Origin: Methanoregula sp.
GTDB taxonomy: Archaea > Halobacteriota > Methanomicrobia > Methanomicrobiales > Methanospirillaceae
NCBI GenBank assembly: GCA_030694985.1
Contig: JAUYTV010000025.1
Coordinates: forward strand, 1-64,000
Length of the DNA: 64,000 nt
Direction: 5' to 3'
In this document: positions 1-64,000 of the stretch, piece by piece
How positions within the stretch are numbered: the first letter of the stretch is position 1
Layout of the letters: every line of letters begins with the position of its first letter
Position numbers and translations under genes: made by a program
The notes under the pieces: model-generated
Databases searched by the model: none
What the model was told of the DNA's origin: nothing
Seen by the model: only the letters and a program-made list of their open reading frames with translations

Positions 1-600
1 TCCTAAAAACCCCCCTCTTCATTGGTTGCCCAACCCTACCTCCCGATCCTCAATCCAAACAGCTCCAAACAGGCCGGTTTTTTCCTGCGCAAAAACTCCG
101 GAATCCCGTATAAAGCCCAGAACAGGAACTTTTGAAAAATCACCCCCAAAAACCCGCCTGACTGGCCGGTCGCGAAGTACCGGTTCCGGGCAATCGGGGG
201 CTGAAACAGGCCCGGATGGCCATTTTTGGGGTTATGGGTGTGACCATGTCACCTCAGGTGATCAGGTATCTGATAGAATGTAATTCCGGAATTGAGAGCG
301 TTAAAGTTGGGATCCAAAACAGCCCCCCGGCTCCTAAAAAACCCCCGCTGCATAGGTTGCCCAACCCTACCTCCCGATCCTCAATCCCAACAGCTCCAAA
401 CAGGCCGGTTTTTTCCTGCGCAAAAACTCCGGAATCCCGTATAAAGCCCAGAACAGGAACTTTTGAAAAAACACCCCCAAAAACCCGCTAAACAGGCCGG
501 TCGTGAAGTACCGGTTCCGGGCAATCGGGGGCTGAAATAGACCCGGATGGCCATTTTTGGGGTTATGGGTGTGACCATGTCACATCAAGTGATCCATTAT
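1..600. repeat. Two tandem copies of a 331-bp-period repeat
   Basis: The segment beginning GGTTGCCCAACCC at 24 recurs at 355, and TGACCATGTC at 241 recurs at 572, so both ends give a period of exactly 331 bp. The two copies are nearly identical by eye, differing at scattered positions; the first may be cut by the window edge. Open frames inside it (for example 26-283 and 216-491) are kept open only because the repeat is GC-rich and repeat themselves in both copies, so I do not call genes here. Function is unknown. Confidence 0.85.
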
Positions 601-602
601 CT

Positions 603-762
603 CACTTCCGGAGTAGCTGAGCCCTTTTCCGGTACCGCACACTCTCTAAAAAAAATTTCCGGTACCCGCCCGTCTTGGTGCCCGTTCCTGTCCCGGGTAA
701 TTGCCAAACGGCATGCGATGACCGGCTCAAGGCTGGGCTGTTACGCGGAGACCGGCCAGCCC
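603..762. repeat. Dispersed intergenic repeat, copy A
   Basis: Contains the family landmarks GTGCCCGTTCCTG, CAAACGGCATGCGATGACCG and GGCTGTTACGCGGAGACC (about 678-755), shared with copies near 1.7, 2.5, 4.9 and 6.3 kb. The stretch 605-641 with CCGGAGTAGCTGA looks like the tail part of another copy. 763-908 holds nothing I can identify. Confidence 0.75.
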
Positions 763-908
763 ATGGCCAATCGGAACTGCCTATTCTATCTTAACTCCAT
801 GGATAGATCTGCATTCCTGAAAACAAAGGAAATAATCCCGGGAATCTGGCCAAATAATAATCATCGTGCAATATCAGATTATGGTATAACCATGGAACCG
901 GATTACCC

Positions 909-1553
909 ATGATTTCCGAAGTGTTCATCCTCATCGCCATCATTGTACTGTTCATTATTATCACTATTGCGTGGCGGTTTGCATCGCGCCGCTATGAGAT
1001 TCCCTGCCCTGTCTGGATGAAAGGATTATTGGATCCCCGGCTTTCGGGAAAGCCGAGCCCCCGCACCCTGAAAACGATCTGTCATCTGGATCTCCGTCAG
1101 GGAATGGACGTGCTGGATGCCGGCTGCGGTCCGGGCCGGCTGACAATCCCGCTCGCTGAGATGGTGGGCCCTCATGGAGAAGTGACTGCAATGGATCTTC
1201 AGGAAGGGATGCTGCATGAAGTTCAGATGCGGGCCCAGGCCACAAACCTTACCAACATCCGGTTTTTACAGGCTGGTATCGGGCAAAGCCGGCTTGAGCA
1301 CGACCGGTTCGACCGGGCCGTACTGATAACCGTTGTGGGGGAGATCCCTGACAGGGAAGCGGCATTTCGCGAGATCTTTGCTGCGCTCAGGCCCGGTGGT
1401 ATCCTTCTTGTCGAAGAGACCATTCGGGATCCGCATTTCCAGGCCCGCAGCACGATCCTCAGGTTAGCGGGTGCTGCCGGGTTTATCGAAAAGGAATTCT
1501 TCGGGAATTATTTTTCCTATACCCTCACTCTGGAAAAGCCGTCTGGTGCGTGA
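909..1553 (+). CDS. Membrane-anchored SAM-dependent methyltransferase
   Basis: The 214-residue product has one N-terminal membrane segment (about residues 5-22) followed by a class I methyltransferase domain. Motif I is VLDAGCGPGRLT at about 68-79, followed by an acidic ribose-binding position in AMDLQEGML near residue 96, and RPGGILLVEE late in the fold is the usual post-motif strand. The substrate cannot be told from the sequence; many family members modify small molecules or lipids, and the membrane anchor would suit a membrane-associated substrate. It stands alone on the plus strand between two copies of the dispersed repeat. No close operon partner is visible. The methyltransferase fold is well supported; the role is not. 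Confidence 0.85.
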   Translation: MISEVFILIAIIVLFIIITIAWRFASRRYEIPCPVWMKGLLDPRLSGKPSPRTLKTICHLDLRQGMDVLDAGCGPGRLTIPLAEMVGPHGEVTAMDLQEGMLHEVQMRAQATNLTNIRFLQAGIGQSRLEHDRFDRAVLITVVGEIPDREAAFREIFAALRPGGILLVEETIRDPHFQARSTILRLAGAAGFIEKEFFGNYFSYTLTLEKPSGA

Positions 1554-1681
1554 CGATAAGGAACCGTGGGAGCATACATTGTGTGTTTCCTGCACCTGTC
1601 TCTCTTTTTTAAAACGATAACACCGGCACTTCCTTTCACTCTTGATATTCCGGTTGCTCACACTCATAAAAAACGCCACTA

Positions 1682-1791
1682 CGTACCCGACCCGGTGTCC
1701 GTTCATGTACCAGCGATTCCCTAACGGCATGCGATGACCGGCTCAAGGCTGGGCTGTTACGTGGAGACCGGCCAGCCCCCGGGCCTCAATA
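1682..1791. repeat. Dispersed intergenic repeat, copy B
   Basis: Shares GTCCGTTCATGTACC, AACGGCATGCGATGACCG and GGGCTGTTACGTGGAGACC with copy A. It lies in the 420-bp gap between the methyltransferase and the cupin gene. The rest of that gap (1792-1973) is AT-rich and may contain the cupin promoter, but I see no decisive TATA element. Confidence 0.75.
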
Positions 1792-1973
1792 GGAGATGAG
1801 GTAAAAGTTCGGTGCAATTCCCCATGGACAAAACGATTCTGAATGATTCAGTAAAAAAAATTGCGTATTTCATAAGACTTTAAGACATATCGTAACCTTT
1901 TTCCCTCATCGTTCTGTTTATTCTCTCATCGGGAAGCATGTCATCCCGCATATCGTACGGAGTAATACAAATC

Positions 1974-2378
1974 ATGGCTCAAAAACACTCGCCCAATCTC
2001 ACCAATGTGATGTATCACAGATTATATGCAGACGCAAAGGGTGGTTCGCACTTTGATACGGTAACGGTAGAACAGAGTCTTGCGACTGGAGCGCCCCCCG
2101 CTGCCCCGTTCTACATCTCTGTGGACAAACCCGCGTCAAAGTATCGCTTCTATTCGTTTCATCCCGGCTGGATCGGCGACTGGCACCCGTGTCCCACCCG
2201 GCAGTTCCTGGCCCTCATGTCGGGTGCAGTGGAGATGGAGACGACTGATGGCACGGTCAGGAGGTTGGGACCGGGGGACCTCGTCCTGCTGGAAGATACC
2301 TCGGGCAAGGGCCACGTGACCAGGAACATCGGTAACGGATATGCTATGTTCTTCGTAGTCCCCGTCCCCGCGGACTGA
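1974..2378 (+). CDS. Cupin-domain protein
   Basis: The product (134 residues from this start) is a small single-domain cupin. The conserved cupin region reads WHPCPTRQFLALMSGAVEM followed by RLGPGDLVLLEDTSGKGH, that is the two beta-barrel motifs with a glycine-proline-glycine-aspartate turn and a late histidine. Cupins bind metals or small ligands, and here the substrate is unknown. An in-frame ATG exists 36 bases upstream (1938), but the ATG at 1974 is better placed behind GGAG at 1959-1962. It is monocistronic and convergent with the flavodiiron gene, with repeat copy C between them. Confidence 0.8.
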   Translation: MAQKHSPNLTNVMYHRLYADAKGGSHFDTVTVEQSLATGAPPAAPFYISVDKPASKYRFYSFHPGWIGDWHPCPTRQFLALMSGAVEMETTDGTVRRLGPGDLVLLEDTSGKGHVTRNIGNGYAMFFVVPVPAD

Positions 2379-2490
2379 TTAAAAAACAAAAGCCAGATTC
2401 CACGGCCACAATTTTAAAAAGTCCTGTGGAATAAGCAATTTTATTCATTTTTATTTTCACTCCCCCCAAATCCAAAAAGGGCCAGTTTCG

Positions 2491-2622
2491 CTGCCCATCA
2501 GGTACCGGCAATTGTCAAACGGCATGCGATGACCGGCTCAAGACTGGACCGTTACGCATGATTCAGCCAGCACCCGGGTTTCAACGGGGACAGAGTGCGG
2601 CCCTGCCTTCCGGTCCCGCACC
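2491..2622. repeat. Dispersed intergenic repeat, copy C
   Basis: Carries AAACGGCATGCGATGACCGG, a diverged centre, CCCGGGTTTCAACGGGGAC and CTGCCTTCCGGT, so this copy extends further 3' than A and B and shows the longer form also seen in copy D. It fills the gap between the convergent cupin and fprA genes. Confidence 0.75.
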
Positions 2623-2652
2623 CATGACTGTTGTTCAGCAGCAAAAAAAAAT

Positions 2653-3870
2653 TTATCCGGTGATGCGCTTTGCCATGGCCTTGCCGGCCTCAAACGCGGT
2701 ATCGAGCTCGGATGCGTCCGGCACGTACAGGACTTCCTGCGAGCCGACAATCGTGAACCCAGCGGTCTTTAACTCATCGGCAACCATCTTCACCGCGCCG
2801 CCTTTCCCACCCATAGATCCAAAGGTCAGCGCAAACCGCTCGCCGGTCCGGTTGAAATGCAGGCCCTTGAGATAGTACAGGAGATCTCCGATACTGGGGT
2901 AAGGCATGTCGTTGATGGTCGGGACGCCAACCATGATTGCTTTCGAATCGAGGATGTGCTTGACAATCTCGGACCGCTCATCGTCATGCAGGTTGAAGAC
3001 TTTTACATCGCAGCCACCTGCAATAACACCTTCTGCCAGACCATGAGCAAGCATCCTTGTCGACCCGTGCATGGTGTCATAGATGATCGTCACCTTGTTC
3101 TTCCGGGATGTGCCGGATGCCCAACCAACATAGGCGCCAATCACGCTCATGGGATTTGTCCAGATCTGTCCGTGGGCAGGTGCTATCATCTTCACTTTCT
3201 CGATTAAACCAAGGCCCGTCAGCTCTTCAGCCTTCTTTAAAAAGAGCGGTGTCAATGGCACGATAAGATTCGCGTAAAATTTCTGTGTTGCATCCATCAG
3301 GACGTGTTCGGGAATGTCGGTATCGAGCCGCTTTGCGCAGCAGAGGTGCTGGCCGAACGCATCGTTCGGGAAGAGAATTCCTTTCTCCGCGTACAGGGTA
3401 AACATCGAGTCAGGCCAGTGGAGGAGCGGTGCCTGGACAAACGCGAGCGTCTTCCCACCGAGATCGAGCGTCTCTCCGGTTGTTACATGTTTGAAGCTCG
3501 CACCCTTGAGTGCCGGGAAATGCCGGAGAAGTCCTTTCTCTGCGATCTCGGTACAATAGACCGGTGCAGCCGGGAACTTTTTGTGGATCTCGACGAGTGC
3601 ACCTGAATGGTCCTTCTCCACATGATTCTGCACGATGATATCGATCTGTTCTTTCCTGCCTTCCTTTGCAAATGCGTCGGCAATGCGTCCCCACATCTGG
3701 GCTGAGTGGCCCGGGTAGACATTATCGATGAGCGCGGTCTTCTTGCCAAAGACGAGGTAGCAGTTGTATGACGTTCCATCGAGCGTATAACCGTGATATG
3801 TTCGCAGGTCCCAGTCCAGTGACCCGACCCAGTACACACCTTCAGATATCTTGTAGGATTCTGCTTTCAT
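2653..3870 (-). CDS. fprA: Flavodiiron protein, F420H2 oxidase type
   Basis: This 405-residue A-type flavodiiron protein has an N-terminal metallo-beta-lactamase-like diiron domain and a C-terminal flavodoxin domain from about residue 259. The diiron ligands are visible as the HVEKDH motif (H83, E85, D87, H88), LHW (H151), FPND (D170) and PAHGQ (H233). The flavodoxin phosphate loop is [11 protein letters not shown]. In methanogens this family reduces oxygen to water with reduced F420 and protects the cell in air; that is family knowledge. I chose the ATG at 3870; a GTG nine bases upstream is also in frame. It is divergent from an msvR-type gene with a shared operator region, so redox-dependent control is expected. 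Confidence 0.93.
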
Positions 3871-3883
3871 GATGATCACATTG

Positions 3884-3899
3884 TTCGTAACAATACGAA
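3884..3899. promoter_or_regulatory. MsvR-type operator, perfect palindrome
   Basis: The sequence TTCGTAACAATACGAA matches the TTCGTA-N4-TACGAA box described for MsvR regulators and lies 14 bases upstream of the fprA start, between the two divergent genes. Binding is inferred from motif identity and gene context. Confidence 0.85.
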
Positions 3900-3901
3900 T
3901 G

Positions 3902-3917
3902 TTCTATTGTATGCGAA
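3902..3917. promoter_or_regulatory. Second, degenerate MsvR-type operator
   Basis: TTCTATTGTATGCGAA keeps the TTC and CGAA ends and the same 16-base length as the perfect box two bases away. A further dyad, ACATTG-N7-CAATGT, sits at 3930-3948. A TATA-like TCTTTATGAA (3921-3930) reads similarly on both strands and could serve one or both genes. Confidence 0.6.
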
Positions 3918-3937
3918 CAATCTTTATGAACATTGCG

Positions 3938-4750
3938 ATGCACAATGTATGTGTGAAAAACAAGCATGGGCCGGTACCGGGAGTTCATGATGAGGATGTA
4001 CGGCTCTTCTCTACTCCGGATACTGTTATAGCGGTGGACAGCCCGATCAAATTGCGAATTCTTGAGCTGGCGGCATCCGGCCCGGTCCCGTTTGACCTGA
4101 TCGTGGAACGCACGCAGAAAGCAAAGTCAACAATATCGGTACACCTCCGGGACCTTGAGCGTTCAGGGCTCATCACCTCGCTCCCTGATCCGCACGACAA
4201 CCGCAAACGAACGATCACGCTCTCATCCAATGCCATCGGCCGGCTGACCAACACTGACCGTGACGTGAAGGTTACTGTCCATCATCACTACGGTGCCGGA
4301 GGAGACCTGCCTTTTTCTGATGACGACATCGTCTCTTTTTTCCGCTACTGCGTGTTGACGTTCCGGACCCAGGCCATGGTTATGGGGATCAATATTGACC
4401 CGGTGCTGGGTCGTACCGGTGAGCAGGTGGGAAAGGTTCTTGCCCCGCGGGTTGCCGGCGACACGGTGGAAGATGTGGTAAAAAAGATGGGTGTGTTCTG
4501 GCAGGCCCATGGTCTTGGGGCGATCACGCTTGCCGGTACTGACCCGCTCACGCTGGAGGTCCGTGGCTGTTTTGAATGCGAGGAACTCCCGGTTACCGGC
4601 CATGGCGCCTGTGTGTTTGATATCGGGATACTCACTGCAATATTCTCGTCTCATCTGAATTGCCCGGTCACCGTGGTGGAGGAACGCTGTTATTCCTCCG
4701 GGGATGACCGGTGCATCTTTGTGATCACTCCCCGGCCAATTAGTGGATGA
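3938..4750 (+). CDS. msvR: MsvR-type redox regulator, winged helix plus V4R domain
   Basis: The N-terminal half is an ArsR/MarR-like winged helix (about residues 30-90, with KLRILELAASGP and STISVHLRDLERSGLI as the recognition helix region). The C-terminal half is a V4R domain rich in cysteine: GCFECEE, HGACVF, LNCPV, ERCYSS and DRCIF. In the methanogen MsvR family these cysteines sense redox state, and the protein represses itself and the divergent flavodiiron gene. The arrangement here, divergent from fprA with a matching operator, supports that assignment. The true start is uncertain: upstream in-frame ATGs run into the operators, and a GTG at 3953 is possible, so I use the ATG at 3938. 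Confidence 0.88.
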   Translation: MHNVCVKNKHGPVPGVHDEDVRLFSTPDTVIAVDSPIKLRILELAASGPVPFDLIVERTQKAKSTISVHLRDLERSGLITSLPDPHDNRKRTITLSSNAIGRLTNTDRDVKVTVHHHYGAGGDLPFSDDDIVSFFRYCVLTFRTQAMVMGINIDPVLGRTGEQVGKVLAPRVAGDTVEDVVKKMGVFWQAHGLGAITLAGTDPLTLEVRGCFECEELPVTGHGACVFDIGILTAIFSSHLNCPVTVVEERCYSSGDDRCIFVITPRPISG

Positions 4751-4867
4751 GCAGGAGAACCGTGAGCTGTAATCTATAATTCATGAGTATCATAACGGCG
4801 AATACAAATTAAGATGTACTGTCCTATGAGTATCCTGCTGGGATACGATAATTTATGCCAGTGCACA

Positions 4868-5035
4868 TCCCGGTGCCCGTTCCTGTCAACAATAGCCAAA
4901 CGCCCCACGTTCATCAACCCAGATTGGAACGTTACGCGGGAGACCCGGTCAACCACCTTGTTTCAGCGGGGACAGAGTGGGATCTGCCTTCCGGTTTTGG
5001 AGTAGTTGAATCATTTCCGGTCCGCTTATTGTATC
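4868..5035. repeat. Dispersed intergenic repeat, copy D
   Basis: Shows GGTGCCCGTTCCTGTC, CCAAACG, GAACGTTACGCGGGAGACCC, TTTCAGCGGGGACAGAGTGG, ATCTGCCTTCCGGTTTTGGA and the tail TTTCCGGTCCGC. It is the longest copy seen, and it ends some 25 bases before the stop codon of the truncated esterase. Confidence 0.75.
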
Positions 5036-5059
5036 TTACCAGAAAAAAGGTGTGGCTTA

Positions 5060-6151
5060 CTATCCGCTCTTAACGCTCGGGACTGCACCAATATCGAGAT
5101 GCTGGCCACTCTCCTTGTTATATCGCGGCCAGGTGTTAACCATCTGGAACGAAGAGGCCGGCCATGGGGTAGCATTGGTAATCTCCCGAAAATTCAGTTT
5201 TCGCATCTGTGTAATCGCATCCGGGCCGGAGTATCCGAGGCTTTGTGCGAACGTTTCCACGAGTCGCTCGGCACCCCCTTTGGAATAGAGGGCATCAATT
5301 TCCGCACCGGTTGTCCAGAACGTACCGCTCTCGAAAATTGCCTGCTGGTAGAGCCCCTTGCTCTGCGGGCTGACCAGATGGATAAGAATACTCTCTCCAC
5401 CTGCTGATTGCCCGAAGATGGTCACCCGGGACGGGTCGCCGCCGAACTGCCCGATATTCCGCTGGACCCACTGCATGGCAGCAATCTGGTCAAGGAGCCC
5501 GTAATTGCCAGAAACGTTATACGGGGATTCCGTATCGAGCTGGGGATGGGCGAGGAACCCGAGAGCGCCAACCCGGTAATTGGTAGTGACGACAACGACT
5601 CCCTTCTCTGCAAGAGCTGTGCCGTTATAGAGCGGCATGGAGCCGGCAATCTTTCCGAATGCCTCGCCATAGAAAAAGACCATGACCGGCAACTTCTCAT
5701 CGGAATTTTTTGCAGGAGTCCAGACATTGAGATACAGGCAGTCCTCGCTCATATTCAGGGTGGGATCAGCAGCGGCCGGTTGGGGGCAGGCCGGTGAATA
5801 CATCTTTGTTTCCTTCACGCCTTCCCATGACCTGACCGGTGCGGGCGGTCTCCACCGAAGCTCACCGGTCGGGGGAGCTGCAAACGGGATCCCATTGAAA
5901 ACCCGGAGCCCGTCCTGCTGTAATCCTAAGACCGAGCCGGCGTCAGTCTTGACAACGCTGGAACCTGTTTTCACAGGACCGGTATCCGGTCCCTTCTGGG
6001 TACAACCAGCCAGGAAAGAAAATCCGGTAAGAATCAGGCAGATTACCAGAACACAACTTGACTTTACACGATTGCATACGATTTCATCTCCCTCTGCTGT
6101 CAGACAAAAATGCCAGAGTTCCGTTAAATGGCAGATTGTTAAGACATCCAC
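5060..6151 (-). pseudogene. Internally deleted carboxylesterase, probable decaying paralogue
   Basis: It aligns along its length with the intact type B carboxylesterase at 8762-10315 but lacks about 175 residues: ATPWPASSFQMV jumps directly to NTWPRYNKESGQHLDIG, equivalent to joining residue 314 to 490 of the intact protein. That removes the catalytic acid (NTDEGS) and histidine (FHGEEL). The oxyanion-hole HGGSF is also replaced by YGEAF, though the nucleophile motif GQSAGGES remains. The start looks damaged as well. The frame opens with a GTG at 6151 well upstream of the lipoprotein signal (ending LAGC), while the ATG at 6087 with a purine-rich site before it is out of frame by one base. The frame is still open, so a non-enzymatic lipoprotein is possible, but loss of esterase activity is the simplest reading. 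Confidence 0.8.
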
Positions 6152-6300
6152 CTTCTCTTTGTCATCTGGATCAGACCAGAGAACTTTTGTGAATATAACG
6201 CGACAATATTTTTAACGCTATGTATCTGACATTTTCCCAGCCGCCCTTCATTTCTGGTATTGTGCAGTCATTTCCGATGTTCACTGTCTCAAAATCTCCG

Positions 6301-6430
6301 GTTACTGCCCGTCCCGTTGCCCGCTCATGTACCTGCAATTTTCAAACGGCTTGAAACGACCGGCTCAAGACCGGGCCGTTACGTGGAGACCCGGCCAGTC
6401 CCCCCGGGTTTCAGCTGGGACGGTCGGGTT
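6301..6430. repeat. Dispersed intergenic repeat, copy E
   Basis: Shows TTGCCCGCTCATGTACCTGC, CAAACGGC, GACCGGCTCAAGACCGGGCC, GTTACGTGGAGACCCGGCCA and CCGGGTTTCAGCTGGGACGG. It sits in the 370-bp gap between the truncated esterase and the small membrane protein; the rest of that gap contains no gene I can support. Confidence 0.75.
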
Positions 6431-6521
6431 TTATTCGCATGTATCCAGATAAAAATCATTCCGTTATTTGTAACCGGAGGTTTTCGAATTGTTTAATTGC
6501 ATATCAAATTGATAGTGAATC

Positions 6522-6698
6522 ATGGAAAAACGGCTGATATCAGGATATATCATGGCGGGTGCAGGATTTGTCATGATTCTGATTAATGCGATGAGTTATC
6601 TTTTCGGCTGGGATTGGAAATCTCCCGCGTTCACAATAGTGGGTCTTGTTCTTATTGTCATAGGTGCGAGGACTGCCAGGAAAGCATCATGGATATAA
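6522..6698 (+). CDS. Small two-helix membrane protein
   Basis: The frame encodes 58 residues beginning MEKRLISGYIMAG. Two hydrophobic segments (about residues 8-28 and 36-49) separated by a short polar turn GWDWKSP, then a basic end (ARTARKASWI), give a typical small bitopic hairpin with positive residues at both ends. No family is recognised. It lies 61 bases upstream of a DUF308-type membrane protein on the same strand and may be cotranscribed with it. The codon use looks like that of the neighbours, and the start is followed by no competing frame, so I consider it real but of unknown function. Confidence 0.6.
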   Translation: MEKRLISGYIMAGAGFVMILINAMSYLFGWDWKSPAFTIVGLVLIVIGARTARKASWI

Positions 6699-6759
6699 GC
6701 AAGCCCCCCTCTTTGTAATTCAACAATCGTTTAATAATCAGGAAATAAAAAGATTGACC

Positions 6760-7326
6760 GTGTACGAGTTCTGCGATCTGAAATGGGGTTCTATCACCGC
6801 TTCAGGTTTTATTGCGCTAATTATCGGTATTGCATCATTTTTCTTCCCCCGTCACGCCATCGGTTTCATTGTTATCTTCAGCACCCTTGTCATCCTCGTT
6901 CTTGCCGGCATCCTGATAGCCGAAGGATTATTCATTGAGGGTGGTGGATTATCCAAATGGTTGATTGTCGGTATTGGTGCAGTCGGAGTGCTGCTGGCTC
7001 TGGTTTCCCTGGTAAACCCGGAATTGATTATAATGACTGCCGGGATAATCATCGGGATCAGCCTTATCATCTTCGGTTGTCTGATGGTTCTTGCAGCAGC
7101 CACTATCATCTTCGATTTTTTTGTGCGAAGCATTGTTGCATTCTCTTCGTTTGGCGCAATACTGCTGGGGGTCTATTTAATTTTAACCCCGGAAAACACC
7201 TTACTTTTCTTTAGTATGGCGGTAGGGATTTTTTTAATCCTGTACGGAGTTGTAAGGGTGGTTTATGGAATTCGGTTGAGGGAGTGGCAGAAGTCCTGTC
7301 CTGCACCATATCTAAAAAAGAAATAA
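6760..7326 (+). CDS. HdeD-family (DUF308) membrane protein
   Basis: The product (about 188 residues) is made of six regularly spaced hydrophobic helices, for example ITASGFIALIIGIASFF, GFIVIFSTLVILVLAGIL and WLIVGIGAVGVLLALVSLV. The glycine-rich helices and short FFP or NPE loops are the pattern of the HdeD/DUF308 family, whose bacterial member is linked to acid resistance; function in archaea is unknown. I chose the GTG at 6760, since upstream residues are not conserved in character. A TTG at 6754 or starts further upstream are possible. A second family member lies at 55674-56243. Confidence 0.75.
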   Translation: MYEFCDLKWGSITASGFIALIIGIASFFFPRHAIGFIVIFSTLVILVLAGILIAEGLFIEGGGLSKWLIVGIGAVGVLLALVSLVNPELIIMTAGIIIGISLIIFGCLMVLAAATIIFDFFVRSIVAFSSFGAILLGVYLILTPENTLLFFSMAVGIFLILYGVVRVVYGIRLREWQKSCPAPYLKKK

Positions 7327-7575
7327 TTCCTTTTTTCTTGTCCATGCAACTCATTGCATGGATTGTTCCTGCCTGTTGTCGATATAGTGCGGGATAATTG
7401 CGGTTCTCGCCAGCTTTCCTGTGTCACATGAAGCCCCTTTTACAGGAGTTTTAAGAGAATAATTGATCAGCGTTTCGATTTTTTTAGTTTTTACAAGTCA
7501 GGTACAACGATACAGGGATATTTAAGAAGGAAAAAAGCTAATTTGAATCAGTTAATGGTGTAGCGAGGTGATTGT

Positions 7576-7713
7576 ATGCCAACGAGTAAGAAACAACTGG
7601 TGAAGCTGAACCAAGCAAAGAAGGTCAAGGCAGAAGAACTCTCAAAGCAGGCGGCTTCGGGTAGCCAAGAGGCCAAGAAGAAGCTCAAGAAGCTCGAGAA
7701 AAAGCTCAAGTGA
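7576..7713 (+). CDS. Small lysine-rich protein
   Basis: The frame encodes 45 residues, MPTSKKQLVKLNQAKKVKAE through a run of KK and KKL ending in KKLK. About a third of the residues are lysine and there are no aromatic residues, so it is a highly basic, probably helical or disordered peptide; nucleic-acid binding is a guess. A good ribosome site, GAGGTG at 7564-7569, lies six bases before the ATG, and a TATA-like GATATTTAAG at 7517-7526 precedes it, so expression looks real. A T-rich tract follows the stop codon directly. I recognise no family. Confidence 0.7.
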   Translation: MPTSKKQLVKLNQAKKVKAEELSKQAASGSQEAKKKLKKLEKKLK

Positions 7714-7717
7714 GCCT

Positions 7718-7760
7718 TTTAAAAATTTTCCAACTTTTTTACCTCTTGTTATTTTGTCAT
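7718..7760 (+). terminator. T-rich archaeal terminator
   Basis: Immediately after the 45-residue gene there are T tracts (CCTTTT, ATTTT, CTTTTTT, GTTATTTTG), the usual form of an archaeal transcription end without an obligatory hairpin. Confidence 0.45.
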
Positions 7761-7819
7761 GACCGGAAAACCGGTGTTTATACCGAAAAATAATAACCTT
7801 TCATGACAGAGATTGTGTC

Positions 7820-8623
7820 GTGACCCGGATTCCGGCAAAGACCGTACCTGTTGATGATGTGACGCTTGCGTACAGGGAGTCAGGTTCCGGGTATCCGGTA
7901 GTCTTCATCAACGGATTAGGGTCAACGATGGATATGTGGAACCCACCCGTTCTTGAAAAAATCTCTCAGCACTTCCGGGTCATCATCTTCGATAACCGGG
8001 GCACGGGGTACTCATCTGCATCGGACAAACCGTTCTCCATCCCCCTGCTTGCCAGCGATACAGCAACCCTGATGGATGCACTCGGCATCTCCTCTGCCCA
8101 TATCATCGGTCTATCCATGGGGGTTTCCATTGCACAGGAACTTGTGCTCAGTTTTCCTGCAAAAGTAACCCGGCTTATTCTGGTAGCCGGAGAATGCGGG
8201 GGATCTGAGTCGGTAAGAATGCAGCCGGAGATCTTTGCCCGCCTCATGGATAAGAGCGGGACAGTACAGGATTTAGTTAACCGAATGTTCTCCTTACTTT
8301 TCCCGGCATCATGGCTTGCTCTCCATGATCCCGCCGGATATTGCCCGGAAATCTATGAGACCACAGAAAATGAGATTGTGGCACGCCAGGCAGCTGCATT
8401 CTTTGCATGGACGGGGTCGTTCTCCCGGCTGGGTGACATTCATTCGCCAACGCTTGTTATTACCGGGACCGATGACGTGATCGTCCCGCCCGTAAACTCC
8501 CGTATCATAAGCGGGCAGATCCCCGGTTCACAGCTGGTTGAGATCCCCGGTGCAGGTCACGGTCTCATGTACCAGCTGCCGGATTTGTTCAGTGAGTGTG
8601 TGCTGGATTTTCTTGTTGACTGA
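7820..8623 (+). CDS. Alpha/beta hydrolase
   Basis: The 267-residue product has a complete alpha/beta hydrolase fold. The nucleophile elbow is GLSMG (Ser99), the acid lies in TGTDDVIVPP (about Asp218/219), and the catalytic histidine is in GAGHGLMY (His247). The oxyanion region NGLGSTMDMW near residue 31 and the DNRGTGYS motif near 58 are typical of the esterase, lactonase and haloperoxidase-like branch. The start is the GTG at 7820. The natural substrate cannot be inferred. It is one of four alpha/beta hydrolase genes, one of them broken, within 6.5 kb. Confidence 0.88.
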   Translation: MTRIPAKTVPVDDVTLAYRESGSGYPVVFINGLGSTMDMWNPPVLEKISQHFRVIIFDNRGTGYSSASDKPFSIPLLASDTATLMDALGISSAHIIGLSMGVSIAQELVLSFPAKVTRLILVAGECGGSESVRMQPEIFARLMDKSGTVQDLVNRMFSLLFPASWLALHDPAGYCPEIYETTENEIVARQAAAFFAWTGSFSRLGDIHSPTLVITGTDDVIVPPVNSRIISGQIPGSQLVEIPGAGHGLMYQLPDLFSECVLDFLVD

Positions 8624-8633
8624 TCTCCTGATA

Positions 8634-8692
8634 TCAGCCCCCGGGTTTTTGCAGGCACTGGGGGGATCTGTATTCCGGTTCCGGAGTAGCCC
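8634..8692. repeat. Dispersed intergenic repeat, partial copy F
   Basis: Only the distal part is present: CCCCCGGGTTTTTGCAGG, GGGGATCTGTATTCCGGTTC and CGGAGTAGCCCGGCC. It lies 70 bases before the intact esterase start, so both esterase paralogues are next to family copies. Confidence 0.6.
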
Positions 8693-8761
8693 GGCCATAA
8701 CACTATCAGAATCTATAAACCCCCTTCATCCGTACACACATACTACGGTGAAGTTTTATTT

Positions 8762-10315
8762 ATGATTCGCAACTATCGATTCCCCCTTAGTCTTATAATG
8801 ATTGTACTTCTTCTTGCCGGGTTCATTCTTCTCACGGGATGTACAAGTACGGGTACGGATTCCGGTGTTGTCAGGACAGAATCCGGCCCGGTCTCCGGAA
8901 CCTCGGGAGATGGCATCCGGGCATACCTCGGCATACCTTATGCAGCGCCCCCAACCGGTGACCTCCGGTGGAGACCTCCGGTACCAGCCCAGCCATGGCA
9001 GAGTACACGGAAGACAACCGCATATGGGCCGGCATGCCCGCAGGTTGTCCAGTCAGATAGATCTTCAGAAGGCCAGCCGGGGAATATGAGCGAGGACTGC
9101 CTGTACCTGAACCTCTGGACCCCGGCCCTGAGCCCGGATGAAAAACTTCCGGTCATTGTGTTCATCCACGGCGGCTCGTTCCTGCAGGGAGGGGGGTCCA
9201 TACCTCTCTATAACGGGACTAACCTTGCAAAGAAAGGCGTTGTCCTCGTCAACCTGAATTACCGCCTGGGAGCGCTCGGCTTTTTGGCCCATCCGGCCCT
9301 TGCAAACGAATCCCAAAAGAACACTTCCGGCAACTATGGATTGCAGGATCAGGCTGCTGCCCTCAAATGGGTAAATAAAAATATCGCGGGATTCGGAGGG
9401 GATCCTGACCGCATCACGATCTTCGGGGAATCTGCCGGGGCTACAAGTGTTCTTGTTCATCTCGCGGGCAACGACACGAGAGGGCTTTACCGGCAGGCGA
9501 TTGTCGAGAGCGGGCCCTTATGGACAAACGGGTCTGAGATAAATATCATCAGCTCGAAGGCAGAAGCCGAACAGTATGGTGCAGAGTATGCAAAAAGCCT
9601 CGGGTATGAGGGCCCGGATGCGATCAGGAATATGCGGAGCCTGGATGCCTGGACTCTTGTCAATGCAACACCCGATCCGGCATCGACATTCTGGAAGGTC
9701 CACACGCTCCGGTTCAAACCAACCATTGACGGGTGGCTGATCCCTGAGGACCCGGAGAAGATCTTTTATGAGAACCGGCAGAACCCGGTTCCCCTTATTA
9801 TCGGGACCAACACCGATGAAGGTTCAACGCTCGCTGTAAATACCGGGCTGAACGTTTCCCAGTACAAACAATATATCCATGAACATTTCGACGAGTACGC
9901 CCCGGAAGTCTTAAAAAAATATCCGGCCACAACTTCAGAAGAAGTCCAGCTCCAGATGAAGCGGATCATGACGGATGTTGATTTCAGCGCAGCGGCAAAG
10001 TTTGTTGCAGGTTCACAATCGAAGTTGAACCCTAACACATACCTGTACCGGTTCTCATATGTGATGCTGCCGGACAGTTCGCTTGGCGCATTCCATGGCG
10101 AGGAACTCTTCTTTATCTTCCGCCCCACCTCGATTGTGCCGGATCCGGCGGGTGCCCGGGTCTCCGATATGATGATGGATACCTGGGTGCGGTTTGCAAA
10201 GAATGGCGATCCGGCTGGTGGCAATGTCACGTGGCCGCAATACACCCTTGAAAAGGGCCAATACCTTGACATCGGGATAAACCCGGTTGTGAAGACCGGG
10301 TACTTATTTTTTTAA
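8762..10315 (+). CDS. Type B carboxylesterase lipoprotein
   Basis: This 517-residue exported lipoprotein starts with a hydrophobic signal ending in LLTGC (lipidation at Cys27). It carries the full type B carboxylesterase fold. The EDCLYLNLWTP signature is at about 111-121, the oxyanion-hole HGGSF at 136-140, and the nucleophile elbow GESAG at 222-226 (Ser224). The acid is in NTDEGS (Glu353) and the histidine in FHGEEL (His445), so all catalytic residues are present. It would act outside the cell membrane on an unknown ester. A pseudogene-like paralogue is at 5060-6151 on the other strand. Confidence 0.92.
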   Translation: MIRNYRFPLSLIMIVLLLAGFILLTGCTSTGTDSGVVRTESGPVSGTSGDGIRAYLGIPYAAPPTGDLRWRPPVPAQPWQSTRKTTAYGPACPQVVQSDRSSEGQPGNMSEDCLYLNLWTPALSPDEKLPVIVFIHGGSFLQGGGSIPLYNGTNLAKKGVVLVNLNYRLGALGFLAHPALANESQKNTSGNYGLQDQAAALKWVNKNIAGFGGDPDRITIFGESAGATSVLVHLAGNDTRGLYRQAIVESGPLWTNGSEINIISSKAEAEQYGAEYAKSLGYEGPDAIRNMRSLDAWTLVNATPDPASTFWKVHTLRFKPTIDGWLIPEDPEKIFYENRQNPVPLIIGTNTDEGSTLAVNTGLNVSQYKQYIHEHFDEYAPEVLKKYPATTSEEVQLQMKRIMTDVDFSAAAKFVAGSQSKLNPNTYLYRFSYVMLPDSSLGAFHGEELFFIFRPTSIVPDPAGARVSDMMMDTWVRFAKNGDPAGGNVTWPQYTLEKGQYLDIGINPVVKTGYLFF

Positions 10316-10398
10316 ATTATTAAGTTCGAATACGATAGCAGGGCGCCCCGTTCAGATTCATGCCTGCAGGGATGAGAATGTTGCAGGAAACGTAATCC

Positions 10399-10485
10399 TC
10401 AAGGGGGCCCCGGCTGCTTGCACACTGAGGAAACGATTGCTGCGATGAAGAGGAGGAAGAGGAGAATACGCTGGATGTCAGACAT
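10399..10485 (-). CDS. Possible 28-residue hydrophobic peptide
   Basis: On the minus strand an ATG at 10485 preceded by AGAAGGT opens a 28-codon frame, MSDIQRILLFLLFIAAIVSS then a short polar tail with CKQPGPP. It could be a small membrane peptide, but so short a hydrophobic frame can occur by chance. The surrounding 510-bp gap (10316-10825) shows nothing else I can support except a TATA-like TATTTTATATA near 10750-10760 ahead of the next gene. Confidence 0.25.
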   Translation of the reverse strand: MSDIQRILLFLLFIAAIVSSVCKQPGPP

Positions 10486-10825
10486 AGATGTACCTTCTCT
10501 GTTGTTGGTGTGACATATGATAAATGGCGATCTTTTTATTCAGACTGATGTGGCGGAATAACTTCTAAGAGACTATCGCTGGCAGAACCGGTGTCCAATC
10601 CACTTTTGTGTTGGTTTCTTAACGATATGTAAAATCCATGTTCTCCTGCATCACAAAAAGCACCCTCTTTCCCATCCGGTCGTGGGCCAGCCCCTATGTC
10701 ACACCGGTCAGGCAATCCATCAGAGGGTGTGGAAGAAATTTTTTATCGTATATTTTATATATCAGCCAGTTAGAGGTTCATCAGGTAAAGCCTCCACATA
10801 CAATCAGATTTTAAAAAGTGTCAAC

Positions 10826-11494
10826 ATGGCAACATACGTTCTCGTTCATGGCGGCAACATGTCGACAGAAACATGGAACCGGCTTACCATTGGAGATCCT
10901 GTTCATACAAAAGACGGCAACATGGGGGCCGGATACTGGGATGGGACCGTTTCAGCGCTCACGGCACATAACCATCGAGTTTTTGCACCGTCCCTCATGG
11001 ACGAGAATCGCTGTCACCTGACCGATCATATCGGGCAGGTCTGTTCGTTGATAATTGAAAATGACTTACGGGATGTTATTCTTGCTGGGCACAGTTATGG
11101 CGGGATGGTGATAACCGGTGTTGCGGATAAAATCGCTGACAGGATCAGGCGTCTTGTATATCTTGATGCCGCATTGCCAGACTCCGGACAATCCCTGTAT
11201 GACCTTCTTAATCTGGGACTGACTGCTTCATCTGACAGCCGGCCTTTTTTGCCGGAACCGGTTCTGCCGTACATAGAAAAACTTGAGTTTGACCCGGCAA
11301 ACATACAACCACTGCCAAAAACCTACATTCTCTGCACAAAAAGCGAATTTAAAGATGTAACCAGTGTAGCCCGTCAAAAAATTGCTGCGGCAAAAAAAGG
11401 TTGGACCTACATTGAGTTGCCATCATCCCATGTGCCAATGGCTGATATGCCGGACGAGTTTTACCAGTTGATGCTCGACGCTGCGAAAAAATAA
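10826..11494 (+). CDS. Alpha/beta hydrolase, salicylate-esterase-like
   Basis: From the ATG at 10826 the product has 222 residues and starts with the typical first strand ATYVLVHGGNMSTETW (oxyanion region HGG). The nucleophile elbow is GHSYGG, and the late ELPSSHVPMADMP supplies a catalytic histidine in the usual place. This compact form, without a large cap, resembles the plant methylesterase and EstC-like branch of the alpha/beta hydrolases. An upstream frame opening at 10682 is unlikely to be coding, because a TATA-like TATTTTATATA lies inside it at about 10750. The substrate is unknown, and the gene stands alone. Confidence 0.82.
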   Translation: MATYVLVHGGNMSTETWNRLTIGDPVHTKDGNMGAGYWDGTVSALTAHNHRVFAPSLMDENRCHLTDHIGQVCSLIIENDLRDVILAGHSYGGMVITGVADKIADRIRRLVYLDAALPDSGQSLYDLLNLGLTASSDSRPFLPEPVLPYIEKLEFDPANIQPLPKTYILCTKSEFKDVTSVARQKIAAAKKGWTYIELPSSHVPMADMPDEFYQLMLDAAKK

Positions 11495-11583
11495 CCGGTT
11501 TTTAGCGGCGGCAAAAGATCTCCCCACGTTGGTTCCAGCCAAACGAGGTGTCACCCCCAATTCTGCCAGACACTCACAAGTGA

Positions 11584-11622
11584 ATGGTGAAACTCATCTG
11601 ACCGTCTTGACGGTTTCACCAT
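11584..11622. other. Two-stem inverted repeat
   Basis: Outer arms ATGGTGAA and TTCACCAT are perfectly complementary; inside them ACCGT-CTTG-ACGGT forms a second perfect stem, with an eight- to nine-base bulge on the 5' side. It lies between the hydrolase and a 66-residue gene and could be an RNA structure, a terminator or a protein site. Confidence 0.5.
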
Positions 11623-11716
11623 ACCGTGGCCATCGTCTTAAACCGGGTTGTAAGATTCCCTGACGGACAAAAAACACACAAAACCCTTTATCCACTCAAA
11701 CGGATCAGTATTAATT

Positions 11717-11917
11717 ATGGAACAAAAAGAGCAGGAACTAAAGGTCAAAAAAGATCTGCAGAACCTGACACGGACACTTACCGGAGACGATCTCGACCCG
11801 GATGAGATGTTCTCTGAGAAACGGGGAATACGGTCCTGCACCCCCCCGTTCAAGAGTCCAAAAGAGAACGGTCTGTCAGTCCGCGAGCAGTTAAAGCGCG
11901 TAAAAACCCCGGAATAA
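11717..11917 (+). CDS. Small charged hypothetical protein
   Basis: This 66-residue protein is very polar: MEQKEQELKVKKDLQNL is a short amphipathic helix, DDLDPDEMFSEKRG is acidic, and LSVREQLKRVKTPE is basic. There is no membrane segment or cysteine pair (a single cysteine at CTPPF). It is convergent with the minus-strand gene ending at 11935, 17 bases away. A T-rich ATTAATTATG just before the start may include promoter elements. I do not recognise the family. Confidence 0.55.
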   Translation: MEQKEQELKVKKDLQNLTRTLTGDDLDPDEMFSEKRGIRSCTPPFKSPKENGLSVREQLKRVKTPE

Positions 11918-11934
11918 TCTTTTTTCGTTCATCC

Positions 11935-12771
11935 TTACGCAATGTGCGCTTCGCATACCCAGAGATCGTAGATGGGATCCTTGGGATTCTCCGTAACCTC
12001 AACCGTGCGTCCCATCTCTTCACCCCATGCGGCCACGAGCCGTGCCTCGGGTTCCCGTCCCACCGTGATTAACGTCTCTTTGGTGGCAGCGAAGAGCTCC
12101 TTTACGATCGCTTCCCACATCTCCTGGGTAAAACTGTTAATATCGCCCATCATGATCCCGATTCCCTTGGGGGAGGGCTCCACATACTGCGAAGCGAGCA
12201 TCGCATTAATGCACATCGTCTCTGAGGGCAGGAGCCGTCCGGTAAAAAGCCCCCGTGACAGTAGCGACGCATCGTTGTCATACGATAGCGGGGAGTAGAA
12301 GAGATCCCGGAGCACCAGCGAACCGACACCTGACCCGCAGCAACAGTCTACACAGGTCTCGCCACTGCCACTTCCCCAGATATTTTCAATAAGGGTTCCG
12401 AGAATTCCGCGCCGGGCGGGATTGAGATCTTCAATTGCAGGTGAAACTTCAGCGGCAAGGTCTTTACTGAAATATTCCCGCACTGCTGCAGCAAAGACCG
12501 CTCGGTTCTCCTGGAAGATCTCGCCGTTAACGCTCTCGAAGAGATCGATGAGGGCAACTGAAGGGTTCCGGCAGAGGAACGTGCCGGCAATCCAGCCATC
12601 TGCACCCTGGAATGCAAGGGCGAGTGGTTCTTCTGCCTCATCCAGAAGGAGGCGGCCTTCTCTGGCACCCTGTTCAGTAAGTATACGATTGAACCTGCTG
12701 TCCGTAAGGTCAGCAAACGATTGCTCGACCAACCGGAGGTTTTCGATCTCAAATATTTCTGTGATGTTCAT
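11935..12771 (-). CDS. Methyltransferase-like protein of unknown function
   Basis: The 278-residue product has a central VDCCCGSGVGSLVLRD followed by SYDNDASLLSRGL, which resembles motifs I and II of a Rossmann methyltransferase although the glycine pattern is unusual and cysteine-rich (CVDCCCGSG). The N-terminal 120 residues are a mixed helical domain I do not recognise, and the C-terminal part TLITVGREPEARLVAAWG could be a further Rossmann strand. It overlaps the end of the upstream bactofilin-like gene by four bases, so the two are translationally coupled and probably function together. The enzymatic assignment is tentative. Confidence 0.6.
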   Translation of the reverse strand: MNITEIFEIENLRLVEQSFADLTDSRFNRILTEQGAREGRLLLDEAEEPLALAFQGADGWIAGTFLCRNPSVALIDLFESVNGEIFQENRAVFAAAVREYFSKDLAAEVSPAIEDLNPARRGILGTLIENIWGSGSGETCVDCCCGSGVGSLVLRDLFYSPLSYDNDASLLSRGLFTGRLLPSETMCINAMLASQYVEPSPKGIGIMMGDINSFTQEMWEAIVKELFAATKETLITVGREPEARLVAAWGEEMGRTVEVTENPKDPIYDLWVCEAHIA

Positions 12772-13613
12772 GGTCCTCGCTCAATCCGCATCCCGTGCGG
12801 CGCCTGGATCATCCCGTCAATCTTTGCTTCTTCGTGGAGCACGATCGCCTTTGCGATCACATTGCCAAGGATATGGGCTCCCTTCTTCACATAGACGGTA
12901 CTACCGCTTTCCACATTGCCGTGAATCGTGACACCTTCAACAACGCGGATCTGGTTTTTTGCCCGCAGGCTTCCAAAGATCACCGTGTTCTGCTGGACAT
13001 CGATCGAACCAGCCCGGATATTCCCGTGCAGCCGGCAGTTCTTCCCGATCTTCATGGTGGAGGGAACAGAAAAAAGTTTCATGTTGAGTTTTGAGCGGGC
13101 AGGGATCATGAGCGGGATCTCTTTCTTCCCCTCTTCTTCTGAGAAGAGATTGTCGATGATCCGGTCGAGTTCTTTTTCGTTTTGGATCTTTAACATCGTC
13201 ATGAAGTATATGAGGATGAACATGAAGACCGGCATCGGGTTTCTCACCTCAATTGCACCGGTTGCCTCAAACCCTTCTTTGATCTCGACTTTCTCTCCGA
13301 TATCGAGCGTGCCGGAGACGACCAGCCGCCCGTTGATCTTCACACCTTCACCAATGTACGCATCCTGCTTTGCGATGACATCACTGCCGATCTCGCAGAG
13401 ATTGCCGATCCGTGCATCGCCATTTGCCCAGACATACTCGCTGATCTTTGAGGATTCGCCAACATAGACATCCTCACCTCTCAGGCCGTAATCGATCTGG
13501 CAGAACTCCCCGATCACAATATCCCTGTTGGTTTTGATGCTGTGCTCCTGAAGCTCAGTACCATCAGGAAGCAGGCAGTGCTTATGCCAGTTTTTTACGG
13601 CTCGCTCTCTCAT
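12768..13613 (-). CDS. Bactofilin-like polymer-forming protein
   Basis: The 281-residue protein is made of two left-handed beta-helix stretches, seen as repeated hexads such as VYVGESSKISEYVWANG, RIGNLCEIGSDVIAKQDA and KINGRLVVSGTLDIG in the first half and CRLHGNIRAGSIDVQQN, IHGNVESGSTVYVKKG in the second. A hydrophobic segment, VFMFILIYFMTM, at about 147-158 separates them and could anchor the protein in the membrane. The pattern fits the polymer-forming cytoskeletal (bactofilin) family. Its four-base overlap with the methyltransferase-like gene downstream suggests a shared process, perhaps cell-surface organisation. Confidence 0.75.
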   Translation of the reverse strand: MRERAVKNWHKHCLLPDGTELQEHSIKTNRDIVIGEFCQIDYGLRGEDVYVGESSKISEYVWANGDARIGNLCEIGSDVIAKQDAYIGEGVKINGRLVVSGTLDIGEKVEIKEGFEATGAIEVRNPMPVFMFILIYFMTMLKIQNEKELDRIIDNLFSEEEGKKEIPLMIPARSKLNMKLFSVPSTMKIGKNCRLHGNIRAGSIDVQQNTVIFGSLRAKNQIRVVEGVTIHGNVESGSTVYVKKGAHILGNVIAKAIVLHEEAKIDGMIQAPHGMRIERGP

Positions 13614-13636
13614 CCATCCCTCGCTAAAATGCTCTT

Positions 13637-14872
13637 TCAGGCTCCGAATTTGTGTGATTTATTGATAAGGTCGAGTGCAATGGGCAACAGGTCCGTTCCA
13701 CGGATCCGGTTGAGCCCCCCCTTTGCACAGTGGTATTCATCGTAGTGGAATACATCGTCTATCCTGACACCGTCGCCCCTGATAAGGACCGGCACCGGGT
13801 CGGCGCTGTGGTCCTTGATCGTGCACGGCGTTGAGTGATCCCCGCAGATGATAATGATGGTATCTTTAAGGCCCAGCAGGGGTTCGAGCAGCGGATCGAT
13901 CTTCTGGATGAAATCCCTCTTTTGTTCGGCAAGCCCGTCGTGACCGGACTCATCGGCACCCTTGATATTCATAAGCACGAACTCTTTGGTCTTTAACTCG
14001 TTAAGAGCTGCTGAGATCTTGCCAGCCACATTGCTGTTCTGCGAGCCGGTAGCGCCCGGAACCTCGATATGCGGGAGACCGACTGCCCGGCCGATACCGG
14101 TGATAAGGCTGGCTGCAGAGATGACTGATCCCGAAATACCGTATTTCTCCTGGAACGGTTCGTACGTTCCCATCTCTCCTGCGCCACGCATCAGCACCAC
14201 GTTTGCAGGGTTGAGGTTCTGTGCGAGCCTTTCCCGGTTCATTGGATGTTCAAAGAGAATCTTTGTGGACTGCCGGACAAACTCATTGCAGACAGCAGCA
14301 GTCTTTTCATGGGACGGGGACTTTTTTATCGCGCTCACGGTGAGCGGTCTGACTCCCTCTTCCTTGGGATCATTGGAGGTGACACAGTGGCCGATTCCCT
14401 CTCCTTTGAGTGCGAGGGCAGCCCGGTGCCCGGCACCGGAGCGGAATACAAAATCCACACCGAACTTCGAGAGATCTACCCCGTCTTGTATGGCGGCACT
14501 CAAAACGGCGGTATCATGGATGCGCCCGGCTCGGCGATCGATGATGAGCCCCTCTTTTGATATCGTGGCATAGTTGCACCGGAACCCGATCATGCCCGGC
14601 TCCATGTGGATACCTGAACCTTCGCATTCGAGGGGGCCCCTGCCCGTGTAATATTTGTAGGGATCATACCCGAGGAGGGCGAGGTGTGCAGTATCCGAAC
14701 CCGGGCGGATGCCCGGCGCGATGGTATCCATGATGCCAGAGCAGCCTTCCTGTGCAAGTTTGTCAAGAACAGGTGTTTTTGCTGCTGCAAGCGGGGTGGT
14801 GCCCCCGAGCACGGGACAGGGGCGATCGGAGATTCCATCGAGAACGATAAGAAGAATCCTGCTCGCGGTCAT
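13637..14872 (-). CDS. apgM: Archaeal cofactor-independent phosphoglycerate mutase
   Basis: From the ATG at 14872 the protein has 411 residues, the usual length for the archaeal type of 2,3-bisphosphoglycerate-independent phosphoglycerate mutase, which interconverts 3- and 2-phosphoglycerate. The alkaline-phosphatase superfamily metal site is visible as LIVLDGISDRP at the start, the phosphorylated-residue region GSDTAHLALLGYDP, and GDHSTPCTIKDHSADPVPV near the end. A frame extending upstream to 14989 has no family resemblance and is disregarded. Enolase, the next enzyme, lies in the block at 38 kb. It runs in the same direction as the bactofilin-like gene 23 bases downstream. Confidence 0.93.
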   Translation of the reverse strand: MTASRILLIVLDGISDRPCPVLGGTTPLAAAKTPVLDKLAQEGCSGIMDTIAPGIRPGSDTAHLALLGYDPYKYYTGRGPLECEGSGIHMEPGMIGFRCNYATISKEGLIIDRRAGRIHDTAVLSAAIQDGVDLSKFGVDFVFRSGAGHRAALALKGEGIGHCVTSNDPKEEGVRPLTVSAIKKSPSHEKTAAVCNEFVRQSTKILFEHPMNRERLAQNLNPANVVLMRGAGEMGTYEPFQEKYGISGSVISAASLITGIGRAVGLPHIEVPGATGSQNSNVAGKISAALNELKTKEFVLMNIKGADESGHDGLAEQKRDFIQKIDPLLEPLLGLKDTIIIICGDHSTPCTIKDHSADPVPVLIRGDGVRIDDVFHYDEYHCAKGGLNRIRGTDLLPIALDLINKSHKFGA

Positions 14873-14972
14873 TGGTAGGGAATGTTGGACGGGCGGGGTA
14901 ATTAGGTTTCTTGGTGGTGGAAAACTCCATCGCCTTTGTGCAACCCTCCAAAAGAGAGGTGAGATTATCATC

Positions 14973-15362
14973 TTACTTAAATTTCTCAAGGAACTGAACG
15001 GGAGTCATAACGATCGCGCCCGATCCACTGAAATGACGGATATTCCCGGTTACCACCGGCACGTTTGCGTGCAGTGACACTTCAATGAACGGGAGAGCAC
15101 CGGGATCGGGAACGAGGCAGGCAACGGGAACCGGTGAGATAAACATACCCTCCCTGCGGATGAATGAAATAATTTCGTTTACTGCGTCCTCAGGAAACGA
15201 GAACTTTTTCCGGTGTAGCACATCCGAATATTCATCAAATATCCGTGCGTCGAGTACCAAGCCAACATTCCCATTGATCACAAGGTTGAGAATTCCGGCA
15301 GGGGCCCCATGGGGCGAGAGCAACCCTGATACCAGCACATTGGTATCAAGCACGATCCGCAA
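14973..15362 (-). CDS. PIN-domain toxin-like protein
   Basis: The 129-residue protein begins IVLDTNVLVSGLLS, the first conserved aspartate of PIN nucleases, followed by FDEYSDVLHR (conserved glutamate) and PDPGALPFIEVSLHANVPVVTGNIRHF (aspartates, with TGN in place of the usual TGD). It would be a Mg-dependent ribonuclease toxin. The start is a TTG, 11 bases after the stop of the antitoxin-like gene, consistent with an operon. The changed last motif might weaken metal binding, since that aspartate is often the fourth ligand. Confidence 0.8.
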   Translation of the reverse strand: MRIVLDTNVLVSGLLSPHGAPAGILNLVINGNVGLVLDARIFDEYSDVLHRKKFSFPEDAVNEIISFIRREGMFISPVPVACLVPDPGALPFIEVSLHANVPVVTGNIRHFSGSGAIVMTPVQFLEKFK

Positions 15363-15373
15363 TGCTTCCGTGT

Positions 15374-15649
15374 CTATCGCCTCTTGCGCGAATGGCTGAT
15401 CTCTGCTTCTATCTCATGTTCTGAGATTTTGTCAAGACCTTTTTCACAGGAAGAGATCCTGATCTTTTCAAGTGCCAATGAAGCGCGTGCCCTCCTCATG
15501 GTTGTCAGTGTATCTTCGAGATCTTCACCTACGGCAAGGACGATCGCCCGTGGTTTTCCGTTCACCGTGATAACGGTTTCATCAGTCCCGGTTACTTCCC
15601 AGAGGCGGGCCGGATTCGATCGGATTTCGCGACTTGAAATAAAATTCAT
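15374..15649 (-). CDS. Phd/YefM-type antitoxin-like protein
   Basis: The 91-residue product has the Phd/YefM N-terminal DNA-binding fold: MNFISSREIRSNPARLWEVT is followed by VITVNGKPRAIVLAVGEDLEDTL, the usual two-strand and helix pattern. The C-terminal 45 residues are charged and helical and would bind the PIN partner encoded 11 bases downstream. Antitoxins of this type repress their own operon; no operator could be identified by eye. Confidence 0.8.
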   Translation of the reverse strand: MNFISSREIRSNPARLWEVTGTDETVITVNGKPRAIVLAVGEDLEDTLTTMRRARASLALEKIRISSCEKGLDKISEHEIEAEISHSRKRR

Positions 15650-15759
15650 AGCATGGCTCCTGAAATGTCCTACATTATATCATGCATTTTGTGAGCATAA
15701 TGATTGCGATTGTGGATGCTTACGGGGCTTCCCCCGACCGCTGCGAAGTCCCCCGAATG

Positions 15760-17175
15760 TCACCCGGCTTTCTTCTCATCTGGAACAATCGCCGAGAGCA
15801 CCAGCGGAACAATAGAAAGCACGAGTCCTGCTGCCATCGTGATGTGGAACCCAATGAGGAATGTTGCAGAATCGAGATCGGTAAAGGCCACAATTCCGCC
15901 AGCACTCGCAGTTGAGAAGGTAAATAGCATCGCATAGATCGCAGTTCCCAGCACACCGCCGAAATAGATGGCAGTCACCATAAGCGAGGATCCAGTTCCC
16001 TCCTCTCCTTTGGGGGCGCTCTCAATAATCCTGCTTGAAGCCGGGCCAGCCGAGATCCCAAAGGCAACCCCCATAAGAATGAGACCGGCAAGCAGGGGAA
16101 GAAGCCCGGATTCTGGAGAGAGAACCGCAAAGATGGCGCTGAACAGGACAAACAGTCCAGAGGCTGCAACGGCAAATACCCGGCGACCGTGCCGGTCCGA
16201 CCATTGCCCGAACGGGATGCTGAGGATGGCAACAACCGCAGGAGGTATCAGGAGATACAGGCCGCTTGTTGCCATATCAAAATGCATCTCCATTGTGAGA
16301 TAGAACGGTAGCAGGTAGATAATGCCCAGGAAGATGATATTGAGCAGCAGGTATGCGATGAGGACTGCGGTGAACTGCCAATTCAGGAAGATCCGGATGT
16401 TGAGAAACGGTTCTTTTGTGTTAAGTTCCCGGAATACAAACAGGCCCGAGCAAAGCAGAAAAAGCGCACCGCTTGCAAGGATCAGCGGGTCAGTTACCCC
16501 ACGGATGGCAACTTCTTCTAACACAAAGGTACAGAAAACCATAGCGCCAAAGAGCGTGACGGCACCTGTGTAATCAAAGGACTCCGGATGGTATTCCGGT
16601 TCATCCCCCGGAATCACACGGGCCGCAAAGAGGATCCCGATGATGCCGATCGGGATGTTGACTAAAAATATCCAGTGCCACGACAGGTACTGGGTGAGTA
16701 TACCGCCAATTGCCGGCCCGGCCGCAAACCCGATGGATGCAGTTGCAGCGATAACCCCAAGAGCTGTGCCGAGCATCTCTTTTGGGAGGTACCGGATGCA
16801 GAGCAACGGGGCAACGGCGGCGATCATCGCAGCCCCGATTCCCTGCACGAGCCGTGAAACGAGCAGGAGGTCCAGCGTGGAGGCGATCCCGCAGGCAGCA
16901 GAACCGAGCGTGAAAATGACAAACCCTGTGAGGAAGAGTTTTTTTGCATACCCACGGCCCGCGAGCTTGCCAAAGAAGAGGAGGAGTCCTGCCATCATGA
17001 GCAGGTAGGTGATGATGACCCACGCGATCGTTCCCGTGTCAGTGTCGAAGTACGCAGCCATAGTCGGGAGGGCCACGTTCACAATGGACCCGTCGATCCC
17101 GTCCATTACCACACCAAGAGCTATTGCGCAAAGCAGGAGTTTCTGGCGGAATGGATCGGTGATAATGGAGGTCAC
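15760..17175 (-). CDS. MFS drug transporter, DHA2 (14-helix) type
   Basis: About 471 residues with some fourteen hydrophobic segments. The signature of the EmrB/QacA branch is present: DGSIVNVALPTMAAYF in helix 1, SRLVQGIGAAMIAAVAPLL (motif B) and GPAIGGILTQYLSWHWIFLVNIPIG (motif C and after). It would export drugs or other organic compounds by proton antiport across the cell membrane. I prefer the GTG at 17175: a TATA-like TTAATAAAA centred about 28 bases upstream would give a leaderless message. An in-frame ATG at 17220 adds 15 residues. The gene ends about 110 bases upstream of the antitoxin-like gene, on the same strand. Confidence 0.9.
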   Translation of the reverse strand: MTSIITDPFRQKLLLCAIALGVVMDGIDGSIVNVALPTMAAYFDTDTGTIAWVIITYLLMMAGLLLFFGKLAGRGYAKKLFLTGFVIFTLGSAACGIASTLDLLLVSRLVQGIGAAMIAAVAPLLCIRYLPKEMLGTALGVIAATASIGFAAGPAIGGILTQYLSWHWIFLVNIPIGIIGILFAARVIPGDEPEYHPESFDYTGAVTLFGAMVFCTFVLEEVAIRGVTDPLILASGALFLLCSGLFVFRELNTKEPFLNIRIFLNWQFTAVLIAYLLLNIIFLGIIYLLPFYLTMEMHFDMATSGLYLLIPPAVVAILSIPFGQWSDRHGRRVFAVAASGLFVLFSAIFAVLSPESGLLPLLAGLILMGVAFGISAGPASSRIIESAPKGEEGTGSSLMVTAIYFGGVLGTAIYAMLFTFSTASAGGIVAFTDLDSATFLIGFHITMAAGLVLSIVPLVLSAIVPDEKKAG

Positions 17176-17296
17176 AAGGATACCATTTGGGGCGGGGAAT
17201 TTTATTAACGTTCGGACCATTGTGCACCGTGTTATGGCAATCCCACATCAACCGGTCATTGCCGGCCAGGACGGGTTAAAAAAAAGGATTAAAAAA

Positions 17297-17902
17297 TTAA
17301 GCAGTTGAGATCCGTGCTGCCACAGGCTCAACCTTGGACTTGATGATCTCGACCCTGCGGGTGGGGTAGATGATCTTGACTGCCTTGAAGAGATCCCTTG
17401 AGATCTCACCGGACACAATCACATTGACAAGCGTGGTTAAGTCCCACGCGGATGCCTGTGCGGTGACTGCTTCTGTGATGATCTTGCGTATTGCGCATTC
17501 CTGCGAGATGTTTGCACGGGCAAACGTGTAGCAGCTGATGGTCAGATGGACTTTCTTGCCATCTTTTGTAACCAGCGGGACATGGCAGTCCACGCGGGAG
17601 CTGCGGCGCTTGACGAGCGAGCGGAGATAGTCCCTTGTCACATCGTGACCAACAAACTCGGTATAGGCCGAGTCGCCGGCTACGGAGTTGATCTTAAAGC
17701 TCATCTTCATGTGCTGCTTGGCGTAATCATTGGTGATCTCGCCGAGCGTTGAGGTCATGATCCTGCCGATAACGTTATCAGCATCGTTTGAAATGGTATC
17801 GCCGATGAACACTTTCCCGAGGTTGTCGGGGGTGTGCACCCTGTACCAGCTCTTGGCTTTCCAGCCTTCTACTCTTCTTCCAACCTGTTTCTTCTTTGCC
17901 AT
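17297..17902 (-). CDS. rps3ae: 30S ribosomal protein eS1 (S3Ae)
   Basis: The 201-residue sequence opens MAKKKQVGRRVEGWKAKSWY and contains VFIGDTISNDADNVIGR and RRSSRVDCHVPLVTKDGKKV, characteristic of the archaeal and eukaryotic S3Ae/eS1 family of the small subunit. It is the last gene of a tight minus-strand set rps15-DHH-pcc1-rps3ae, two bases after pcc1. No anomaly is seen. Confidence 0.95.
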   Translation of the reverse strand: MAKKKQVGRRVEGWKAKSWYRVHTPDNLGKVFIGDTISNDADNVIGRIMTSTLGEITNDYAKQHMKMSFKINSVAGDSAYTEFVGHDVTRDYLRSLVKRRSSRVDCHVPLVTKDGKKVHLTISCYTFARANISQECAIRKIITEAVTAQASAWDLTTLVNVIVSGEISRDLFKAVKIIYPTRRVEIIKSKVEPVAARISTA

Positions 17903-17904
17903 AC

Positions 17905-18147
17905 TTACATCACCTGGTGATTGTTGTTGAGCGCGGATACGCAGTTTGCGTCTTCCGCTATTGCCAGATTCATCAGATAATCATCCACCGATGCAATGAC
18001 CGACCGTATCTGTGTACCGGTGATCACCGTTGTTACCATATCGCCGTTTGCAGTAGTGGTCATGTTGTGCATATTGTCCGGGGTTAATGCCGATGCAACA
18101 GCGCCAGCATTCCTGTGCCTTGTAGTGATCCTGCCTTTTATCTGCAT
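17905..18147 (-). CDS. pcc1: KEOPS complex subunit Pcc1
   Basis: The 80-residue product MQIKGRITTRHRNAGAVASA continues with LTPDNMHNMTTTANGDMVTTVITGTQIRSVIASVDDYLMNL in pieces, the small alpha/beta fold of Pcc1, which dimerises the KEOPS complex that makes t6A37 in tRNA. The length and position between rps3ae and a DHH exonuclease agree with other archaea. I chose the ATG that shares its A with the stop TGA of the upstream gene; an extension of eight residues upstream is less likely. Confidence 0.85.
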   Translation of the reverse strand: MQIKGRITTRHRNAGAVASALTPDNMHNMTTTANGDMVTTVITGTQIRSVIASVDDYLMNLAIAEDANCVSALNNNHQVM

Positions 18148-19364
18148 CAGGATGCCACCGCCTTGTGCCACGCCTTTGTGAACGCACCGATCTGATCGCA
18201 GGGGATGGTTGCACCTGCCCGTCGGTTGTGTCCGCCGCCATGCCCGTTGTTTGCGAGTGCAAGGGTTTTAAGCAGGGGTCCGAGTTCATGTTCAACTCCG
18301 GCGGGACAGCGTGCCGATATCCGGCAGGTTTTTCCATCTCGTGCATAGACCAGCACCGGTTGTGCGTTTACCCTGTCGCGGGCAAAGACATCGGCCACAT
18401 CGCTTGCGAGTGTGACATCTTTTACTTCAAAGACGCCCGGTGTCCCTTCTGCCGGGTGGGCAGAACGGATTGCATCGATCACGCCGACGCGGTGCTTTCG
18501 TGCAATCTCCCATGCCCGGTCAATGTCGTGAGACGACCGGAGGCAAATGGAAGCACCGAGATCACCGCGCCCGGCTTTACCACAGGCATCAATGATTGCG
18601 GTGAGTGCGTGGGCATCTTCGATCACTTCGCGCTGGAGGTGGTAGGTGTCGCCATAGATCGCATTCAGGCTGGTTTGCGTTGTGCCCGGTGCTGCTGAGA
18701 TCACAACCTGCGAGAGCAGGTTTTCGAGCCGGACACCCTCAGTGCCAGCGGACTGGTTGATCTGCGTTGATACGAGTTCTTCGTTGCCGCTCACACCTTC
18801 AAGGTAGGGGCAGATCGCGGTATAGAACCGCTCGGTTAAGTCCCTGCCCGGCAGGGTGAGTCCCCGGTCCGGTACGATGATACCGTTGGTAATCGCCTCG
18901 TTGAAGATCTCAAGGTTCTTACCGGTCATCTCCTGTCCGTCACCGATAATGCCGGGAATCACAAGCCCGGCAAGGTCGCGGTTGTCTCCCATCTTCTGGG
19001 CGACAACGTACGCGGTGCCTGCTGCCGATAATTCGCGGTCGCCGTCAATACTGGCAAGTCGCGGGTTTGCATGGAACTCACCGTCAAATACCGGAAGGTG
19101 GTGATCCACCACGATTGAGTCGTGCGGAAGATCGGTCATACCTGCCCCGAGATCGCAGAGCAGGTAGGAATCGTCACCCGTTACGTCTTTGACAGTAATC
19201 TCCTGCCGGACGCGGAGCCGGAAACGAATCCCTGAACGCAGCATCGCGTGGCAGAGGATCGAGGCGGCGGCTATGCCGTCTGCATCATGGTGTGCGAACA
19301 CCTCGATGAACTCCTGCCGGCGAATCTGTCCGGCCACGGTTTCTGCTGCGGTATCGAGTGACAT
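18147..19364 (-). CDS. DHH-family phosphoesterase, RecJ-like
   Basis: The 406-residue protein has the DHH catalytic motifs: FAHHDADGIAAA (motif I), LLCDLG (motif II), VVDHHLP (motif III) and a C-terminal DHHA1 domain with NNGHGGGHNRRAGA. It belongs to the archaeal RecJ-like single-strand exonucleases, some of which associate with the GINS and CMG replication machinery. I use the ATG at 19364, as the 24 residues before it are not family-like. It sits between rps15 (28 bases upstream) and pcc1 (one-base overlap), a common archaeal order. Confidence 0.9.
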   Translation of the reverse strand: MSLDTAAETVAGQIRRQEFIEVFAHHDADGIAAASILCHAMLRSGIRFRLRVRQEITVKDVTGDDSYLLCDLGAGMTDLPHDSIVVDHHLPVFDGEFHANPRLASIDGDRELSAAGTAYVVAQKMGDNRDLAGLVIPGIIGDGQEMTGKNLEIFNEAITNGIIVPDRGLTLPGRDLTERFYTAICPYLEGVSGNEELVSTQINQSAGTEGVRLENLLSQVVISAAPGTTQTSLNAIYGDTYHLQREVIEDAHALTAIIDACGKAGRGDLGASICLRSSHDIDRAWEIARKHRVGVIDAIRSAHPAEGTPGVFEVKDVTLASDVADVFARDRVNAQPVLVYARDGKTCRISARCPAGVEHELGPLLKTLALANNGHGGGHNRRAGATIPCDQIGAFTKAWHKAVAS

Positions 19365-19392
19365 GGGTGCGTGGATAATTATTCTTAATGGA

Positions 19393-19851
19393 TTATCTGG
19401 ACAGCAGAATCTCTGCAGTCTCCGGCTTGTACACAAACTCTTTGGGGAGTTTCTTGCTTCCCGTGTAGTACTTCACGAGACGGCGTACTTTAGATTCTGT
19501 CAACTGAAGCTGCCGCTTGTTGTGCAGATCTTTCTTGTTCTCACTCAGGTGCTTGCGCAGACCGAGCGCCTTTATCATGAGGTCACGGAGATCTTCTGGA
19601 ATCTCGGTTGCGACCTTGTTCTCTTTTAAGATATCCCCAAGACGCTTGCCGGTGGCAAGTTTAATATCGGGAACTCCATAGCTGTCCCTGAGGACCAGTC
19701 CAATTTTGCTGCTCGACGCGCCTTCCTTCCGAAGTTCAAGGATAACTTTTGTGATCCCTGCCACGTCCTTGTTGGACCATGTGGGAACATCCTTGCGGTA
19801 GGGGCGGACTGAGCATGACTTGCCTCTTCTTCGAGCATGCATTCGTGCCAT
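19393..19851 (-). CDS. rps15: 30S ribosomal protein uS15
   Basis: The 152-residue archaeal S15 has an N-terminal extension [20 protein letters not shown], and the S15 core with [20 protein letters not shown] and [15 protein letters not shown]. It binds 16S rRNA in the central domain. A strong ribosome site, AGGAGG, lies about six bases before the ATG. It heads a minus-strand operon of four genes, with a long upstream region. Confidence 0.96.
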
Positions 19852-20180
19852 AGTGTAGCCTCCTTATAGACTAAACGTAAGTCCAGAAAAGTACAGTTTA
19901 TTTACTGACTCTCTGTAATCCCAAAGCCTTGTTTGAGGCCATGCGTTGTCGCACGTCGGACTTACATCTGCCAGCACATTGTTAAAAGTGCTTACCATCA
20001 TTCGATGTGAGGTATAATAAGTGTAACTGAGGGTCGCTGTCCCGGCTAACCTCATGGTTCAACGGTACTAAAAAACCAGATCCCCGCCATCCGGTTTAAC
20101 CTTACACAGCGATACAGAACCGGGTGGCCGCAGATCACCTCACTAATCGTAAATACACCTTCTCCCCAATCTCTTCTCGC
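19852..20180. promoter_or_regulatory. Intergenic region between rps15 and trmO
   Basis: This 329-bp gap holds the divergent promoters of the rps15 operon and of the TsaA-like gene. TATA-like stretches occur near 20013-20022 and, on the minus strand, at about 19893-19902. Short frames in it (for example 19864-20055 on the minus strand) have no protein-like composition. I found no tRNA or other RNA gene. Confidence 0.5.
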
Positions 20181-20600
20181 ATGACTTTCCCCCCCATAGA
20201 GATTCACCCGATAGGTTACGTTCGCTCCCCCTACAAAGAAAAGGGCGATGCACCACGACAGGGGCGCCTGTCAGATACCATATCTGAGATTGTGATTGAT
20301 GAAAGATATCGCCCCGCTCTCTGGCAGATGGAGGGGAGGAAGCATCTCTGGGTTCTCTGCTGGTTCGACCGGGCGGACCGGACCGTGCTCCGGGCAATCC
20401 CGCCCGGGACATCTGCAGAGAAAGGTGTGTTTGCCATACGGTCACCGGACCGCCCGAACCCCGTCTCGCTCTGTATGGTTGATCTGCTCGAAGTAAAAGA
20501 CGGTGTCTTAAAAGTCCGGGGACTCGATGCGTTTGACGGGACACCGGTCATCGACATTAAAGTCTATTCGGCCGAGATTGACAGTGCCGGCAACCGCTGA
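20181..20600 (+). CDS. trmO: TsaA/TrmO-family tRNA methyltransferase
   Basis: This 139-residue protein has the compact TsaA beta-barrel: EIHPIGYVRSPYKEKGDAPR at the start, HLWVLCWFDRAD in the middle, and FAIRSPDRPNPVSLCMV, the best conserved motif of the family (RSPxRPNPI). Bacterial TrmO methylates N6 of t6A37 in tRNA using SAM; the archaeal assignment is by homology. It is short of the two-domain bacterial form, which is normal in archaea. The ATG at 20181 places the conserved core right at the N terminus. Confidence 0.88.
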   Translation: MTFPPIEIHPIGYVRSPYKEKGDAPRQGRLSDTISEIVIDERYRPALWQMEGRKHLWVLCWFDRADRTVLRAIPPGTSAEKGVFAIRSPDRPNPVSLCMVDLLEVKDGVLKVRGLDAFDGTPVIDIKVYSAEIDSAGNR

Positions 20601-20645
20601 TCCCCTCATCCTTTTTTACCTCCCAAAGAGAACGGAATACTACAG

Positions 20646-21383
20646 ATGGACAAGAACCCCCTTGAGACCTGTGGCGATGAATCCCCGATCCAGTTCCGGG
20701 ACTGTTTCTCGGTCCGGTATATCCAGTCGGCCGCCCTTCTCTGCCAGCTCGCGTATGCAATTGAGCAGGAATACCGTGAGGTAAAAGAGATCTCTGCTGC
20801 TTTCCAGCTCCGGCACGAAGTCTTTGTCCTTAACTCAGTCCTGTCCACCGTCTCGTTCTTAGAATCCACAATCAATGAGCTCTATGCTGATGTCGCAGAC
20901 GGGGCCTACTACTATGCGGATGAAAAACATGAAGCGCTCTTACGGTTGATTGGCGAGAAATGGAAGAACGAGAAGAACTTTGACCGTGCCCCGCTGCTAT
21001 CAAAATACCAAAAGATCCTTCTCATCGCAGGAATGCCATCATTTGATGAGGGTGACCAGGCATTTGCAAACCTGCGGATCCTTATTGAGATCCGCAACCA
21101 CCTCATGCACTACACGCGGGAATGGGTGGTTCTCGGGGATAGAGCTGCCCGTGATGCTGGTGAAGAAACAACCAGCGGGAAATTTGAAAAAATCCTCAGG
21201 CAGAAATTTGCCACAAACCCGTTCGCACTAAAAAACCAGCCATTCTTCCCCAATAAATGCTTAGGCCACGGGTGTGCCGAATGGGCAGTGGTCAACAGCC
21301 TGATCTTCACTGATGAGTTTTTCCGGAGGCTGGAACTGCCAGCGCCATACGAGGGTATCCGTGGTGAGATGAGGACGCGTTAA
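20646..21383 (+). CDS. Helical protein with HEPN-like motif
   Basis: The 245-residue protein is predicted helical throughout and unrelated to anything I can name with certainty. Residues 148-156 read EIRNHLMHY, which fits the R-x4-H catalytic signature of HEPN ribonucleases (R150, H155), with a preceding long helix FVLNSVLSTVSFLESTINELYAD typical of the HEPN bundle. HEPN domains occur in toxins, defence systems and RNA processing. No nucleotidyltransferase partner is adjacent: the neighbour upstream is trmO (45 bases) and downstream is the DUF2178/XRE pair. The ribonuclease role is an inference from one motif. Confidence 0.6.
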   Translation: MDKNPLETCGDESPIQFRDCFSVRYIQSAALLCQLAYAIEQEYREVKEISAAFQLRHEVFVLNSVLSTVSFLESTINELYADVADGAYYYADEKHEALLRLIGEKWKNEKNFDRAPLLSKYQKILLIAGMPSFDEGDQAFANLRILIEIRNHLMHYTREWVVLGDRAARDAGEETTSGKFEKILRQKFATNPFALKNQPFFPNKCLGHGCAEWAVVNSLIFTDEFFRRLELPAPYEGIRGEMRTR

Positions 21384-21452
21384 AGAAAAAAGCGGTACCC
21401 TTGGAAACATGGACCGTTATTCAAAGTCCCTGACAGATATCTTTTACTCGAT

Positions 21453-21468
21453 GTAAGGTATAAATTAC
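21453..21468. promoter_or_regulatory. GTAA-N8-TTAC palindrome before the regulator operon
   Basis: GTAAGGTATAAATTAC overlaps a TATA-like TATAAATT and lies 11 bases upstream of the DUF2178-like gene. The same palindrome with eight central bases occurs in pairs at the next two promoters, so autoregulation by the XRE protein is likely. Confidence 0.65.
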
Positions 21469-21479
21469 ATACACAGCCT

Positions 21480-21953
21480 ATGAAGCAGAACTCATTTTAT
21501 ATCCTGACCGGTCTCGTAGTGACGGCACTTGTTGGTATCTTCTGGCTATCGCTGGAGTGGAACAACGCGCTCCCGATACAGATCGGATTTATTATCGGCG
21601 TTATCATCCTGTACATGGCCCGGAGCAGGGTTGTGGGGATCATCGCAGACGAGCGCTCGATCGCCATCTCCCGGAAAGCCGCTTTCCATACTCTTGAGAT
21701 ATTATGGGTGGTCTTTTTCACTTTCAGTCTTGGGTTTATCGTCTGGACCAGCAGCAAATTTTTCGGCCTTGAACGGACTCCGACTTTCCGGTATATGCGC
21801 GAGCACAACCCCATGGATATGGTGTTTGGCCGGCCATTCCTGAACCCCGGCTTTATCCAACTCCTCTTCCTGTGCATGATCATCTTCCTCTATGTCGGCT
21901 TTAAGTTCTATTACGAGCGGAAGTACGGCGGGGAGGATACAGATGAAGAATAG
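21480..21953 (+). CDS. DUF2178-like membrane protein
   Basis: The 157-residue product has four hydrophobic segments: FYILTGLVVTALVGIFWLS, IGFIIGVIILYMA, LEILWVVFFTFSLGFIVW and FIQLLFLCMIIFLYVGFKFY, with the loop RSRVVGIIADERSIAISRKAA between the second and third. This helix and loop pattern, directly followed by a small XRE regulator, is common in archaea as DUF2178. The function is unknown; the usual interpretation is a membrane partner that senses a signal and acts on the regulator. The gene overlaps the regulator start by 11 bases. Confidence 0.8.
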   Translation: MKQNSFYILTGLVVTALVGIFWLSLEWNNALPIQIGFIIGVIILYMARSRVVGIIADERSIAISRKAAFHTLEILWVVFFTFSLGFIVWTSSKFFGLERTPTFRYMREHNPMDMVFGRPFLNPGFIQLLFLCMIIFLYVGFKFYYERKYGGEDTDEE

Positions 21954-22149
21954 CATCAAGGTGTTCCGTGCAAAGGCAAATATCACGCAGGAGCAGCTGG
22001 CAACAGCCCTCGGGGTGTACCGCCAGACCATCATCGCGATAGAAAAAAGCAAGTATGTCCCGTCCCTTACCCTCGCGTTCAAGATTGCACGGCATTTTAA
22101 CGTGAATGTCGAAGAGATCTTCGAATGCGAAGAATCAGATCTAAAATAA
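21943..22149 (+). CDS. XRE-family transcriptional regulator
   Basis: The 68-residue protein is a bare helix-turn-helix domain: KVFRAKANITQEQLATALGV, RQTIIAIEKSKYVPSLTLAF and KIARHFNVNVEEIFE, as in the YozG and Cro/CI group. It would bind DNA as a dimer and has no sensor domain, so the overlapping membrane protein is the candidate sensor. Copies of the palindrome GTAA-N8-TTAC lie before its own operon and before the next two transcription units, which makes it the natural candidate for binding there. Confidence 0.9.
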   Translation: MKNSIKVFRAKANITQEQLATALGVYRQTIIAIEKSKYVPSLTLAFKIARHFNVNVEEIFECEESDLK

Positions 22150-22215
22150 TTCCCACTCTTACAACTCTCCGTTTTTACCGGTTTCTGGAACAATGTATTT
22201 TTAATAATACAAAAA

Positions 22216-22252
22216 GTAACTTTTAAATTACATTAAGTAATACATAAGTTAC
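22216..22252. promoter_or_regulatory. Tandem GTAA-N8-TTAC operators, 21 bp apart
   Basis: GTAACTTTTAAATTAC at 22216-22231 and GTAATACATAAGTTAC at 22237-22252 have the same half sites and the same eight-base centre, with starts 21 bases apart (two helical turns). The first overlaps an AT-rich TATA-like TTTTAAAT. The gene start is 22317. Confidence 0.75.
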
Positions 22253-22316
22253 GTAAGCGGTGACCTGCATATGATAAAAAATATGCAGCACCCCGCTTCA
22301 ATGATGGAGAAATACC

Positions 22317-22832
22317 ATGAAAACACCAAAACTGTATTTCGGCGCTCTTGCGCTATTCTGTACCGTCGCGCTGGTTATCGGCACTGCGGGTGCAGCAGCG
22401 GGATCAGGCTCTGATAGTAGCTTTTTCGGCAACAAGGCCGCACATGGAGGAGGACCGGTAAAAATGCTCGACCGTCTCGAAGAGCGAGGTATTGATGTAT
22501 CCGCTATCCGTGCGGCTGTTGTGAGTGGAGATATGAACACCGTCCACACTCTTATGCAGCAGTTCATGGAAACGCACAGGGATCTCATGCCCGGCCGGAA
22601 TGCAACCGGAAGGGATAACCGAGGCTCCGGATCCGGCATGATGGAAAACCGTCTTGCCAAACTTGAAGCAAAAGGGTATGATGTATCCGCTATCCGTGCG
22701 GCTGTTGTGAGTGGAGACATGGACACCGTCCACACTCTTATGCAGCAGTTCATGGAAGCGCATAAAGACGAGCTTCCCCAGCCCGGGTCCGGTCGTAACC
22801 GTAATCAGTTAAGAAGTGTCGCCAAAATCTGA
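22317..22832 (+). CDS. Small exported protein with two internal repeats
   Basis: The 171-residue product has a signal peptide (hydrophobic core LALFCTVALVIGTAGAAAG). It then carries two copies of a motif beginning DVSAIRAAVVSGDM and ending TVHTLMQQFMEAHKDEL, starting near residues 60 and 122. Each is preceded by a short charged helix (MLDRLEERGI, NRLAKLEAKG). A glycine-rich, low-complexity linker (RNATGRDNRGSGSG) joins them. No cysteines, no known domain. The two copies are almost identical in DNA, so the duplication is recent or kept by gene conversion. GGAG before the start and tandem operators upstream make regulated expression likely. Confidence 0.75.
   Translation: MKTPKLYFGALALFCTVALVIGTAGAAAGSGSDSSFFGNKAAHGGGPVKMLDRLEERGIDVSAIRAAVVSGDMNTVHTLMQQFMETHRDLMPGRNATGRDNRGSGSGMMENRLAKLEAKGYDVSAIRAAVVSGDMDTVHTLMQQFMEAHKDELPQPGSGRNRNQLRSVAKI
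22494..22757. repeat. Near-identical 78-bp direct repeat inside the exported-protein gene
   Basis: The 78 bp from GATGTATCCGCTATCCG at 22494 recurs at 22680, an offset of 186 bases (62 codons), with only a few differences such as GATATGAAC versus GACATGGAC. It encodes the core of each protein repeat. Confidence 0.85.
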
Positions 22833-23114
22833 TACAGACCGGATTTCTGCACACCCGGGGGAAGACTCCTTCTTGGAAAGAGGGGGGAAACTTACACACC
22901 GGCGCCCCCCCCATTCAGAAAAATTTTCCAGATTTCTCCATACTTAAAAATACTTGATTCAGGTGTCCTGCCAGAAAAAATCCATTATTCCTACTAATGG
23001 GAAACAACTGGAAAATCACCCAATTATCTTATGAGGACCCGGTACTGTCAAAGAAACATTTATCGTATTGTCGGAAAGCATCCCAGTTCGGATCTCTCAT
23101 TTATCTTAAAAAAA

Positions 23115-23151
23115 GTAACTTATAAATTACATTAAGTAAGAGTTAAATTAC
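23115..23151. promoter_or_regulatory. Second tandem pair of GTAA-N8-TTAC operators
   Basis: GTAACTTATAAATTAC (23115-23130) and GTAAGAGTTAAATTAC (23136-23151) again start 21 bases apart. The 30 bases from 23110 match 22211-22240 with one difference. The 457-bp gap (22833-23289) around them contains no gene I can support. Confidence 0.75.
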
Positions 23152-23289
23152 ATAATTATTGCAAAGAGCCCCCTTTAAAGACCATACGTATCTGAACCCT
23201 TTAAAAAAAATCGGCAGAGAAAAAAAGGCAGTCGCACTAAAAAAGTGCGGAATCCTGCAAATTATTTATCCGCGAACAATGGAGAGAAC

Positions 23290-24561
23290 ATGAAGAAAAA
23301 TTCCGCAATAATCAGCATATTTCTGGGGTTGCTGCTGTTATCAGTAATACCCGTTGTAAGTGCCGCTTCAAATACATCGATGTTGTATGTATCTTCAGTC
23401 ACCATGGACCCGGCGGTTCTTTATCCTTTTGAGCAGGGTACAATTTCAATAACACTGGGGAACTCAGGAACCGCATCAATCGGACTTTCAAATCCAAACA
23501 TCTTCAGCGAGAGTGTCGTTGTTGTCGGTAAGGATACCTGGAGGACGACTAGCTATATCTCATCCGGCTCCACGATAACGTATTCGTTCCTTGTTACTGC
23601 GTCTCCGCCCGATGGCAAGCATTTCGGCATTTTCTCGGTAGAGACAAAAGGTGCCGAGGTTTTCCATTACCCGCTCCTTATCAAGGTGGATCCAACAAAT
23701 ATCAAGGCGAGCATCTCCGATGCACCCCAGGTATTTCCTCTTGCTATAGAAAAAACAGTCAACCTGAGTATTATCAATCCCCGTGATGGACAGATTGATA
23801 ATATCCATATCACAGCATCCGGCAGTGGGATTAAAGTCAGCCCGGCAGAAAAATATCTCAGTTCACTCGCTGCACAAAGTTCTGTAGAGATTCCTTTTAC
23901 GGTGACTCCCAGCCAGACCACAAATCTGGTCTTCAATATCAGTTACCAGAGCGGGGATTCCGATCACTCAACAGATGTAATCCTTCCAGTTATCATAGGA
24001 AACGACAAGACTGCAGCAGTACCGATTGTCAATAATGTTGTCCTGACCCCCAAAGGTTCCTACTACAGCATGACCGGAGATATCACCAACACCGGAATCA
24101 CTGATGCCAAAGGTCTTACAGTCACGGTTGGCCCCCCTGCACAGGCAATGGGAACGTATGCTGAATATGCGATTGGCAGCCTTTCCTCCGATGATGCCGG
24201 GAGTTTTGAAGTGACATTCGCCTGTCAGGATCTCACTTCCGTACCCCTTGTAATGCGCTGGAAAGATGCAGTGGGAAATGATTACAGTGTCACCAAAAAA
24301 CTCAATCTCGGATCTGATTTAGGCACTGGCGGTAACAGCTCCGCATCGAGGACCTCAGGAAGTACCAGTGTGGGTGCAGGTGGAACCGGGGGTGTCGGCA
24401 GGACCGGTGGCAACATAGCTGGAGCCAGCCTCTTTTCCGGCAGCAGAGGTGGCGGGATCAGCTCATTCTACCCGGTGATTGCGGCGGGAATCATCGTTGT
24501 GGCAGGTATCGTGCTGTATATCAAACGCAAGTGGCTCTTTGCAAAATTCAGGAAACATTGA
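23290..24561 (+). CDS. Exported CARDB-like surface protein of an ABC module
   Basis: This 423-residue protein starts with a signal peptide (AIISIFLGLLLLSVIPVVSA) and has repeated immunoglobulin-like beta domains, with strands such as VTMDPAVLYPFEQGTISITL and NVVLTPKGSYYSMTGDITN. This resembles the COG1361 or CARDB-type S-layer domain proteins. A glycine and serine-rich stalk (SASRTSGSTSVGAGGTGG) precedes a C-terminal membrane helix FYPVIAAGIIVVAGIVLYI with a basic tail, so it is anchored by the C terminus on the outside. It is followed by the ATPase gene after 11 bases, so it probably supplies an external partner for the ABC system. I use the ATG at 23290 with GGAG five bases ahead. Confidence 0.8.
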   Translation: MKKNSAIISIFLGLLLLSVIPVVSAASNTSMLYVSSVTMDPAVLYPFEQGTISITLGNSGTASIGLSNPNIFSESVVVVGKDTWRTTSYISSGSTITYSFLVTASPPDGKHFGIFSVETKGAEVFHYPLLIKVDPTNIKASISDAPQVFPLAIEKTVNLSIINPRDGQIDNIHITASGSGIKVSPAEKYLSSLAAQSSVEIPFTVTPSQTTNLVFNISYQSGDSDHSTDVILPVIIGNDKTAAVPIVNNVVLTPKGSYYSMTGDITNTGITDAKGLTVTVGPPAQAMGTYAEYAIGSLSSDDAGSFEVTFACQDLTSVPLVMRWKDAVGNDYSVTKKLNLGSDLGTGGNSSASRTSGSTSVGAGGTGGVGRTGGNIAGASLFSGSRGGGISSFYPVIAAGIIVVAGIVLYIKRKWLFAKFRKH

Positions 24562-24572
24562 GGGGATCATCT

Positions 24573-25250
24573 ATGATCAATACCCCACTGATCCGGTTTG
24601 CGGATGTCAGCAAAGTATACCACCTGGAAAGTGGCGACTTTACAGCGCTCGACCATATATCCCTTGACATACAGGATAACGAATTTATCGCGATCATGGG
24701 GCCGTCTGGTTCTGGTAAGTCGACAATGATGAACCAGCTCGGCATTCTTGATGTCCCGACATCGGGAGAGTTGTTTATTTCGGGAAGGGATGTGGCAAAA
24801 ATTACCGCTCTTGAACGTACGCATATGCGCAGGGATACGATCGGGTATATCTTTCAGAATTTTTACTTGATCCCCCTGCTTTCTGCATATGAGAACGTGG
24901 AATACCCGCTTATCCTGAAGCACAAGAAACGGGATGAGTCCGGTAAAGCCACCGCCATGCTCAAAGCCGTGGGATTTGATGAGGCTTTGAGTGCCCACCG
25001 TCCCACCCAGCTCTCCGGAGGTCAGCAGCAGCGCGTGGCTATTGCCCGGGCCCTGGTCAATGACCCGAAGATCCTGCTCTGCGATGAACCGACCGGCAAT
25101 CTTGACCGAAAGACAGGGTTCCAGATCATGGATATTCTGTGCGGTCTTCACAGTGAAGGAAAGACGGTCATCATTGTCACCCATGATCCGAAGATCGCGG
25201 AATATGCAGACCGGACAATCACTCTTGAAGACGGGAGGATCGCTGCATGA
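24573..25250 (+). CDS. ABC transporter ATPase, MacB/LolD type
   Basis: The 225-residue ATPase has Walker A GPSGSGKST, the Q loop in IFQNFYLIPLLSAYENV, signature LSGGQQQR, Walker B LLCDEPTG and the H loop VTHD. The sequence around the signature is characteristic of MacB, LolD and FtsE-like ATPases that drive FtsX-fold permeases. It overlaps the permease gene by four bases and follows the exported-protein gene, forming a three-gene operon. A frame extending to 24531 overlaps the previous gene and is ignored. Confidence 0.93.
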   Translation: MINTPLIRFADVSKVYHLESGDFTALDHISLDIQDNEFIAIMGPSGSGKSTMMNQLGILDVPTSGELFISGRDVAKITALERTHMRRDTIGYIFQNFYLIPLLSAYENVEYPLILKHKKRDESGKATAMLKAVGFDEALSAHRPTQLSGGQQQRVAIARALVNDPKILLCDEPTGNLDRKTGFQIMDILCGLHSEGKTVIIVTHDPKIAEYADRTITLEDGRIAA

Positions 25251-26455
25251 AAGATATTTTCTTTGATCTCTCAGTCAGGAGCGTCCGACTGAATCTCATG
25301 CGTTCTATCCTGGCCTCGATTGGCATCGTGATCGGCGTTGTCGCGATCTCTTCAATGGGGATGCTCGGGACCAATATGCAGCTCCAGGTAAAAGACCAGC
25401 TCTCTGCGGGTGCAGATACGATCGTCATCACCGCAGATGCGGTCCGGATGGGTCCGACGGGTTCCAGTTCCTCTTCATCATCATCAGCAACGGGGATAAC
25501 AAAAACGCAGCTTAATAAGATCAAACTGGCTGCAGGATTGACAAGTAAGCTGGTTCCGGTATATTCGACAACCACCCAGTTCACGCTGGCATCCACTCCC
25601 GGCAGGAGCACTGTTTACGGGCTCAATCCGGATGACATTACAAAGTTCCTCACGATATCGAACGGGACAAATATTGGCGGCATAAATGATGCCCTTGTGG
25701 GAGCCACTTTTGCCACCAACTTCGATTTAAAGATTGGCAACAGGATCAGGATCGGGCAGGATACCGACACGTCCCGTCCCGTGCTCAGGATTGTCGGGAT
25801 CCTCGCTGCACGGGGGATGTCTTCGGACAACGTGAATACTGATAATGCGATCATCGTATCCGATGACTGGTATACGAACCAGTACGGCGGAAAGGACGTA
25901 TATAAACAAGTGAACGTGATTGTCAAGGATATTAACACAATCCCTGATGTGAAAACGGCAATTGACACGAAATTGAACACCGATCAAAAGAAACCTGCGG
26001 TGAGGATTTCTGATGCCAGTTCCCGGCTTTCCGGTATTACGTCTTCCCTGTCAGCGATAACCACATTTATCCTTGCGATCGGGGGCATCTCGCTCCTTGT
26101 CGCTGCCACGAGCATCTTCAACGTGATGATGATGTCGGTGAATGAGCGGATTCAGGAGATCGGGATCCTTCTATCCATCGGTACCGAGAAAGGAGAAGTA
26201 CGCAGGATGTTCCTTTATGAAGCAGTCATTCTTGGGATACTGGGTGCAGGTATTGGTGGAATAAGCAGCCTCATCATCGGATATTCGGTAGTGAGCTACA
26301 TGATCGGCACGACAAAGTACTTCTTCCTCCCAGAAAGTATCATGTATATCCCCATGGGTATGGCAATTGGTCTTATGGTCTGTATCCTATCTGGTCTCTA
26401 CCCTGCCTGGAAGGCATCCAACATGGACCCGATCGATGCGTTGAGATCGGAGTAA
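25247..26455 (+). CDS. MacB/FtsX-like permease
   Basis: The 402-residue protein has one N-terminal membrane helix (MRSILASIGIVIGVVAISSMG), a long external domain of about 230 residues, and three C-terminal helices including FILAIGGISLLVAATSIFNVMMM and GILGAGIGGISSLIIGYSVVSY. The motif ERIQEIGILLSIGTEKGEVRRMF after the first of these is typical of MacB. Such proteins do not transport in the usual way: they transmit ATP-driven motion to external partners. The operon's exported protein is the obvious partner. It ends in WKASNMDPIDALRSE, the normal MacB end. Confidence 0.92.
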   Translation: MKDIFFDLSVRSVRLNLMRSILASIGIVIGVVAISSMGMLGTNMQLQVKDQLSAGADTIVITADAVRMGPTGSSSSSSSSATGITKTQLNKIKLAAGLTSKLVPVYSTTTQFTLASTPGRSTVYGLNPDDITKFLTISNGTNIGGINDALVGATFATNFDLKIGNRIRIGQDTDTSRPVLRIVGILAARGMSSDNVNTDNAIIVSDDWYTNQYGGKDVYKQVNVIVKDINTIPDVKTAIDTKLNTDQKKPAVRISDASSRLSGITSSLSAITTFILAIGGISLLVAATSIFNVMMMSVNERIQEIGILLSIGTEKGEVRRMFLYEAVILGILGAGIGGISSLIIGYSVVSYMIGTTKYFFLPESIMYIPMGMAIGLMVCILSGLYPAWKASNMDPIDALRSE

Positions 26456-26593
26456 ATCTGAAAAACATCCCCCAACGCAGAACGGTTACTGGAAAAAGGT
26501 ACGATCCACCCGTTGACTAGGAATGAATGGGAACAAAAAAAATTTGTTGAGCCGGAATGAAAAAAGCAGGATTTGGAAATAAACTGAAATATC

Positions 26594-26995
26594 TTATCTC
26601 TTTTTTGTCCTCTTCTTTGGCTCATCTTTTGCCATTGACATGAGATCGATAATATAGGAGCCTTCTTTTCCCACGCTCACGATCCGCTCATCGCTTTTGG
26701 CCATCTTCTCTAAATTGAGCTCGTATGAGCCGGGTGAAACAATCCTTATGGTCTCGACCCGGTCATACATCTCCACTTCCTTTTTCCGGGTTGTGGGTTG
26801 CTCGACAATCTCAAGCACCTCTTCATGGGACTCATCAGCGATCTCTTCTATGGACTTTTCTTCAAGCACATCCTTGTTGATCTCTGCTTCTTTGACATAG
26901 AGGAACTTTTTGCCGCCGCAGCTTGCGCACCCTCTTAAGATTTCGGTTGAACCGTCCTTGTATTCCCGCCCGCATTTCGTACACTTGTGCGGCAT
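26594..26995 (-). CDS. Zinc-ribbon protein, partner of Era-like GTPase
   Basis: The 133-residue protein starts with a zinc ribbon MPHKCTKCGREYKDGS then RGCASCGGKKFLYV (two C-x2-C pairs). The middle is acidic and helical (KSIEEIADESHEEVLEIVEQ) and the end is a beta-rich region, TIRIVSPGSYELNLEKMAKS. Such small zinc-ribbon proteins encoded after Era-like GTPases are known in Euryarchaeota but their function is not. The ATG at 26995 follows GGGTGA by five bases; a GTG at 27004 that overlaps the upstream stop is also possible. Confidence 0.78.
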   Translation of the reverse strand: MPHKCTKCGREYKDGSTEILRGCASCGGKKFLYVKEAEINKDVLEEKSIEEIADESHEEVLEIVEQPTTRKKEVEMYDRVETIRIVSPGSYELNLEKMAKSDERIVSVGKEGSYIIDLMSMAKDEPKKRTKKR

Positions 26996-27000
26996 GGTAT

Positions 27001-27654
27001 TCACCCGAAGTATTCGAGCATGGTTTCGTAGAGATCCTCAACGTTCCTGCCTTCAAGACCTGAGATGGCGACAACCGGGTGCTGTGGGAACGCGCTGCGT
27101 ATACGTGCCGGTGCGGCATCGGACAGATCGATCTTGTTTGCAACAATAATTACCGGGAGATTCCGGCTCTCGATGATCCCGATCATCATGATGTTCACCT
27201 GCATGAACGGATCGAGTGTTGAGTCGAGCATGTAGATCACACCATCGATATCCTCGCGCAGCCAGTGCATGGCTTCTGCAACACCCTCGGTGGCTTCCCT
27301 TGCGCGGATGATCGCTTCATCCTTCTCCATGCCAAACTCTAAAAATTCGTGGTAATCGATCTTGGTAGTGACGCCAGGCGTATCTACGATATCCATTGTT
27401 ACTGTGCTGCCGTTTGCACCCGAAATGATGATGTCTTCTTTCTTTCTGGCCCTGCGGGTTTCGTGGGGGATCTCGCTCACCGGACCAACCGCATCGCCGG
27501 TCCAGTCCCGGGCAATGCGGTTTGCCAGCGTGGTCTTTCCCGCATTGGGTGGGCCGTAAATACCGATCCGTGTCCGTTTCTTCTTGAAAAATGAGTTGAG
27601 GAAATTGGAAAATTTCTTCTTTACCGTACCAAACGTCTGAAAGAATATTTTCAC
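27001..27654 (-). CDS. Era-like GTPase
   Basis: The 217-residue GTPase has GPPNAGKT (Walker A, about 34-41), DTPG (G3, 91-94), NKID (G4, 173-176) and a G5-like AISGLEG. The N-terminal 28 residues are basic and aromatic (KIFFQTFGTVKKKFSNFLNS), possibly a membrane-binding helix. It belongs to the TRAFAC translation-factor-like or Era-related class. It is coupled to the zinc-ribbon gene downstream, and it is divergent from the CBS gene cluster. The cellular role is unknown. Confidence 0.85.
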   Translation of the reverse strand: MKIFFQTFGTVKKKFSNFLNSFFKKKRTRIGIYGPPNAGKTTLANRIARDWTGDAVGPVSEIPHETRRARKKEDIIISGANGSTVTMDIVDTPGVTTKIDYHEFLEFGMEKDEAIIRAREATEGVAEAMHWLREDIDGVIYMLDSTLDPFMQVNIMMIGIIESRNLPVIIVANKIDLSDAAPARIRSAFPQHPVVAISGLEGRNVEDLYETMLEYFG

Positions 27655-27844
27655 TCTACACCTCGTTGGTTACGCATCGTACTTGTGTACAAATAATTCA
27701 CCATGATTCGTTAGTAGTGTATAGAATACGCAGTTTATTAGGTTTCTCGTATTTTGTAGATGCAGGGTCGTCGCAGGATATCTTTGTAACCTCTGTTTCT
27801 GATAAGTCCTGCTATTACTGCCGTGCATTTCGGTCTGCCTCTGC

Positions 27845-27923
27845 CAAATTGTATTTATACAAGGGGATGGGAGTATGCTAATTGTAAAAACATCAGAACA
27901 AAACGCACCCAAGGAGGTGACTC
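27845..27923 (+). promoter_or_regulatory. Promoter and strong ribosome site of the CBS cluster
   Basis: A TATA-like GTATTTATAC (27849-27858) is followed, after an untranslated leader of about 45 bases, by AAGGAGGTGACTC immediately before the ATG at 27924. AGGAGGTGA is a near-perfect match to the anti-Shine-Dalgarno sequence. Confidence 0.7.
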
Positions 27924-28490
27924 ATGAAAAAGACAACCGACACAATCCGGTTTGAAACCCGCGTCCCCATCGGGGAAGTGATGACACGCAATCCGACTAT
28001 GATAGGCATTGAAGCTACGGTAGCAAAGGCTGCCAAGGTGATGTGCCAGGAAGGAGTCGGCAGCGTAATCGTTCTCGATCATAACAAGCCTATTGGCATT
28101 GTTACCGAGGAAGACATCAACTGCAAGGTGGTGGCAAAGGATCTCAAACCAAGCAAAGTACACGTGAATGAAATCATGAGCACGCCACTCATTACGGTGA
28201 GTGCGGATAGAACATCTGGCGATGCCGCCCATATGATGGTCAAGAATAAGGTAAGGAGACTGCCCGTTGTGGATGAACACCAAAAAGTGATCGGCATTGT
28301 TACCGTCCGGGATCTCCTTTCCGTATCAACCGAACTCAATGATCTGCTGGAGGATCTCATAGTGATCAACCGCGAGGAGATGATTGAGCAGGGAGTATGC
28401 GACCGCTGCAACCAGATGTCTGATGACCTTAAGCGGGTGGATGGCGTAATGGTCTGTCCCGGCTGCCGCGACGAGGACAAAATCACATGA
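27924..28490 (+). CDS. CBS-pair protein with C-terminal zinc ribbon
   Basis: The 188-residue protein carries two CBS motifs in VPIGEVMTRNPTMIGIEATV and VHVNEIMSTPLITVSADRTS, each ending in a strand such as KPIGIVTEEDIN and KVIGIVTVRDLL. A C-terminal zinc ribbon follows: GVCDRCNQMSDDLKRVDG then VCPGCRDEDK. CBS domains bind adenosyl compounds such as AMP, ATP or SAM and report energy charge. A strong ribosome site lies at the start. It is the first of five CBS genes in a row and overlaps the next gene by four bases. Confidence 0.9.
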   Translation: MKKTTDTIRFETRVPIGEVMTRNPTMIGIEATVAKAAKVMCQEGVGSVIVLDHNKPIGIVTEEDINCKVVAKDLKPSKVHVNEIMSTPLITVSADRTSGDAAHMMVKNKVRRLPVVDEHQKVIGIVTVRDLLSVSTELNDLLEDLIVINREEMIEQGVCDRCNQMSDDLKRVDGVMVCPGCRDEDKIT

Positions 28491-28832
28491 AAACAGCACA
28501 GGATTTCATATTAGAGATTCCTGTGCTGAAAAACAGTGACCAGATAACAAAGGCACGGCAGATCCTCAGGGATGGCCGCTATCGGGAAGTCTATGTCATG
28601 GACGGGAAAAATCCCCTCCTTGGCTATATCGATCTCACGGACGGGTTGCGGGTGACTGCAACGAAATCGAATGTGACGGTTGAGGGATTTGTTAAGGATG
28701 CACCGATGGCAAATCCAGAAGACTCAAGCATCCATACGGATAGTGTTGCGGTGATTGATTCTGCAAAGCATATGCAGGGAAGCGCTTGTCGGGATTGTTG
28801 ACCGGCACGACGTCTTTGCTGCACTTGCGTGA
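28487..28832 (+). pseudogene. Frameshifted short CBS-domain gene
   Basis: The open frame (28487-28801, 104 codons) ends in SAKHMQGSACRDC, but a +1 change gives ALVGIVDRHDVFAALA and a stop at 28832. That is the expected end of a CBS domain (LVGIVDRxD is the family motif). The switch needs the loss of one A in GGGAAGCG at 28778-28785. The complete protein would have about 115 residues, about one CBS pair. The frameshift may be real, programmed, or a sequencing error; a second look at raw data would settle it. Confidence 0.75.
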
Positions 28833-28931
28833 ACCGCGCTTATCCGCAGGATCAATGTTGAAGGATAGATCTGGAAAAAATGTCCAGGATGAATTAATAA
28901 CGTGGGTCTTTTTGGCCCGCATGAGGTGAGA

Positions 28932-29873
28932 ATGCACCAGAACAATCGGGGCATCAAACAGGGCGATCGGCTCTTAAAGATGCAGGGAAAACTCGACCGC
29001 GGGCCGGTTGAGTTTAAAACACATATTTCAGAGCAGGAAGGCGAGATCATGGCGATCGCAACGCGCGACGTCATTTCAGTACCCCCTACTACGAGTATTA
29101 TCGGGGCCGTAGAACAGATGACCAAGTGCGGCTTTAGGCGACTTCCCGTTACTGATGCCGGTACAAAGAAGTTGCGGGGAATTGTCACTTCCGGTGATGT
29201 GATCAATTTCATGGGCGGGGGTGACAAGTACAAGCTCGTACAGGTCAGACATGGCGGCAACCTGCTCGCTGCGGTGAATGAAAATGTCCGCACCATTATG
29301 ACGCAGCAGACTGTCACGCTCAGGCACGATGCAACCATCCGCGATGCAGTCAAAGTGATTGTTGAAAAAAAGATCGGGGGACTTCCCATTGTTGACAATG
29401 ACGGGGTGCTTGAGGGAATTGTGACCGAACGGGATGTGATGCGGGTGCTGGGGGCGCAGCAGAGCAGGCTCAAAGTTAAAGACGTGATGAGCACGTCCCT
29501 GCGGGTGATTGCACCTGACTGCCCGATAGAAACTGCCGCCCGGGAGATGACAAAATGCCGGTTCCGCAGGTTACCTTTAGTGAGCGATGATGTAGTGTAT
29601 GGGATCGTGACGGCAACCGATCTGATGTGCTATCTAGGCAGCAGGGATGTCTTTTCGCGACTGACTACCGGAAATGTTTCGGAAGTTATGGGATTGCCCG
29701 TCCGGACCCTTATAGCAGGGAATCTCTTCACAACAACTCCGGACCGGAGCATAAACGAGGCAGCCTGCGAGATGCTCGAAAAGAACATCGGGGCACTGCC
29801 GGTTATTGAAGATTCCCGCCTGATCGGGCTTGTAACGGAATTCGATCTGGTCCGGGCATTTGCGAGGGGATGA
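28932..29873 (+). CDS. Four-CBS-domain protein
   Basis: About 313 residues carrying four CBS domains: IATRDVISVPPTTSIIGAVE, VRTIMTQQTVTLRHDATIRD, VKDVMSTSLRVIAPDCPIET and LVRTLIAGNLF in shortened form, each with the IVTxxD strand. The N-terminal TRDVISVPPTT form is typical of Methanomicrobia. CBS quartets act as adenine nucleotide sensors; no catalytic domain is attached. I prefer the ATG at 28932, with GGTGAG just upstream, over a GTG at 28902 that lies too close to a TATA-like TTAATAAC at 28894-28901. It overlaps the next gene by four bases. Confidence 0.86.
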   Translation: MHQNNRGIKQGDRLLKMQGKLDRGPVEFKTHISEQEGEIMAIATRDVISVPPTTSIIGAVEQMTKCGFRRLPVTDAGTKKLRGIVTSGDVINFMGGGDKYKLVQVRHGGNLLAAVNENVRTIMTQQTVTLRHDATIRDAVKVIVEKKIGGLPIVDNDGVLEGIVTERDVMRVLGAQQSRLKVKDVMSTSLRVIAPDCPIETAAREMTKCRFRRLPLVSDDVVYGIVTATDLMCYLGSRDVFSRLTTGNVSEVMGLPVRTLIAGNLFTTTPDRSINEAACEMLEKNIGALPVIEDSRLIGLVTEFDLVRAFARG

Positions 29874-30718
29874 TTACCATGTTCGCACGTGACATAATGA
29901 CCGCACCGGTCTTTTTTGTCTCTCCGGACGCAACCGTAGCACATGCCCGGAACCTGATGGTGAGGCATAAGATATCACGCATCCTGGTCATGGAAGAACA
30001 GAAACTGGCAGGAATCCTTACAAAAAAGGATATTGCCTATCGCCTGAAACAAGGCGAACCGGCATGGAGGCGGCGCCCGCTCGACCGGATCCCGGTGGGT
30101 GCGCTTGCCACAGAAAACCCCGTGACTGTTGATCCCAATACGGGGGTCCAGAAGATTGCAAAGATGTTTGCCGAGAAGAACATCAGCAGCGTCCCGGTGG
30201 TTGAAGGAGGATGTGTAATCGGGATTATCACCAAGACCGATCTGATGAAATCCGTCTTTGTCCGGGGCCTGAGCCTCCCGGTCAGGGACGTGATGGAGGA
30301 TGTGGTGACGGTCAACTGCTACCATTCGCTCGATCATGTGATCAGCGTGATGCGTGAACGCAATGACAAGGTGCTGGTGATGGATGATGATGGCCAGCCT
30401 GCCGGAATTATCACTGAAACGAACCTTGCATTCTATGAAGATGAGCCTAAATTATCAGGTGTGGTTGGAAAAGACGTAGCCATAATGAGACGTGAAAAGG
30501 CAGACGGGGCACGGAGCACAAGCTCGCTCATGGTTGCTTTAGTTGTTGCACAAGACGTGATGACAAGTCCTGTTATTACGGTACCTGCAAAAACCCTGCT
30601 CCCCGAAGCTATCGCACTGATGGACAGACATCATGTCAACAGCCTTGTTGTCATGGAGAACAGCACGATTTCCGGAATTATAAAACGCGACGATATCATA
30701 AAGGAAGTGGCGAAATGA
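29870..30718 (+). CDS. Four-CBS-domain protein
   Basis: The 282-residue product is again a chain of CBS motifs: FARDIMTAPVFFVSPDATV, ALATENPVTVDPNTGVQKIA, VRDVMEDVVTVNCYHSLDH and VAQDVMTSPVITVPAKTLLP. The ATG overlaps the stop of the previous gene in ATGA. Alternative in-frame ATG at 29879. It has no transmembrane segment. Its companions of the same kind on either side show that the cluster was built by tandem duplication. Confidence 0.88.
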   Translation: MITMFARDIMTAPVFFVSPDATVAHARNLMVRHKISRILVMEEQKLAGILTKKDIAYRLKQGEPAWRRRPLDRIPVGALATENPVTVDPNTGVQKIAKMFAEKNISSVPVVEGGCVIGIITKTDLMKSVFVRGLSLPVRDVMEDVVTVNCYHSLDHVISVMRERNDKVLVMDDDGQPAGIITETNLAFYEDEPKLSGVVGKDVAIMRREKADGARSTSSLMVALVVAQDVMTSPVITVPAKTLLPEAIALMDRHHVNSLVVMENSTISGIIKRDDIIKEVAK

Positions 30719-31491
30719 CAAAAGAAGTTTTTATCAAAGATGTAATGGTAAAACCGACTACCATAGCCAAATCGGCAAAGATCACCGAAGCGCTCGATAA
30801 GATGCTATCAGAAGGCATCGACCCGCTGATAGCGGTAAATAATAATTCTGTAATTGGCACCGTGTCAAGACAGGCAATCGCAGAGAAGCTGGGGAGTAAA
30901 CAGAATGCCGATCTTGCCCCTGCTGCCATCCATGTAGCCAGTGTAGTTGAGGAAGACTTCACCAGCGTCTACCCGGATGAGAACATCAACATACTCATCC
31001 CGCTGCTCCAGCGCTACAAGCTGGTGGTAGTGTATGACGGGGAACACAACCTCATTGGTCAGGTAAGTGCAGTTGACCTGCTAAAAAAGGTCAGGCCTGA
31101 GAATGTTATGGATGAGGTGGTGGAAAAGGCAGTCACAATCGAAGCAAACGAACGGGTTGTCCACCTGAGGCGCCGGATGCTTGACGATAATATCACCCGG
31201 TTTATTGTCACAGAGCACGAGAAGTTCACCGGTATCGTGACAGAAACGGATGTGGCAATAGCAATGCGAAAGTTCCGCGAATCGGTTGGCGACAAGCACC
31301 AGGATCACCGGATCCGGAACCTTCTTGTCAAGGATATCATGAGTGCACCGCTCCTGTCAGTGGAACGCACAGCCAACGTTTCAGGAGTTATCGATACGAT
31401 GGTAAAAAAGAACATCAGTTCGATTGCGGTGATGGACAAGAGCAAGCTCTTCGGTATCATCACCCGAAGCTCGCTTGTAAATGCGATGTAG
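30715..31491 (+). CDS. CBS-domain protein (last of cluster)
   Basis: The 258-residue product carries CBS motifs FIKDVMVKPTTIAKSAKITE, VASVVEEDFTSVYPDENIN, VMDEVVEKAVTIEANERVVH and LVKDIMSAPLLSVERTANV. It overlaps the previous gene in ATGA. The protein ends ITRSSLVNAM and the stop codon TAG at 31489-31491 lies exactly on the junction with the adjacent IS630-type element. The stop would also be TAG without the element, so the protein is intact. Confidence 0.87.
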   Translation: MTKEVFIKDVMVKPTTIAKSAKITEALDKMLSEGIDPLIAVNNNSVIGTVSRQAIAEKLGSKQNADLAPAAIHVASVVEEDFTSVYPDENINILIPLLQRYKLVVVYDGEHNLIGQVSAVDLLKKVRPENVMDEVVEKAVTIEANERVVHLRRRMLDDNITRFIVTEHEKFTGIVTETDVAIAMRKFRESVGDKHQDHRIRNLLVKDIMSAPLLSVERTANVSGVIDTMVKKNISSIAVMDKSKLFGIITRSSLVNAM

Positions 31492-32707
31492 TGGTCTCCG
31501 ACAATTAAATATATAAATATTATCCGGAAGTACTTTATCTAAGTACGATCTATAAAAATTAATGAAGAGTCGTTATGAGGTAAAACTAACGGAGGATGAG
31601 CGGGAAATCCTAACTGGGATAGTGAAACGAGGGAAAGGTCCGGCGTATCGGATAAAACATGCACATATCCTTCTGCATGCCGATGCGGGGAAAGAAGAGT
31701 CCGAAAAGAGAGATGATGAAATTGCTGGATTATTACATTGCCACAGTCAGACGGTATTCAATATCAGAAAGAAGTATTGTGAAAAAGGATTAACAGCAGT
31801 GCTTGAGAGAAAACAACGTGAATCCCCTCCAATACCCAGAAAACTGGATGGAGATAAAGAAGCCCGCCTTATTACTATAGCATGCAGTCAACCTCCAGAA
31901 GGGTATGCCCGTTGGACTCTTGATCTTCTCGCCGATAAAATGGTTGAGTTAAAAATAGTCGATGCGATTTCAGGAAAAACACTTGGTCGCGTTTTAAAAA
32001 AACGAGTTAAAACCTCACCAGCGGCAATGCTGGGTTATTCCCCCGCAGCAAAACGCTGAATTTGTTGCTCACATGGAGGATATCCTGGATCTCTATCACC
32101 GACCCTATGATCCAGAAATTCCTCTGATTTGTATGGATGAAAAACCGGTCCAGTTACTCGGAGACTCCCGAGAATCTTTGCCAGCAACTCCTCAGTATCC
32201 TCCTCGATATGATTATGAATATACAAGAAATGGAACTGCTTCGATATTCCTCTTCAATGAACCTCTGATCGGATGGAGAAAAGTCAATCCCCGGAAGCAC
32301 AGAACAAAAGTTGACTGGGCTCACGAAGTCAGGGAATTATTGGAGATTGATTACCCGGACGCCAGAAAAATAATTCTCGTTTGTGATAACCTGAATACTC
32401 ACACTATCGGAGCATTTTATGCTGCGTTTCCCCCAGAGGAAGCTTCAAAACTTGTCAAACGTCTGGAGATTCATCATACTCCCAAACATGGGAGCTGGCT
32501 CAACATCGCTGAAATCGAATTGAGCGCTTTATACCGACAATGTCTTGATCGAAGATTGGATGATCTGGATTTGCTTGTGAAGGAAACAAAAAAGTGGGAA
32601 ACCTCCAGAAATCACAACCAGAAACCGGTCGATTGGCAATTTACTTCGGAAAATGCAAGGATCAAATTGAAACGATTGTACCCACAATTTTAAGTGTCTC
32701 TCTCCAG
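31491..32707 (+). mobile_element. IS630-family insertion sequence
   Basis: The transposase is flanked by imperfect inverted repeats of about 20 bases: left end GTGGTCTCCGACAATTAAAT, right end reading inward CTGGAGAGAGACACTTAAAA. TA dinucleotides at 31489-31490 and 32708-32709 are the expected target duplication of this family. The left TA belongs to the stop codon of the CBS gene. Length about 1.2 kb is normal for IS630. Confidence 0.85.
31562..32693 (+). pseudogene. IS630 transposase split by a frameshift at an A7 run
   Basis: The first frame (31562-32059) encodes the helix-turn-helix half, with RGKGPAYRIKHAHILLHAD and HSQTVFNIRKKYCEKGLTAV. The second (32004-32693) encodes the catalytic half with the DDE residues in LICMDEKPVQLLG (first D), LVCDNLNTHTIG (second D) and GSWLNIAEIELSAL (E). 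The join is at an A7 tract, 31996-32002, before CGAG. A shift of +1 there restores LKxELKPHQRQCWVIPP. This may be a programmed or slippage-based shift as used by some IS630 elements, or a disabling mutation. Confidence 0.8.
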
Positions 32708-32851
32708 TAGGGTAACTTTCCATTCTTTTTTGGATTTTTTGGTTTAGTTAACCCCATGTTTTCGGTTTTTTAAAGAGGCATTAGTCCCCGTCCAAAACCG
32801 TCACGTGTATGTAGCTATCCTGCCAATAACCGTAACAGGAGATAAGGGAAG

Positions 32852-33697
32852 ATGCATGATATCCAGCTCCGGACAATGACGCAGGAAGAAGTATCAACTG
32901 CCGTGGCATGGGCCGCTGGCGAGGGCTGGAACCCCGGGCTTTCCGATGCGGAATGTTTCTCCATCGTGGATCCGGCAGGGTTCTTCTGCGCAGAAGTGGA
33001 TGGCAAGATCGTGGGTACGGTTTCGGTGGTCAACTACGATGACCGTTTCTCGTTTTACGGCTTCTTTGTTGTTGACCCCGCATATCGTGCAAAGGGGATT
33101 GGGATGCAGCTCTACCGGTACGCAATGCAGCATGCCGGATCCCGCGTTGTGGGCTGTGATGGCGTGGTCGCGATGGTGGCCAATTACGAGAAGGGCGGGG
33201 GGCTCTTCCTGCACTACAACAATGCCCGGTACGAGGGTGTTGGCAGGGTTGCAATGCCAGAAGGACTGACCCCGATATGTGATGTGGATTTCGGCATGCT
33301 GGCTGAATATGATGCGGCGCACTTCCCGGCCCGCCGGGAACGGTTCCTCCATTGCTGGTTCGGGCAGAAGGGGCATTACGGTCTGGCACAGCTGGATCAC
33401 AATGGGAAGATTGCCGGGTACGGTGTGCGGCGGGTCTGCCAGACGGGTCACAAGATCGGACCGCTCTTTGCCCGTGACCGGGCAACCGCTGAACGGATAC
33501 TCGATGGTCTTGTCTCGGGAATCCCCGGCGAACAGTTCTATCTCGATATCCCGGTACCGAATGCTGCCGCGGTTGCGCTCGTGCAGGACCGGAAGATGAC
33601 CCCGGTCTTTTTTACGGCCCGGCTCTACTCAATAAGGGAACCCGTCCCTCTTCCGCTGGATGAGATCTTTGGTGTCACTACGTTTGAGCTGGGGTAG
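32852..33697 (+). CDS. GNAT acetyltransferase, YitH-like
   Basis: The 281-residue protein has a GNAT domain in residues 1-130, with the acetyl-CoA loop in VDPAYRAKGIGMQLYRYAM (R/Q-x2-G-x-G/A motif) and the N-terminal strand HDIQLRTMTQEE. A second domain follows, GHYGLAQLDHNGKIAGYGV, which matches the C-terminal half of YitH-like proteins. The substrate, perhaps an amine or amino acid, is unknown. It stands alone between the IS element and the ribosomal block. Confidence 0.85.
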   Translation: MHDIQLRTMTQEEVSTAVAWAAGEGWNPGLSDAECFSIVDPAGFFCAEVDGKIVGTVSVVNYDDRFSFYGFFVVDPAYRAKGIGMQLYRYAMQHAGSRVVGCDGVVAMVANYEKGGGLFLHYNNARYEGVGRVAMPEGLTPICDVDFGMLAEYDAAHFPARRERFLHCWFGQKGHYGLAQLDHNGKIAGYGVRRVCQTGHKIGPLFARDRATAERILDGLVSGIPGEQFYLDIPVPNAAAVALVQDRKMTPVFFTARLYSIREPVPLPLDEIFGVTTFELG

Positions 33698-34023
33698 GAA
33701 AGTCACCCCTGCTGTGGATCATTGAGTATCAATACTTACGATCAGGAACCCGGAACTGCAATTTTTGAAATAGGATGTAGCCCGATCTTAGGTACTAAGA
33801 ACTGTGAGTTCAGTACACGCGCTCATTTATTGTGCGATGTCTGATCGTTCTATGTCTGAAATTATCCACTCAAAGATATTGCAACCTCTTGTGGAGTCAC
33901 CCCTGTCTGTGGCAGGATTTGCCCGCAACACTTATTACCCAACTCTGTCCATATTATAAAGCACCATTCATGGAGCAGTGATTATCCACTGCGAGTGTCT
34001 GTTACAAGATGCGAGATTCCTCT
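33698..34023 (+). promoter_or_regulatory. Intergenic region with tRNA-Ser promoter
   Basis: A TATA-like CATATTATAAAGC at about 33951-33963 suits transcription of the tRNA and perhaps of the ribosomal genes after it. GTCACCCCTG occurs twice (33704 and 33896). A 40-codon frame from 33838 has no recognisable features, so I leave it uncalled. Confidence 0.45.
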
Positions 34024-34107
34024 GTTGAGGTAGCCAAGCCTGGTATGGCGCAGGTTTGCTAAACCTGTGTTCGAAAGGACTCGGGAGTTCAAATCTCCCC
34101 CTCAGCG
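34024..34107 (+). tRNA. tRNA-Ser (GCT)
   Basis: Acceptor arms GTTGAGG and CCTCAGC pair with one wobble. The anticodon stem CAGGT/ACCTG encloses the loop TTGCTAA, giving anticodon GCT (serine AGC/AGT codons). A long variable arm (TGTTCGAAAGGACTCG) marks a class II serine tRNA, the T arm is GGGAGTTCAAATCTCCC, and the discriminator is G, as serine requires. No intron. It lies just ahead of rps13. Confidence 0.95.
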
Positions 34108-34141
34108 CTAAAGAGACAATCTCACCAATCGAGGGGATTGG

Positions 34142-34600
34142 ATGGCTCAGGAAAACGATATAAAATACTTTGTACGGGTTGGAACCACCGATCTGGATGG
34201 TACCAAATCCGTGAGGGTTGCCCTCACCGGCATCAAGGGTGTCGGCAGGCATACCTCCACGGTAGTTTCCCGAATGGCGAAAGTTGACGAGTACGCATTA
34301 CTCGGTCGCCTTGACGAGGAGTCGGTAAACCGGCTCCGGACCGCTATTGAAGAGTACGCAACAAAGATTCCGGCATGGATGTCAAACCGGCCGAAAGATG
34401 TGTACACCGGCGAAACAAAGCATCTTTTGGGCGGGGATGTCACACTCGCAAACGACGAAGACATCAACCTCTTAAGAAAGATCCGGTGCTACAAGGGCAT
34501 CCGACACGAGACCGGCCAGAAAGTCCGCGGTCAGCGTACCAAGTCTACTGGCAGAACCGGTAAGACGGTCGGCGTGAGCAAGAAGAAGGCAGGTAACTAA
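34142..34600 (+). CDS. rps13: 30S ribosomal protein uS13
   Basis: The 152-residue archaeal S13 has the N-terminal [20 protein letters not shown] and the helix-two-turns-helix [14 protein letters not shown], with the C-terminal [20 protein letters not shown] that contacts rRNA and the tRNA region. First of the conserved archaeal operon rps13-rps4-rps11-rpoD-rpl18e-rpl13-rps9-rpoN-rpoK. The next gene starts two bases after its stop. Confidence 0.97.
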
Positions 34601-34602
34601 TT

Positions 34603-35193
34603 ATGGGATACCCCGGAAAGAACCACAAGTCTTACCAGACCCCAAAGCGCCCCTTTGAAAAGACGCGCATTGAATCAGAAACCCGTCTTGTCATCGAATA
34701 TGGGCTGCGCAACAAGCGCGAAGTCTGGAAGGCACAGGCAGACCTTCGCAAATACCGCAAAGGTGCACGGAACCTTCTAGTGCTCGCATCCAGTGGAATG
34801 GATAAGCAGATCTTTGAGGCAAAGAAAGACGAGCTTATCAGCCACCTCCAGCGTGCAGGACTTCTCGGTGTTGATGCAGATATCGAAGCAGTGCTCTCCT
34901 TAAAGGTGCAGGCCCAGCTCGATCGCCGTCTTCAGACAATGGTACACCGCAAGGGACTCGCCCGCTCGCCCAAACAGGCGCGGCAGATGGTCACCCACGG
35001 TCACATTGCAATCGCCGGAAGGCGTACTACCATTCCCGGATACCGAGTCACCCGGATTGAAGAAGGACAGATCTCGTACTATGGACCGTCCCCATTCGTC
35101 AGCGACTCGAATGCAGAGCGTACACGCATCGCAAAACCGGCAAGCAACCCCAAAGCAGCTCCCCAGCAGGGATACTCACGTGGAGGGAGATAA
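34603..35193 (+). CDS. rps4: 30S ribosomal protein uS4
   Basis: The 196-residue protein shows the S4 RNA-binding domain: [20 protein letters not shown] and [20 protein letters not shown], preceded by [20 protein letters not shown]. It is a primary 16S rRNA binder. rps11 begins directly after the stop codon. Confidence 0.97.
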
Positions 35194-35592
35194 ATGGCAG
35201 CAAACGACAAGGAAAAATGGGGCATTGCCCACATCTTCGCGTCATTCAATAACACCATTATCACCGTAACAGACCTCTCTGGTGCAGAGACGGTCACAAA
35301 AAGCAGCGGTGGCATGGTTGTTAAGCAGGACCGGAACGAAAGCTCCCCGTATGCTGCCATGCAGATGGCAGGAAATGTGGCTCAGGCAGCCCGTGAAAAG
35401 GGCATTGTCGGTGTCCATGTCAAGGTGCGTGCACCCGGACAGGGCAAGCAGCGCAGCCCCGGCCCCGGTGCCCAGGCAGCCATCCGTGCACTTGCCCGTG
35501 CAGGCATGCGCATAGGGCGCATTGAAGATGTTACACCAATTCCCCACGACTCATGCCGCGCGAAAGGCGGCAGACGTGGCAGGAGAGTGTGA
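35194..35592 (+). CDS. rps11: 30S ribosomal protein uS11
   Basis: The 132-residue product contains [20 protein letters not shown], the KADRxE-like middle region [20 protein letters not shown], and the basic end [20 protein letters not shown], all characteristic of uS11 of the 30S platform. The stop TGA shares its last base with the rpoD start codon. Confidence 0.97.
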
Positions 35593-36422
35593 TGCAGATA
35601 GAATTCGCCAGTCTGGACGATTCCTTGGCGCGATTCACTCTATCAGGAGCGAGCCCGGCATTTGCCAACGCCTTCCGGCGGGCAATGATCGGCGAAGTGC
35701 CAACACTTGCAATCGAAGATGTGCGCATCTATGACAATACCAGTGCGCTCTTTGACGAGATGCTGGCTCACCGCCTCGGGCTTATACCCATCAAGACCGA
35801 TCTCTCATCTTACTCGACACAAGAGAAATGCACGTGCGGCGGGGCAGGATGCCCGGGCTGCACGGTCACCTACACCTTAAGCGCCGAAGGCCCCCGCATG
35901 GTCAGTTCAAGTGACTTAATCCCGCAGGACCCAAAAGCGGTACCGGTGTACGATAATGTGCCCATCGTAAAGCTAATCAAAGGGCAGAAACTTGTCCTTG
36001 AAGCAAAAGCAATCCTCAATACCGGCAGGGAGCACGCAAAATGGCAGCCAACTCTGGTCTGCGGGTACAAAAACTATCCCGCAGTCTCGATCAGCGAAGC
36101 CTGTGATGCCTGTGGTATGTGCGTGGAAGAATGTCCCCGCAAGGTGCTTGCAGTTCGTGGCAAGAAAGTCGAAGTAGTATCCGGCAAACTTTCTGACTGC
36201 TCCATGTGCAAACTCTGTGAAAAGGCATGCATGGCGAGTGGTATTGGTGATGAACCGGCAATTCGTGTAGCTGCCGAAGCAGACCGCTATATTTTTGTGG
36301 TCGAGGGCGATGGTTCACTGCCGGTAAAAGAGATCATGAATCGGGCACTTCTGTATGTCAAGGAGCAATCAGACGAGCTGGAACAACAGCTAGGCGAAAT
36401 ATCAGGGGATGAAAAGAAATGA
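35592..36422 (+). CDS. rpoD: RNA polymerase subunit D
   Basis: The 276-residue subunit is the archaeal counterpart of Rpb3 and alpha, with the N-terminal dimerisation domain (ASPAFANAFRRAMIGEVPTLA). A ferredoxin-like insertion carries two C-x2-C-x2-C-x3-C motifs, CDACGMCVEEC (171-181) and CSMCKLCEKAC (203-213), which bind [4Fe-4S] clusters in some archaea. A further CTCGGAGCPGC lies at 80-90. It pairs with RpoL to start polymerase assembly. Both cluster motifs are complete here, so two clusters are possible. Confidence 0.96.
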   Translation: MQIEFASLDDSLARFTLSGASPAFANAFRRAMIGEVPTLAIEDVRIYDNTSALFDEMLAHRLGLIPIKTDLSSYSTQEKCTCGGAGCPGCTVTYTLSAEGPRMVSSSDLIPQDPKAVPVYDNVPIVKLIKGQKLVLEAKAILNTGREHAKWQPTLVCGYKNYPAVSISEACDACGMCVEECPRKVLAVRGKKVEVVSGKLSDCSMCKLCEKACMASGIGDEPAIRVAAEADRYIFVVEGDGSLPVKEIMNRALLYVKEQSDELEQQLGEISGDEKK

Positions 36423-36784
36423 CAAGAATTGTGGAAAAGACGAACCCCCGTCTTACCAGCCTTATCTTACTCTTGAAGAACAAGTCACGAGAGAATGAGG
36501 CTAAAATCTGGCGCGAGATCGCAAGCAGGTTAGAGACCCCCAACAGGAATTACGCTGAGGTCAACCTGTCGAAGATCAACCGCTATGCCCAGAATGGTGA
36601 GACGATCATTGTCCCGGGAAAAGTGCTCGGCAGTGGTCTGCTGGAGCAGTCTGTTAAGGTTGCAGCGCTGAACTTTTCAGCATCAGCCACCAGCAAGATC
36701 AGGGACGCGAAAGGGCAGTGTATGACAATTGAGCAGCTCCTGCAGGACAACCCGAAAGGCAGCGGTGTCCGGATCCTGAGGTGA
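36419..36784 (+). CDS. rpl18e: 50S ribosomal protein eL18
   Basis: The 121-residue protein matches L18e: [40 protein letters not shown] and [20 protein letters not shown]. It is archaeal and eukaryotic specific and overlaps rpoD by four bases. Confidence 0.96.
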
Positions 36785-36791
36785 AGAAGAT

Positions 36792-37220
36792 ATGGTTACA
36801 GTAATCAACGGTGACGGATTGATTCTCGGGCGTCTTGCAAGCCTTGTCGCACAGCGCGGACTAGCCGGAGAGACGATTGCAATCGTCAACGCAGAAAAAG
36901 CGATCATCTCCGGCAGCCGTGCACGGGTGCTTGGTCTCTACAAGAAAAAGAGAGAATGCGGCGCCAGCGGAAACCGCTGGGGACCGTTCGTCCCGCGCCG
37001 GCCTGACCATCTCATGAAGCGGACGATCCGCGGCATGCTCCCGTACAAACGCCCCCGTGGTGTTGAAGCCATGAAGCGCATCAAGTGCTACGTAGGTGTT
37101 CCAACGGAATTTGTCGGAAAAGAGTTAGAAGTGCTTGAAGACGCACACATGAACCGTCTGAACAACCCCGCCCACATCACCCTTGGTGCTGTGTGCACGT
37201 TCCTCGGAGCAAAGTTCTAG
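36792..37220 (+). CDS. rpl13: 50S ribosomal protein uL13
   Basis: The 142-residue L13 has [40 protein letters not shown] and [20 protein letters not shown]. It follows rpl18e by seven bases in the conserved block and binds 23S rRNA. Confidence 0.96.
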
Positions 37221-37233
37221 AGGCTTGGTCCCC

Positions 37234-37635
37234 ATGGTAAAGATCATTAACACAAGCGGAAAACGCAAGACTGCGATTGCACGGGCAACCTTAAAGGCAG
37301 GCAAAGGCGTAATCCGGGTCAACTCTGTACCGCTCGAACAGTACGGTTCGGATGTCACCCGGATGAAGATCTCTGAGCCTCTCCTGCTGGTACCCAATGC
37401 GGTGCACGGTATAGATGTGACCATCAATGTCGCAGGTGGCGGAGTGATGGGACAGGCAGAGGCGGTCAGGACCGCACTTGCCCGTGGCATCCTCCTGTGG
37501 CACAACGAACCCCAGATCAAGGATATCTACCTTACGTATGACAGGACGCTCCTTGTCAACGACTCGCGGCAGAAAGAAGCGAAAAAGCCGCACGGTTCCG
37601 GCGCCAGGGCAAAGTTCCAAAAGTCTTATCGTTAA
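37234..37635 (+). CDS. rps9: 30S ribosomal protein uS9
   Basis: From the ATG at 37234 the product has 133 residues, with TSGKRKTAIARATLKAGKG at the start and VAGGGVMGQAEAVRTALARG in the middle. It ends with the basic tail KPHGSGARAKFQKSYR, whose last residues reach the P-site tRNA. An in-frame extension back to 37183 overlaps rpl13 and is not supported. Confidence 0.96.
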   Translation: MVKIINTSGKRKTAIARATLKAGKGVIRVNSVPLEQYGSDVTRMKISEPLLLVPNAVHGIDVTINVAGGGVMGQAEAVRTALARGILLWHNEPQIKDIYLTYDRTLLVNDSRQKEAKKPHGSGARAKFQKSYR

Positions 37636-37664
37636 GATAAAAGATATGATGAAAGGTTAAATTT

Positions 37665-37853
37665 ATGATACCCGTACGATGTTTCACCTGTGGAAAACCG
37701 ATTTCCACTGCGTGGGAAGAGTTCAGGCAGAGGCGGGAGAAAGGCGAGGATCCCAAACAGATCCTCACCGATCTTCATATTACCCGGTACTGCTGCAGGC
37801 GCATGCTGCTGACACACAAAGTGATCATAGACGAGCTCAACCCTTACCAGTAG
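37665..37853 (+). CDS. rpoN: RNA polymerase subunit N (Rpb10)
   Basis: A complete 62-residue RpoN: MIPVRCFTCGKPISTAWEEF with the first C-x2-C and RYCCRRMLLTHKVIIDELNP with the C-C pair, which together bind one zinc ion. It helps assemble the D-L platform. Confidence 0.97.
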   Translation: MIPVRCFTCGKPISTAWEEFRQRREKGEDPKQILTDLHITRYCCRRMLLTHKVIIDELNPYQ

Positions 37854-37870
37854 ATTGACTATATGAACGA

Positions 37871-37945
37871 GGGGTCGTAGGGTAGCCTGGACCATCCTAT
37901 TGCGTTCGGGACGCAGTGACCTGAGTTCGAATCTCAGCGACCCCA
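37871..37945 (+). tRNA. tRNA-Pro (CGG)
   Basis: Acceptor arms GGGGTCG and CGACCCC pair perfectly. The anticodon loop TTCGGGA between TTGCG and CGCAG gives anticodon CGG (proline CCG), with G35-G36 and discriminator A as expected for proline. The T arm CTGAGTTCGAATCTCAG is perfect. The 75 bases hold no intron. It lies between rpoN and rpoK inside the transcription block. Confidence 0.93.
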
Positions 37946-37986
37946 TCTATCAGAAACCAGAACAACTATCATTATGAGGAAGAACA

Positions 37987-38160
37987 ATGCAGACGCAGAC
38001 ATACTCCCGGTATGAACGGGCAAGGATCATTGGAGCAAGGGCTCTGCAGATATCAATGGGTGCTCCGTTACTTGTAACGACGACACGAATCGATCCGCTT
38101 GAGATCGCCATCGAGGAATACAACAACCACACCATCCCCATTACGGTAAAGAGGAAGTAG
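37987..38160 (+). CDS. rpoK: RNA polymerase subunit K (Rpb6)
   Basis: The frame encodes 57 residues, [20 protein letters not shown] then QISMGAP and [17 protein letters not shown], the complete archaeal RpoK with the conserved [13 protein letters not shown] helix. It follows the tRNA-Pro and ends seven bases before the enolase gene. Confidence 0.96.
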
Positions 38161-38167
38161 AGGACAT

Positions 38168-39355
38168 ATGACAATCATAGAGGTTATTGAACTGCGGACA
38201 ATCCTGGACAGCCGGGGCAATGCGACCGTTGAGGCGGACGTGTACACGGCGAATGGTTTTGGAAGGTCTGCAGCACCAAGCGGTGCCAGCACCGGAACCT
38301 TTGAGGCAAAAGTCAAGCCGCCACGTGAAGCGGTAGATTATGCCTACCAGAATGTGCTACCCGCACTCATCGGCATGGATGCGTGTGACCAGGAAGGTTT
38401 CGATGAGCAGCTCCGCGATATTGACGGGACTGCCGATTTCTCGGAAATCGGGGCCAATGTTGCAGTAGCACTCTCGCTTGCAAATGCAAAAGCAGCCGCA
38501 TCCTCCATGGAAATGCCGCTCTTTCGCTACCTTGGCGGGGCATTTGTTAAGGAATTGCCCCTCCCATTAGGCAACATCATCGGCGGTGGGGCACACGCGG
38601 CAAATGCAACAGAGATCCAGGAATTCCTTGTTGTGCCTGGTGGTGCAGCGGATGCCGAAGAGGCCGTATTTGCCAATGCGGCAGTTCACCGGCATGTCAA
38701 AGAACTCTTAAAGAAGAAGGGGAAATCCTGCGGCAAGGGTGATGAGGGTGCGTGGGCACCGCAGATTGACGATGCCCTCGCATTTGAGCTCATTGCCGAG
38801 GCGACCGGACTTGTTGCTGACGAACTGAATGTAGAAGTTGACATGGGTATTGATGTTGCGGCAAGCCAGATGTGGACCGGTGACGGGTACAAGTACCGCA
38901 ACTGTGTGCGCACCACTGAAGAGCAGATTGCATATATTGGCGAGCTGGTCGACACCTACAACCTTGTCTATGTTGAAGATCCCCTCTTTGAGGATGACTT
39001 TGACGCCTTTTCAGAGCTCAACCGCCAGATCGGTGATCGCTGCCTGCTCTGCGGGGACGATATCTTTGTGACCCAGGTTGAGCGCATAGCGCAGGGCATC
39101 GAGCAGGATGCTGCAAACTGCGTGCTCATAAAACCCAATCAGGTGGGAACTCTCACTGAGACGTATGACGCAGTTCGGCTCGCCCACACCCATGGTCTGG
39201 ACACGGTGATGAGCCACCGGTCCGGTGAAACCACCGATACGACAATCGCCCACCTTGCAACTGCGTTCTCCTGTGTTTTCTTAAAATGCGGAGCCGTTGG
39301 CGGAGAACGCATTGCCAAATTAAACGAACTGATACGCATAGAGGAACAGCTATGA
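38168..39355 (+). CDS. eno: Enolase
   Basis: The 395-residue enolase converts 2-phosphoglycerate to phosphoenolpyruvate. Signature regions are [18 protein letters not shown] at the start, [12 protein letters not shown], the metal ligands in [11 protein letters not shown] (Asp), [13 protein letters not shown] (Glu) and [11 protein letters not shown] (Asp), and the late [17 protein letters not shown]. It is slightly shorter than the bacterial form (about 430), mainly in the C-terminal part. It overlaps rps2 by four bases, as in many Euryarchaeota. Confidence 0.96.
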
Positions 39356-39963
39356 ACCCTGTAAATGAAATGGAAATCGAATTAAAAGAGCCACTCATCC
39401 CCGTCGAAGAGTACCTTGCAGCCGGTGTCCACATCGGCACCCAGCAGAAGAGCAAAGATATGAAAAAGTTCATCTACCGCGTCCGCGGCGATGGACTCTA
39501 TATCCTCGACATCCGCGAGACTGACTCCCGGATCAAGACCACAGCCAAGTTCCTGAACCAGTTCGAGGCACCCAATATTCTTGTGGTTACGTCCCGACAG
39601 TACGGCCAGTTCCCGGCAAAGAAGTTCGCCGATACCATGGGTGCAATGTCTGCCACCGGCCGTTTCATACCGGGCCTTTTAACCAACCCCGTTCTCTCTG
39701 AATACATCGAGCCATCGGTGATTGTTGTCACTGACCCGATCGGTGATGCACAGGTGATCAACGAGGCAGTCCAGTGCGGTATTCCTGTTGTCGCACTCTG
39801 CGATACCAACAACATGACCAAGTATGTTGATCTGGTCATCCCGACCAACAACAAGGGCAGAAAGGCGCTCTCCATGATCTACTTCCTGCTCACCCGTGAG
39901 ATGCTCCGGCTTCGCGGTATCTCGACAGCACTCACCTCCGAAGACTTCGAAACTGAGTTCTGA
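39352..39963 (+). CDS. rps2: 30S ribosomal protein uS2
   Basis: From the ATG overlapping the enolase stop, the 203-residue protein contains [40 protein letters not shown] and [20 protein letters not shown], which are uS2 signatures. A T-rich stretch (CCTTTTTTTA) follows, so a transcript end is possible before the memo gene 65 bases on. Confidence 0.97.
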
Positions 39964-40028
39964 TCAGTTCACCTTTTTTTATGGTGACCGATCGTTAGAT
40001 ATATTAGTTCGACCAGAGGGTTGATCCG

Positions 40029-40817
40029 ATGAAGATGCGTACATGCGCAGTAGCCGGCATGTTTTATCCGCGTGACCCCTCGCATCTGGAACAATTGCTT
40101 GAGAAATATTTCTCCGGCACCAGAATGGAGGGAGCACCTCTGGGTATCGTATCCCCCCATGCAGGGTATGTCTATTCCGGGCAGGTAGCGGCTCACGCAT
40201 TTGGTCATATCGAGCCGGATTTTTCCGGCACTTTTGTGGTGATCGGCCCGTCCCATCGCGGATATATCAGCTGTGTTTCTGCAGTTCCCTGGGAGACTCC
40301 GCTTGGTGTGATTGATACGGACTGCGAGTTTGTCGAGTCGCTTGATATGGAGACCGATGAACTGTCTCACAAGGATGAGCATTCGTTAGAAGTGCAGATG
40401 CCGTTGATCAAGTACCGGTTCCCCCGGGCCCGGATTGCCCCGATCATGATGGGTCAGCAGGATTATGCAAGCGCGATACGGCTTGCAGAGAAGATTGGTG
40501 CTGCTGTAAAGCGGACAAAACGGGATATCAGGATCGTAGCCTCCAGCGACTTCTCGCACTATGTGCCTGAAACAAAAGCTAAATCCGATGATCTTTATGC
40601 AATTGAACCCTTAACTACTCTTGATACGGTGGAATTCTACCGGCGGATTGAGGAGCGACGCATAACTGCGTGCGGGTACGGCCCAATCACCGCTATGGTG
40701 ACTGCCTGCAGCAGGTTCGGGGCAAAATCGGCAAAACTTATCCGGTATGCGACCAGCGGGGATGTCACCGGTGACACCCGTGAAGTTGTGGGATACGCAG
40801 CCATTACGGTGATATAA
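40029..40817 (+). CDS. MEMO1-family protein
   Basis: The 262-residue product belongs to the MEMO family: CAVAGMFYPRDPSHLEQLL, IVSPHAGYVYSGQVAAHAFG, VVIGPSHRGY and ASSDFSHYVPE hold the conserved histidine, aspartate and serine positions of the LigB-like fold. Catalysis has not been established for the family; archaeal copies sit reliably before mevalonate kinase, as here, two bases upstream. Confidence 0.93.
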   Translation: MKMRTCAVAGMFYPRDPSHLEQLLEKYFSGTRMEGAPLGIVSPHAGYVYSGQVAAHAFGHIEPDFSGTFVVIGPSHRGYISCVSAVPWETPLGVIDTDCEFVESLDMETDELSHKDEHSLEVQMPLIKYRFPRARIAPIMMGQQDYASAIRLAEKIGAAVKRTKRDIRIVASSDFSHYVPETKAKSDDLYAIEPLTTLDTVEFYRRIEERRITACGYGPITAMVTACSRFGAKSAKLIRYATSGDVTGDTREVVGYAAITVI

Positions 40818-40819
40818 AG

Positions 40820-41689
40820 TTGGCAACGTGGAGTGCACCGGGCAAGGTATTCTTGTTCGGTGAACATGCAGTGGTATATGGAAAGCCCGGCATAGCTATG
40901 GCCATAAAACCCCGGGTGTTTGTCACGGTGAGAAACACCCGGCACTCCCAACGGGCGAAATCCGCATACATTGACGGGTGTTTCGAGGCTCTTGGCGTGG
41001 CGGGCAGTGTCTACATCAACTCCCAGATCCCGAGTTCTTCCGGTCTTGGATCCTCTGCTGCAGTCACGGTTGCCACCCTGTCTGCTATCAACGATGAATT
41101 TTCCCTGCACAAGACGCGGGAAGATATCGCTGACATGGCCTTTGAGATCGAAAAGACCGTGCAGAAAGGGCGGGCAAGCCCTACGGATACAACCGTTTCT
41201 GCGTACGGGGGGATCGTTCTTATCAGTGGCGGTTCCCGCAGGAGACTGCCCCCGCAGAACATTCACCTGGTAATCGGGGATTCACTCGTCTCTCACAGCA
41301 CCTCAAAGATGGTGGAGCAGGTAAGCGAACTAAAAGTGAAGCACCCCAATATCGTAGATCCCGTTCTTGACGCGATCGAAGGGGTCAGTATGAGTGCGAT
41401 CCATCATCTCAACAATCCCAGGGAACTGGGGAGATACATGAACATGAACCATGCCCTCCTCGAAGTGCTGGGTGTTGGCCATCCACAGCTGGGAAAGATG
41501 GTACTTGCTGCACGAGCGGCAGGGGCTTTTGGGGCCAAGATCACGGGAGCCGGAGGCGGAGGTTGCATGGTTGCAGTCTGTCCAAAACCCCTCAAACACC
41601 GGATCGCCAATGCCATTGAAGCGTGTGATGCCCGGGCGATCATAACCGGAATTGACACAGAAGGCGCACGCAAGGAGAAAAATGTCTGA
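40820..41689 (+). CDS. mvk: Mevalonate kinase
   Basis: The 289-residue GHMP kinase starts with a TTG and has the N-terminal APGKVFLFGEHAVVYGKPG, the ATP-binding PSSSGLGSSAAVTVA (P-S-S-S-G-L-G-S-S-A) and the late TGAGGGGCMVAVC. It phosphorylates mevalonate, the first kinase step of archaeal isoprenoid synthesis. It overlaps the ipk gene by eight bases and lies in the order memo-mvk-ipk-fni. Confidence 0.95.
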   Translation: MATWSAPGKVFLFGEHAVVYGKPGIAMAIKPRVFVTVRNTRHSQRAKSAYIDGCFEALGVAGSVYINSQIPSSSGLGSSAAVTVATLSAINDEFSLHKTREDIADMAFEIEKTVQKGRASPTDTTVSAYGGIVLISGGSRRRLPPQNIHLVIGDSLVSHSTSKMVEQVSELKVKHPNIVDPVLDAIEGVSMSAIHHLNNPRELGRYMNMNHALLEVLGVGHPQLGKMVLAARAAGAFGAKITGAGGGGCMVAVCPKPLKHRIANAIEACDARAIITGIDTEGARKEKNV

Positions 41690-42443
41690 TCGCGTTATTC
41701 TTAAACTAGGGGGAAGTGTGATCACCGACAAGAGTGCCGACTGTGCGATCAACCGCGTGCAGCTGGCATCCATTGCCGCATCGATTGCCCGTGCACGAAC
41801 CGCAGGCATCGTGGTTATCCACGGTGCCGGTTCCTGCGGGCATCCCGAGGCAAAGCGGTACAAACTTGATGCCGGTGCGATAACCGGGCAGACAGAGGGG
41901 ATCTATGTCACCCACCGGGCAGTCAGCCGGTTAAACGAAGATGTTGTTGCTGCTCTCCGCGAACAAGGGGTTGCTGCTATCGGGGTTCACCCTCTTCATA
42001 CCGCAATTGCGGATAATGGCAGGCTTGTAAATTTTGAATGCAGGCATCTAAAAACAATGCTTGAACTTGGGATGGTTCCTGTGATCCACGGAGACGTGGT
42101 GATGGACCTTTCTAAAGGAGCCTGTATCGTATCGGGCGATCAGCTCGTGCGGTATCTTGCGGTTGGACTTGCAATCAGCCGCGTGGGGCTCGCCACCGAT
42201 GTACCGGGAGTGCTGGATGGAGAGAGGGTTGTTCCTGAAATTAACCGGGACACAATGCCAACTCTCCGCATCGGCAACTCGATACATACCGATGTCACCG
42301 GTGGAATGAGAGGCAAGATCAATGAACTGCTCGAACTTAGCAATGCGGGTATCGGGTCAGAAATCTTTCATGTCTCGCGAGTAGCCGACTTCCTTTCCGG
42401 AGCCAGCCACGGCGGGACAACAGTTAAGGGGATAAAAAAATGA
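41682..42443 (+). CDS. ipk: Isopentenyl phosphate kinase
   Basis: The 253-residue amino-acid-kinase-fold protein starts with VILKLGGSVITDKSADCA and has VVIHGAGSCGHPEAKRY, where the histidine of the GHG region binds the substrate phosphate, and IHTDVTGGMRGKI near the end. It makes isopentenyl diphosphate from isopentenyl phosphate, the alternative last step of the archaeal mevalonate pathway. Its coupling to mvk and fni supports this. Confidence 0.94.
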   Translation: MSDRVILKLGGSVITDKSADCAINRVQLASIAASIARARTAGIVVIHGAGSCGHPEAKRYKLDAGAITGQTEGIYVTHRAVSRLNEDVVAALREQGVAAIGVHPLHTAIADNGRLVNFECRHLKTMLELGMVPVIHGDVVMDLSKGACIVSGDQLVRYLAVGLAISRVGLATDVPGVLDGERVVPEINRDTMPTLRIGNSIHTDVTGGMRGKINELLELSNAGIGSEIFHVSRVADFLSGASHGGTTVKGIKK

Positions 42444-43531
42444 GTGATAAAAAGCGGTTTACTTCCTCGCGCAAGCTCGATCACCTGCGCATTTGTGCAG
42501 AAGAACCAGTTGAGAGCGGGGATGCCGGGTTTGGCGGCATCAGGTTTGTGCACAATGCACTACCCGAGTGTGACATGGGAGATATCGATCTTTCCACACG
42601 GTTCCTGCACCACTCATTCTCATCCCCCCTGTTCATATCGGCAATGACCGGTGGTCATTCGGGAACAAAAGAAGTGAACGCCCGGCTTGCACGGGCAGCA
42701 GAACGCTTTGGGGCTGGCATGGGTGTTGGTTCCCAGCGGGCTGCGCTTGAGAATCCCAAACTTGAGGATACATTCTCGATCGTGCGGGATGAGGCGCCTC
42801 ATGCCTTTCTGGTTGCAAACCTCGGCGCAGTCCAGCTCCGTGACCATGGTATAGAATGGGCAGAGCGCGCCGTCTCGATGATCGAGGCAGATGCACTGGC
42901 GATTCACTTAAATTTCCTGCAAGAAGCGATCCAGCCGGAAGGCGATCACAATGCGATCGGCTGTTTTGCAGCCATTGAGGAACTGTGCCGGGAATTCAAA
43001 AAACCGGTCATTGTAAAAGAGACCGGCTGTGGGATCTCTGCCCCCATCGCCCGGCAGTGTTGGGGTGCCGGGGTCAGCGCGATCGATATAGGTGGCTGGG
43101 GCGGAACGTCCTGGGCTGCGGTTGAGAGTGTTAGGGCAGATGAGAGTAAGAATGCAAAAGACCATGCCCTCAAGTCATTGGGGCAGGACTTCTCCAGCTG
43201 GGGCATTCCCACGGTAGTGAGTCTTGCAGAAGTGTTAGCCACCGGCAGCCCGGTGATCGCTTCTGGAGGAATCCGGAGCGGCATTGATATGGCAAAGGCG
43301 CTTGCATTCGGATCGGATCTCTGTGGGATGGCACTTCCCCTGCTCAAACCCGCAATGGAAAACGATGAAGCACTCGGTAACACGATTGAGATGATACACC
43401 AGCAGCTTAAGGTTACGATGTTTTTGACCGGCTCTGCACGGGTATCTTCACTTAAGAAAGCCCCGATGTATCTTACCGGTTCGACACGCCAGATGATCGA
43501 TAAGGACAATCCTGCGCGGATCAAGCGATAA
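42440..43531 (+). CDS. fni: Type 2 isopentenyl-diphosphate isomerase
   Basis: The 363-residue FMN enzyme interconverts isopentenyl and dimethylallyl diphosphate. Seen motifs are SSPLFISAMTGGHSGTKEVN, MGVGSQRAALENP, HLNFLQEAIQPEGD and KETGCGISAPIARQ, and late ASGGIRSGIDMAKALAFG for FMN phosphate. It overlaps ipk by four bases (ATGA), and rnj follows 63 bases later. Confidence 0.95.
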   Translation: MSDKKRFTSSRKLDHLRICAEEPVESGDAGFGGIRFVHNALPECDMGDIDLSTRFLHHSFSSPLFISAMTGGHSGTKEVNARLARAAERFGAGMGVGSQRAALENPKLEDTFSIVRDEAPHAFLVANLGAVQLRDHGIEWAERAVSMIEADALAIHLNFLQEAIQPEGDHNAIGCFAAIEELCREFKKPVIVKETGCGISAPIARQCWGAGVSAIDIGGWGGTSWAAVESVRADESKNAKDHALKSLGQDFSSWGIPTVVSLAEVLATGSPVIASGGIRSGIDMAKALAFGSDLCGMALPLLKPAMENDEALGNTIEMIHQQLKVTMFLTGSARVSSLKKAPMYLTGSTRQMIDKDNPARIKR

Positions 43532-43594
43532 CCTGATAAAACCGGGGAATTCTTCAGGCAGAATATACATAAAGAAAAGTAAGGAGATAAAAAA

Positions 43595-44932
43595 ATGGAT
43601 ATAGAAATTATTGCAGTGGGCGGATACGACGAGGTCGGGCGGAATATGACCGCCGTCCGCTGCGGAAAGGAAATTGTCATCTTTGACATGGGACTCCGGC
43701 TGGACCAGATAATGATCCACGAGGATGCTGAAATTGAGAATATGCATTCCCTTGACTTGATCAAGATCAAGGCAATACCGGACGATACCCGGATGAATGA
43801 GATCGAAGGCACGGTCAAAGCGATCGTCTGCTCACACGGCCACCTTGACCATATCGGTGCCATCCCGAAACTGGCACACCGGTACAATGCTCCGATTATT
43901 GCATCGCCGTATGCTACAGAACTCATCCGGCAGCAGATCTCCGGTGAGCAGAAATTTGGGGTGAACAACAAACTCTTTGCCCTCAGGGCCGGTCAGCGCT
44001 ACACGCTCTCCCAGAACCTGGTGCTCGAGTTTGTCCGCACGCAGCACTCGATCATCGATACCGTTACACCGGTACTTCACACCCCGCATGGCGCTATCGT
44101 CTATGCGTGTGATTTCAAGTTCGACCGGACGCCGGTCATTGGCGAACCGCCGGACTTTGCCCGCTTCCGCCAGATCGGCAAGGAAGGCGTGCTCGCCCTT
44201 ATCGTGGAGAGCACGTATATCGACCGCCCCGGCAGGTGCCCGAGCGAACGTATTGCCCGTGACCTGGTCAGGAACGTCATCACCAGTTACGAGGATGACA
44301 AGAACGCGATCATCGTATCCACCTTCTCTTCCCACATTGCCCGGGTCAAAACAATCGCGGAATGTGCCCACGAGATTGGCCGGAAACCGGTGCTTCTTGG
44401 CAGGTCCATGGAAAAGTACTCGGTCACTGCAGAGCAGATGAAGCTCTGCTCGTTTCCCGAGACCACCAGTGTCTTTGGGAACCGGCGAACTGTTGACCGG
44501 CAGATGCGCCGGATGATGAAGGATGGAAAAGAACAGTTCCTCCCTATAGTCACCGGGCACCAGGGCGAACCGGGCTCCATTCTCACCCGCCTTGCGGTCG
44601 GGGATACTCCCTACCAGCTTGCCAAGGGTGACAAGGTGGTCTTCTCGGCAAACGTGATCCCAAACCCCATGAACTTCGGCCAGCGCTATATGATCGAGCA
44701 GCACCTCCGGCATGCCGGTGCACGCATATTTGAAGATCTTCACGTATCCGGTCATGCCTACCGCGAGGATCACTATGAGTTCATCCAGCTCCTCAACCCG
44801 CAGCACATCATCCCTGCTCACGGGCACCTGAAGATGACGGCCGGCTACACGGACTTTGCCACGGAAATGGGATACACCGCCCAGTCCACCGTCCATATGC
44901 TGAAGAACGGGCAGCGGGTCAAGCTCAATTAA
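43595..44932 (+). CDS. rnj: Ribonuclease J, archaeal type
   Basis: The 445-residue metallo-beta-lactamase / beta-CASP nuclease contains SHGHLDHIGAIPKL (the H-x-H-x-D-H zinc motif), YACDFKFDRTPVIG (motif 3) and the beta-CASP segment with TGHQGEPGSILTRLA and HVSGHAYREDHYEFI. It degrades or trims RNA 5' to 3'. Short of bacterial RNase J (about 550), which has an extra C-terminal domain, as usual in archaea. In the isoprenoid block, 15 bases before idsA. Confidence 0.94.
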   Translation: MDIEIIAVGGYDEVGRNMTAVRCGKEIVIFDMGLRLDQIMIHEDAEIENMHSLDLIKIKAIPDDTRMNEIEGTVKAIVCSHGHLDHIGAIPKLAHRYNAPIIASPYATELIRQQISGEQKFGVNNKLFALRAGQRYTLSQNLVLEFVRTQHSIIDTVTPVLHTPHGAIVYACDFKFDRTPVIGEPPDFARFRQIGKEGVLALIVESTYIDRPGRCPSERIARDLVRNVITSYEDDKNAIIVSTFSSHIARVKTIAECAHEIGRKPVLLGRSMEKYSVTAEQMKLCSFPETTSVFGNRRTVDRQMRRMMKDGKEQFLPIVTGHQGEPGSILTRLAVGDTPYQLAKGDKVVFSANVIPNPMNFGQRYMIEQHLRHAGARIFEDLHVSGHAYREDHYEFIQLLNPQHIIPAHGHLKMTAGYTDFATEMGYTAQSTVHMLKNGQRVKLN

Positions 44933-44947
44933 AAAAGAGGTATCAAA

Positions 44948-45913
44948 ATGTCGGAACTTGCCCCTTACCTGGAATCGGTTGCAGCACATATCGACCGCAT
45001 GATCGACCGGTATTTTGTTGATACGGTTGGTGACCTGAACAAGGCGTCAGCCCATCTTCTCGCTGCCGGCGGGAAACGACTCCGTCCCGCTGTCGTCATA
45101 CTGGCAGCAGATGCAGTGAAACGCGGAAGCTCCGAAGATATCATGCATGCGGCTCTCGCTCTTGAGATTACGCACACGTTTACGCTCATCCACGACGATA
45201 TCATGGATGATGACCACCTGCGCCGTGGTGTCCAGACGGTCCACACGAAATGGGATATGCCGACCGGCATCCTTGCCGGTGACGTGCTCTATGCCCGGGC
45301 GTTTGAGTATATCTGCAAGGCTACTGCAACCGATGAGGCAAAAGTCCGCTCGGTAACCATGCTTGCCAATGCCTGTGCCGATATCTGTGCAGGTCAGCAC
45401 ATGGACATGTCCTTTGAGCACCGCAATGATGTGGATGAGTACGAGTACATCGAGATGGTGAGAAAAAAGACCGGTGTGCTCTATGCGGCGGCAGCCGGTA
45501 TCGGCGGCATTCTTGCCGGGGGTTCTGCCCCGCAGGTAAAAGCCCTCTACAACTTCGGGCTGAATACCGGTATTGCATTCCAGATACAGGATGATTTGAT
45601 TGACCTGCTCACGCCTTCAGAGAAGAGTGGCAAGGACCAGGCTTCCGATCTCAGAGAAGGCAAGCAGACGATCATCATGATCAAGGCCCGGGAGAAGGGG
45701 ATCGACTTGCAGAAATACCGGCGCGAACTGTCAAAAGCTGATATCGATGCGGCAATAAAAGAACTCACCGAAGCCGGTGTGATCGATGAGGTCAAAACAA
45801 AGGCTGCTGACCTTGTGGCTGCCAGCAACAAACATCTCTCCTTACTCCCTGCATCAAAAGAACGCCAGCTCTTAATGGACATTGGCGAATTTTTTGTCAC
45901 CCGGAGTTATTAA
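44948..45913 (+). CDS. idsA: Polyprenyl diphosphate synthase (GGPP/FPP synthase)
   Basis: The 321-residue enzyme has both aspartate-rich motifs, TLIHDDIMDDDHLRRG (first) and FQIQDDLIDLL (second), plus AAGGKRLRPAVVIL at the start. It builds C15 to C20 chains for archaeal lipids, using the precursors made by the preceding genes. It is separated from gltX by only two bases, so the two are cotranscribed. Confidence 0.94.
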   Translation: MSELAPYLESVAAHIDRMIDRYFVDTVGDLNKASAHLLAAGGKRLRPAVVILAADAVKRGSSEDIMHAALALEITHTFTLIHDDIMDDDHLRRGVQTVHTKWDMPTGILAGDVLYARAFEYICKATATDEAKVRSVTMLANACADICAGQHMDMSFEHRNDVDEYEYIEMVRKKTGVLYAAAAGIGGILAGGSAPQVKALYNFGLNTGIAFQIQDDLIDLLTPSEKSGKDQASDLREGKQTIIMIKAREKGIDLQKYRRELSKADIDAAIKELTEAGVIDEVKTKAADLVAASNKHLSLLPASKERQLLMDIGEFFVTRSY

Positions 45914-45915
45914 AA

Positions 45916-47607
45916 ATGGCAGGGGACGATCCAAAAGAGATCCTTTTTTTATGTGCACTCCAGAATGCCGTGAAGCATGGCGGTATTCCCCAGAGCGGGG
46001 CCGTGATTGGCATGGTCATGGGTGCACACCCGGAACTGCGGAGCAGGGCCAAGGAAGTCTCGGCGTTTGCAAAGGAAGCGATTGCTGATGTAGCTGCTCT
46101 TTCTTCTGAAGAGCGGGTGACTACGCTCCAAACCCGTGCACCGGAAATGTTTGCAGCACTTTCCGAGAAGCATGAGCACAAGAAAGTGCTGCCGGATCTT
46201 GAAGGTGCTGAAAACGGTGTGGTGATGCGGTTTGCCCCCAATCCATCCGGCCCGCTCCATATTGGTCATGCAAGGGCTGCGGCGCTCAATGATGCGTACA
46301 TCAAACAGTATGGCGGGCGCTACATCCTCCGCATCGAGGATACCGATCCCAAGCGGGTCGATCCCGAAGCCTATGAGATGGTGGTCGAGGATCTCAAATG
46401 GCTGGGTCTTGCCATCACCGACACCGTGACCCAGAGCGATCGCCTGCACCTGTACTATCTGCTCTGCACGCAACTAATCGAACGGAACGGGGCGTATGTC
46501 TGCACCTGCGACAACGAGCAGTTCAAGGAGCTCAAAAACAAAAAGACTGCCTGCCCCTGCCGGGAACAGTCCGTGGAGACGAACCTCGTGCTCTGGGATA
46601 AAATGCTCACCCACGGGTTCAAGGAAGGCGAGGCATCGGTCAGGATCAAGACCGATCTCAACAACCCGGATCCGGCCATGCGGGACTTTCCCGCGTTTCG
46701 TATCCTTGACGTACCGGCTCACCCGAAAGTAATCGCCCATGTGTACCCGCTGATGAACTTCTCGGTAGTTGCCGATGATCACCTGCTGGGGGTCACGCAT
46801 GTGATCCGGGGCAAGGATCATATCGCCAATACGCGACGCCAGCGCTACATCTACGACCACTTCGGCTGGAAGGTGCCGGTATACCGGCACTATGGCCGGA
46901 TGGGTATCGAAGGCGTTGTGCTCTCGACTTCCCAGATGCGGCTTGGCATCAATGACGGGACCTATACCGGCTGGGACGATATACGGCTCGGCACGCTCCG
47001 GGCACTTGCCCGCCGGGGGATCAGCCCCGAAGCGGTCAAGAATGCGATGCTTGCGATCGGTATCGGCGACACGGACATCTCGTTCTCGTGGGACAATCTC
47101 TATTCCGAGAACAAGAAGATTGTTGACCCGGTGGCAAACCGGTACTTCTTTGTCCCTGAGCCGGTGACTGTACAGATTGAGGGTGCACAACCACACACAG
47201 CGCATGCGATGCTCCACCCGAGTGATACAGCACGCGGCACCCGTACGCTCGAGTTTACCGGAACCGTCCTCATTCCGAAGAGTGAGGTCTCACCGGATAT
47301 AACGATGCTCCGGCTTAAGGATCTCTTCAATGTGAAGATCAGCTGGGACAACGGGATGCCTTCCTTTACCTACGCGGGGGATTCCCTTGCGGATGCCCGG
47401 GCGGCTAAGGCGCACATCGTCCAGTGGCTGCCGGCGCAGGCAACTATTCCTTGCACTATTCTTACGCAGGAAGGCGAGATGGTCGGGGCGTGTGAGCCTG
47501 CGGTCCGGTCGGAACTCGGGAAGGTTATCCAGTTCGAGCGGGTTGGGTTTGTAAAGATCGATGCGGTCGGGGATGCCGGGGTTGTGGCGTATTATACGCA
47601 CAAGTGA
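45916..47607 (+). CDS. gltX: Glutamyl-tRNA synthetase
   Basis: The 563-residue archaeal GluRS has the class I signature NPSGPLHIGHARAAAL near residue 110 and a KMSKS-like STSQMRLGI near 337. An N-terminal extension of about 95 residues and a beta-barrel C-terminal anticodon domain (TLEFTGTVLIPKSEVSPDIT) are typical. In methanogens it charges tRNA-Glu and the amidotransferase makes Gln-tRNA where no GlnRS is present. Last gene of the conserved block. Confidence 0.96.
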   Translation: MAGDDPKEILFLCALQNAVKHGGIPQSGAVIGMVMGAHPELRSRAKEVSAFAKEAIADVAALSSEERVTTLQTRAPEMFAALSEKHEHKKVLPDLEGAENGVVMRFAPNPSGPLHIGHARAAALNDAYIKQYGGRYILRIEDTDPKRVDPEAYEMVVEDLKWLGLAITDTVTQSDRLHLYYLLCTQLIERNGAYVCTCDNEQFKELKNKKTACPCREQSVETNLVLWDKMLTHGFKEGEASVRIKTDLNNPDPAMRDFPAFRILDVPAHPKVIAHVYPLMNFSVVADDHLLGVTHVIRGKDHIANTRRQRYIYDHFGWKVPVYRHYGRMGIEGVVLSTSQMRLGINDGTYTGWDDIRLGTLRALARRGISPEAVKNAMLAIGIGDTDISFSWDNLYSENKKIVDPVANRYFFVPEPVTVQIEGAQPHTAHAMLHPSDTARGTRTLEFTGTVLIPKSEVSPDITMLRLKDLFNVKISWDNGMPSFTYAGDSLADARAAKAHIVQWLPAQATIPCTILTQEGEMVGACEPAVRSELGKVIQFERVGFVKIDAVGDAGVVAYYTHK

Positions 47608-47645
47608 GATTTTTCCGGTTTAATTTTTTGTTTTTTGCTTATCGT
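47608..47645 (+). terminator. T-rich terminator after gltX
   Basis: TTTTTCC, TTTAATTTTTTG and TTTTTTGC lie directly behind the gltX stop codon, a typical archaeal T-tract end. Confidence 0.55.
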
Positions 47646-47711
47646 TGTTTTGAATGGGATATGATGCATTGATTAGATTATAAAAATAATGGCTGATGCC
47701 CTACCTCCAAA

Positions 47712-47760
47712 ACACGATAAACACCGCCGCCCCAGTAGGGGCGCCCCCGCGGCGGTTCAG
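47712..47760. repeat. GC-rich hairpin element, copy 1
   Basis: Perfect outer arms ACCGCCGC (47723-47730) and GCGGCGGT (47749-47756) enclose GCCCC-AGTA-GGGGC, a second stem. The element is repeated at 49813-49860, on the other side of the metallophosphoesterase gene, with the same GCCCC/GGGGC stem but loop CGAC. Copy 1 could terminate transcription from both sides. Confidence 0.6.
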
Positions 47761-49481
47761 AAACTCGTTATCGGTGTTCCGAATTTCTGAATTTTCACTT
47801 GCATCTCCGGTGTCAGCTGTTTGACCAGTTCGGCATTATATGCCCCACTCGGCATGGGAACGATTGTAGCATTGAATATCTGCTGTGCAGCAATAGCATA
47901 CGACCGTGATTTTTCGGCTATCGATCCTTCCCTGACTGCCGGATCAACGTCCGTTGCAAAGATTGAGACCGTATTGTCGCTGTTCCGGACGATCTCGAAC
48001 ATGCGGAACTGCTGGGGGAAATCACGTAATGATGAGGTTTCCACCCCCCAGAATCCGAGTTCCGGACGGCTGGGATCCGGGGATTTGAATGCGGTAACGG
48101 TATTACGGTGAACATGTCCCGAGATCCACATGAGGAGATTCGGATAGGTATGCAGTTTGTCCACCAGTTTCTGCTCCGAGACGGGAGATATGGCAGTCCA
48201 GAGTTTCGAGGAGTTCACCGGTTCGTTGCGTATCGGTATGTGCGCCGCGATGATCATGAGCTTGCTGTCTGCCTGACCTGTATCCAGTTCGTTTACCAGC
48301 CAGTCATACCGTGCCTTGTCGAGAGAGGCATACATATAGGGGCCGACATTGGGATCGGTGTCCCTCTGGGTATTGTCGAGCACAATGACCTTGATCGGAA
48401 TATCCTGTTTCGGTTCGAACGAATAGCAGGCAAATCCCGTTGCTACGTCAGACCGGTTGAACCCGTGTCCTTTGGGACTTGATGTGGTAGTAAAAAATTC
48501 TCCCATCCATTCCGACCGCGAAATCGCATGGCGGTTCGGATCGGCTGCAAGTACTTTTGGGGGTTCTTTGAAATCTTTGACCGGTCCTACACCGATCACA
48601 TCCCCGTACGGTGTCCGGCCGTCAATTGAGCCCATATAAAAACCACGGCTGTCCAACAGAAAAGGGTCATTGAATTGATCTCCCATGTTGAGGAGATTCT
48701 TGCCAGATAAGGTCTGTTTCAGGTAATCGTTTGGAACATTTGAACCCAACCAGAACTGATCGTGGTTGCCGAGTGCCTGGTACCATTTGATCGATTTATC
48801 GAGACCCGCTGCCTTGAATTCGTCCTGGTAATCATTGTGAGGCCCGGGGACAGGATCATCTTTGGCACCGGAATCAGGGTTTATCGTTTTGCCGTCAAGG
48901 ACATCGATGTACCACCTTAGTTCATTGTGCTGGTTACCGTTGATGGCATCACCAAGAAAGATCCCGAAATCGAACGGTTTTTGTTTGTGAAAGGCGTTTA
49001 CGGTCTGGACGGCTGCGTCAAGAACCTGGGTGGTAGAGAGCATAACCGCTGAATATCCCGAAGGGTTACCGCCTTTATAGCCGGCATAGATCCCCTGGGC
49101 AGGAGTTTCCTTGTCGGTGATATGTACGTCGGTCATGGCAAAGAAATTCAGAAGTCGTGCCGTCTTGGTAACCGATGTATTAGTATATCCCGCTGGCATA
49201 ATATCCAGTCTATTGTCATAACCAAGTCCCTCACCAAATTTCCAGGCGCCATAACCATATTCTGAATAGTTAGCAACCTGGTACGGATAAAGCGCAGGTG
49301 AACCTGAAGGCACAGGAATCGGAATAACCGTTCTCTCAAGGGTCGAATACACTTTTGAATCTATAGGATAACTGGATCCAAACATACCGTTATTTAAAAA
49401 AAGAACCGATCCTCCGATTACCGCAATAAAAAAAGCGGCAACGAGGATTCCGATTTTTACCTTTTCTTTCATAGTCTCCAT
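47757..49481 (-). CDS. Exported calcineurin-like metallophosphoesterase
   Basis: The 574-residue protein has an N-terminal membrane anchor or signal (KIGILVAAFFIAVIGGSVLFL) and then a large calcineurin-like domain. Metal motifs are FAMTDVHITDKETP (D-x-H), FGIFLGDAINGNQHN (GD), WYQALGNHDQFW (GNHD), IIAAHIP (H) and WISGHVHRNTV (GHxH), so the binuclear site is complete. Substrate unknown; such large secreted proteins are found in several archaea and bacteria. It is divergent from a 1.1-kb noncoding stretch, and its stop codon lies beside the hairpin element copy 1. The start could equally be the in-frame ATG three codons on. Confidence 0.88.
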   Translation of the reverse strand: METMKEKVKIGILVAAFFIAVIGGSVLFLNNGMFGSSYPIDSKVYSTLERTVIPIPVPSGSPALYPYQVANYSEYGYGAWKFGEGLGYDNRLDIMPAGYTNTSVTKTARLLNFFAMTDVHITDKETPAQGIYAGYKGGNPSGYSAVMLSTTQVLDAAVQTVNAFHKQKPFDFGIFLGDAINGNQHNELRWYIDVLDGKTINPDSGAKDDPVPGPHNDYQDEFKAAGLDKSIKWYQALGNHDQFWLGSNVPNDYLKQTLSGKNLLNMGDQFNDPFLLDSRGFYMGSIDGRTPYGDVIGVGPVKDFKEPPKVLAADPNRHAISRSEWMGEFFTTTSSPKGHGFNRSDVATGFACYSFEPKQDIPIKVIVLDNTQRDTDPNVGPYMYASLDKARYDWLVNELDTGQADSKLMIIAAHIPIRNEPVNSSKLWTAISPVSEQKLVDKLHTYPNLLMWISGHVHRNTVTAFKSPDPSRPELGFWGVETSSLRDFPQQFRMFEIVRNSDNTVSIFATDVDPAVREGSIAEKSRSYAIAAQQIFNATIVPMPSGAYNAELVKQLTPEMQVKIQKFGTPITSF

Positions 49482-49812
49482 CAGTAAACCTGTTATTTAA
49501 TTCTGTCTTTCGATGTGGTTTTTACGAATTTATTTACCGATCAGATAACTGTCGTCCGGTCAGTGCCATAGTAAGGTTCATCGCCGTAGAGTGTGTCATG
49601 GAAGATCTCTCTTGCAACGTGCCATCTTCGCCTTTTTCGCACCTATCGTCAGCGTCCGCCCCCTTTTTGCGAAATCTCCACCACCTACCATCAATTGCAA
49701 AACAGGTTTACGGCGTTTCATGAAAATAGCCATACGGCTTCAGGGAGCAATACTGGCAATTTTTAGCGTGTATTGAACCTATTACCAAGATGGGGGCTCC
49801 CTATACCCCCAG

Positions 49813-49862
49813 ATGCGATGAACGCCGCCGCCCCCGACGGGGCGCCCCCGCAGCGGTTTAGG
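49813..49862. repeat. GC-rich hairpin element, copy 2
   Basis: GATGAACGCCGCCGCCCC at 49816 onwards matches the sequence around 47716 (GATAAACACCGCCGCCCC). The inner stem GCCCC-CGAC-GGGGC is identical in its arms and differs only in the loop. The outer stem is not perfect here. Confidence 0.6.
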
Positions 49863-49910
49863 GACAGCATTTTTCTGATTCCTTGCTCAGATCCCATGCC
49901 CCTCATGGAG

Positions 49911-50360
49911 GTTTTTCAGCGGACTTTGGCTGAAATTTTTACATCAGACCCTGCTGGAAAATTTCTCATCGCGATCACGATCGCGTTTAAAAAGTTGATC
50001 CGGGTCAACCGGACCTTGCTTGAAAAATTTCAATCAAACCTTGATTAAAAATTTTTGAGCAGACTTTGATTGAAAAAATGTAACCAGAGCTTGATTAAAA
50101 AATGGATCCGATGCTCCCCATCCGACGTAAACGTTCCCCCGGTAAAGCAATCAAACCCTGCTTGAAATCTTTCAACCGGACTTTGATTTGAAATTTTTGA
50201 GCAGAGTGCGACTAAATTTTTTTCATCAAACCTTGTTTGGAAATTTCTCATCGCGATCACGATCGCGTTTGAAAAATCGATCCGGATCAATCAGACTCTG
50301 ATTAAAAAATTTCACCATGACTTTGATTGGGATTTTTTGAGCAGATCCTGATTGAAATAA
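49911..50360. repeat. Array of degenerate ~25-bp repeats
   Basis: At least a dozen units of roughly TTTTxAxCAGACTTTGATTGAAAAA follow one another, for example TCAATCAAACCTTGATTAAA, TTTTTGAGCAGACTTTGATT and TTCATCAAACCTTGTTTGGA. Two longer blocks repeat about 282 bases apart, each with the palindrome CGCGATCACGATCGCG (near 49970 and 50252). The rest of the 1.15-kb gap (49482-50631) around it has no gene I can support. Confidence 0.7.
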
Positions 50361-50631
50361 CTGGTGACTGGACACCTCTCCATACAGAACGCCCTGCCGC
50401 AGTTTAACCGATTGCCATTGCATTGCTGGTTGCATACCTACCGGAATGTCACCCTGAAGAATGGATCTTATGTTACTCTGATAATCCATCCCTTCCCGTT
50501 AATGAGATAGCAGTAGGGTGTAGGGAATGTTTGCCTTGAGAGGATATAATTATGAAAAACAACCAGAATTATTGAGTACCTGATAATAATAAAAGGAAGT
50601 AACATCTTCTCCTTCCAGCAGAGCGATCGTT

Positions 50632-51897
50632 ATGAAATGGACAATCTCAATTCTCGTCATCATCGCGCTCATGAGCGCAATTGTGGTTCCTGTATCAGCA
50701 GAAAGTGCACCCACTGTAACGATCACGGACTACAAAGTGACCCCGTCGGTTCTAATGCCTGATAGTCTTGGGTCGATCACGGTAACCATAAAAAATACCG
50801 CAGCCAGTGCTTCTATCATTGAAAAAACCGGGCAGATAAAGCCGGACACCTTAGGTTTTGCAGTGGAAAAAACCACGGATATTAATGTCAATATTGAAAA
50901 TGTCAAACTTGAAGGAAATGGCATTGAAACCCTGAGTAAGGATTATAACCGCGTCGGGGAGATTGGGCCGGGACAATCCATCTCGCTCACATTTTCGATT
51001 CGTGCCCCTTCAAAGAGCGGAATGTATTTTCCTGAAGTCAGGATCGACACCACCGGAGGAAAAAGCACCAGATATCCCATACCGGTGAATGTCAACACGG
51101 CAGTCGGAATCCAGAGACAGGCAATCCTGATTATGGATACTTCACTTGGTGGTACTGCAAACCCCGGAGAAGAGATCCCAGTGACACTAACTCTCCGGAA
51201 TTCGGGCCAGACCCTTGCAGATGATGTGACGGTAAAAATCGAGAATATGAGCACTGTGGTAGCACCTAAGAACGCTGATCTGTACCATTTGGGAGTTATC
51301 GTTCCCGGAGGACAGCAAACAGTACAACTGGTATTGCTTTCCGATAAGAAAGCAAACGCTGGTCTTGTCCGGATACCGGTGACCATCAGCTACAATGCAA
51401 TCGATGGTGTTCTCCAGACCCAGAAAACCGGAATCGACCTGATGATGAAAGGTAAAGCAGAACTGGGTTTTGTATCAGTAGATACCAATCCTCCCCGCCT
51501 TACTGAAAATACCCCCTTTGATCTCACTATCCGTATCGAGAACACCGGAACCGGAGAGGCAAAACAGGTATCAGCAAAGATTGATCTCCCGTCAGAAGGT
51601 AACAAAGAGGCATTCATCGGTAAAATAAAGCCCGGTAACGATGCACCAGCAATCTTCCTTCTTGAAGGTGCAAAAGCGGGCAACCATCCCTATAATCTTA
51701 CAATCACCTACACCGATGACATGGGTGTACACACGATGAACCGGCAGATGAATATCAGGGTGCCGGCAGCAAATGGCTCTGCAAATATCATCCTCGGGCT
51801 CATCATCCTTGTCATCCTTCTGTTCGTTGCCTACCGGTACTGGTACCTGCCAAAGAAGAACGGGGACGGAAAACACCCATGGGTAAAAAAGAACTAA
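50632..51897 (+). CDS. Exported CARDB-like surface protein (second module)
   Basis: The 421-residue protein has a signal peptide (ISILVIIALMSAIVVPVSA), then several beta domains with CARDB/COG1361 character such as VTITDYKVTPSVLMPDSLG, EEIPVTLTLRNSGQTLADDV and NTPFDLTIRIENTGTGEAKQ. A C-terminal membrane helix (SANIILGLIILVILLFVAYR) is followed by a basic tail. It has the same layout as 23290-24561, but the sequence is not closely similar. Its end overlaps the permease start by 19 bases. Confidence 0.8.
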   Translation: MKWTISILVIIALMSAIVVPVSAESAPTVTITDYKVTPSVLMPDSLGSITVTIKNTAASASIIEKTGQIKPDTLGFAVEKTTDINVNIENVKLEGNGIETLSKDYNRVGEIGPGQSISLTFSIRAPSKSGMYFPEVRIDTTGGKSTRYPIPVNVNTAVGIQRQAILIMDTSLGGTANPGEEIPVTLTLRNSGQTLADDVTVKIENMSTVVAPKNADLYHLGVIVPGGQQTVQLVLLSDKKANAGLVRIPVTISYNAIDGVLQTQKTGIDLMMKGKAELGFVSVDTNPPRLTENTPFDLTIRIENTGTGEAKQVSAKIDLPSEGNKEAFIGKIKPGNDAPAIFLLEGAKAGNHPYNLTITYTDDMGVHTMNRQMNIRVPAANGSANIILGLIILVILLFVAYRYWYLPKKNGDGKHPWVKKN

Positions 51898-53099
51898 AGG
51901 TCGCCTTCCTGCTGGCCCTGCGCTCGCTTCAGCGGGGAAGTCGCTCAAGCGTGATCTTAACCATCCTGATCATCGGGATGTGCTTTACCAACATGATCTT
52001 TTTACCTTCCATGTTCAACGGGATTGGCCAGAGCATCACCCGGCAGGTTGTGGACTACGAGGTTGGAAATGTGCTTGTCAGCCCCAAGTCCGGCGACAAG
52101 TATGTTGCCGATATTCATGCAACACTCGACCTCATCAACGGTATGCCGGGTGTGGAACGGGCCACTCCCCATTTTACCAAAGGGGCGACACTCAAGTACC
52201 GCCAGCGTGTTCTCGGGGTCTCGGTGCGGGCGATATCGCCCAATGATGAGAAGTTCATCTCCCCCCTCTATACCAAGATGGTTGCCGGCAGTTACTTAGG
52301 GGACGCTGATATTGGGGAAGTCATTATAGGCAGGCCGGTTGCAGGCGACGCCTCGATCCGGCAGGAGGACGAGTTCCAGGCCTCGCTCGGAGGAGTGCGT
52401 GTCGGCGATTCAATCACGATTGATTACGGCAACGGGTATGTAAAGGACTACCGGGTAAAAGGTATTTATTTCACTGGCTGGAGCCAGGCGGACAGCGCAG
52501 TTTACGTTACCTATACGGATATGGCGCTGGTCGACCCAAAGGCGCTTGACAATGCAGAATCTATCACGGTCAAGGCAAAACCCGGCTATTCCGAGAAGTT
52601 CATCAAGAACGAACTCCTTGCGTACGGGGTAGGTGGGAGCGGGAAGGTCCAGACTACTGCAGATTTGCTGAGCAAGAGTATGGGACGGGCGCTCCAGAGT
52701 TTTGCCATCATCAACATGGTGTCTTTGGTTGTCAGTATCATCATTACGACTGTTGTTTTGTTCATCGTCATCACCATCAAGACCCTCAGCAGTCGCAAAC
52801 AGATTGGCATCTTAAAGGCGATCGGGGTGGATAAGGAAGTCATCATGCATAACTATGGGTTCCAGGTGATCATTCTCGGCATACTGGGTATTATCCTGGG
52901 GATCTTCTTAACCTTAATTCTCGCAGCGTATATGGCAGTTAACCCTATTGTAACTCCGGAATGGTCTGCAACCCTGTATGTCACCCCATTGGACCTGTTC
53001 ATAAACTCAGTGATCCTGTTCATTGCAGCAGTTGTGGCCGGGTATGTCCCTGCCTACCAGATATCCCGTGAGGATATCCAGACTGCGATGAGGTCCTGA
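51879..53099 (+). CDS. FtsX-like permease (second module)
   Basis: The 406-residue permease has an N-terminal helix (SVILTILIIGMCFTNMIFLP), a large external domain, then helices MVSLVVSIIITTVVLFIVIT, FQVIILGILGIILGIFLTLI and LFINSVILFIAAVVAGYV. TLSSRKQIGILKAIGVDKE is the motif after the second helix, as in MacB/LolC-like proteins. It works with the ATPase that starts one base after its stop. Confidence 0.9.
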   Translation: MGKKELKVAFLLALRSLQRGSRSSVILTILIIGMCFTNMIFLPSMFNGIGQSITRQVVDYEVGNVLVSPKSGDKYVADIHATLDLINGMPGVERATPHFTKGATLKYRQRVLGVSVRAISPNDEKFISPLYTKMVAGSYLGDADIGEVIIGRPVAGDASIRQEDEFQASLGGVRVGDSITIDYGNGYVKDYRVKGIYFTGWSQADSAVYVTYTDMALVDPKALDNAESITVKAKPGYSEKFIKNELLAYGVGGSGKVQTTADLLSKSMGRALQSFAIINMVSLVVSIIITTVVLFIVITIKTLSSRKQIGILKAIGVDKEVIMHNYGFQVIILGILGIILGIFLTLILAAYMAVNPIVTPEWSATLYVTPLDLFINSVILFIAAVVAGYVPAYQISREDIQTAMRS

Positions 53100-53100
53100 T

Positions 53101-53796
53101 ATGATCGAGATATCAGAGTTACGGAAAACCTATCGCATGGGAGATGTCGAAGTCAATGCTCTTGACGGGATAAATCTAGAGATCGCGAAAGGCGAGTTTC
53201 TTGGCATCATGGGTGCAAGCGGCAGCGGCAAGACAACCCTGCTCCACATGCTGGGATTATTAGATGAGCCCACATCAGGAAAGATCACGATTGACGATGT
53301 CGATGTCGGCCGGCTCAATGATTACGAGAAGACCCAGTTCCGGCTCTACAAGCTGGGTTATGTCTTCCAGGACTATGCACTCGTTCCTGATCTCACGGTG
53401 ATGGAAAACGTTTCCCTGCCGGCAATGCTGCGGTTGGACCGTACTGATGAGCAGACTCAGGCCGGCAGTTTTGAAGTGCTGCAAAAGATTGGCCTGTGCG
53501 ATCGCAGGGATCACCTCCCAAGAGAGTTGTCCGGTGGCCAGCAGCAGCGGGTCTCTATTGCCCGGGCCATGGTGAACAAGCCCGATATCCTGTTTGCTGA
53601 TGAACCCTGTGCCAATCTCGATTCGGAAAACTCCCGTCTGGTTCTTGAACTATTCAAAGAGATCAATGAAGAATTCCACCAGACAATTGTGATGGTCTCC
53701 CATGAGGACTGGCACAAGAACTATTTCCACCGGATCATAAAGCTGAAAGACGGGAAAATTGTCAGTGACGGGACGAATGGATCATCAGCACATTAG
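53101..53796 (+). CDS. ABC transporter ATPase (second module)
   Basis: The 231-residue ATPase has Walker A GASGSGKTT, signature LSGGQQQR, Walker B ILFADEPCANLD and the H loop MVSHE. It belongs to the MacB/LolD group. The gene order here is exported protein, permease, ATPase, whereas the module at 23-26 kb has the ATPase before the permease. Confidence 0.93.
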   Translation: MIEISELRKTYRMGDVEVNALDGINLEIAKGEFLGIMGASGSGKTTLLHMLGLLDEPTSGKITIDDVDVGRLNDYEKTQFRLYKLGYVFQDYALVPDLTVMENVSLPAMLRLDRTDEQTQAGSFEVLQKIGLCDRRDHLPRELSGGQQQRVSIARAMVNKPDILFADEPCANLDSENSRLVLELFKEINEEFHQTIVMVSHEDWHKNYFHRIIKLKDGKIVSDGTNGSSAH

Positions 53797-53868
53797 TTTT
53801 TAGTGAATGCAGAATCCTGCTCTTTTTTTTGTTCCCGGTTCAACAGTACTCTTCAGTTCACTGCTTTC

Positions 53869-54540
53869 ATGGACGATATCCCTGTTGAAAAAATAATCCG
53901 CTCCCGTCGCCGTAGCATCGCTCTCGTCATCACACCGGATGGAAACCTGATCGTGCGAGCCCCTCTCAAAGCACCAGCTGCTATGATCAATAAATTCGTA
54001 AATGAAAAGCGTAGTTGGATTCAAAAGAAGTTTAAGGAGATAAAACAGCGGCCCGCAGCAACGGTGCATGAGTACGTGGAGGGCGAGACCTTTTTCTATC
54101 TCGGGCGAGCCTACCCGCTGCATATTGTGGAAAGCGGCAACAACCCCATTGAACGCGCGGACCGGCTGTGCGTATGCCGGACACTGCTTCCCGATATCCG
54201 GCACCGGCTGAAATGCTGGTACATGCAGGAGGCCCAGCGTGAGATCTATACCCGCTGCATGTGGTTTTTGATGACGACCGGGTATACTCCGGAATCGATC
54301 CGCATCACGGATGCCCGGCAGCGCTGGGGTTCCTGCACCAGCACGGGCGGGCTCAACTTCAGCTGGCGTCTCATCCAGGCACCGCTTGAGATTGTGGATT
54401 ATGTGATCGTCCACGAACTGGTCCATCTGCGTCAGCCCGATCACTCGAAGAAGTTCTGGAGCAAGGTTGAAGAGATCATGCCGGATTATGAGCGGAGGAG
54501 GGAATGGCTTCGTGAGAATGAGCGGTTGCTGAGGATCTAG
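53869..54540 (+). CDS. YgjP/DUF45-type metallopeptidase
   Basis: From the ATG at 53869 the protein has 223 residues. It has the DUF45 (WLM-like) fold: EKIIRSRRRSIALVITPDGN, RWGSCTSTGGLNFSWRL and the zinc motif VDYVIVHELVHLRQPDHSKK (HELVH and the third histidine in H-S-K-K-F). Bacterial YgjP has been reported to be a nucleotide phosphatase; the archaeal copies are uncharacterised. An in-frame region upstream of 53869 is probably noncoding. Confidence 0.88.
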   Translation: MDDIPVEKIIRSRRRSIALVITPDGNLIVRAPLKAPAAMINKFVNEKRSWIQKKFKEIKQRPAATVHEYVEGETFFYLGRAYPLHIVESGNNPIERADRLCVCRTLLPDIRHRLKCWYMQEAQREIYTRCMWFLMTTGYTPESIRITDARQRWGSCTSTGGLNFSWRLIQAPLEIVDYVIVHELVHLRQPDHSKKFWSKVEEIMPDYERRREWLRENERLLRI

Positions 54541-54606
54541 GAATTGCAATATCCCCAGAGCCTTAAAAGCCAGGGTTTGTCTCTTAAAAAGTACATGCTT
54601 CGTTCT

Positions 54607-55503
54607 TTATAATAACGCGCTGGCAGCAATCCCCAGTGCGTACAGCACCATCGCGACATGGAAGCAAGGCAGCACCTTAAGGGCGGTACCGGGAGACCGG
54701 TCTTTGAGGATCATCGCATTGGCATATAGCAGCAGGATAAGACCTGCACAGATACCAATCCGGGCAATCCATCCCAGCCGGGTCATGAAGATAATAGCGG
54801 TCACCACGTGGACTGCGGTAAACCCTGCGATCCAGTACGCAGTCCCGTTCATACTAAAAAGAGTCGGGATCGTGTTCATCCCCCGCGCCCGGTCGTTTAC
54901 CACATCGATCAAGTCATTTGCCCCGAGATGAGCAAGGGCAAACGGGTAGAAGAATGAAAAGTACAGGAGCGCATTCAGGTCAGGGCTGCCGATGCAGAGA
55001 TATCCCGCCACCGGAAATAATGCAAAATCTGTTCTGCCAATGAGTTGTGCAAACGGAAACTTCTGTTCGCGTTTCTCTTCCTGGTAGAAGATCTCTATCG
55101 CAAAACAGTAGACCATCAGAATGAGGACATAGACTGAATGCGGTGCGGGCAGGGTTAAGATAAGACATGCCGTGACAGCAGCAAGGATCAGGAAAAGGGC
55201 AACTGCACTGCGAGGGGAAACAAGTCCGGCTGAGAGCGGTCTTGTGCCAAATACCCTCCAGTATTTCGTCAGTTTATCGGTTTCGATATCTTTCCTGTCA
55301 TACTCGCGATCAATGTAATCATTCAGTACAAGCCCGGCTTCAAACCCGAAAAATCCGATCAGGGCAACCCGAACGAGATCAAGCCATGCAAACCCTCCGT
55401 AGGTAATTGTGGCAAGCAGGTACCCGGAGCAGAAGAGAAGGGGCCAGGCAAACGAGAACTGCAGCCGGGTGAGATCGATATATGCCCGCAGGGTTGCATG
55501 CAT
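54607..55503 (-). CDS. UbiA-family prenyltransferase
   Basis: The product (298 residues from the ATG at 55503) has about eight or nine membrane helices. The two UbiA aspartate-rich motifs are NDYIDREYDRKD (near 70-81 of this start) and NDLIDVVNDRARG (near 210). The second keeps the expected D-x3-D pattern. It attaches a prenyl chain to an unknown acceptor; in archaea, family members make lipid precursors such as digeranylgeranylglyceryl phosphate, but similarity is not enough to choose. Upstream frame to 55548 adds 15 unlikely residues. Confidence 0.85.
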   Translation of the reverse strand: MHATLRAYIDLTRLQFSFAWPLLFCSGYLLATITYGGFAWLDLVRVALIGFFGFEAGLVLNDYIDREYDRKDIETDKLTKYWRVFGTRPLSAGLVSPRSAVALFLILAAVTACLILTLPAPHSVYVLILMVYCFAIEIFYQEEKREQKFPFAQLIGRTDFALFPVAGYLCIGSPDLNALLYFSFFYPFALAHLGANDLIDVVNDRARGMNTIPTLFSMNGTAYWIAGFTAVHVVTAIIFMTRLGWIARIGICAGLILLLYANAMILKDRSPGTALKVLPCFHVAMVLYALGIAASALL

Positions 55504-55673
55504 GCGCTTAAATGATTGGCATGTCTGCCTGATACACCCTGCGATCAAAAGGCTGCGTCAATCCGGTCTCCATTTTCCCCGTCACTATCTTCATTATTTT
55601 ATGAAATATGCCGACAGGGAGCCTTACATATAATATAAAAAGTTCAAGGACAATCTGAAGATGTAGAAATATT

Positions 55674-56243
55674 ATGACTGAAACAACTGACATATCTGAA
55701 GGGATGATGAGCTGGACGAGCCTTTTGCCCTGGTGGGTAGTACTCCTGTGGGGATTGCTCTCCTTGATCATCGGGATCATGTTCCTGACAACACCTGGTA
55801 TTACCACCATCATTCTGATAACCTTCATGGGGGCATACTGGCTGGTTGGCGGTTTCTTCACGCTTGGCAGTCTCGCGGTTGATAAAACCAACATGGGATG
55901 GAAGATCTTCTTATCTATTGTGAACATTATTGCCGGACTGGTCATACTCCTGTACCCGCTGTACAGCACCGTGTTCATTCTCTCATTCTTTGCGATCTTT
56001 GTCGGGTTCTGGGGAGTGTTTATCGGTGCTGCCCATTTGTTCCAGGCATTCAAAACAAAAGATGGCGGCAATGGTGTGCTCGGGGTAATCAGCATGATCT
56101 TTGGTCTCATTATCCTGTTCTACCCGTTCTTTGCCGCAGCGGCTATACCCTTTATCGTGGGCATCCTTGCTATCGTGTGCGGTATCGGAGCAGTTATTGC
56201 GTCATTCCAGGTAAAGAAGGCCTCGGCCGCTCCAGCAAATTAA
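55674..56243 (+). CDS. HdeD-family (DUF308) membrane protein
   Basis: The 189-residue protein has six hydrophobic helices, with glycine-rich turns and the LTTPGITTIILITFMGAYWL region typical of HdeD. It is longer at the start (MTETTDISEGMMSWTSLLPW) than the copy at 6760-7326 and not closely similar to it. The role is unknown; the family is linked to acid or stress tolerance in bacteria. Confidence 0.85.
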   Translation: MTETTDISEGMMSWTSLLPWWVVLLWGLLSLIIGIMFLTTPGITTIILITFMGAYWLVGGFFTLGSLAVDKTNMGWKIFLSIVNIIAGLVILLYPLYSTVFILSFFAIFVGFWGVFIGAAHLFQAFKTKDGGNGVLGVISMIFGLIILFYPFFAAAAIPFIVGILAIVCGIGAVIASFQVKKASAAPAN

Positions 56244-56356
56244 GCAGCGGTATTAACCAATTATTTTTTTTAGGATGTAATCCACGGCATAAATTCGTGG
56301 TATTACCTGTAACCAATACTACCAGCCATGATTTATCCTCAAGACTCGTATAGGTG

Positions 56357-56905
56357 ATGATGGGATCTTTTTTTATCCGCACAGAGACACCGTTCGATAT
56401 AACGGATATATTCGATATGCATAACGATGCCTTTGCGCAGGATGGTGAAGCACGGCTTGTCAATGCCCTGCGCAATGATGGTGATTTTACCGCGGCGCTC
56501 TCACTTGTTGCAGTGCATGATGACCGGATCATCGGGCATGTGCTCTTCCCCCCGATCACGATCGAGTCCTCCGATAAAAATCAGGATTGCGTTCCTGCTC
56601 TTGCACTGGCACCACTGGGTGTGGACCCGGCGTTCCAGTGCCAGGGTGTCGGAGCGGCACTTATGGAAGAAGGATTAAAAACCTGTCGCCATCTCGGGCA
56701 CCGTGCCGTGTTCGTGGTTGGCCATCCGGGATATTATCCGCGATTTGGGTTCTCCACTGCAAGGACCTTTGGCATCACCGCTCCCTTTCCCTGTCCGGAT
56801 GCGGCGTTCATGGCGATTGAACTGGTGCCTGGTGCGCTTGATGGTGTACACGGGATCGTCCGGTATCCACCCGCGTTCGATGCAGAGGGCGCCCATACGG
56901 GATAA
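56357..56905 (+). CDS. GNAT N-acetyltransferase
   Basis: This protein of about 182 residues has the GNAT fold: FFIRTETPFDITDIFDMHND at the start, LGVDPAFQCQGVGAALMEEG as the acetyl-CoA loop (Q-x2-G-x-G/A), and AVFVVGHPGYYPRFGFSTA as the following strand. The VGHPGYYPRFGF motif is characteristic of the YhbS-like subgroup. Substrate unknown. Three overlapping starts (GTG 56354, ATG 56357, ATG 56360) are possible. Confidence 0.87.
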   Translation: MMGSFFIRTETPFDITDIFDMHNDAFAQDGEARLVNALRNDGDFTAALSLVAVHDDRIIGHVLFPPITIESSDKNQDCVPALALAPLGVDPAFQCQGVGAALMEEGLKTCRHLGHRAVFVVGHPGYYPRFGFSTARTFGITAPFPCPDAAFMAIELVPGALDGVHGIVRYPPAFDAEGAHTG

Positions 56906-56998
56906 GACAAAATACCTTTTTTTGACAGCTGGTTTTTCATTTTTTTTGTCCGGTTTCCACCAGATTGGATATACCCTTTACTAAACATCCTGTACCGT

Positions 56999-57157
56999 AT
57001 GACTGGATTTGAAACGAGACGACCTGTCATGGGATTTGGTAATACACTTGCAGGATTCACAAGTCATGCCGGTATTCCTACTCTGGTTGAAAGCCTGGAC
57101 ACAGCGCACACGGTATTAACACCAAAAGGATTGCGATTTTCTCTAAAAATGGAATAA
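56999..57157 (+). CDS. Possible small ORF of 52 residues
   Basis: The frame encodes MTGFETRRPVMGFGNTLAGF followed by a segment with SHAGIPTLVESLDTA. A TATA-like GGATATACCC lies about 30 bases upstream. No domain is recognisable and there is no clear ribosome site, so it could be chance or a remnant. It sits in the 404-bp gap 56906-57309, which otherwise contains no gene I can support. Confidence 0.3.
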   Translation: MTGFETRRPVMGFGNTLAGFTSHAGIPTLVESLDTAHTVLTPKGLRFSLKME

Positions 57158-57309
57158 CGTAAATGATCCCCCGGTTCGGAACTGTCTGGGCACGTTTTAA
57201 AAAACGGATAACAGCAATCTCCCACGTGTCGTATTCTTCTTTCCCGTCCTATTCCCCACGGCGTAAAAAAAGCACGCCTTTAAAGTATCCTTATCACCAA
57301 TAGATATGC

Positions 57310-58965
57310 ATGATTAACCGTATCAGGCGGTATGCGCAGATTGCGGATGTGCTGGGCCAGTACGGCTTTAGTATCGGGCTTGAAAAGTTATTTCCCGGCA
57401 GAGCCCGGTTCCGGCTCCCCACATCCGGAAAATCCCCGGAGTCATCCACCATCTACGAGCGGATGCGGCTTACGTTAGAGGATCTGGGCCCGACCTTTGT
57501 TAAATTCGGCCAGATTATGAGTACAAGGACGGAACTGTTCCCGCCCGAGCTGATCGAAGAGCTCAAAAAACTGCAGGATCATGCAAAGCCCATCCCGTTT
57601 TCTGAAGTACGGATGGTAATTGAAGAGAACTGCCCGGATTTTTTCGAACGGTTCTCTGAGATTGAAGAGACGCCCGTTGCCTCTGCCTCGATTGGACAGG
57701 TTCACCGTGCAATCCTAAATGACGGAACTAAGGTTGCCGTCAAGATCCAGCGGCCGGGTATTGGCGAGATCATCCAGACTGATATCACGATCCTGAAGTC
57801 CATCGCAGAACGGATCGAAACAGTGTTTCCTGAAACCCGGATCTATAACCCCTCCGGTATGGTAGAAGACTTCGCGCACCAGATCGTAAAGGAACTTGAT
57901 TACACCCGTGAAGCCCGCAATGTCGAGCGGATGGCCCGGAACTTCCGCGATGTACCCGGTATCAAGTTCCCTGACATTTACTGGGATTTTGTCACCCCCC
58001 AACTGATGGTGATGGAATTTATTGAGGGTGTCAGGATCGATAACCCTGAAGCAATCACCGAAATGGGACTGGATCCGCATGAGATCGGGGTACGGGGATT
58101 CCAAGCCTATCTCAAGATGATATTCGAAGATGGTTTCTTCCACGGGGATCCGCATCCGGGGAATCTGTTTGTCACTACAAAAGGAAATATTGTCTTTCTG
58201 GATTTTGGGATTGTGGGTATACTACGGCCTGAGAAACGGCAGAATTTTATCAACCTTCTCTTTGCGCTGGTCACCGATGATATCGAGATGATGCTTCGGT
58301 CACTTGAAGGTTTTGGGATCGTCATTGCCGAAGAGGACAGGGAGGCAATGCGGGACGATCTTTATATCATGATGCACGATTTCGGTGGGGGAGATGAGGT
58401 ATCTCAACTGAGCTTCAAACTTGTGGTAACCGAGCTCACCGAATCAATGCGCCGCTACCGGCTCAAAGTACCCTTAAACCTGATGCTGCTATTAAAGGTA
58501 TTTATGATGGTGCTTGACATCGGTGTCCGGCTTGACCCGAAGTTCAACGTAGGAAAAGAAGTCACACCCTACTTAACAAAACTTGCCGATACCAACACCT
58601 TCTCTGCCGGGTATGTCAAACGGGCATCCATGTCGCTCCTCGATGGTGTCGATGCCCTGCTGGATATGCCCCGGAATCTCAACCTGATGCTGCGGCGTTT
58701 GTCTACGGGAACGTTCAAACTTGAGATCGTGGACACCGATATCCAGAAACTCCAGATGTCACTTGATAAGGCCAGTGATAAACTGATGATCGGTATGGTT
58801 GTCGCTTCACTTGTCGTAGGGTCTTCATTAGTTCTCCAGTCCTCCTCGTTCACCCTGCCAAAGGAGGTTTCATGGATAGCGATTCTGGGATATACCGCTG
58901 CGGTGCTGGTCGGTTTCTATGCCATCTACCATGTCATATTCTTAAAATTCCATATGGAACGGTAA
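57310..58965 (+). CDS. UbiB/AarF-family (ABC1) atypical kinase
   Basis: The 551-residue protein has the UbiB signature KFGQIMSTRTELFPPELIEE, the alanine-rich nucleotide loop SASIGQVHRA, the lysine in KVAVKIQRPG, and DFGIVG plus the HGDPHPGNLF catalytic loop. Two C-terminal membrane helices (MIGMVVASLVVGSSLVLQS and GYTAAVLVGFYAIYHVIF) anchor it. In bacteria it supports ubiquinone synthesis; methanogens lack ubiquinone, so the archaeal role is unknown, perhaps isoprenoid-lipid related. Its end overlaps the convergent glycosylase gene by 24 bases. Confidence 0.9.
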   Translation: MINRIRRYAQIADVLGQYGFSIGLEKLFPGRARFRLPTSGKSPESSTIYERMRLTLEDLGPTFVKFGQIMSTRTELFPPELIEELKKLQDHAKPIPFSEVRMVIEENCPDFFERFSEIEETPVASASIGQVHRAILNDGTKVAVKIQRPGIGEIIQTDITILKSIAERIETVFPETRIYNPSGMVEDFAHQIVKELDYTREARNVERMARNFRDVPGIKFPDIYWDFVTPQLMVMEFIEGVRIDNPEAITEMGLDPHEIGVRGFQAYLKMIFEDGFFHGDPHPGNLFVTTKGNIVFLDFGIVGILRPEKRQNFINLLFALVTDDIEMMLRSLEGFGIVIAEEDREAMRDDLYIMMHDFGGGDEVSQLSFKLVVTELTESMRRYRLKVPLNLMLLLKVFMMVLDIGVRLDPKFNVGKEVTPYLTKLADTNTFSAGYVKRASMSLLDGVDALLDMPRNLNLMLRRLSTGTFKLEIVDTDIQKLQMSLDKASDKLMIGMVVASLVVGSSLVLQSSSFTLPKEVSWIAILGYTAAVLVGFYAIYHVIFLKFHMER

Positions 58966-59502
58966 CCCTTCGGTTACTTTTCCGTATTCGCAATTCTTTC
59001 GGACTATCTTCCAGGCTCTTACTTTTTCTGCAAGGGTATACCGGGTGTTGGCCGGGCTTGTTGATGGCAGTATATGGTTTTTTATAGAAGATGCCAAATT
59101 TATCCGGTGGAAATACCGGCCAGCTGTGGTTCCGTTCAGCACAATGAGCCGCACGGTGGGGTGAGCGGTGAGAAATCCGCTGATATCATTAAAGAGCGGC
59201 ATACGGATCTCATCATCTGCACTCCCTCTTCTTTTACAGGATTGGACAACATCCCAGAGTGCGATATGGTGCCCGGTAAGTTGTGTAATACGTTCAGGGT
59301 ATGGGAGCTTATGATCGATTGCGAACAGCGCATCCATGATCTTCCAGAAATGGTTCTGGGGGTTGCCATAATACTCACAGTGCCGGAGTGATTGTATGCT
59401 GGGAAAACTGCCAAGGATGAGGACTCTTGGAGAATCACCTGTAATCGGAAGAAAACCGGATGAGTTAGCGGCAGGTACAATGGTTCTGCACTGATCGGTC
59501 AT
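58942..59502 (-). CDS. Hypoxanthine/uracil-DNA glycosylase family protein (HDG type)
   Basis: The 186-residue protein has VLILGSFPSIQSLRHCEYYG and NPQNHFWKIMDAL, the N-terminal motif of the uracil-DNA glycosylase superfamily in the hypoxanthine-DNA glycosylase (family 6) version. ILPSTSPANTRYT is the final conserved motif. It removes deaminated bases (hypoxanthine) from DNA by family knowledge. It is the last gene of the minus-strand run cofG-purC-FTR-HDG, 23 bases after the FTR gene. Confidence 0.85.
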   Translation of the reverse strand: MTDQCRTIVPAANSSGFLPITGDSPRVLILGSFPSIQSLRHCEYYGNPQNHFWKIMDALFAIDHKLPYPERITQLTGHHIALWDVVQSCKRRGSADDEIRMPLFNDISGFLTAHPTVRLIVLNGTTAGRYFHRINLASSIKNHILPSTSPANTRYTLAEKVRAWKIVRKNCEYGKVTEGLPFHMEF

Positions 59503-59525
59503 AGCAGGGTGCCCAAAAAAAAAGA

Positions 59526-59807
59526 TCAGGGTTCTTTAAAATACAGATTGCAGTGGCAGTGACCCTGCTTTGTGACTTCCTCTTTATGGAATATGCAGGG
59601 ACATTCGATTGCCCGGTCCTTCTCGTCGTCCCCGCTCCTGATGCGGCAGGGGCAGTAGGGCCGGCCGAACTTTGTCTTATTGCGCACCAGTCCCTTGATC
59701 ACGGTCATGAGCTGCTTCTCATCGGTATTGAGGGTCCAGCCGTGTTTATGCGCATAGCCTTTGGCCCATTTGAGCATATCTGCCTGTTCTGCATTTTCTT
59801 CTGTCAT
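59526..59807 (-). CDS. Ferredoxin:thioredoxin reductase catalytic-type protein
   Basis: The 93-residue protein has three paired-cysteine motifs, YCPC (52, 54), ECPC (69, 71) and HCHC (84, 86), the cluster-binding and redox-active arrangement of the FTR catalytic subunit. It would reduce thioredoxin using ferredoxin. It is the usual size for the archaeal version. Confidence 0.9.
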   Translation of the reverse strand: MTEENAEQADMLKWAKGYAHKHGWTLNTDEKQLMTVIKGLVRNKTKFGRPYCPCRIRSGDDEKDRAIECPCIFHKEEVTKQGHCHCNLYFKEP

Positions 59808-59842
59808 GGTATCATAACCTTGTGATGTCCTGTATCGATAGT

Positions 59843-60598
59843 TTATGTATTCGAGACGTTAGTCTTTGCGCTCAGCATCATCGCATCTTTTTTTGACTTT
59901 GTGATCCGCTGTGCCACCTGGTTGTAGGTGGCCATCACATCGCCTTTTTCAAAGCGGTACACGTCCTTGTCAAGTGACACTCCGCTCTTCTTGTCCCAGA
60001 GCCGCATCGAGTCCATACTGATCTCATCGCCAAGGCAGATCATTTTTCCCTGCCTGCCAAACTCGATCTTGAAGTCCACAAGGGTGATGCCCTGCGAAGC
60101 GAGAAGTGCAAAGAGGAGCCGGTTTATTTCGAGTGCAACTTTTTTGATCTTTTTGAGCTCTGCCGGTGTGGCGAGTTTGAGCGCAACAACCAGATCGTCA
60201 TTGAGCATGGGATCGTGCCGTGAATCATCCTTATAATCGATCACAATAACCGGAGGATCCAGTTTGGTTCCCTCTTTGAACGGGTAGTTCCGTACAATCG
60301 AACCAGCCGCAATGTTTCTCACGATCACTTCCAGCGGAATCATCTCGAGTTCGCGCACGACCATGTGATGGGGATCGATCATGCTGACAAAATGAGTCTT
60401 TACCCCGTTCTTTTCGAGATAGTCAAAGAAGAATGCCGAAACTTTTGCATTGTAACTCCCCTTGTTCTTAAGCACATCTTTCTTTCCGCCGTCAAATGCG
60501 GTGATGTCGTCACGGAACTCAACAATGAGTTTCCCATCCACATCGGTACGATATACCGATTTTGCCTTGCCGGCGTACAGGAGTTTTTTTTGTTTCAC
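59843..60598 (-). CDS. purC: SAICAR synthetase
   Basis: The 251-residue PurC starts KLLYAGKAKSVYRTDVDGKL and has the conserved FRDDITAFDGGK, VVRNIAAGSIV and LVDFKIEFG regions. It performs the ATP-dependent addition of aspartate in purine synthesis. It overlaps cofG by four bases and is not near other pur genes. Confidence 0.95.
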   Translation of the reverse strand: MKQKKLLYAGKAKSVYRTDVDGKLIVEFRDDITAFDGGKKDVLKNKGSYNAKVSAFFFDYLEKNGVKTHFVSMIDPHHMVVRELEMIPLEVIVRNIAAGSIVRNYPFKEGTKLDPPVIVIDYKDDSRHDPMLNDDLVVALKLATPAELKKIKKVALEINRLLFALLASQGITLVDFKIEFGRQGKMICLGDEISMDSMRLWDKKSGVSLDKDVYRFEKGDVMATYNQVAQRITKSKKDAMMLSAKTNVSNT

Positions 60599-61584
60599 GA
60601 TCCACTGCTCCTTCTCTTAACTGTTTGTGCGAGCCGGTTTATCAGGGGTTTCAAATCGGCGTGGTACCATCCACGCTCAATAAACTGCGGGTAGATGCAG
60701 AGTCGTTCTTTTAGTTCGGCCTCACCGGCAATGGTTTTGAGTTCTTCAAGTGCAGGCCACGGATGTTCGGGATTCACGTAATCGATGGTGAGCGGCGAGA
60801 TGCCCCCTAGATCGTCCACACCGCACCGGATGAGGGACGCGGCATCGATCAGGTTAGGGGGGATCTGGATCGCGATGTCACCGGGCAGAATGTCGCGCGC
60901 CATACGGATCGTTTTACAAATTTCCTCTGTAGTGGGGATTGGCTGACCGGCCATGGGGGTGCCCGGTTTGGGGCAGAAGTTCTGGATGATAATCTCCTGG
61001 ATATGCTTATAGCGCCTATGAATATCCCGGATTGCGCAGAGCGACTCTTCCCTGTCTGCCATTGTCTCGCCAATACCGAGAAGCAGACCGGTTGTGAACG
61101 GGATTTTGAGTTTACCGGCATCTTCCATCATCGCAAGCCTGACTTCGGGCTCTTTTCCTTTCGATGTTGCGTGAGCTGGTATCCGCGCAGTGGTCTCAAG
61201 CATCAGTCCCATGCTGGCATTCACGCAACGCAGGCGCTCCATCTCATCTAAAGTAAGTATGCCCGCATTCGTGTGCGGCAGGACCCCGTATTCGATGCTC
61301 TTCCTGCACATCGCCTCACAATAATTAAGAATGGTCGTATAGCCCAGTGGTTTGAGATATTTCTTAAACCCGGGCTCCTCTTCCGGACGCTCACCGAAGG
61401 TAAAGAGTGCTTCTGTGCACCCAATAGCCGCTCCCTGCCGGAGTGTTGTTTTAACTTGATCTTGTGCCATCAGGCAGCCATCCCTGACCGGTGTCCGGAA
61501 ACTACAGTACCCGCAACGGTTCCGGCACACGGTAGTAAGCGGTAAAAAAATATTTTTTGTGAAGGTGATGACCCGGTGCTGCAT
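60595..61584 (-). CDS. cofG: 7,8-didemethyl-8-hydroxy-5-deazariboflavin synthase subunit CofG
   Basis: The 329-residue radical SAM protein has CRNRCGYC (Cys20, 24, 27) and, further on, GIGETMADREES and QNFCPKPGTPMAG. CofG with CofH makes the F420 chromophore precursor FO. The in-frame TTG at 61590 is a less likely start than the ATG. No cofH is in the window. Confidence 0.94.
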   Translation of the reverse strand: MQHRVITFTKNIFLPLTTVCRNRCGYCSFRTPVRDGCLMAQDQVKTTLRQGAAIGCTEALFTFGERPEEEPGFKKYLKPLGYTTILNYCEAMCRKSIEYGVLPHTNAGILTLDEMERLRCVNASMGLMLETTARIPAHATSKGKEPEVRLAMMEDAGKLKIPFTTGLLLGIGETMADREESLCAIRDIHRRYKHIQEIIIQNFCPKPGTPMAGQPIPTTEEICKTIRMARDILPGDIAIQIPPNLIDAASLIRCGVDDLGGISPLTIDYVNPEHPWPALEELKTIAGEAELKERLCIYPQFIERGWYHADLKPLINRLAQTVKRRSSGS

Positions 61585-61755
61585 GAACAATGATGTTTTT
61601 ATTAGCTATTGAAAGTTAATGCCATTTGCCGACAAACCGTGTTCTCAAAGATCGAAGCAGAGATCAAAAAAGGGTAAAGCATAAAGTACTGCGCAGTGCA
61701 TAGTTGACAATACGAATTAAACAGGAAATATTCAATCAATAATGGTGGAGCTGGG

Positions 61756-62535
61756 ATGTCGGAACGAGATAATGAATCAGGTGAGACCAGAAATGCGGCT
61801 GAATGTGAGGATGGAATAAGCCCACCGGCTGAACCGACAACGGCAGACTTAAAAAAATCACTGGAATTTGCGTTAAAGAAGCTCCAGATTGTCGGTAGCG
61901 TAACACGGCATGATGTACTCAACCAGCTGACCGCAGTTGTCGGGTATACCGAACTGCTGGAGATGATGGTTGAAGACGAAAAACAACGATCATTTATTGA
62001 AAAAGAGAAGCAGGCCATCGATAAGATCCGGCGCCAGTTCAAATTTGCCAAGGATTACCAGAATATTGGTGTCGAACCCCCCCAATGGCAGTTGTTAAAG
62101 GGTGTGATACACCGGGCTATTGATGAAGCAGATCTAAAAACAATCCGGGTTGCTGATCTTACGGGTAGCGCATCGGTATATGCCGACTCCCTCTTTGAAA
62201 AAGTCTTCTCAAACCTGTTTGAAAACACCCGGCGTCACAGTGGTTCTGCAACAGAGATCCGGATTTCTGTGTCCCACAAAGATGCTGCAATCGTTCTGGT
62301 TGTGGAAGATAATGGAATGGGCATTCCTGCGGAAAACAAGAACAAGGTGTTCGAGCGCGGCTATGGAAAAGGAACCGGCTGGGGATTATTCCTTGCCATG
62401 GAGATCCTTTCGTTCACCGGTATGACAATAAAAGAGACCGGAGAGCTTGGAAAAGGGAGCCGGTTTGAGATTCTTATTCCAAAGGAACATTTCCGGCTGG
62501 AAGTTGGCGGACCGCAGCTAACGGTATCCGGATAG
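61756..62535 (+). CDS. Sensor histidine kinase, cytoplasmic
   Basis: The 259-residue kinase has a short variable start, the H box TRHDVLNQLTAV (His52), and the ATP-binding domain with N box NLFENTRRHS, G1 DNGMGIP and G2 YGKGTGWGLFLAM. There is no membrane helix or obvious sensor domain, so it must respond to a partner or an internal signal. HDVLNQ resembles the HWE/HisKA variants frequent in Methanomicrobia. No response regulator is adjacent. Confidence 0.88.
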   Translation: MSERDNESGETRNAAECEDGISPPAEPTTADLKKSLEFALKKLQIVGSVTRHDVLNQLTAVVGYTELLEMMVEDEKQRSFIEKEKQAIDKIRRQFKFAKDYQNIGVEPPQWQLLKGVIHRAIDEADLKTIRVADLTGSASVYADSLFEKVFSNLFENTRRHSGSATEIRISVSHKDAAIVLVVEDNGMGIPAENKNKVFERGYGKGTGWGLFLAMEILSFTGMTIKETGELGKGSRFEILIPKEHFRLEVGGPQLTVSG

Positions 62536-62571
62536 AGAGAAAACAGAAAAGATAAAAAAAGGTGAAGTGAA

Positions 62572-63069
62572 TTATCGCATCTTTTCGATCTCGTCTTCAT
62601 TTACCGCTATATAGACATCGATCTCCTTATTCTCCGGCCGTGTGAAACGGCTATCGTACCATTCGAAATCGCAGGTATAGGTGCGGGGCAGATTTGTCCC
62701 CCATACGGACATCCAGACTGAAAGGAGCGCATCCGGCATTGGCCCGGCTGCTTTAAAGACTGCATACGTCTGGGCAGGAATTCTTGTGACTGCGAGTCCA
62801 TCAGGAATCGTGTCTGCCTTTGTCACTTCACTTCCGATCATGTAGGAATATTCTCCGGTCCAGTCACTATCGTATTCAGAGTATACGGCAAACATTGCCG
62901 GAGTCTTTGAGCGGTTGGTGATCTTTAAAGCCATGTTTGTTGAGAGAAATTCCTGCCAGCATGCAGGTATGTCGGCAACACTCCTGCCATCTGCGTTTGA
63001 TGTCCGGCGTTTGATGCCCATTATAATTTTTGCGGGCATCTGCTTTACTGCAAACAGAGGTTTATCCAT
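62572..63069 (-). CDS. GyrI-like / effector-binding-domain protein
   Basis: The 165-residue protein is one GyrI-like (AraC effector-binding) domain: PAKIIMGIKRRTSNADG, YMIGSEVTKADTIPDGLAV, IPAQTYAVFKAAGPMPDAL and YDSRFTRPENKEIDVYIAV. Such domains bind hydrophobic ligands. No DNA-binding domain is attached. It is divergent from cofC. Confidence 0.85.
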   Translation of the reverse strand: MDKPLFAVKQMPAKIIMGIKRRTSNADGRSVADIPACWQEFLSTNMALKITNRSKTPAMFAVYSEYDSDWTGEYSYMIGSEVTKADTIPDGLAVTRIPAQTYAVFKAAGPMPDALLSVWMSVWGTNLPRTYTCDFEWYDSRFTRPENKEIDVYIAVNEDEIEKMR

Positions 63070-63172
63070 TCCGGAATTATCAGCGGCCGGGATGTTAAAC
63101 CTGCGGGATTTTTTTTTGCAGAAAAAACAATATCAGCATCTTTTTTCCCTACCCTGCGTACATAGTTACGCA

Positions 63173-63799
63173 ATGTGCCCACACGCTCTTATACCGTATA
63201 AACCCATCAACCCGAAAACACGTCTTTCCTGTATCCTTAACCAGGCAGAACGGGAGGAATTTGCCCGTGCCATGCTGCAGGATGTGATCACTACCACTAT
63301 TGATTCCCTCTGCACACCCGTTATCGTCAGCACCGAGCTCTATGACAGTGAGGATGTCCAGATTACGATAAAAGACGCTGATCTCAGCAGTTCTTTAAAC
63401 CAGATACTTCCGGATTGTGAAGGCCCTCTTCTCATCCTCATGGCGGATCTGCCACTTGCCGATCGCGCATCCATCCAGCGGGTTACCGGTACAACGAGTG
63501 ATATGGCGATCGTACCCGGACGTGGCGGGGGAACGAATGCGATCTTTATCAAGGATACGAAACGTTTCCATGTCGATTACTATGGTATGAGTTTTTTAAA
63601 GCACATGAAGATCGCAGCGGATGAAGGTCTATCCTGTGAAGTGATCGATTCGTTCCGTCTCCACACAGATATGGATGAGAAAGAGGATCTGGCAGAGCTG
63701 CTGATCCATGGCACAGGTAAGAGCCGGGCATATCTTGAAGGACTTGGTATTTCTCTGGTTGTTGATAAGGGTCGGGTCGGAGTTGAACGAAAGCGATAG
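63173..63799 (+). CDS. cofC: 2-phospho-L-lactate guanylyltransferase CofC
   Basis: The product (208 residues) is the F420 side-chain activating enzyme of the nucleotidyltransferase family. The N-terminal LIPYKPINPKTRLS is its typical nucleotide loop, with LILMADLPLAD and IVPGRGGGTNAIFI later. The start is set at the ATG 63173; a frame open further upstream is not similar to the family. It is the second F420 gene in this window, 1.6 kb from cofG, on the other strand. Confidence 0.92.
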   Translation: MCPHALIPYKPINPKTRLSCILNQAEREEFARAMLQDVITTTIDSLCTPVIVSTELYDSEDVQITIKDADLSSSLNQILPDCEGPLLILMADLPLADRASIQRVTGTTSDMAIVPGRGGGTNAIFIKDTKRFHVDYYGMSFLKHMKIAADEGLSCEVIDSFRLHTDMDEKEDLAELLIHGTGKSRAYLEGLGISLVVDKGRVGVERKR

Positions 63800-63831
63800 T
63801 TTTATCCAACCGTTCGGCAGATTCCCATGAT

Positions 63832-64000
63832 ATGAACGGGCAGTCCGGACTCTTGCTTATAGAACTCCTGCATAGTACGGACCCTGATGTCAACCGGATT
63901 ATCGATAATTTTGTCACCCGCTTCAATGCTGCCTATGGAATTGCGGGCACTGACCGTTGGGATATCACCAAAGAGGACTGGCAGCGGTATGAGTTTCTCG
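63832..64000 (+). CDS. Unidentified protein, start only
   Basis: A frame starts with the ATG at 63832, 33 bases after the cofC stop, and runs to the edge of the window: MNGQSGLLLIELLHSTDPDV, then RIIDNFVTRFNAAYGIAGTD. The amino-acid content is protein-like. In cofC neighbourhoods the next gene is often F420-related, but I cannot identify this one from 56 residues. Confidence 0.5.
   Translation, partial: MNGQSGLLLIELLHSTDPDVNRIIDNFVTRFNAAYGIAGTDRWDITKEDWQRYEFL

Follow-up and report, generated by a model that had tools for sequence, protein, structure and literature searches.

The esterase frame and its surroundings

The window analysed here, namely the whole stretch of 64,000 nucleotides from a Methanoregula sp. 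contig, carries on its reverse strand a 363-codon open frame read from GTG 6151 (5060-6151), which was recognized from the listing of open frames and a match to PF00135 as what remains of a lipoprotein gene for a type-B carboxylesterase. The match (E 9.5e-88 in a Pfam scan) extends over profile positions 2-287 of 515 only and is not a full-profile domain match; the frame is a type-B carboxylesterase without its C-terminal part. Two members of the type-B carboxylesterase/cholinesterase family, fumonisin B1 esterase (8s6d) and p-nitrobenzyl esterase (1qe3), match residues 63-278 and 66-282 of the product, respectively, and have in common with it the GxSxG nucleophile motif. The latter is intact as GQSAGG, with Ser249 at 5405-5407 on the reverse strand as located by motif scan, and the initial annotation was right that the serine motif survives. 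In contrast to both enzymes, the product is devoid of the region of the catalytic acid and histidine, bears Glu in place of the oxyanion Gly, and has a frameshifted start. Structures were predicted for an intact relative and for the shortened protein, with alignments A1 and A2 of 22 sequences each; at mean pLDDT values of 48.4 and 46.2, they are too poor to judge. A literature search on carboxylesterases of Methanoregula, at the level of abstract openings, yielded only a paper on an insecticide.

An intact but more distant paralogue of the HGG type lies on the forward strand at 8762-10315, as established by the listing of open frames, sequence identity and PF00135. The surrounding DNA also harbors a dispersed intergenic repeat of approximately 85-100 bp (672-772, 1694-1778, 2507-2557, 6318-6401, and about 4868-5009), for which fifteen matches were found in the genome, ten of them within 12 kb on another contig (G000:C17:23407-34633). 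Related copies, including that of 4868-5009, are found near the esterase in genomes G029 and G001. At the contig start, within 1-600, inspection by eye revealed a repeat in direct orientation with a length of roughly 250-300 bp.

Lesions relative to full-length relatives

Compared with its full-length relatives, the gene possesses three lesions, namely a 2-bp deletion, the replacement of YGG by YGE, and the loss of 174 codons, all of which are disabling changes of the sort that distinguishes a pseudogene from its intact counterparts. The native ATG (6075-6077, reverse strand), which was assigned by aligning the 5' end with the start codon of the relatives and is preceded at about 10 nt by GGGAG, is now out of frame, confirming the earlier remark that the preferred ATG and its ribosome site had fallen out of register. 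The responsible 2-bp deletion resides in the signal-peptide codons at 6059-6062 (reverse strand; the exact position is ambiguous by a base or two) and was revealed by blastn against L005 and by multiple alignment with L006, L007 and L005. Since it occurs just after the native ATG, reading from 6077 terminates after 44 codons, at 5943, and the out-of-frame start is counted here, differently from its earlier treatment, as a lesion in its own right.

The cysteine of the lipobox LAGC, Cys50 when counted from the GTG (6002-6004, reverse strand, by alignment), remains in the GTG frame, whereas the native ATG does not, and no in-frame ATG, GTG or TTG exists upstream of this cysteine except GTG 6151, the next in-frame start being situated at residue 60, beyond the lipobox. 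At GTG 6151 itself, a simple pattern search detected no ribosome site. The frame is open because the upstream DNA happens to be open as far as this GTG. To say that the paralogue kept its frame is therefore misleading, and the open frame is a leftover, accidental at its 5' end and not maintained. The adjoining 6152-6423 (reverse strand) comprises the leader 5' of the gene together with a copy of the intergenic repeat, as delimited by alignment to the G029 and G001 loci; one unbroken alignment runs from the gene interior through this segment, with 81% identity to G029 and 79% to G001, in the latter case only as far as 6412. Residues 59-98 are slightly nearer to L006 than to L005, which, together with the course of the leader alignment, makes some mosaicism at the 5' end of the gene possible.

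The leader was also encountered elsewhere. The esterase signal peptide and lipobox occur without the remaining esterase at L076:1932-2123, L080:1513-1623 and L079:1688-1813, in frames of 408, 273 and 121 codons (the last with a stop), as if this leader were common to other lipoproteins. Moreover, N-terminal frameshifts attributable to decay or read errors are present in L027/L035 (near residue 88), L077 and L078. In each of the two G006 copies, one frameshift coincides with a stretch of C (8 and 6 C, respectively), and a further one in L078 lies just after the start. The cases were examined as possible recurrent decay; the C-run sites in both G006 copies may be read errors.

The second lesion affects the oxyanion motif, where Gly163 has been changed to Glu (5663-5665, reverse strand), Gly being found at this position in all 24 other aligned copies. 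The initial annotation had described HGG turning into YGE, which proved to be an artefact of comparison with a distant paralogue. A scan of 34 family frames, some of which are overlapping pieces of one copy, returned GG in all 31 other frames with a pattern match (two had none), with the preceding residue being Tyr in 22, His in six and Phe in three; the solved relative 8s6d has YGG too. YGG is thus the usual form in the clade and the HGG neighbor a distant paralogue, and only one oxyanion residue, Gly163, has changed. G163E is one of three substitutions, along with P108S and G298V (BLOSUM scores of -2, -1 and -3, respectively), at sites that are invariant in the 24 other copies. In this respect, the gene is level with L019 among the 25 copies, and more such changes were counted only in the distant L003, L028 and L029.

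The third and largest lesion is one deletion that preserves the frame and takes out 522 bp, or 174 codons, corresponding to residues 309-482 of L005 in the blastn comparison; the earlier estimate, residues 315-489 of the intact copy, was accurate to within a residue or so. The junction at 5128-5134 (reverse strand) was determined from two overlapping blastn pieces and the flanks of seven relatives, and the 27 residues behind it are 81% identical to the C-terminus of L005. The letters ACCTGGC, where the two sides meet, are similar to each end of the block in L005, and this short microhomology suggests a deletion for which slippage or end-joining, guided by some 7 bp of similarity, may have been responsible. 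Glu353 and His445 of the 8762-10315 copy have their aligned counterparts inside the deleted block, and the product accordingly has neither catalytic acid nor histidine. The removal of both had been claimed before; the claim stands as to the positions, although the acid is usually not Glu, the residue aligned with Glu353 being Asp in seven of ten aligned intact relatives.

Relatives and occurrence of the shortened form

The nearest relatives, L005 (85%), L004/L032 (81%), L008 (81%) and L009 (80%), are all full length. Over the retained part, L005 and L004, which is the same as L032 (Methanoregula sp. UBA276), are 85% and 81% identical to the shortened product, and L005 shares its lipobox and C-terminal tail; both differ from it in having the 174-residue block, a start ATG in frame and YGG unaltered. 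Within the same genome, there are two other family copies, G000:C55:20033 (67%, 511 aa) and the forward-strand neighbor at 8762-10315 (58%, 517 aa). The best intact comparison is hence offered by L005, or in the same genome by G000:C55, rather than by the neighbor at 8762.

Simple decay was to be considered refuted, according to the initial annotation, by orthologues of the same shortened form conserved across species under purifying selection, and such forms were sought in 108 family genomes, the own genome included. Matches were obtained in 33 of them, with 51 long matches counted by hand, that is, the gene itself and 50 others, two of which belong to the same genome. The shortened form was absent from these other matches, all 50 carrying the deleted block. 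The 24 other aligned copies, every one of which keeps 171-174 of the 174 residues, account for 22 of them, and the block by itself served as a direct query against the remaining 28 (29.7% to 78% identity, at least 167 residues matched). The block is also present in the two aligned copies left over, L008 from another family and L034 from a named record.

The esterase family is patchy and often multi-copy, with matches in 21 of 39 genus genomes, again counting the own genome. No conserved gene order around the gene was observed among nine loci compared. In L034 and L068, the esterase is accompanied at a distance of approximately 0.7-1.2 kb by a hydrolase 48.9% identical to the product of the 7820-8623 gene, L072 carries a weaker match (34%) to that hydrolase near its esterase, and in L066 a hydrolase with 58% identity to 10682-11494 is located about 5 kb away from the esterase. 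Among further members of the family, L012:1-2448 (reverse strand) encodes an 816-aa frame combining a full-length carboxylesterase with a calcineurin-like phosphoesterase (PF00135 and PF00149), L010 and L015 are similarly long frames with ends like that of L012, and in L075:879-2492 (reverse strand), which reads through in a single frame, about 30 residues behind the CPQ motif appear to be duplicated.

Selection on the branch and timing of the probable loss

In a tree of the 25 copies, the gene is placed beside L005 and L009, with support of 69 for the pairing of L005 with L009 and of 87 for the trio against the rest. A two-ratio codon model of 18 copies and the 268 codons before the deletion gave a branch omega of 0.148 (upper limit about 0.28) against 0.184 elsewhere, which is no different from the background (p = 0.46), while omega = 1 on this branch was rejected (p = 2e-10). 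Inclusion of the signal peptide and tail afforded an omega of 0.158, with omega = 1 again rejected (p = 6e-11). The low omega and the rejection of neutrality imply that the death of the gene was recent. In these branch tests, the full-length L006 (G029:C2:1184587) displayed a branch omega of 0.66 (p = 0.0017 versus one ratio), and it was not singled out by the site-class model.

The timing was further narrowed by a mixture model in which sites were divided into classes and the branch could turn neutral at some point along its length. The optimum was neutrality over about 5% of the branch; a share of 15% was rejected at the 95% level (2dlnL 4.08), and 0% was not clearly rejected (2dlnL 2.78). 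When eight intact control branches were treated likewise, the optimum was zero for five, 2% for L006 and L011, and 5% for L007. Since a control thus reaches the same value, 5% is not distinctive, and the value of the fit lies in its upper bound; because zero neutral time is likewise not excluded, the substitution data date the loss and do not prove it.

The initial annotation held that a decaying gene usually loses its frame, an argument that loses its force at this age. Random point changes in the gene create a stop in 3.7% of cases. The branch amounts to 0.79 neutral changes per codon, and the gene would have escaped a stop with a probability of about 0.63 if 5% of the branch was neutral and 0.25 if 15% was. 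A deletion keeps the frame with a one-in-three chance, which is unremarkable. Taken together, these figures render the open frame unremarkable after decay, and a survivor without a stop is to be expected.

The gene at 5060-6151 is accordingly best explained as an ordinary young pseudogene of a probable surface esterase in a methane-producing archaeon, which in all likelihood worked for most of its history and was lost recently. Its ancestor would most likely have been an active lipid-anchored type-B carboxylesterase equipped with the nucleophile Ser, YGG, an acid that was probably Asp, and His, and it would have remained under purifying selection since the split from the nearest known relatives. 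Function would then have been lost recently through the 2-bp deletion in the signal peptide, the 522-bp microhomology deletion and Gly163Glu, acquired in an order that we infer rather than read from the alignment, and a functional protein would presumably no longer be produced. Of the two possibilities left by the initial annotation, young decay or another use for the shortened lipoprotein, the former is supported by the constraint, the uniqueness of the deletion and the age, and the latter receives little support.

Against uniform decay speaks the distribution of the changes. In simple counts, scored from the majority of four relatives, residues 59-272 have accumulated two nonsynonymous versus 21 synonymous changes on this branch and residues 273-339 eleven versus five, so that 11 of the 13 nonsynonymous changes adjoin the deletion; a permutation scan of this clustering gave p = 0.001 for the gene and 0.10 to 0.67 in the four relatives. 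The skew, together with an open frame that has its lipobox in frame, would suit a shortened lipoprotein that is still made and used, for instance as a non-catalytic binding protein, the deletion being old and residues 59-272 selected. When site variation was allowed for in a codon model, however, the two-part split reached 2dlnL 6.28 with a breakpoint chosen after looking, and in a scan the branch scored 6.16, with six of eight intact control branches scoring higher. The clustering beside the deletion was consequently rejected as evidence for a retained N-terminal half and given little weight, yet it keeps this reading from being zero. With the native start frameshifted, the short form confined to this one gene among the long matches, and a large share of the hydrolase domain's second half deleted, core strands of this fold included, such a use is improbable. 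A more specific version, in which the C-terminal deletion is old, residues 59-272 are kept as a non-catalytic surface lipoprotein and residues 273-339 drift, is slightly less probable again, and would call for putative translation from GTG 6151 or from a start missed here. Animals do use inactive cholinesterase-like proteins; neuroligins and the C-terminal domain of thyroglobulin are inactive members of the same superfamily that keep the complete fold, of which the product of 5060-6151 is missing a large part. Import of residues 273-339 by recombination was dismissed as well, for third-position differences to L005 are 0.23-0.28 there and 0.20-0.33 elsewhere, without excess.

An artefact of sequencing, assembly or strain mixing, such as a 2-bp error or a deletion in part of the population, ranks a little lower still, as a long shot. 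The genome is an assembly of 58 contigs, one genome of the species was compared, an error at the 2-bp site may have occurred, and the C-run frameshifts of the G006 copies may exemplify such errors. Yet the 2-bp site is not a homopolymer run, the similarity of about 7 bp between the deletion ends is probably too little for assembly collapse, the residues behind the junction match the C-terminus of the same orthologue, and eight of nine neighboring genes scanned each match some Pfam profile nearly end to end without a change of frame; moreover, the enzyme would still be expected to be inactive on account of G163E and the deletion. Least credible is positive selection or a change of specificity in residues 273-339 of an intact ancestor followed by recent death, where a local amino-acid excess without synonymous excess is countered by the unexceptional codon-model result and by the position of G298V at a site identical in all 24 other copies.

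Implications

If the shortened protein were in use after all, it would represent an unusual cholinesterase-family half-domain in archaea. As a young pseudogene, the 5060-6151 gene provides a worked example that an open frame persisting after a large deletion is no evidence of kept function, and it illustrates that the set of residues judged missing depends on which relative is taken as the closest. An age of about 5% of the branch, as estimated here, explains why the frame is still free of stops. For the organism, with two other intact family copies in the genome, the loss may be tolerable.
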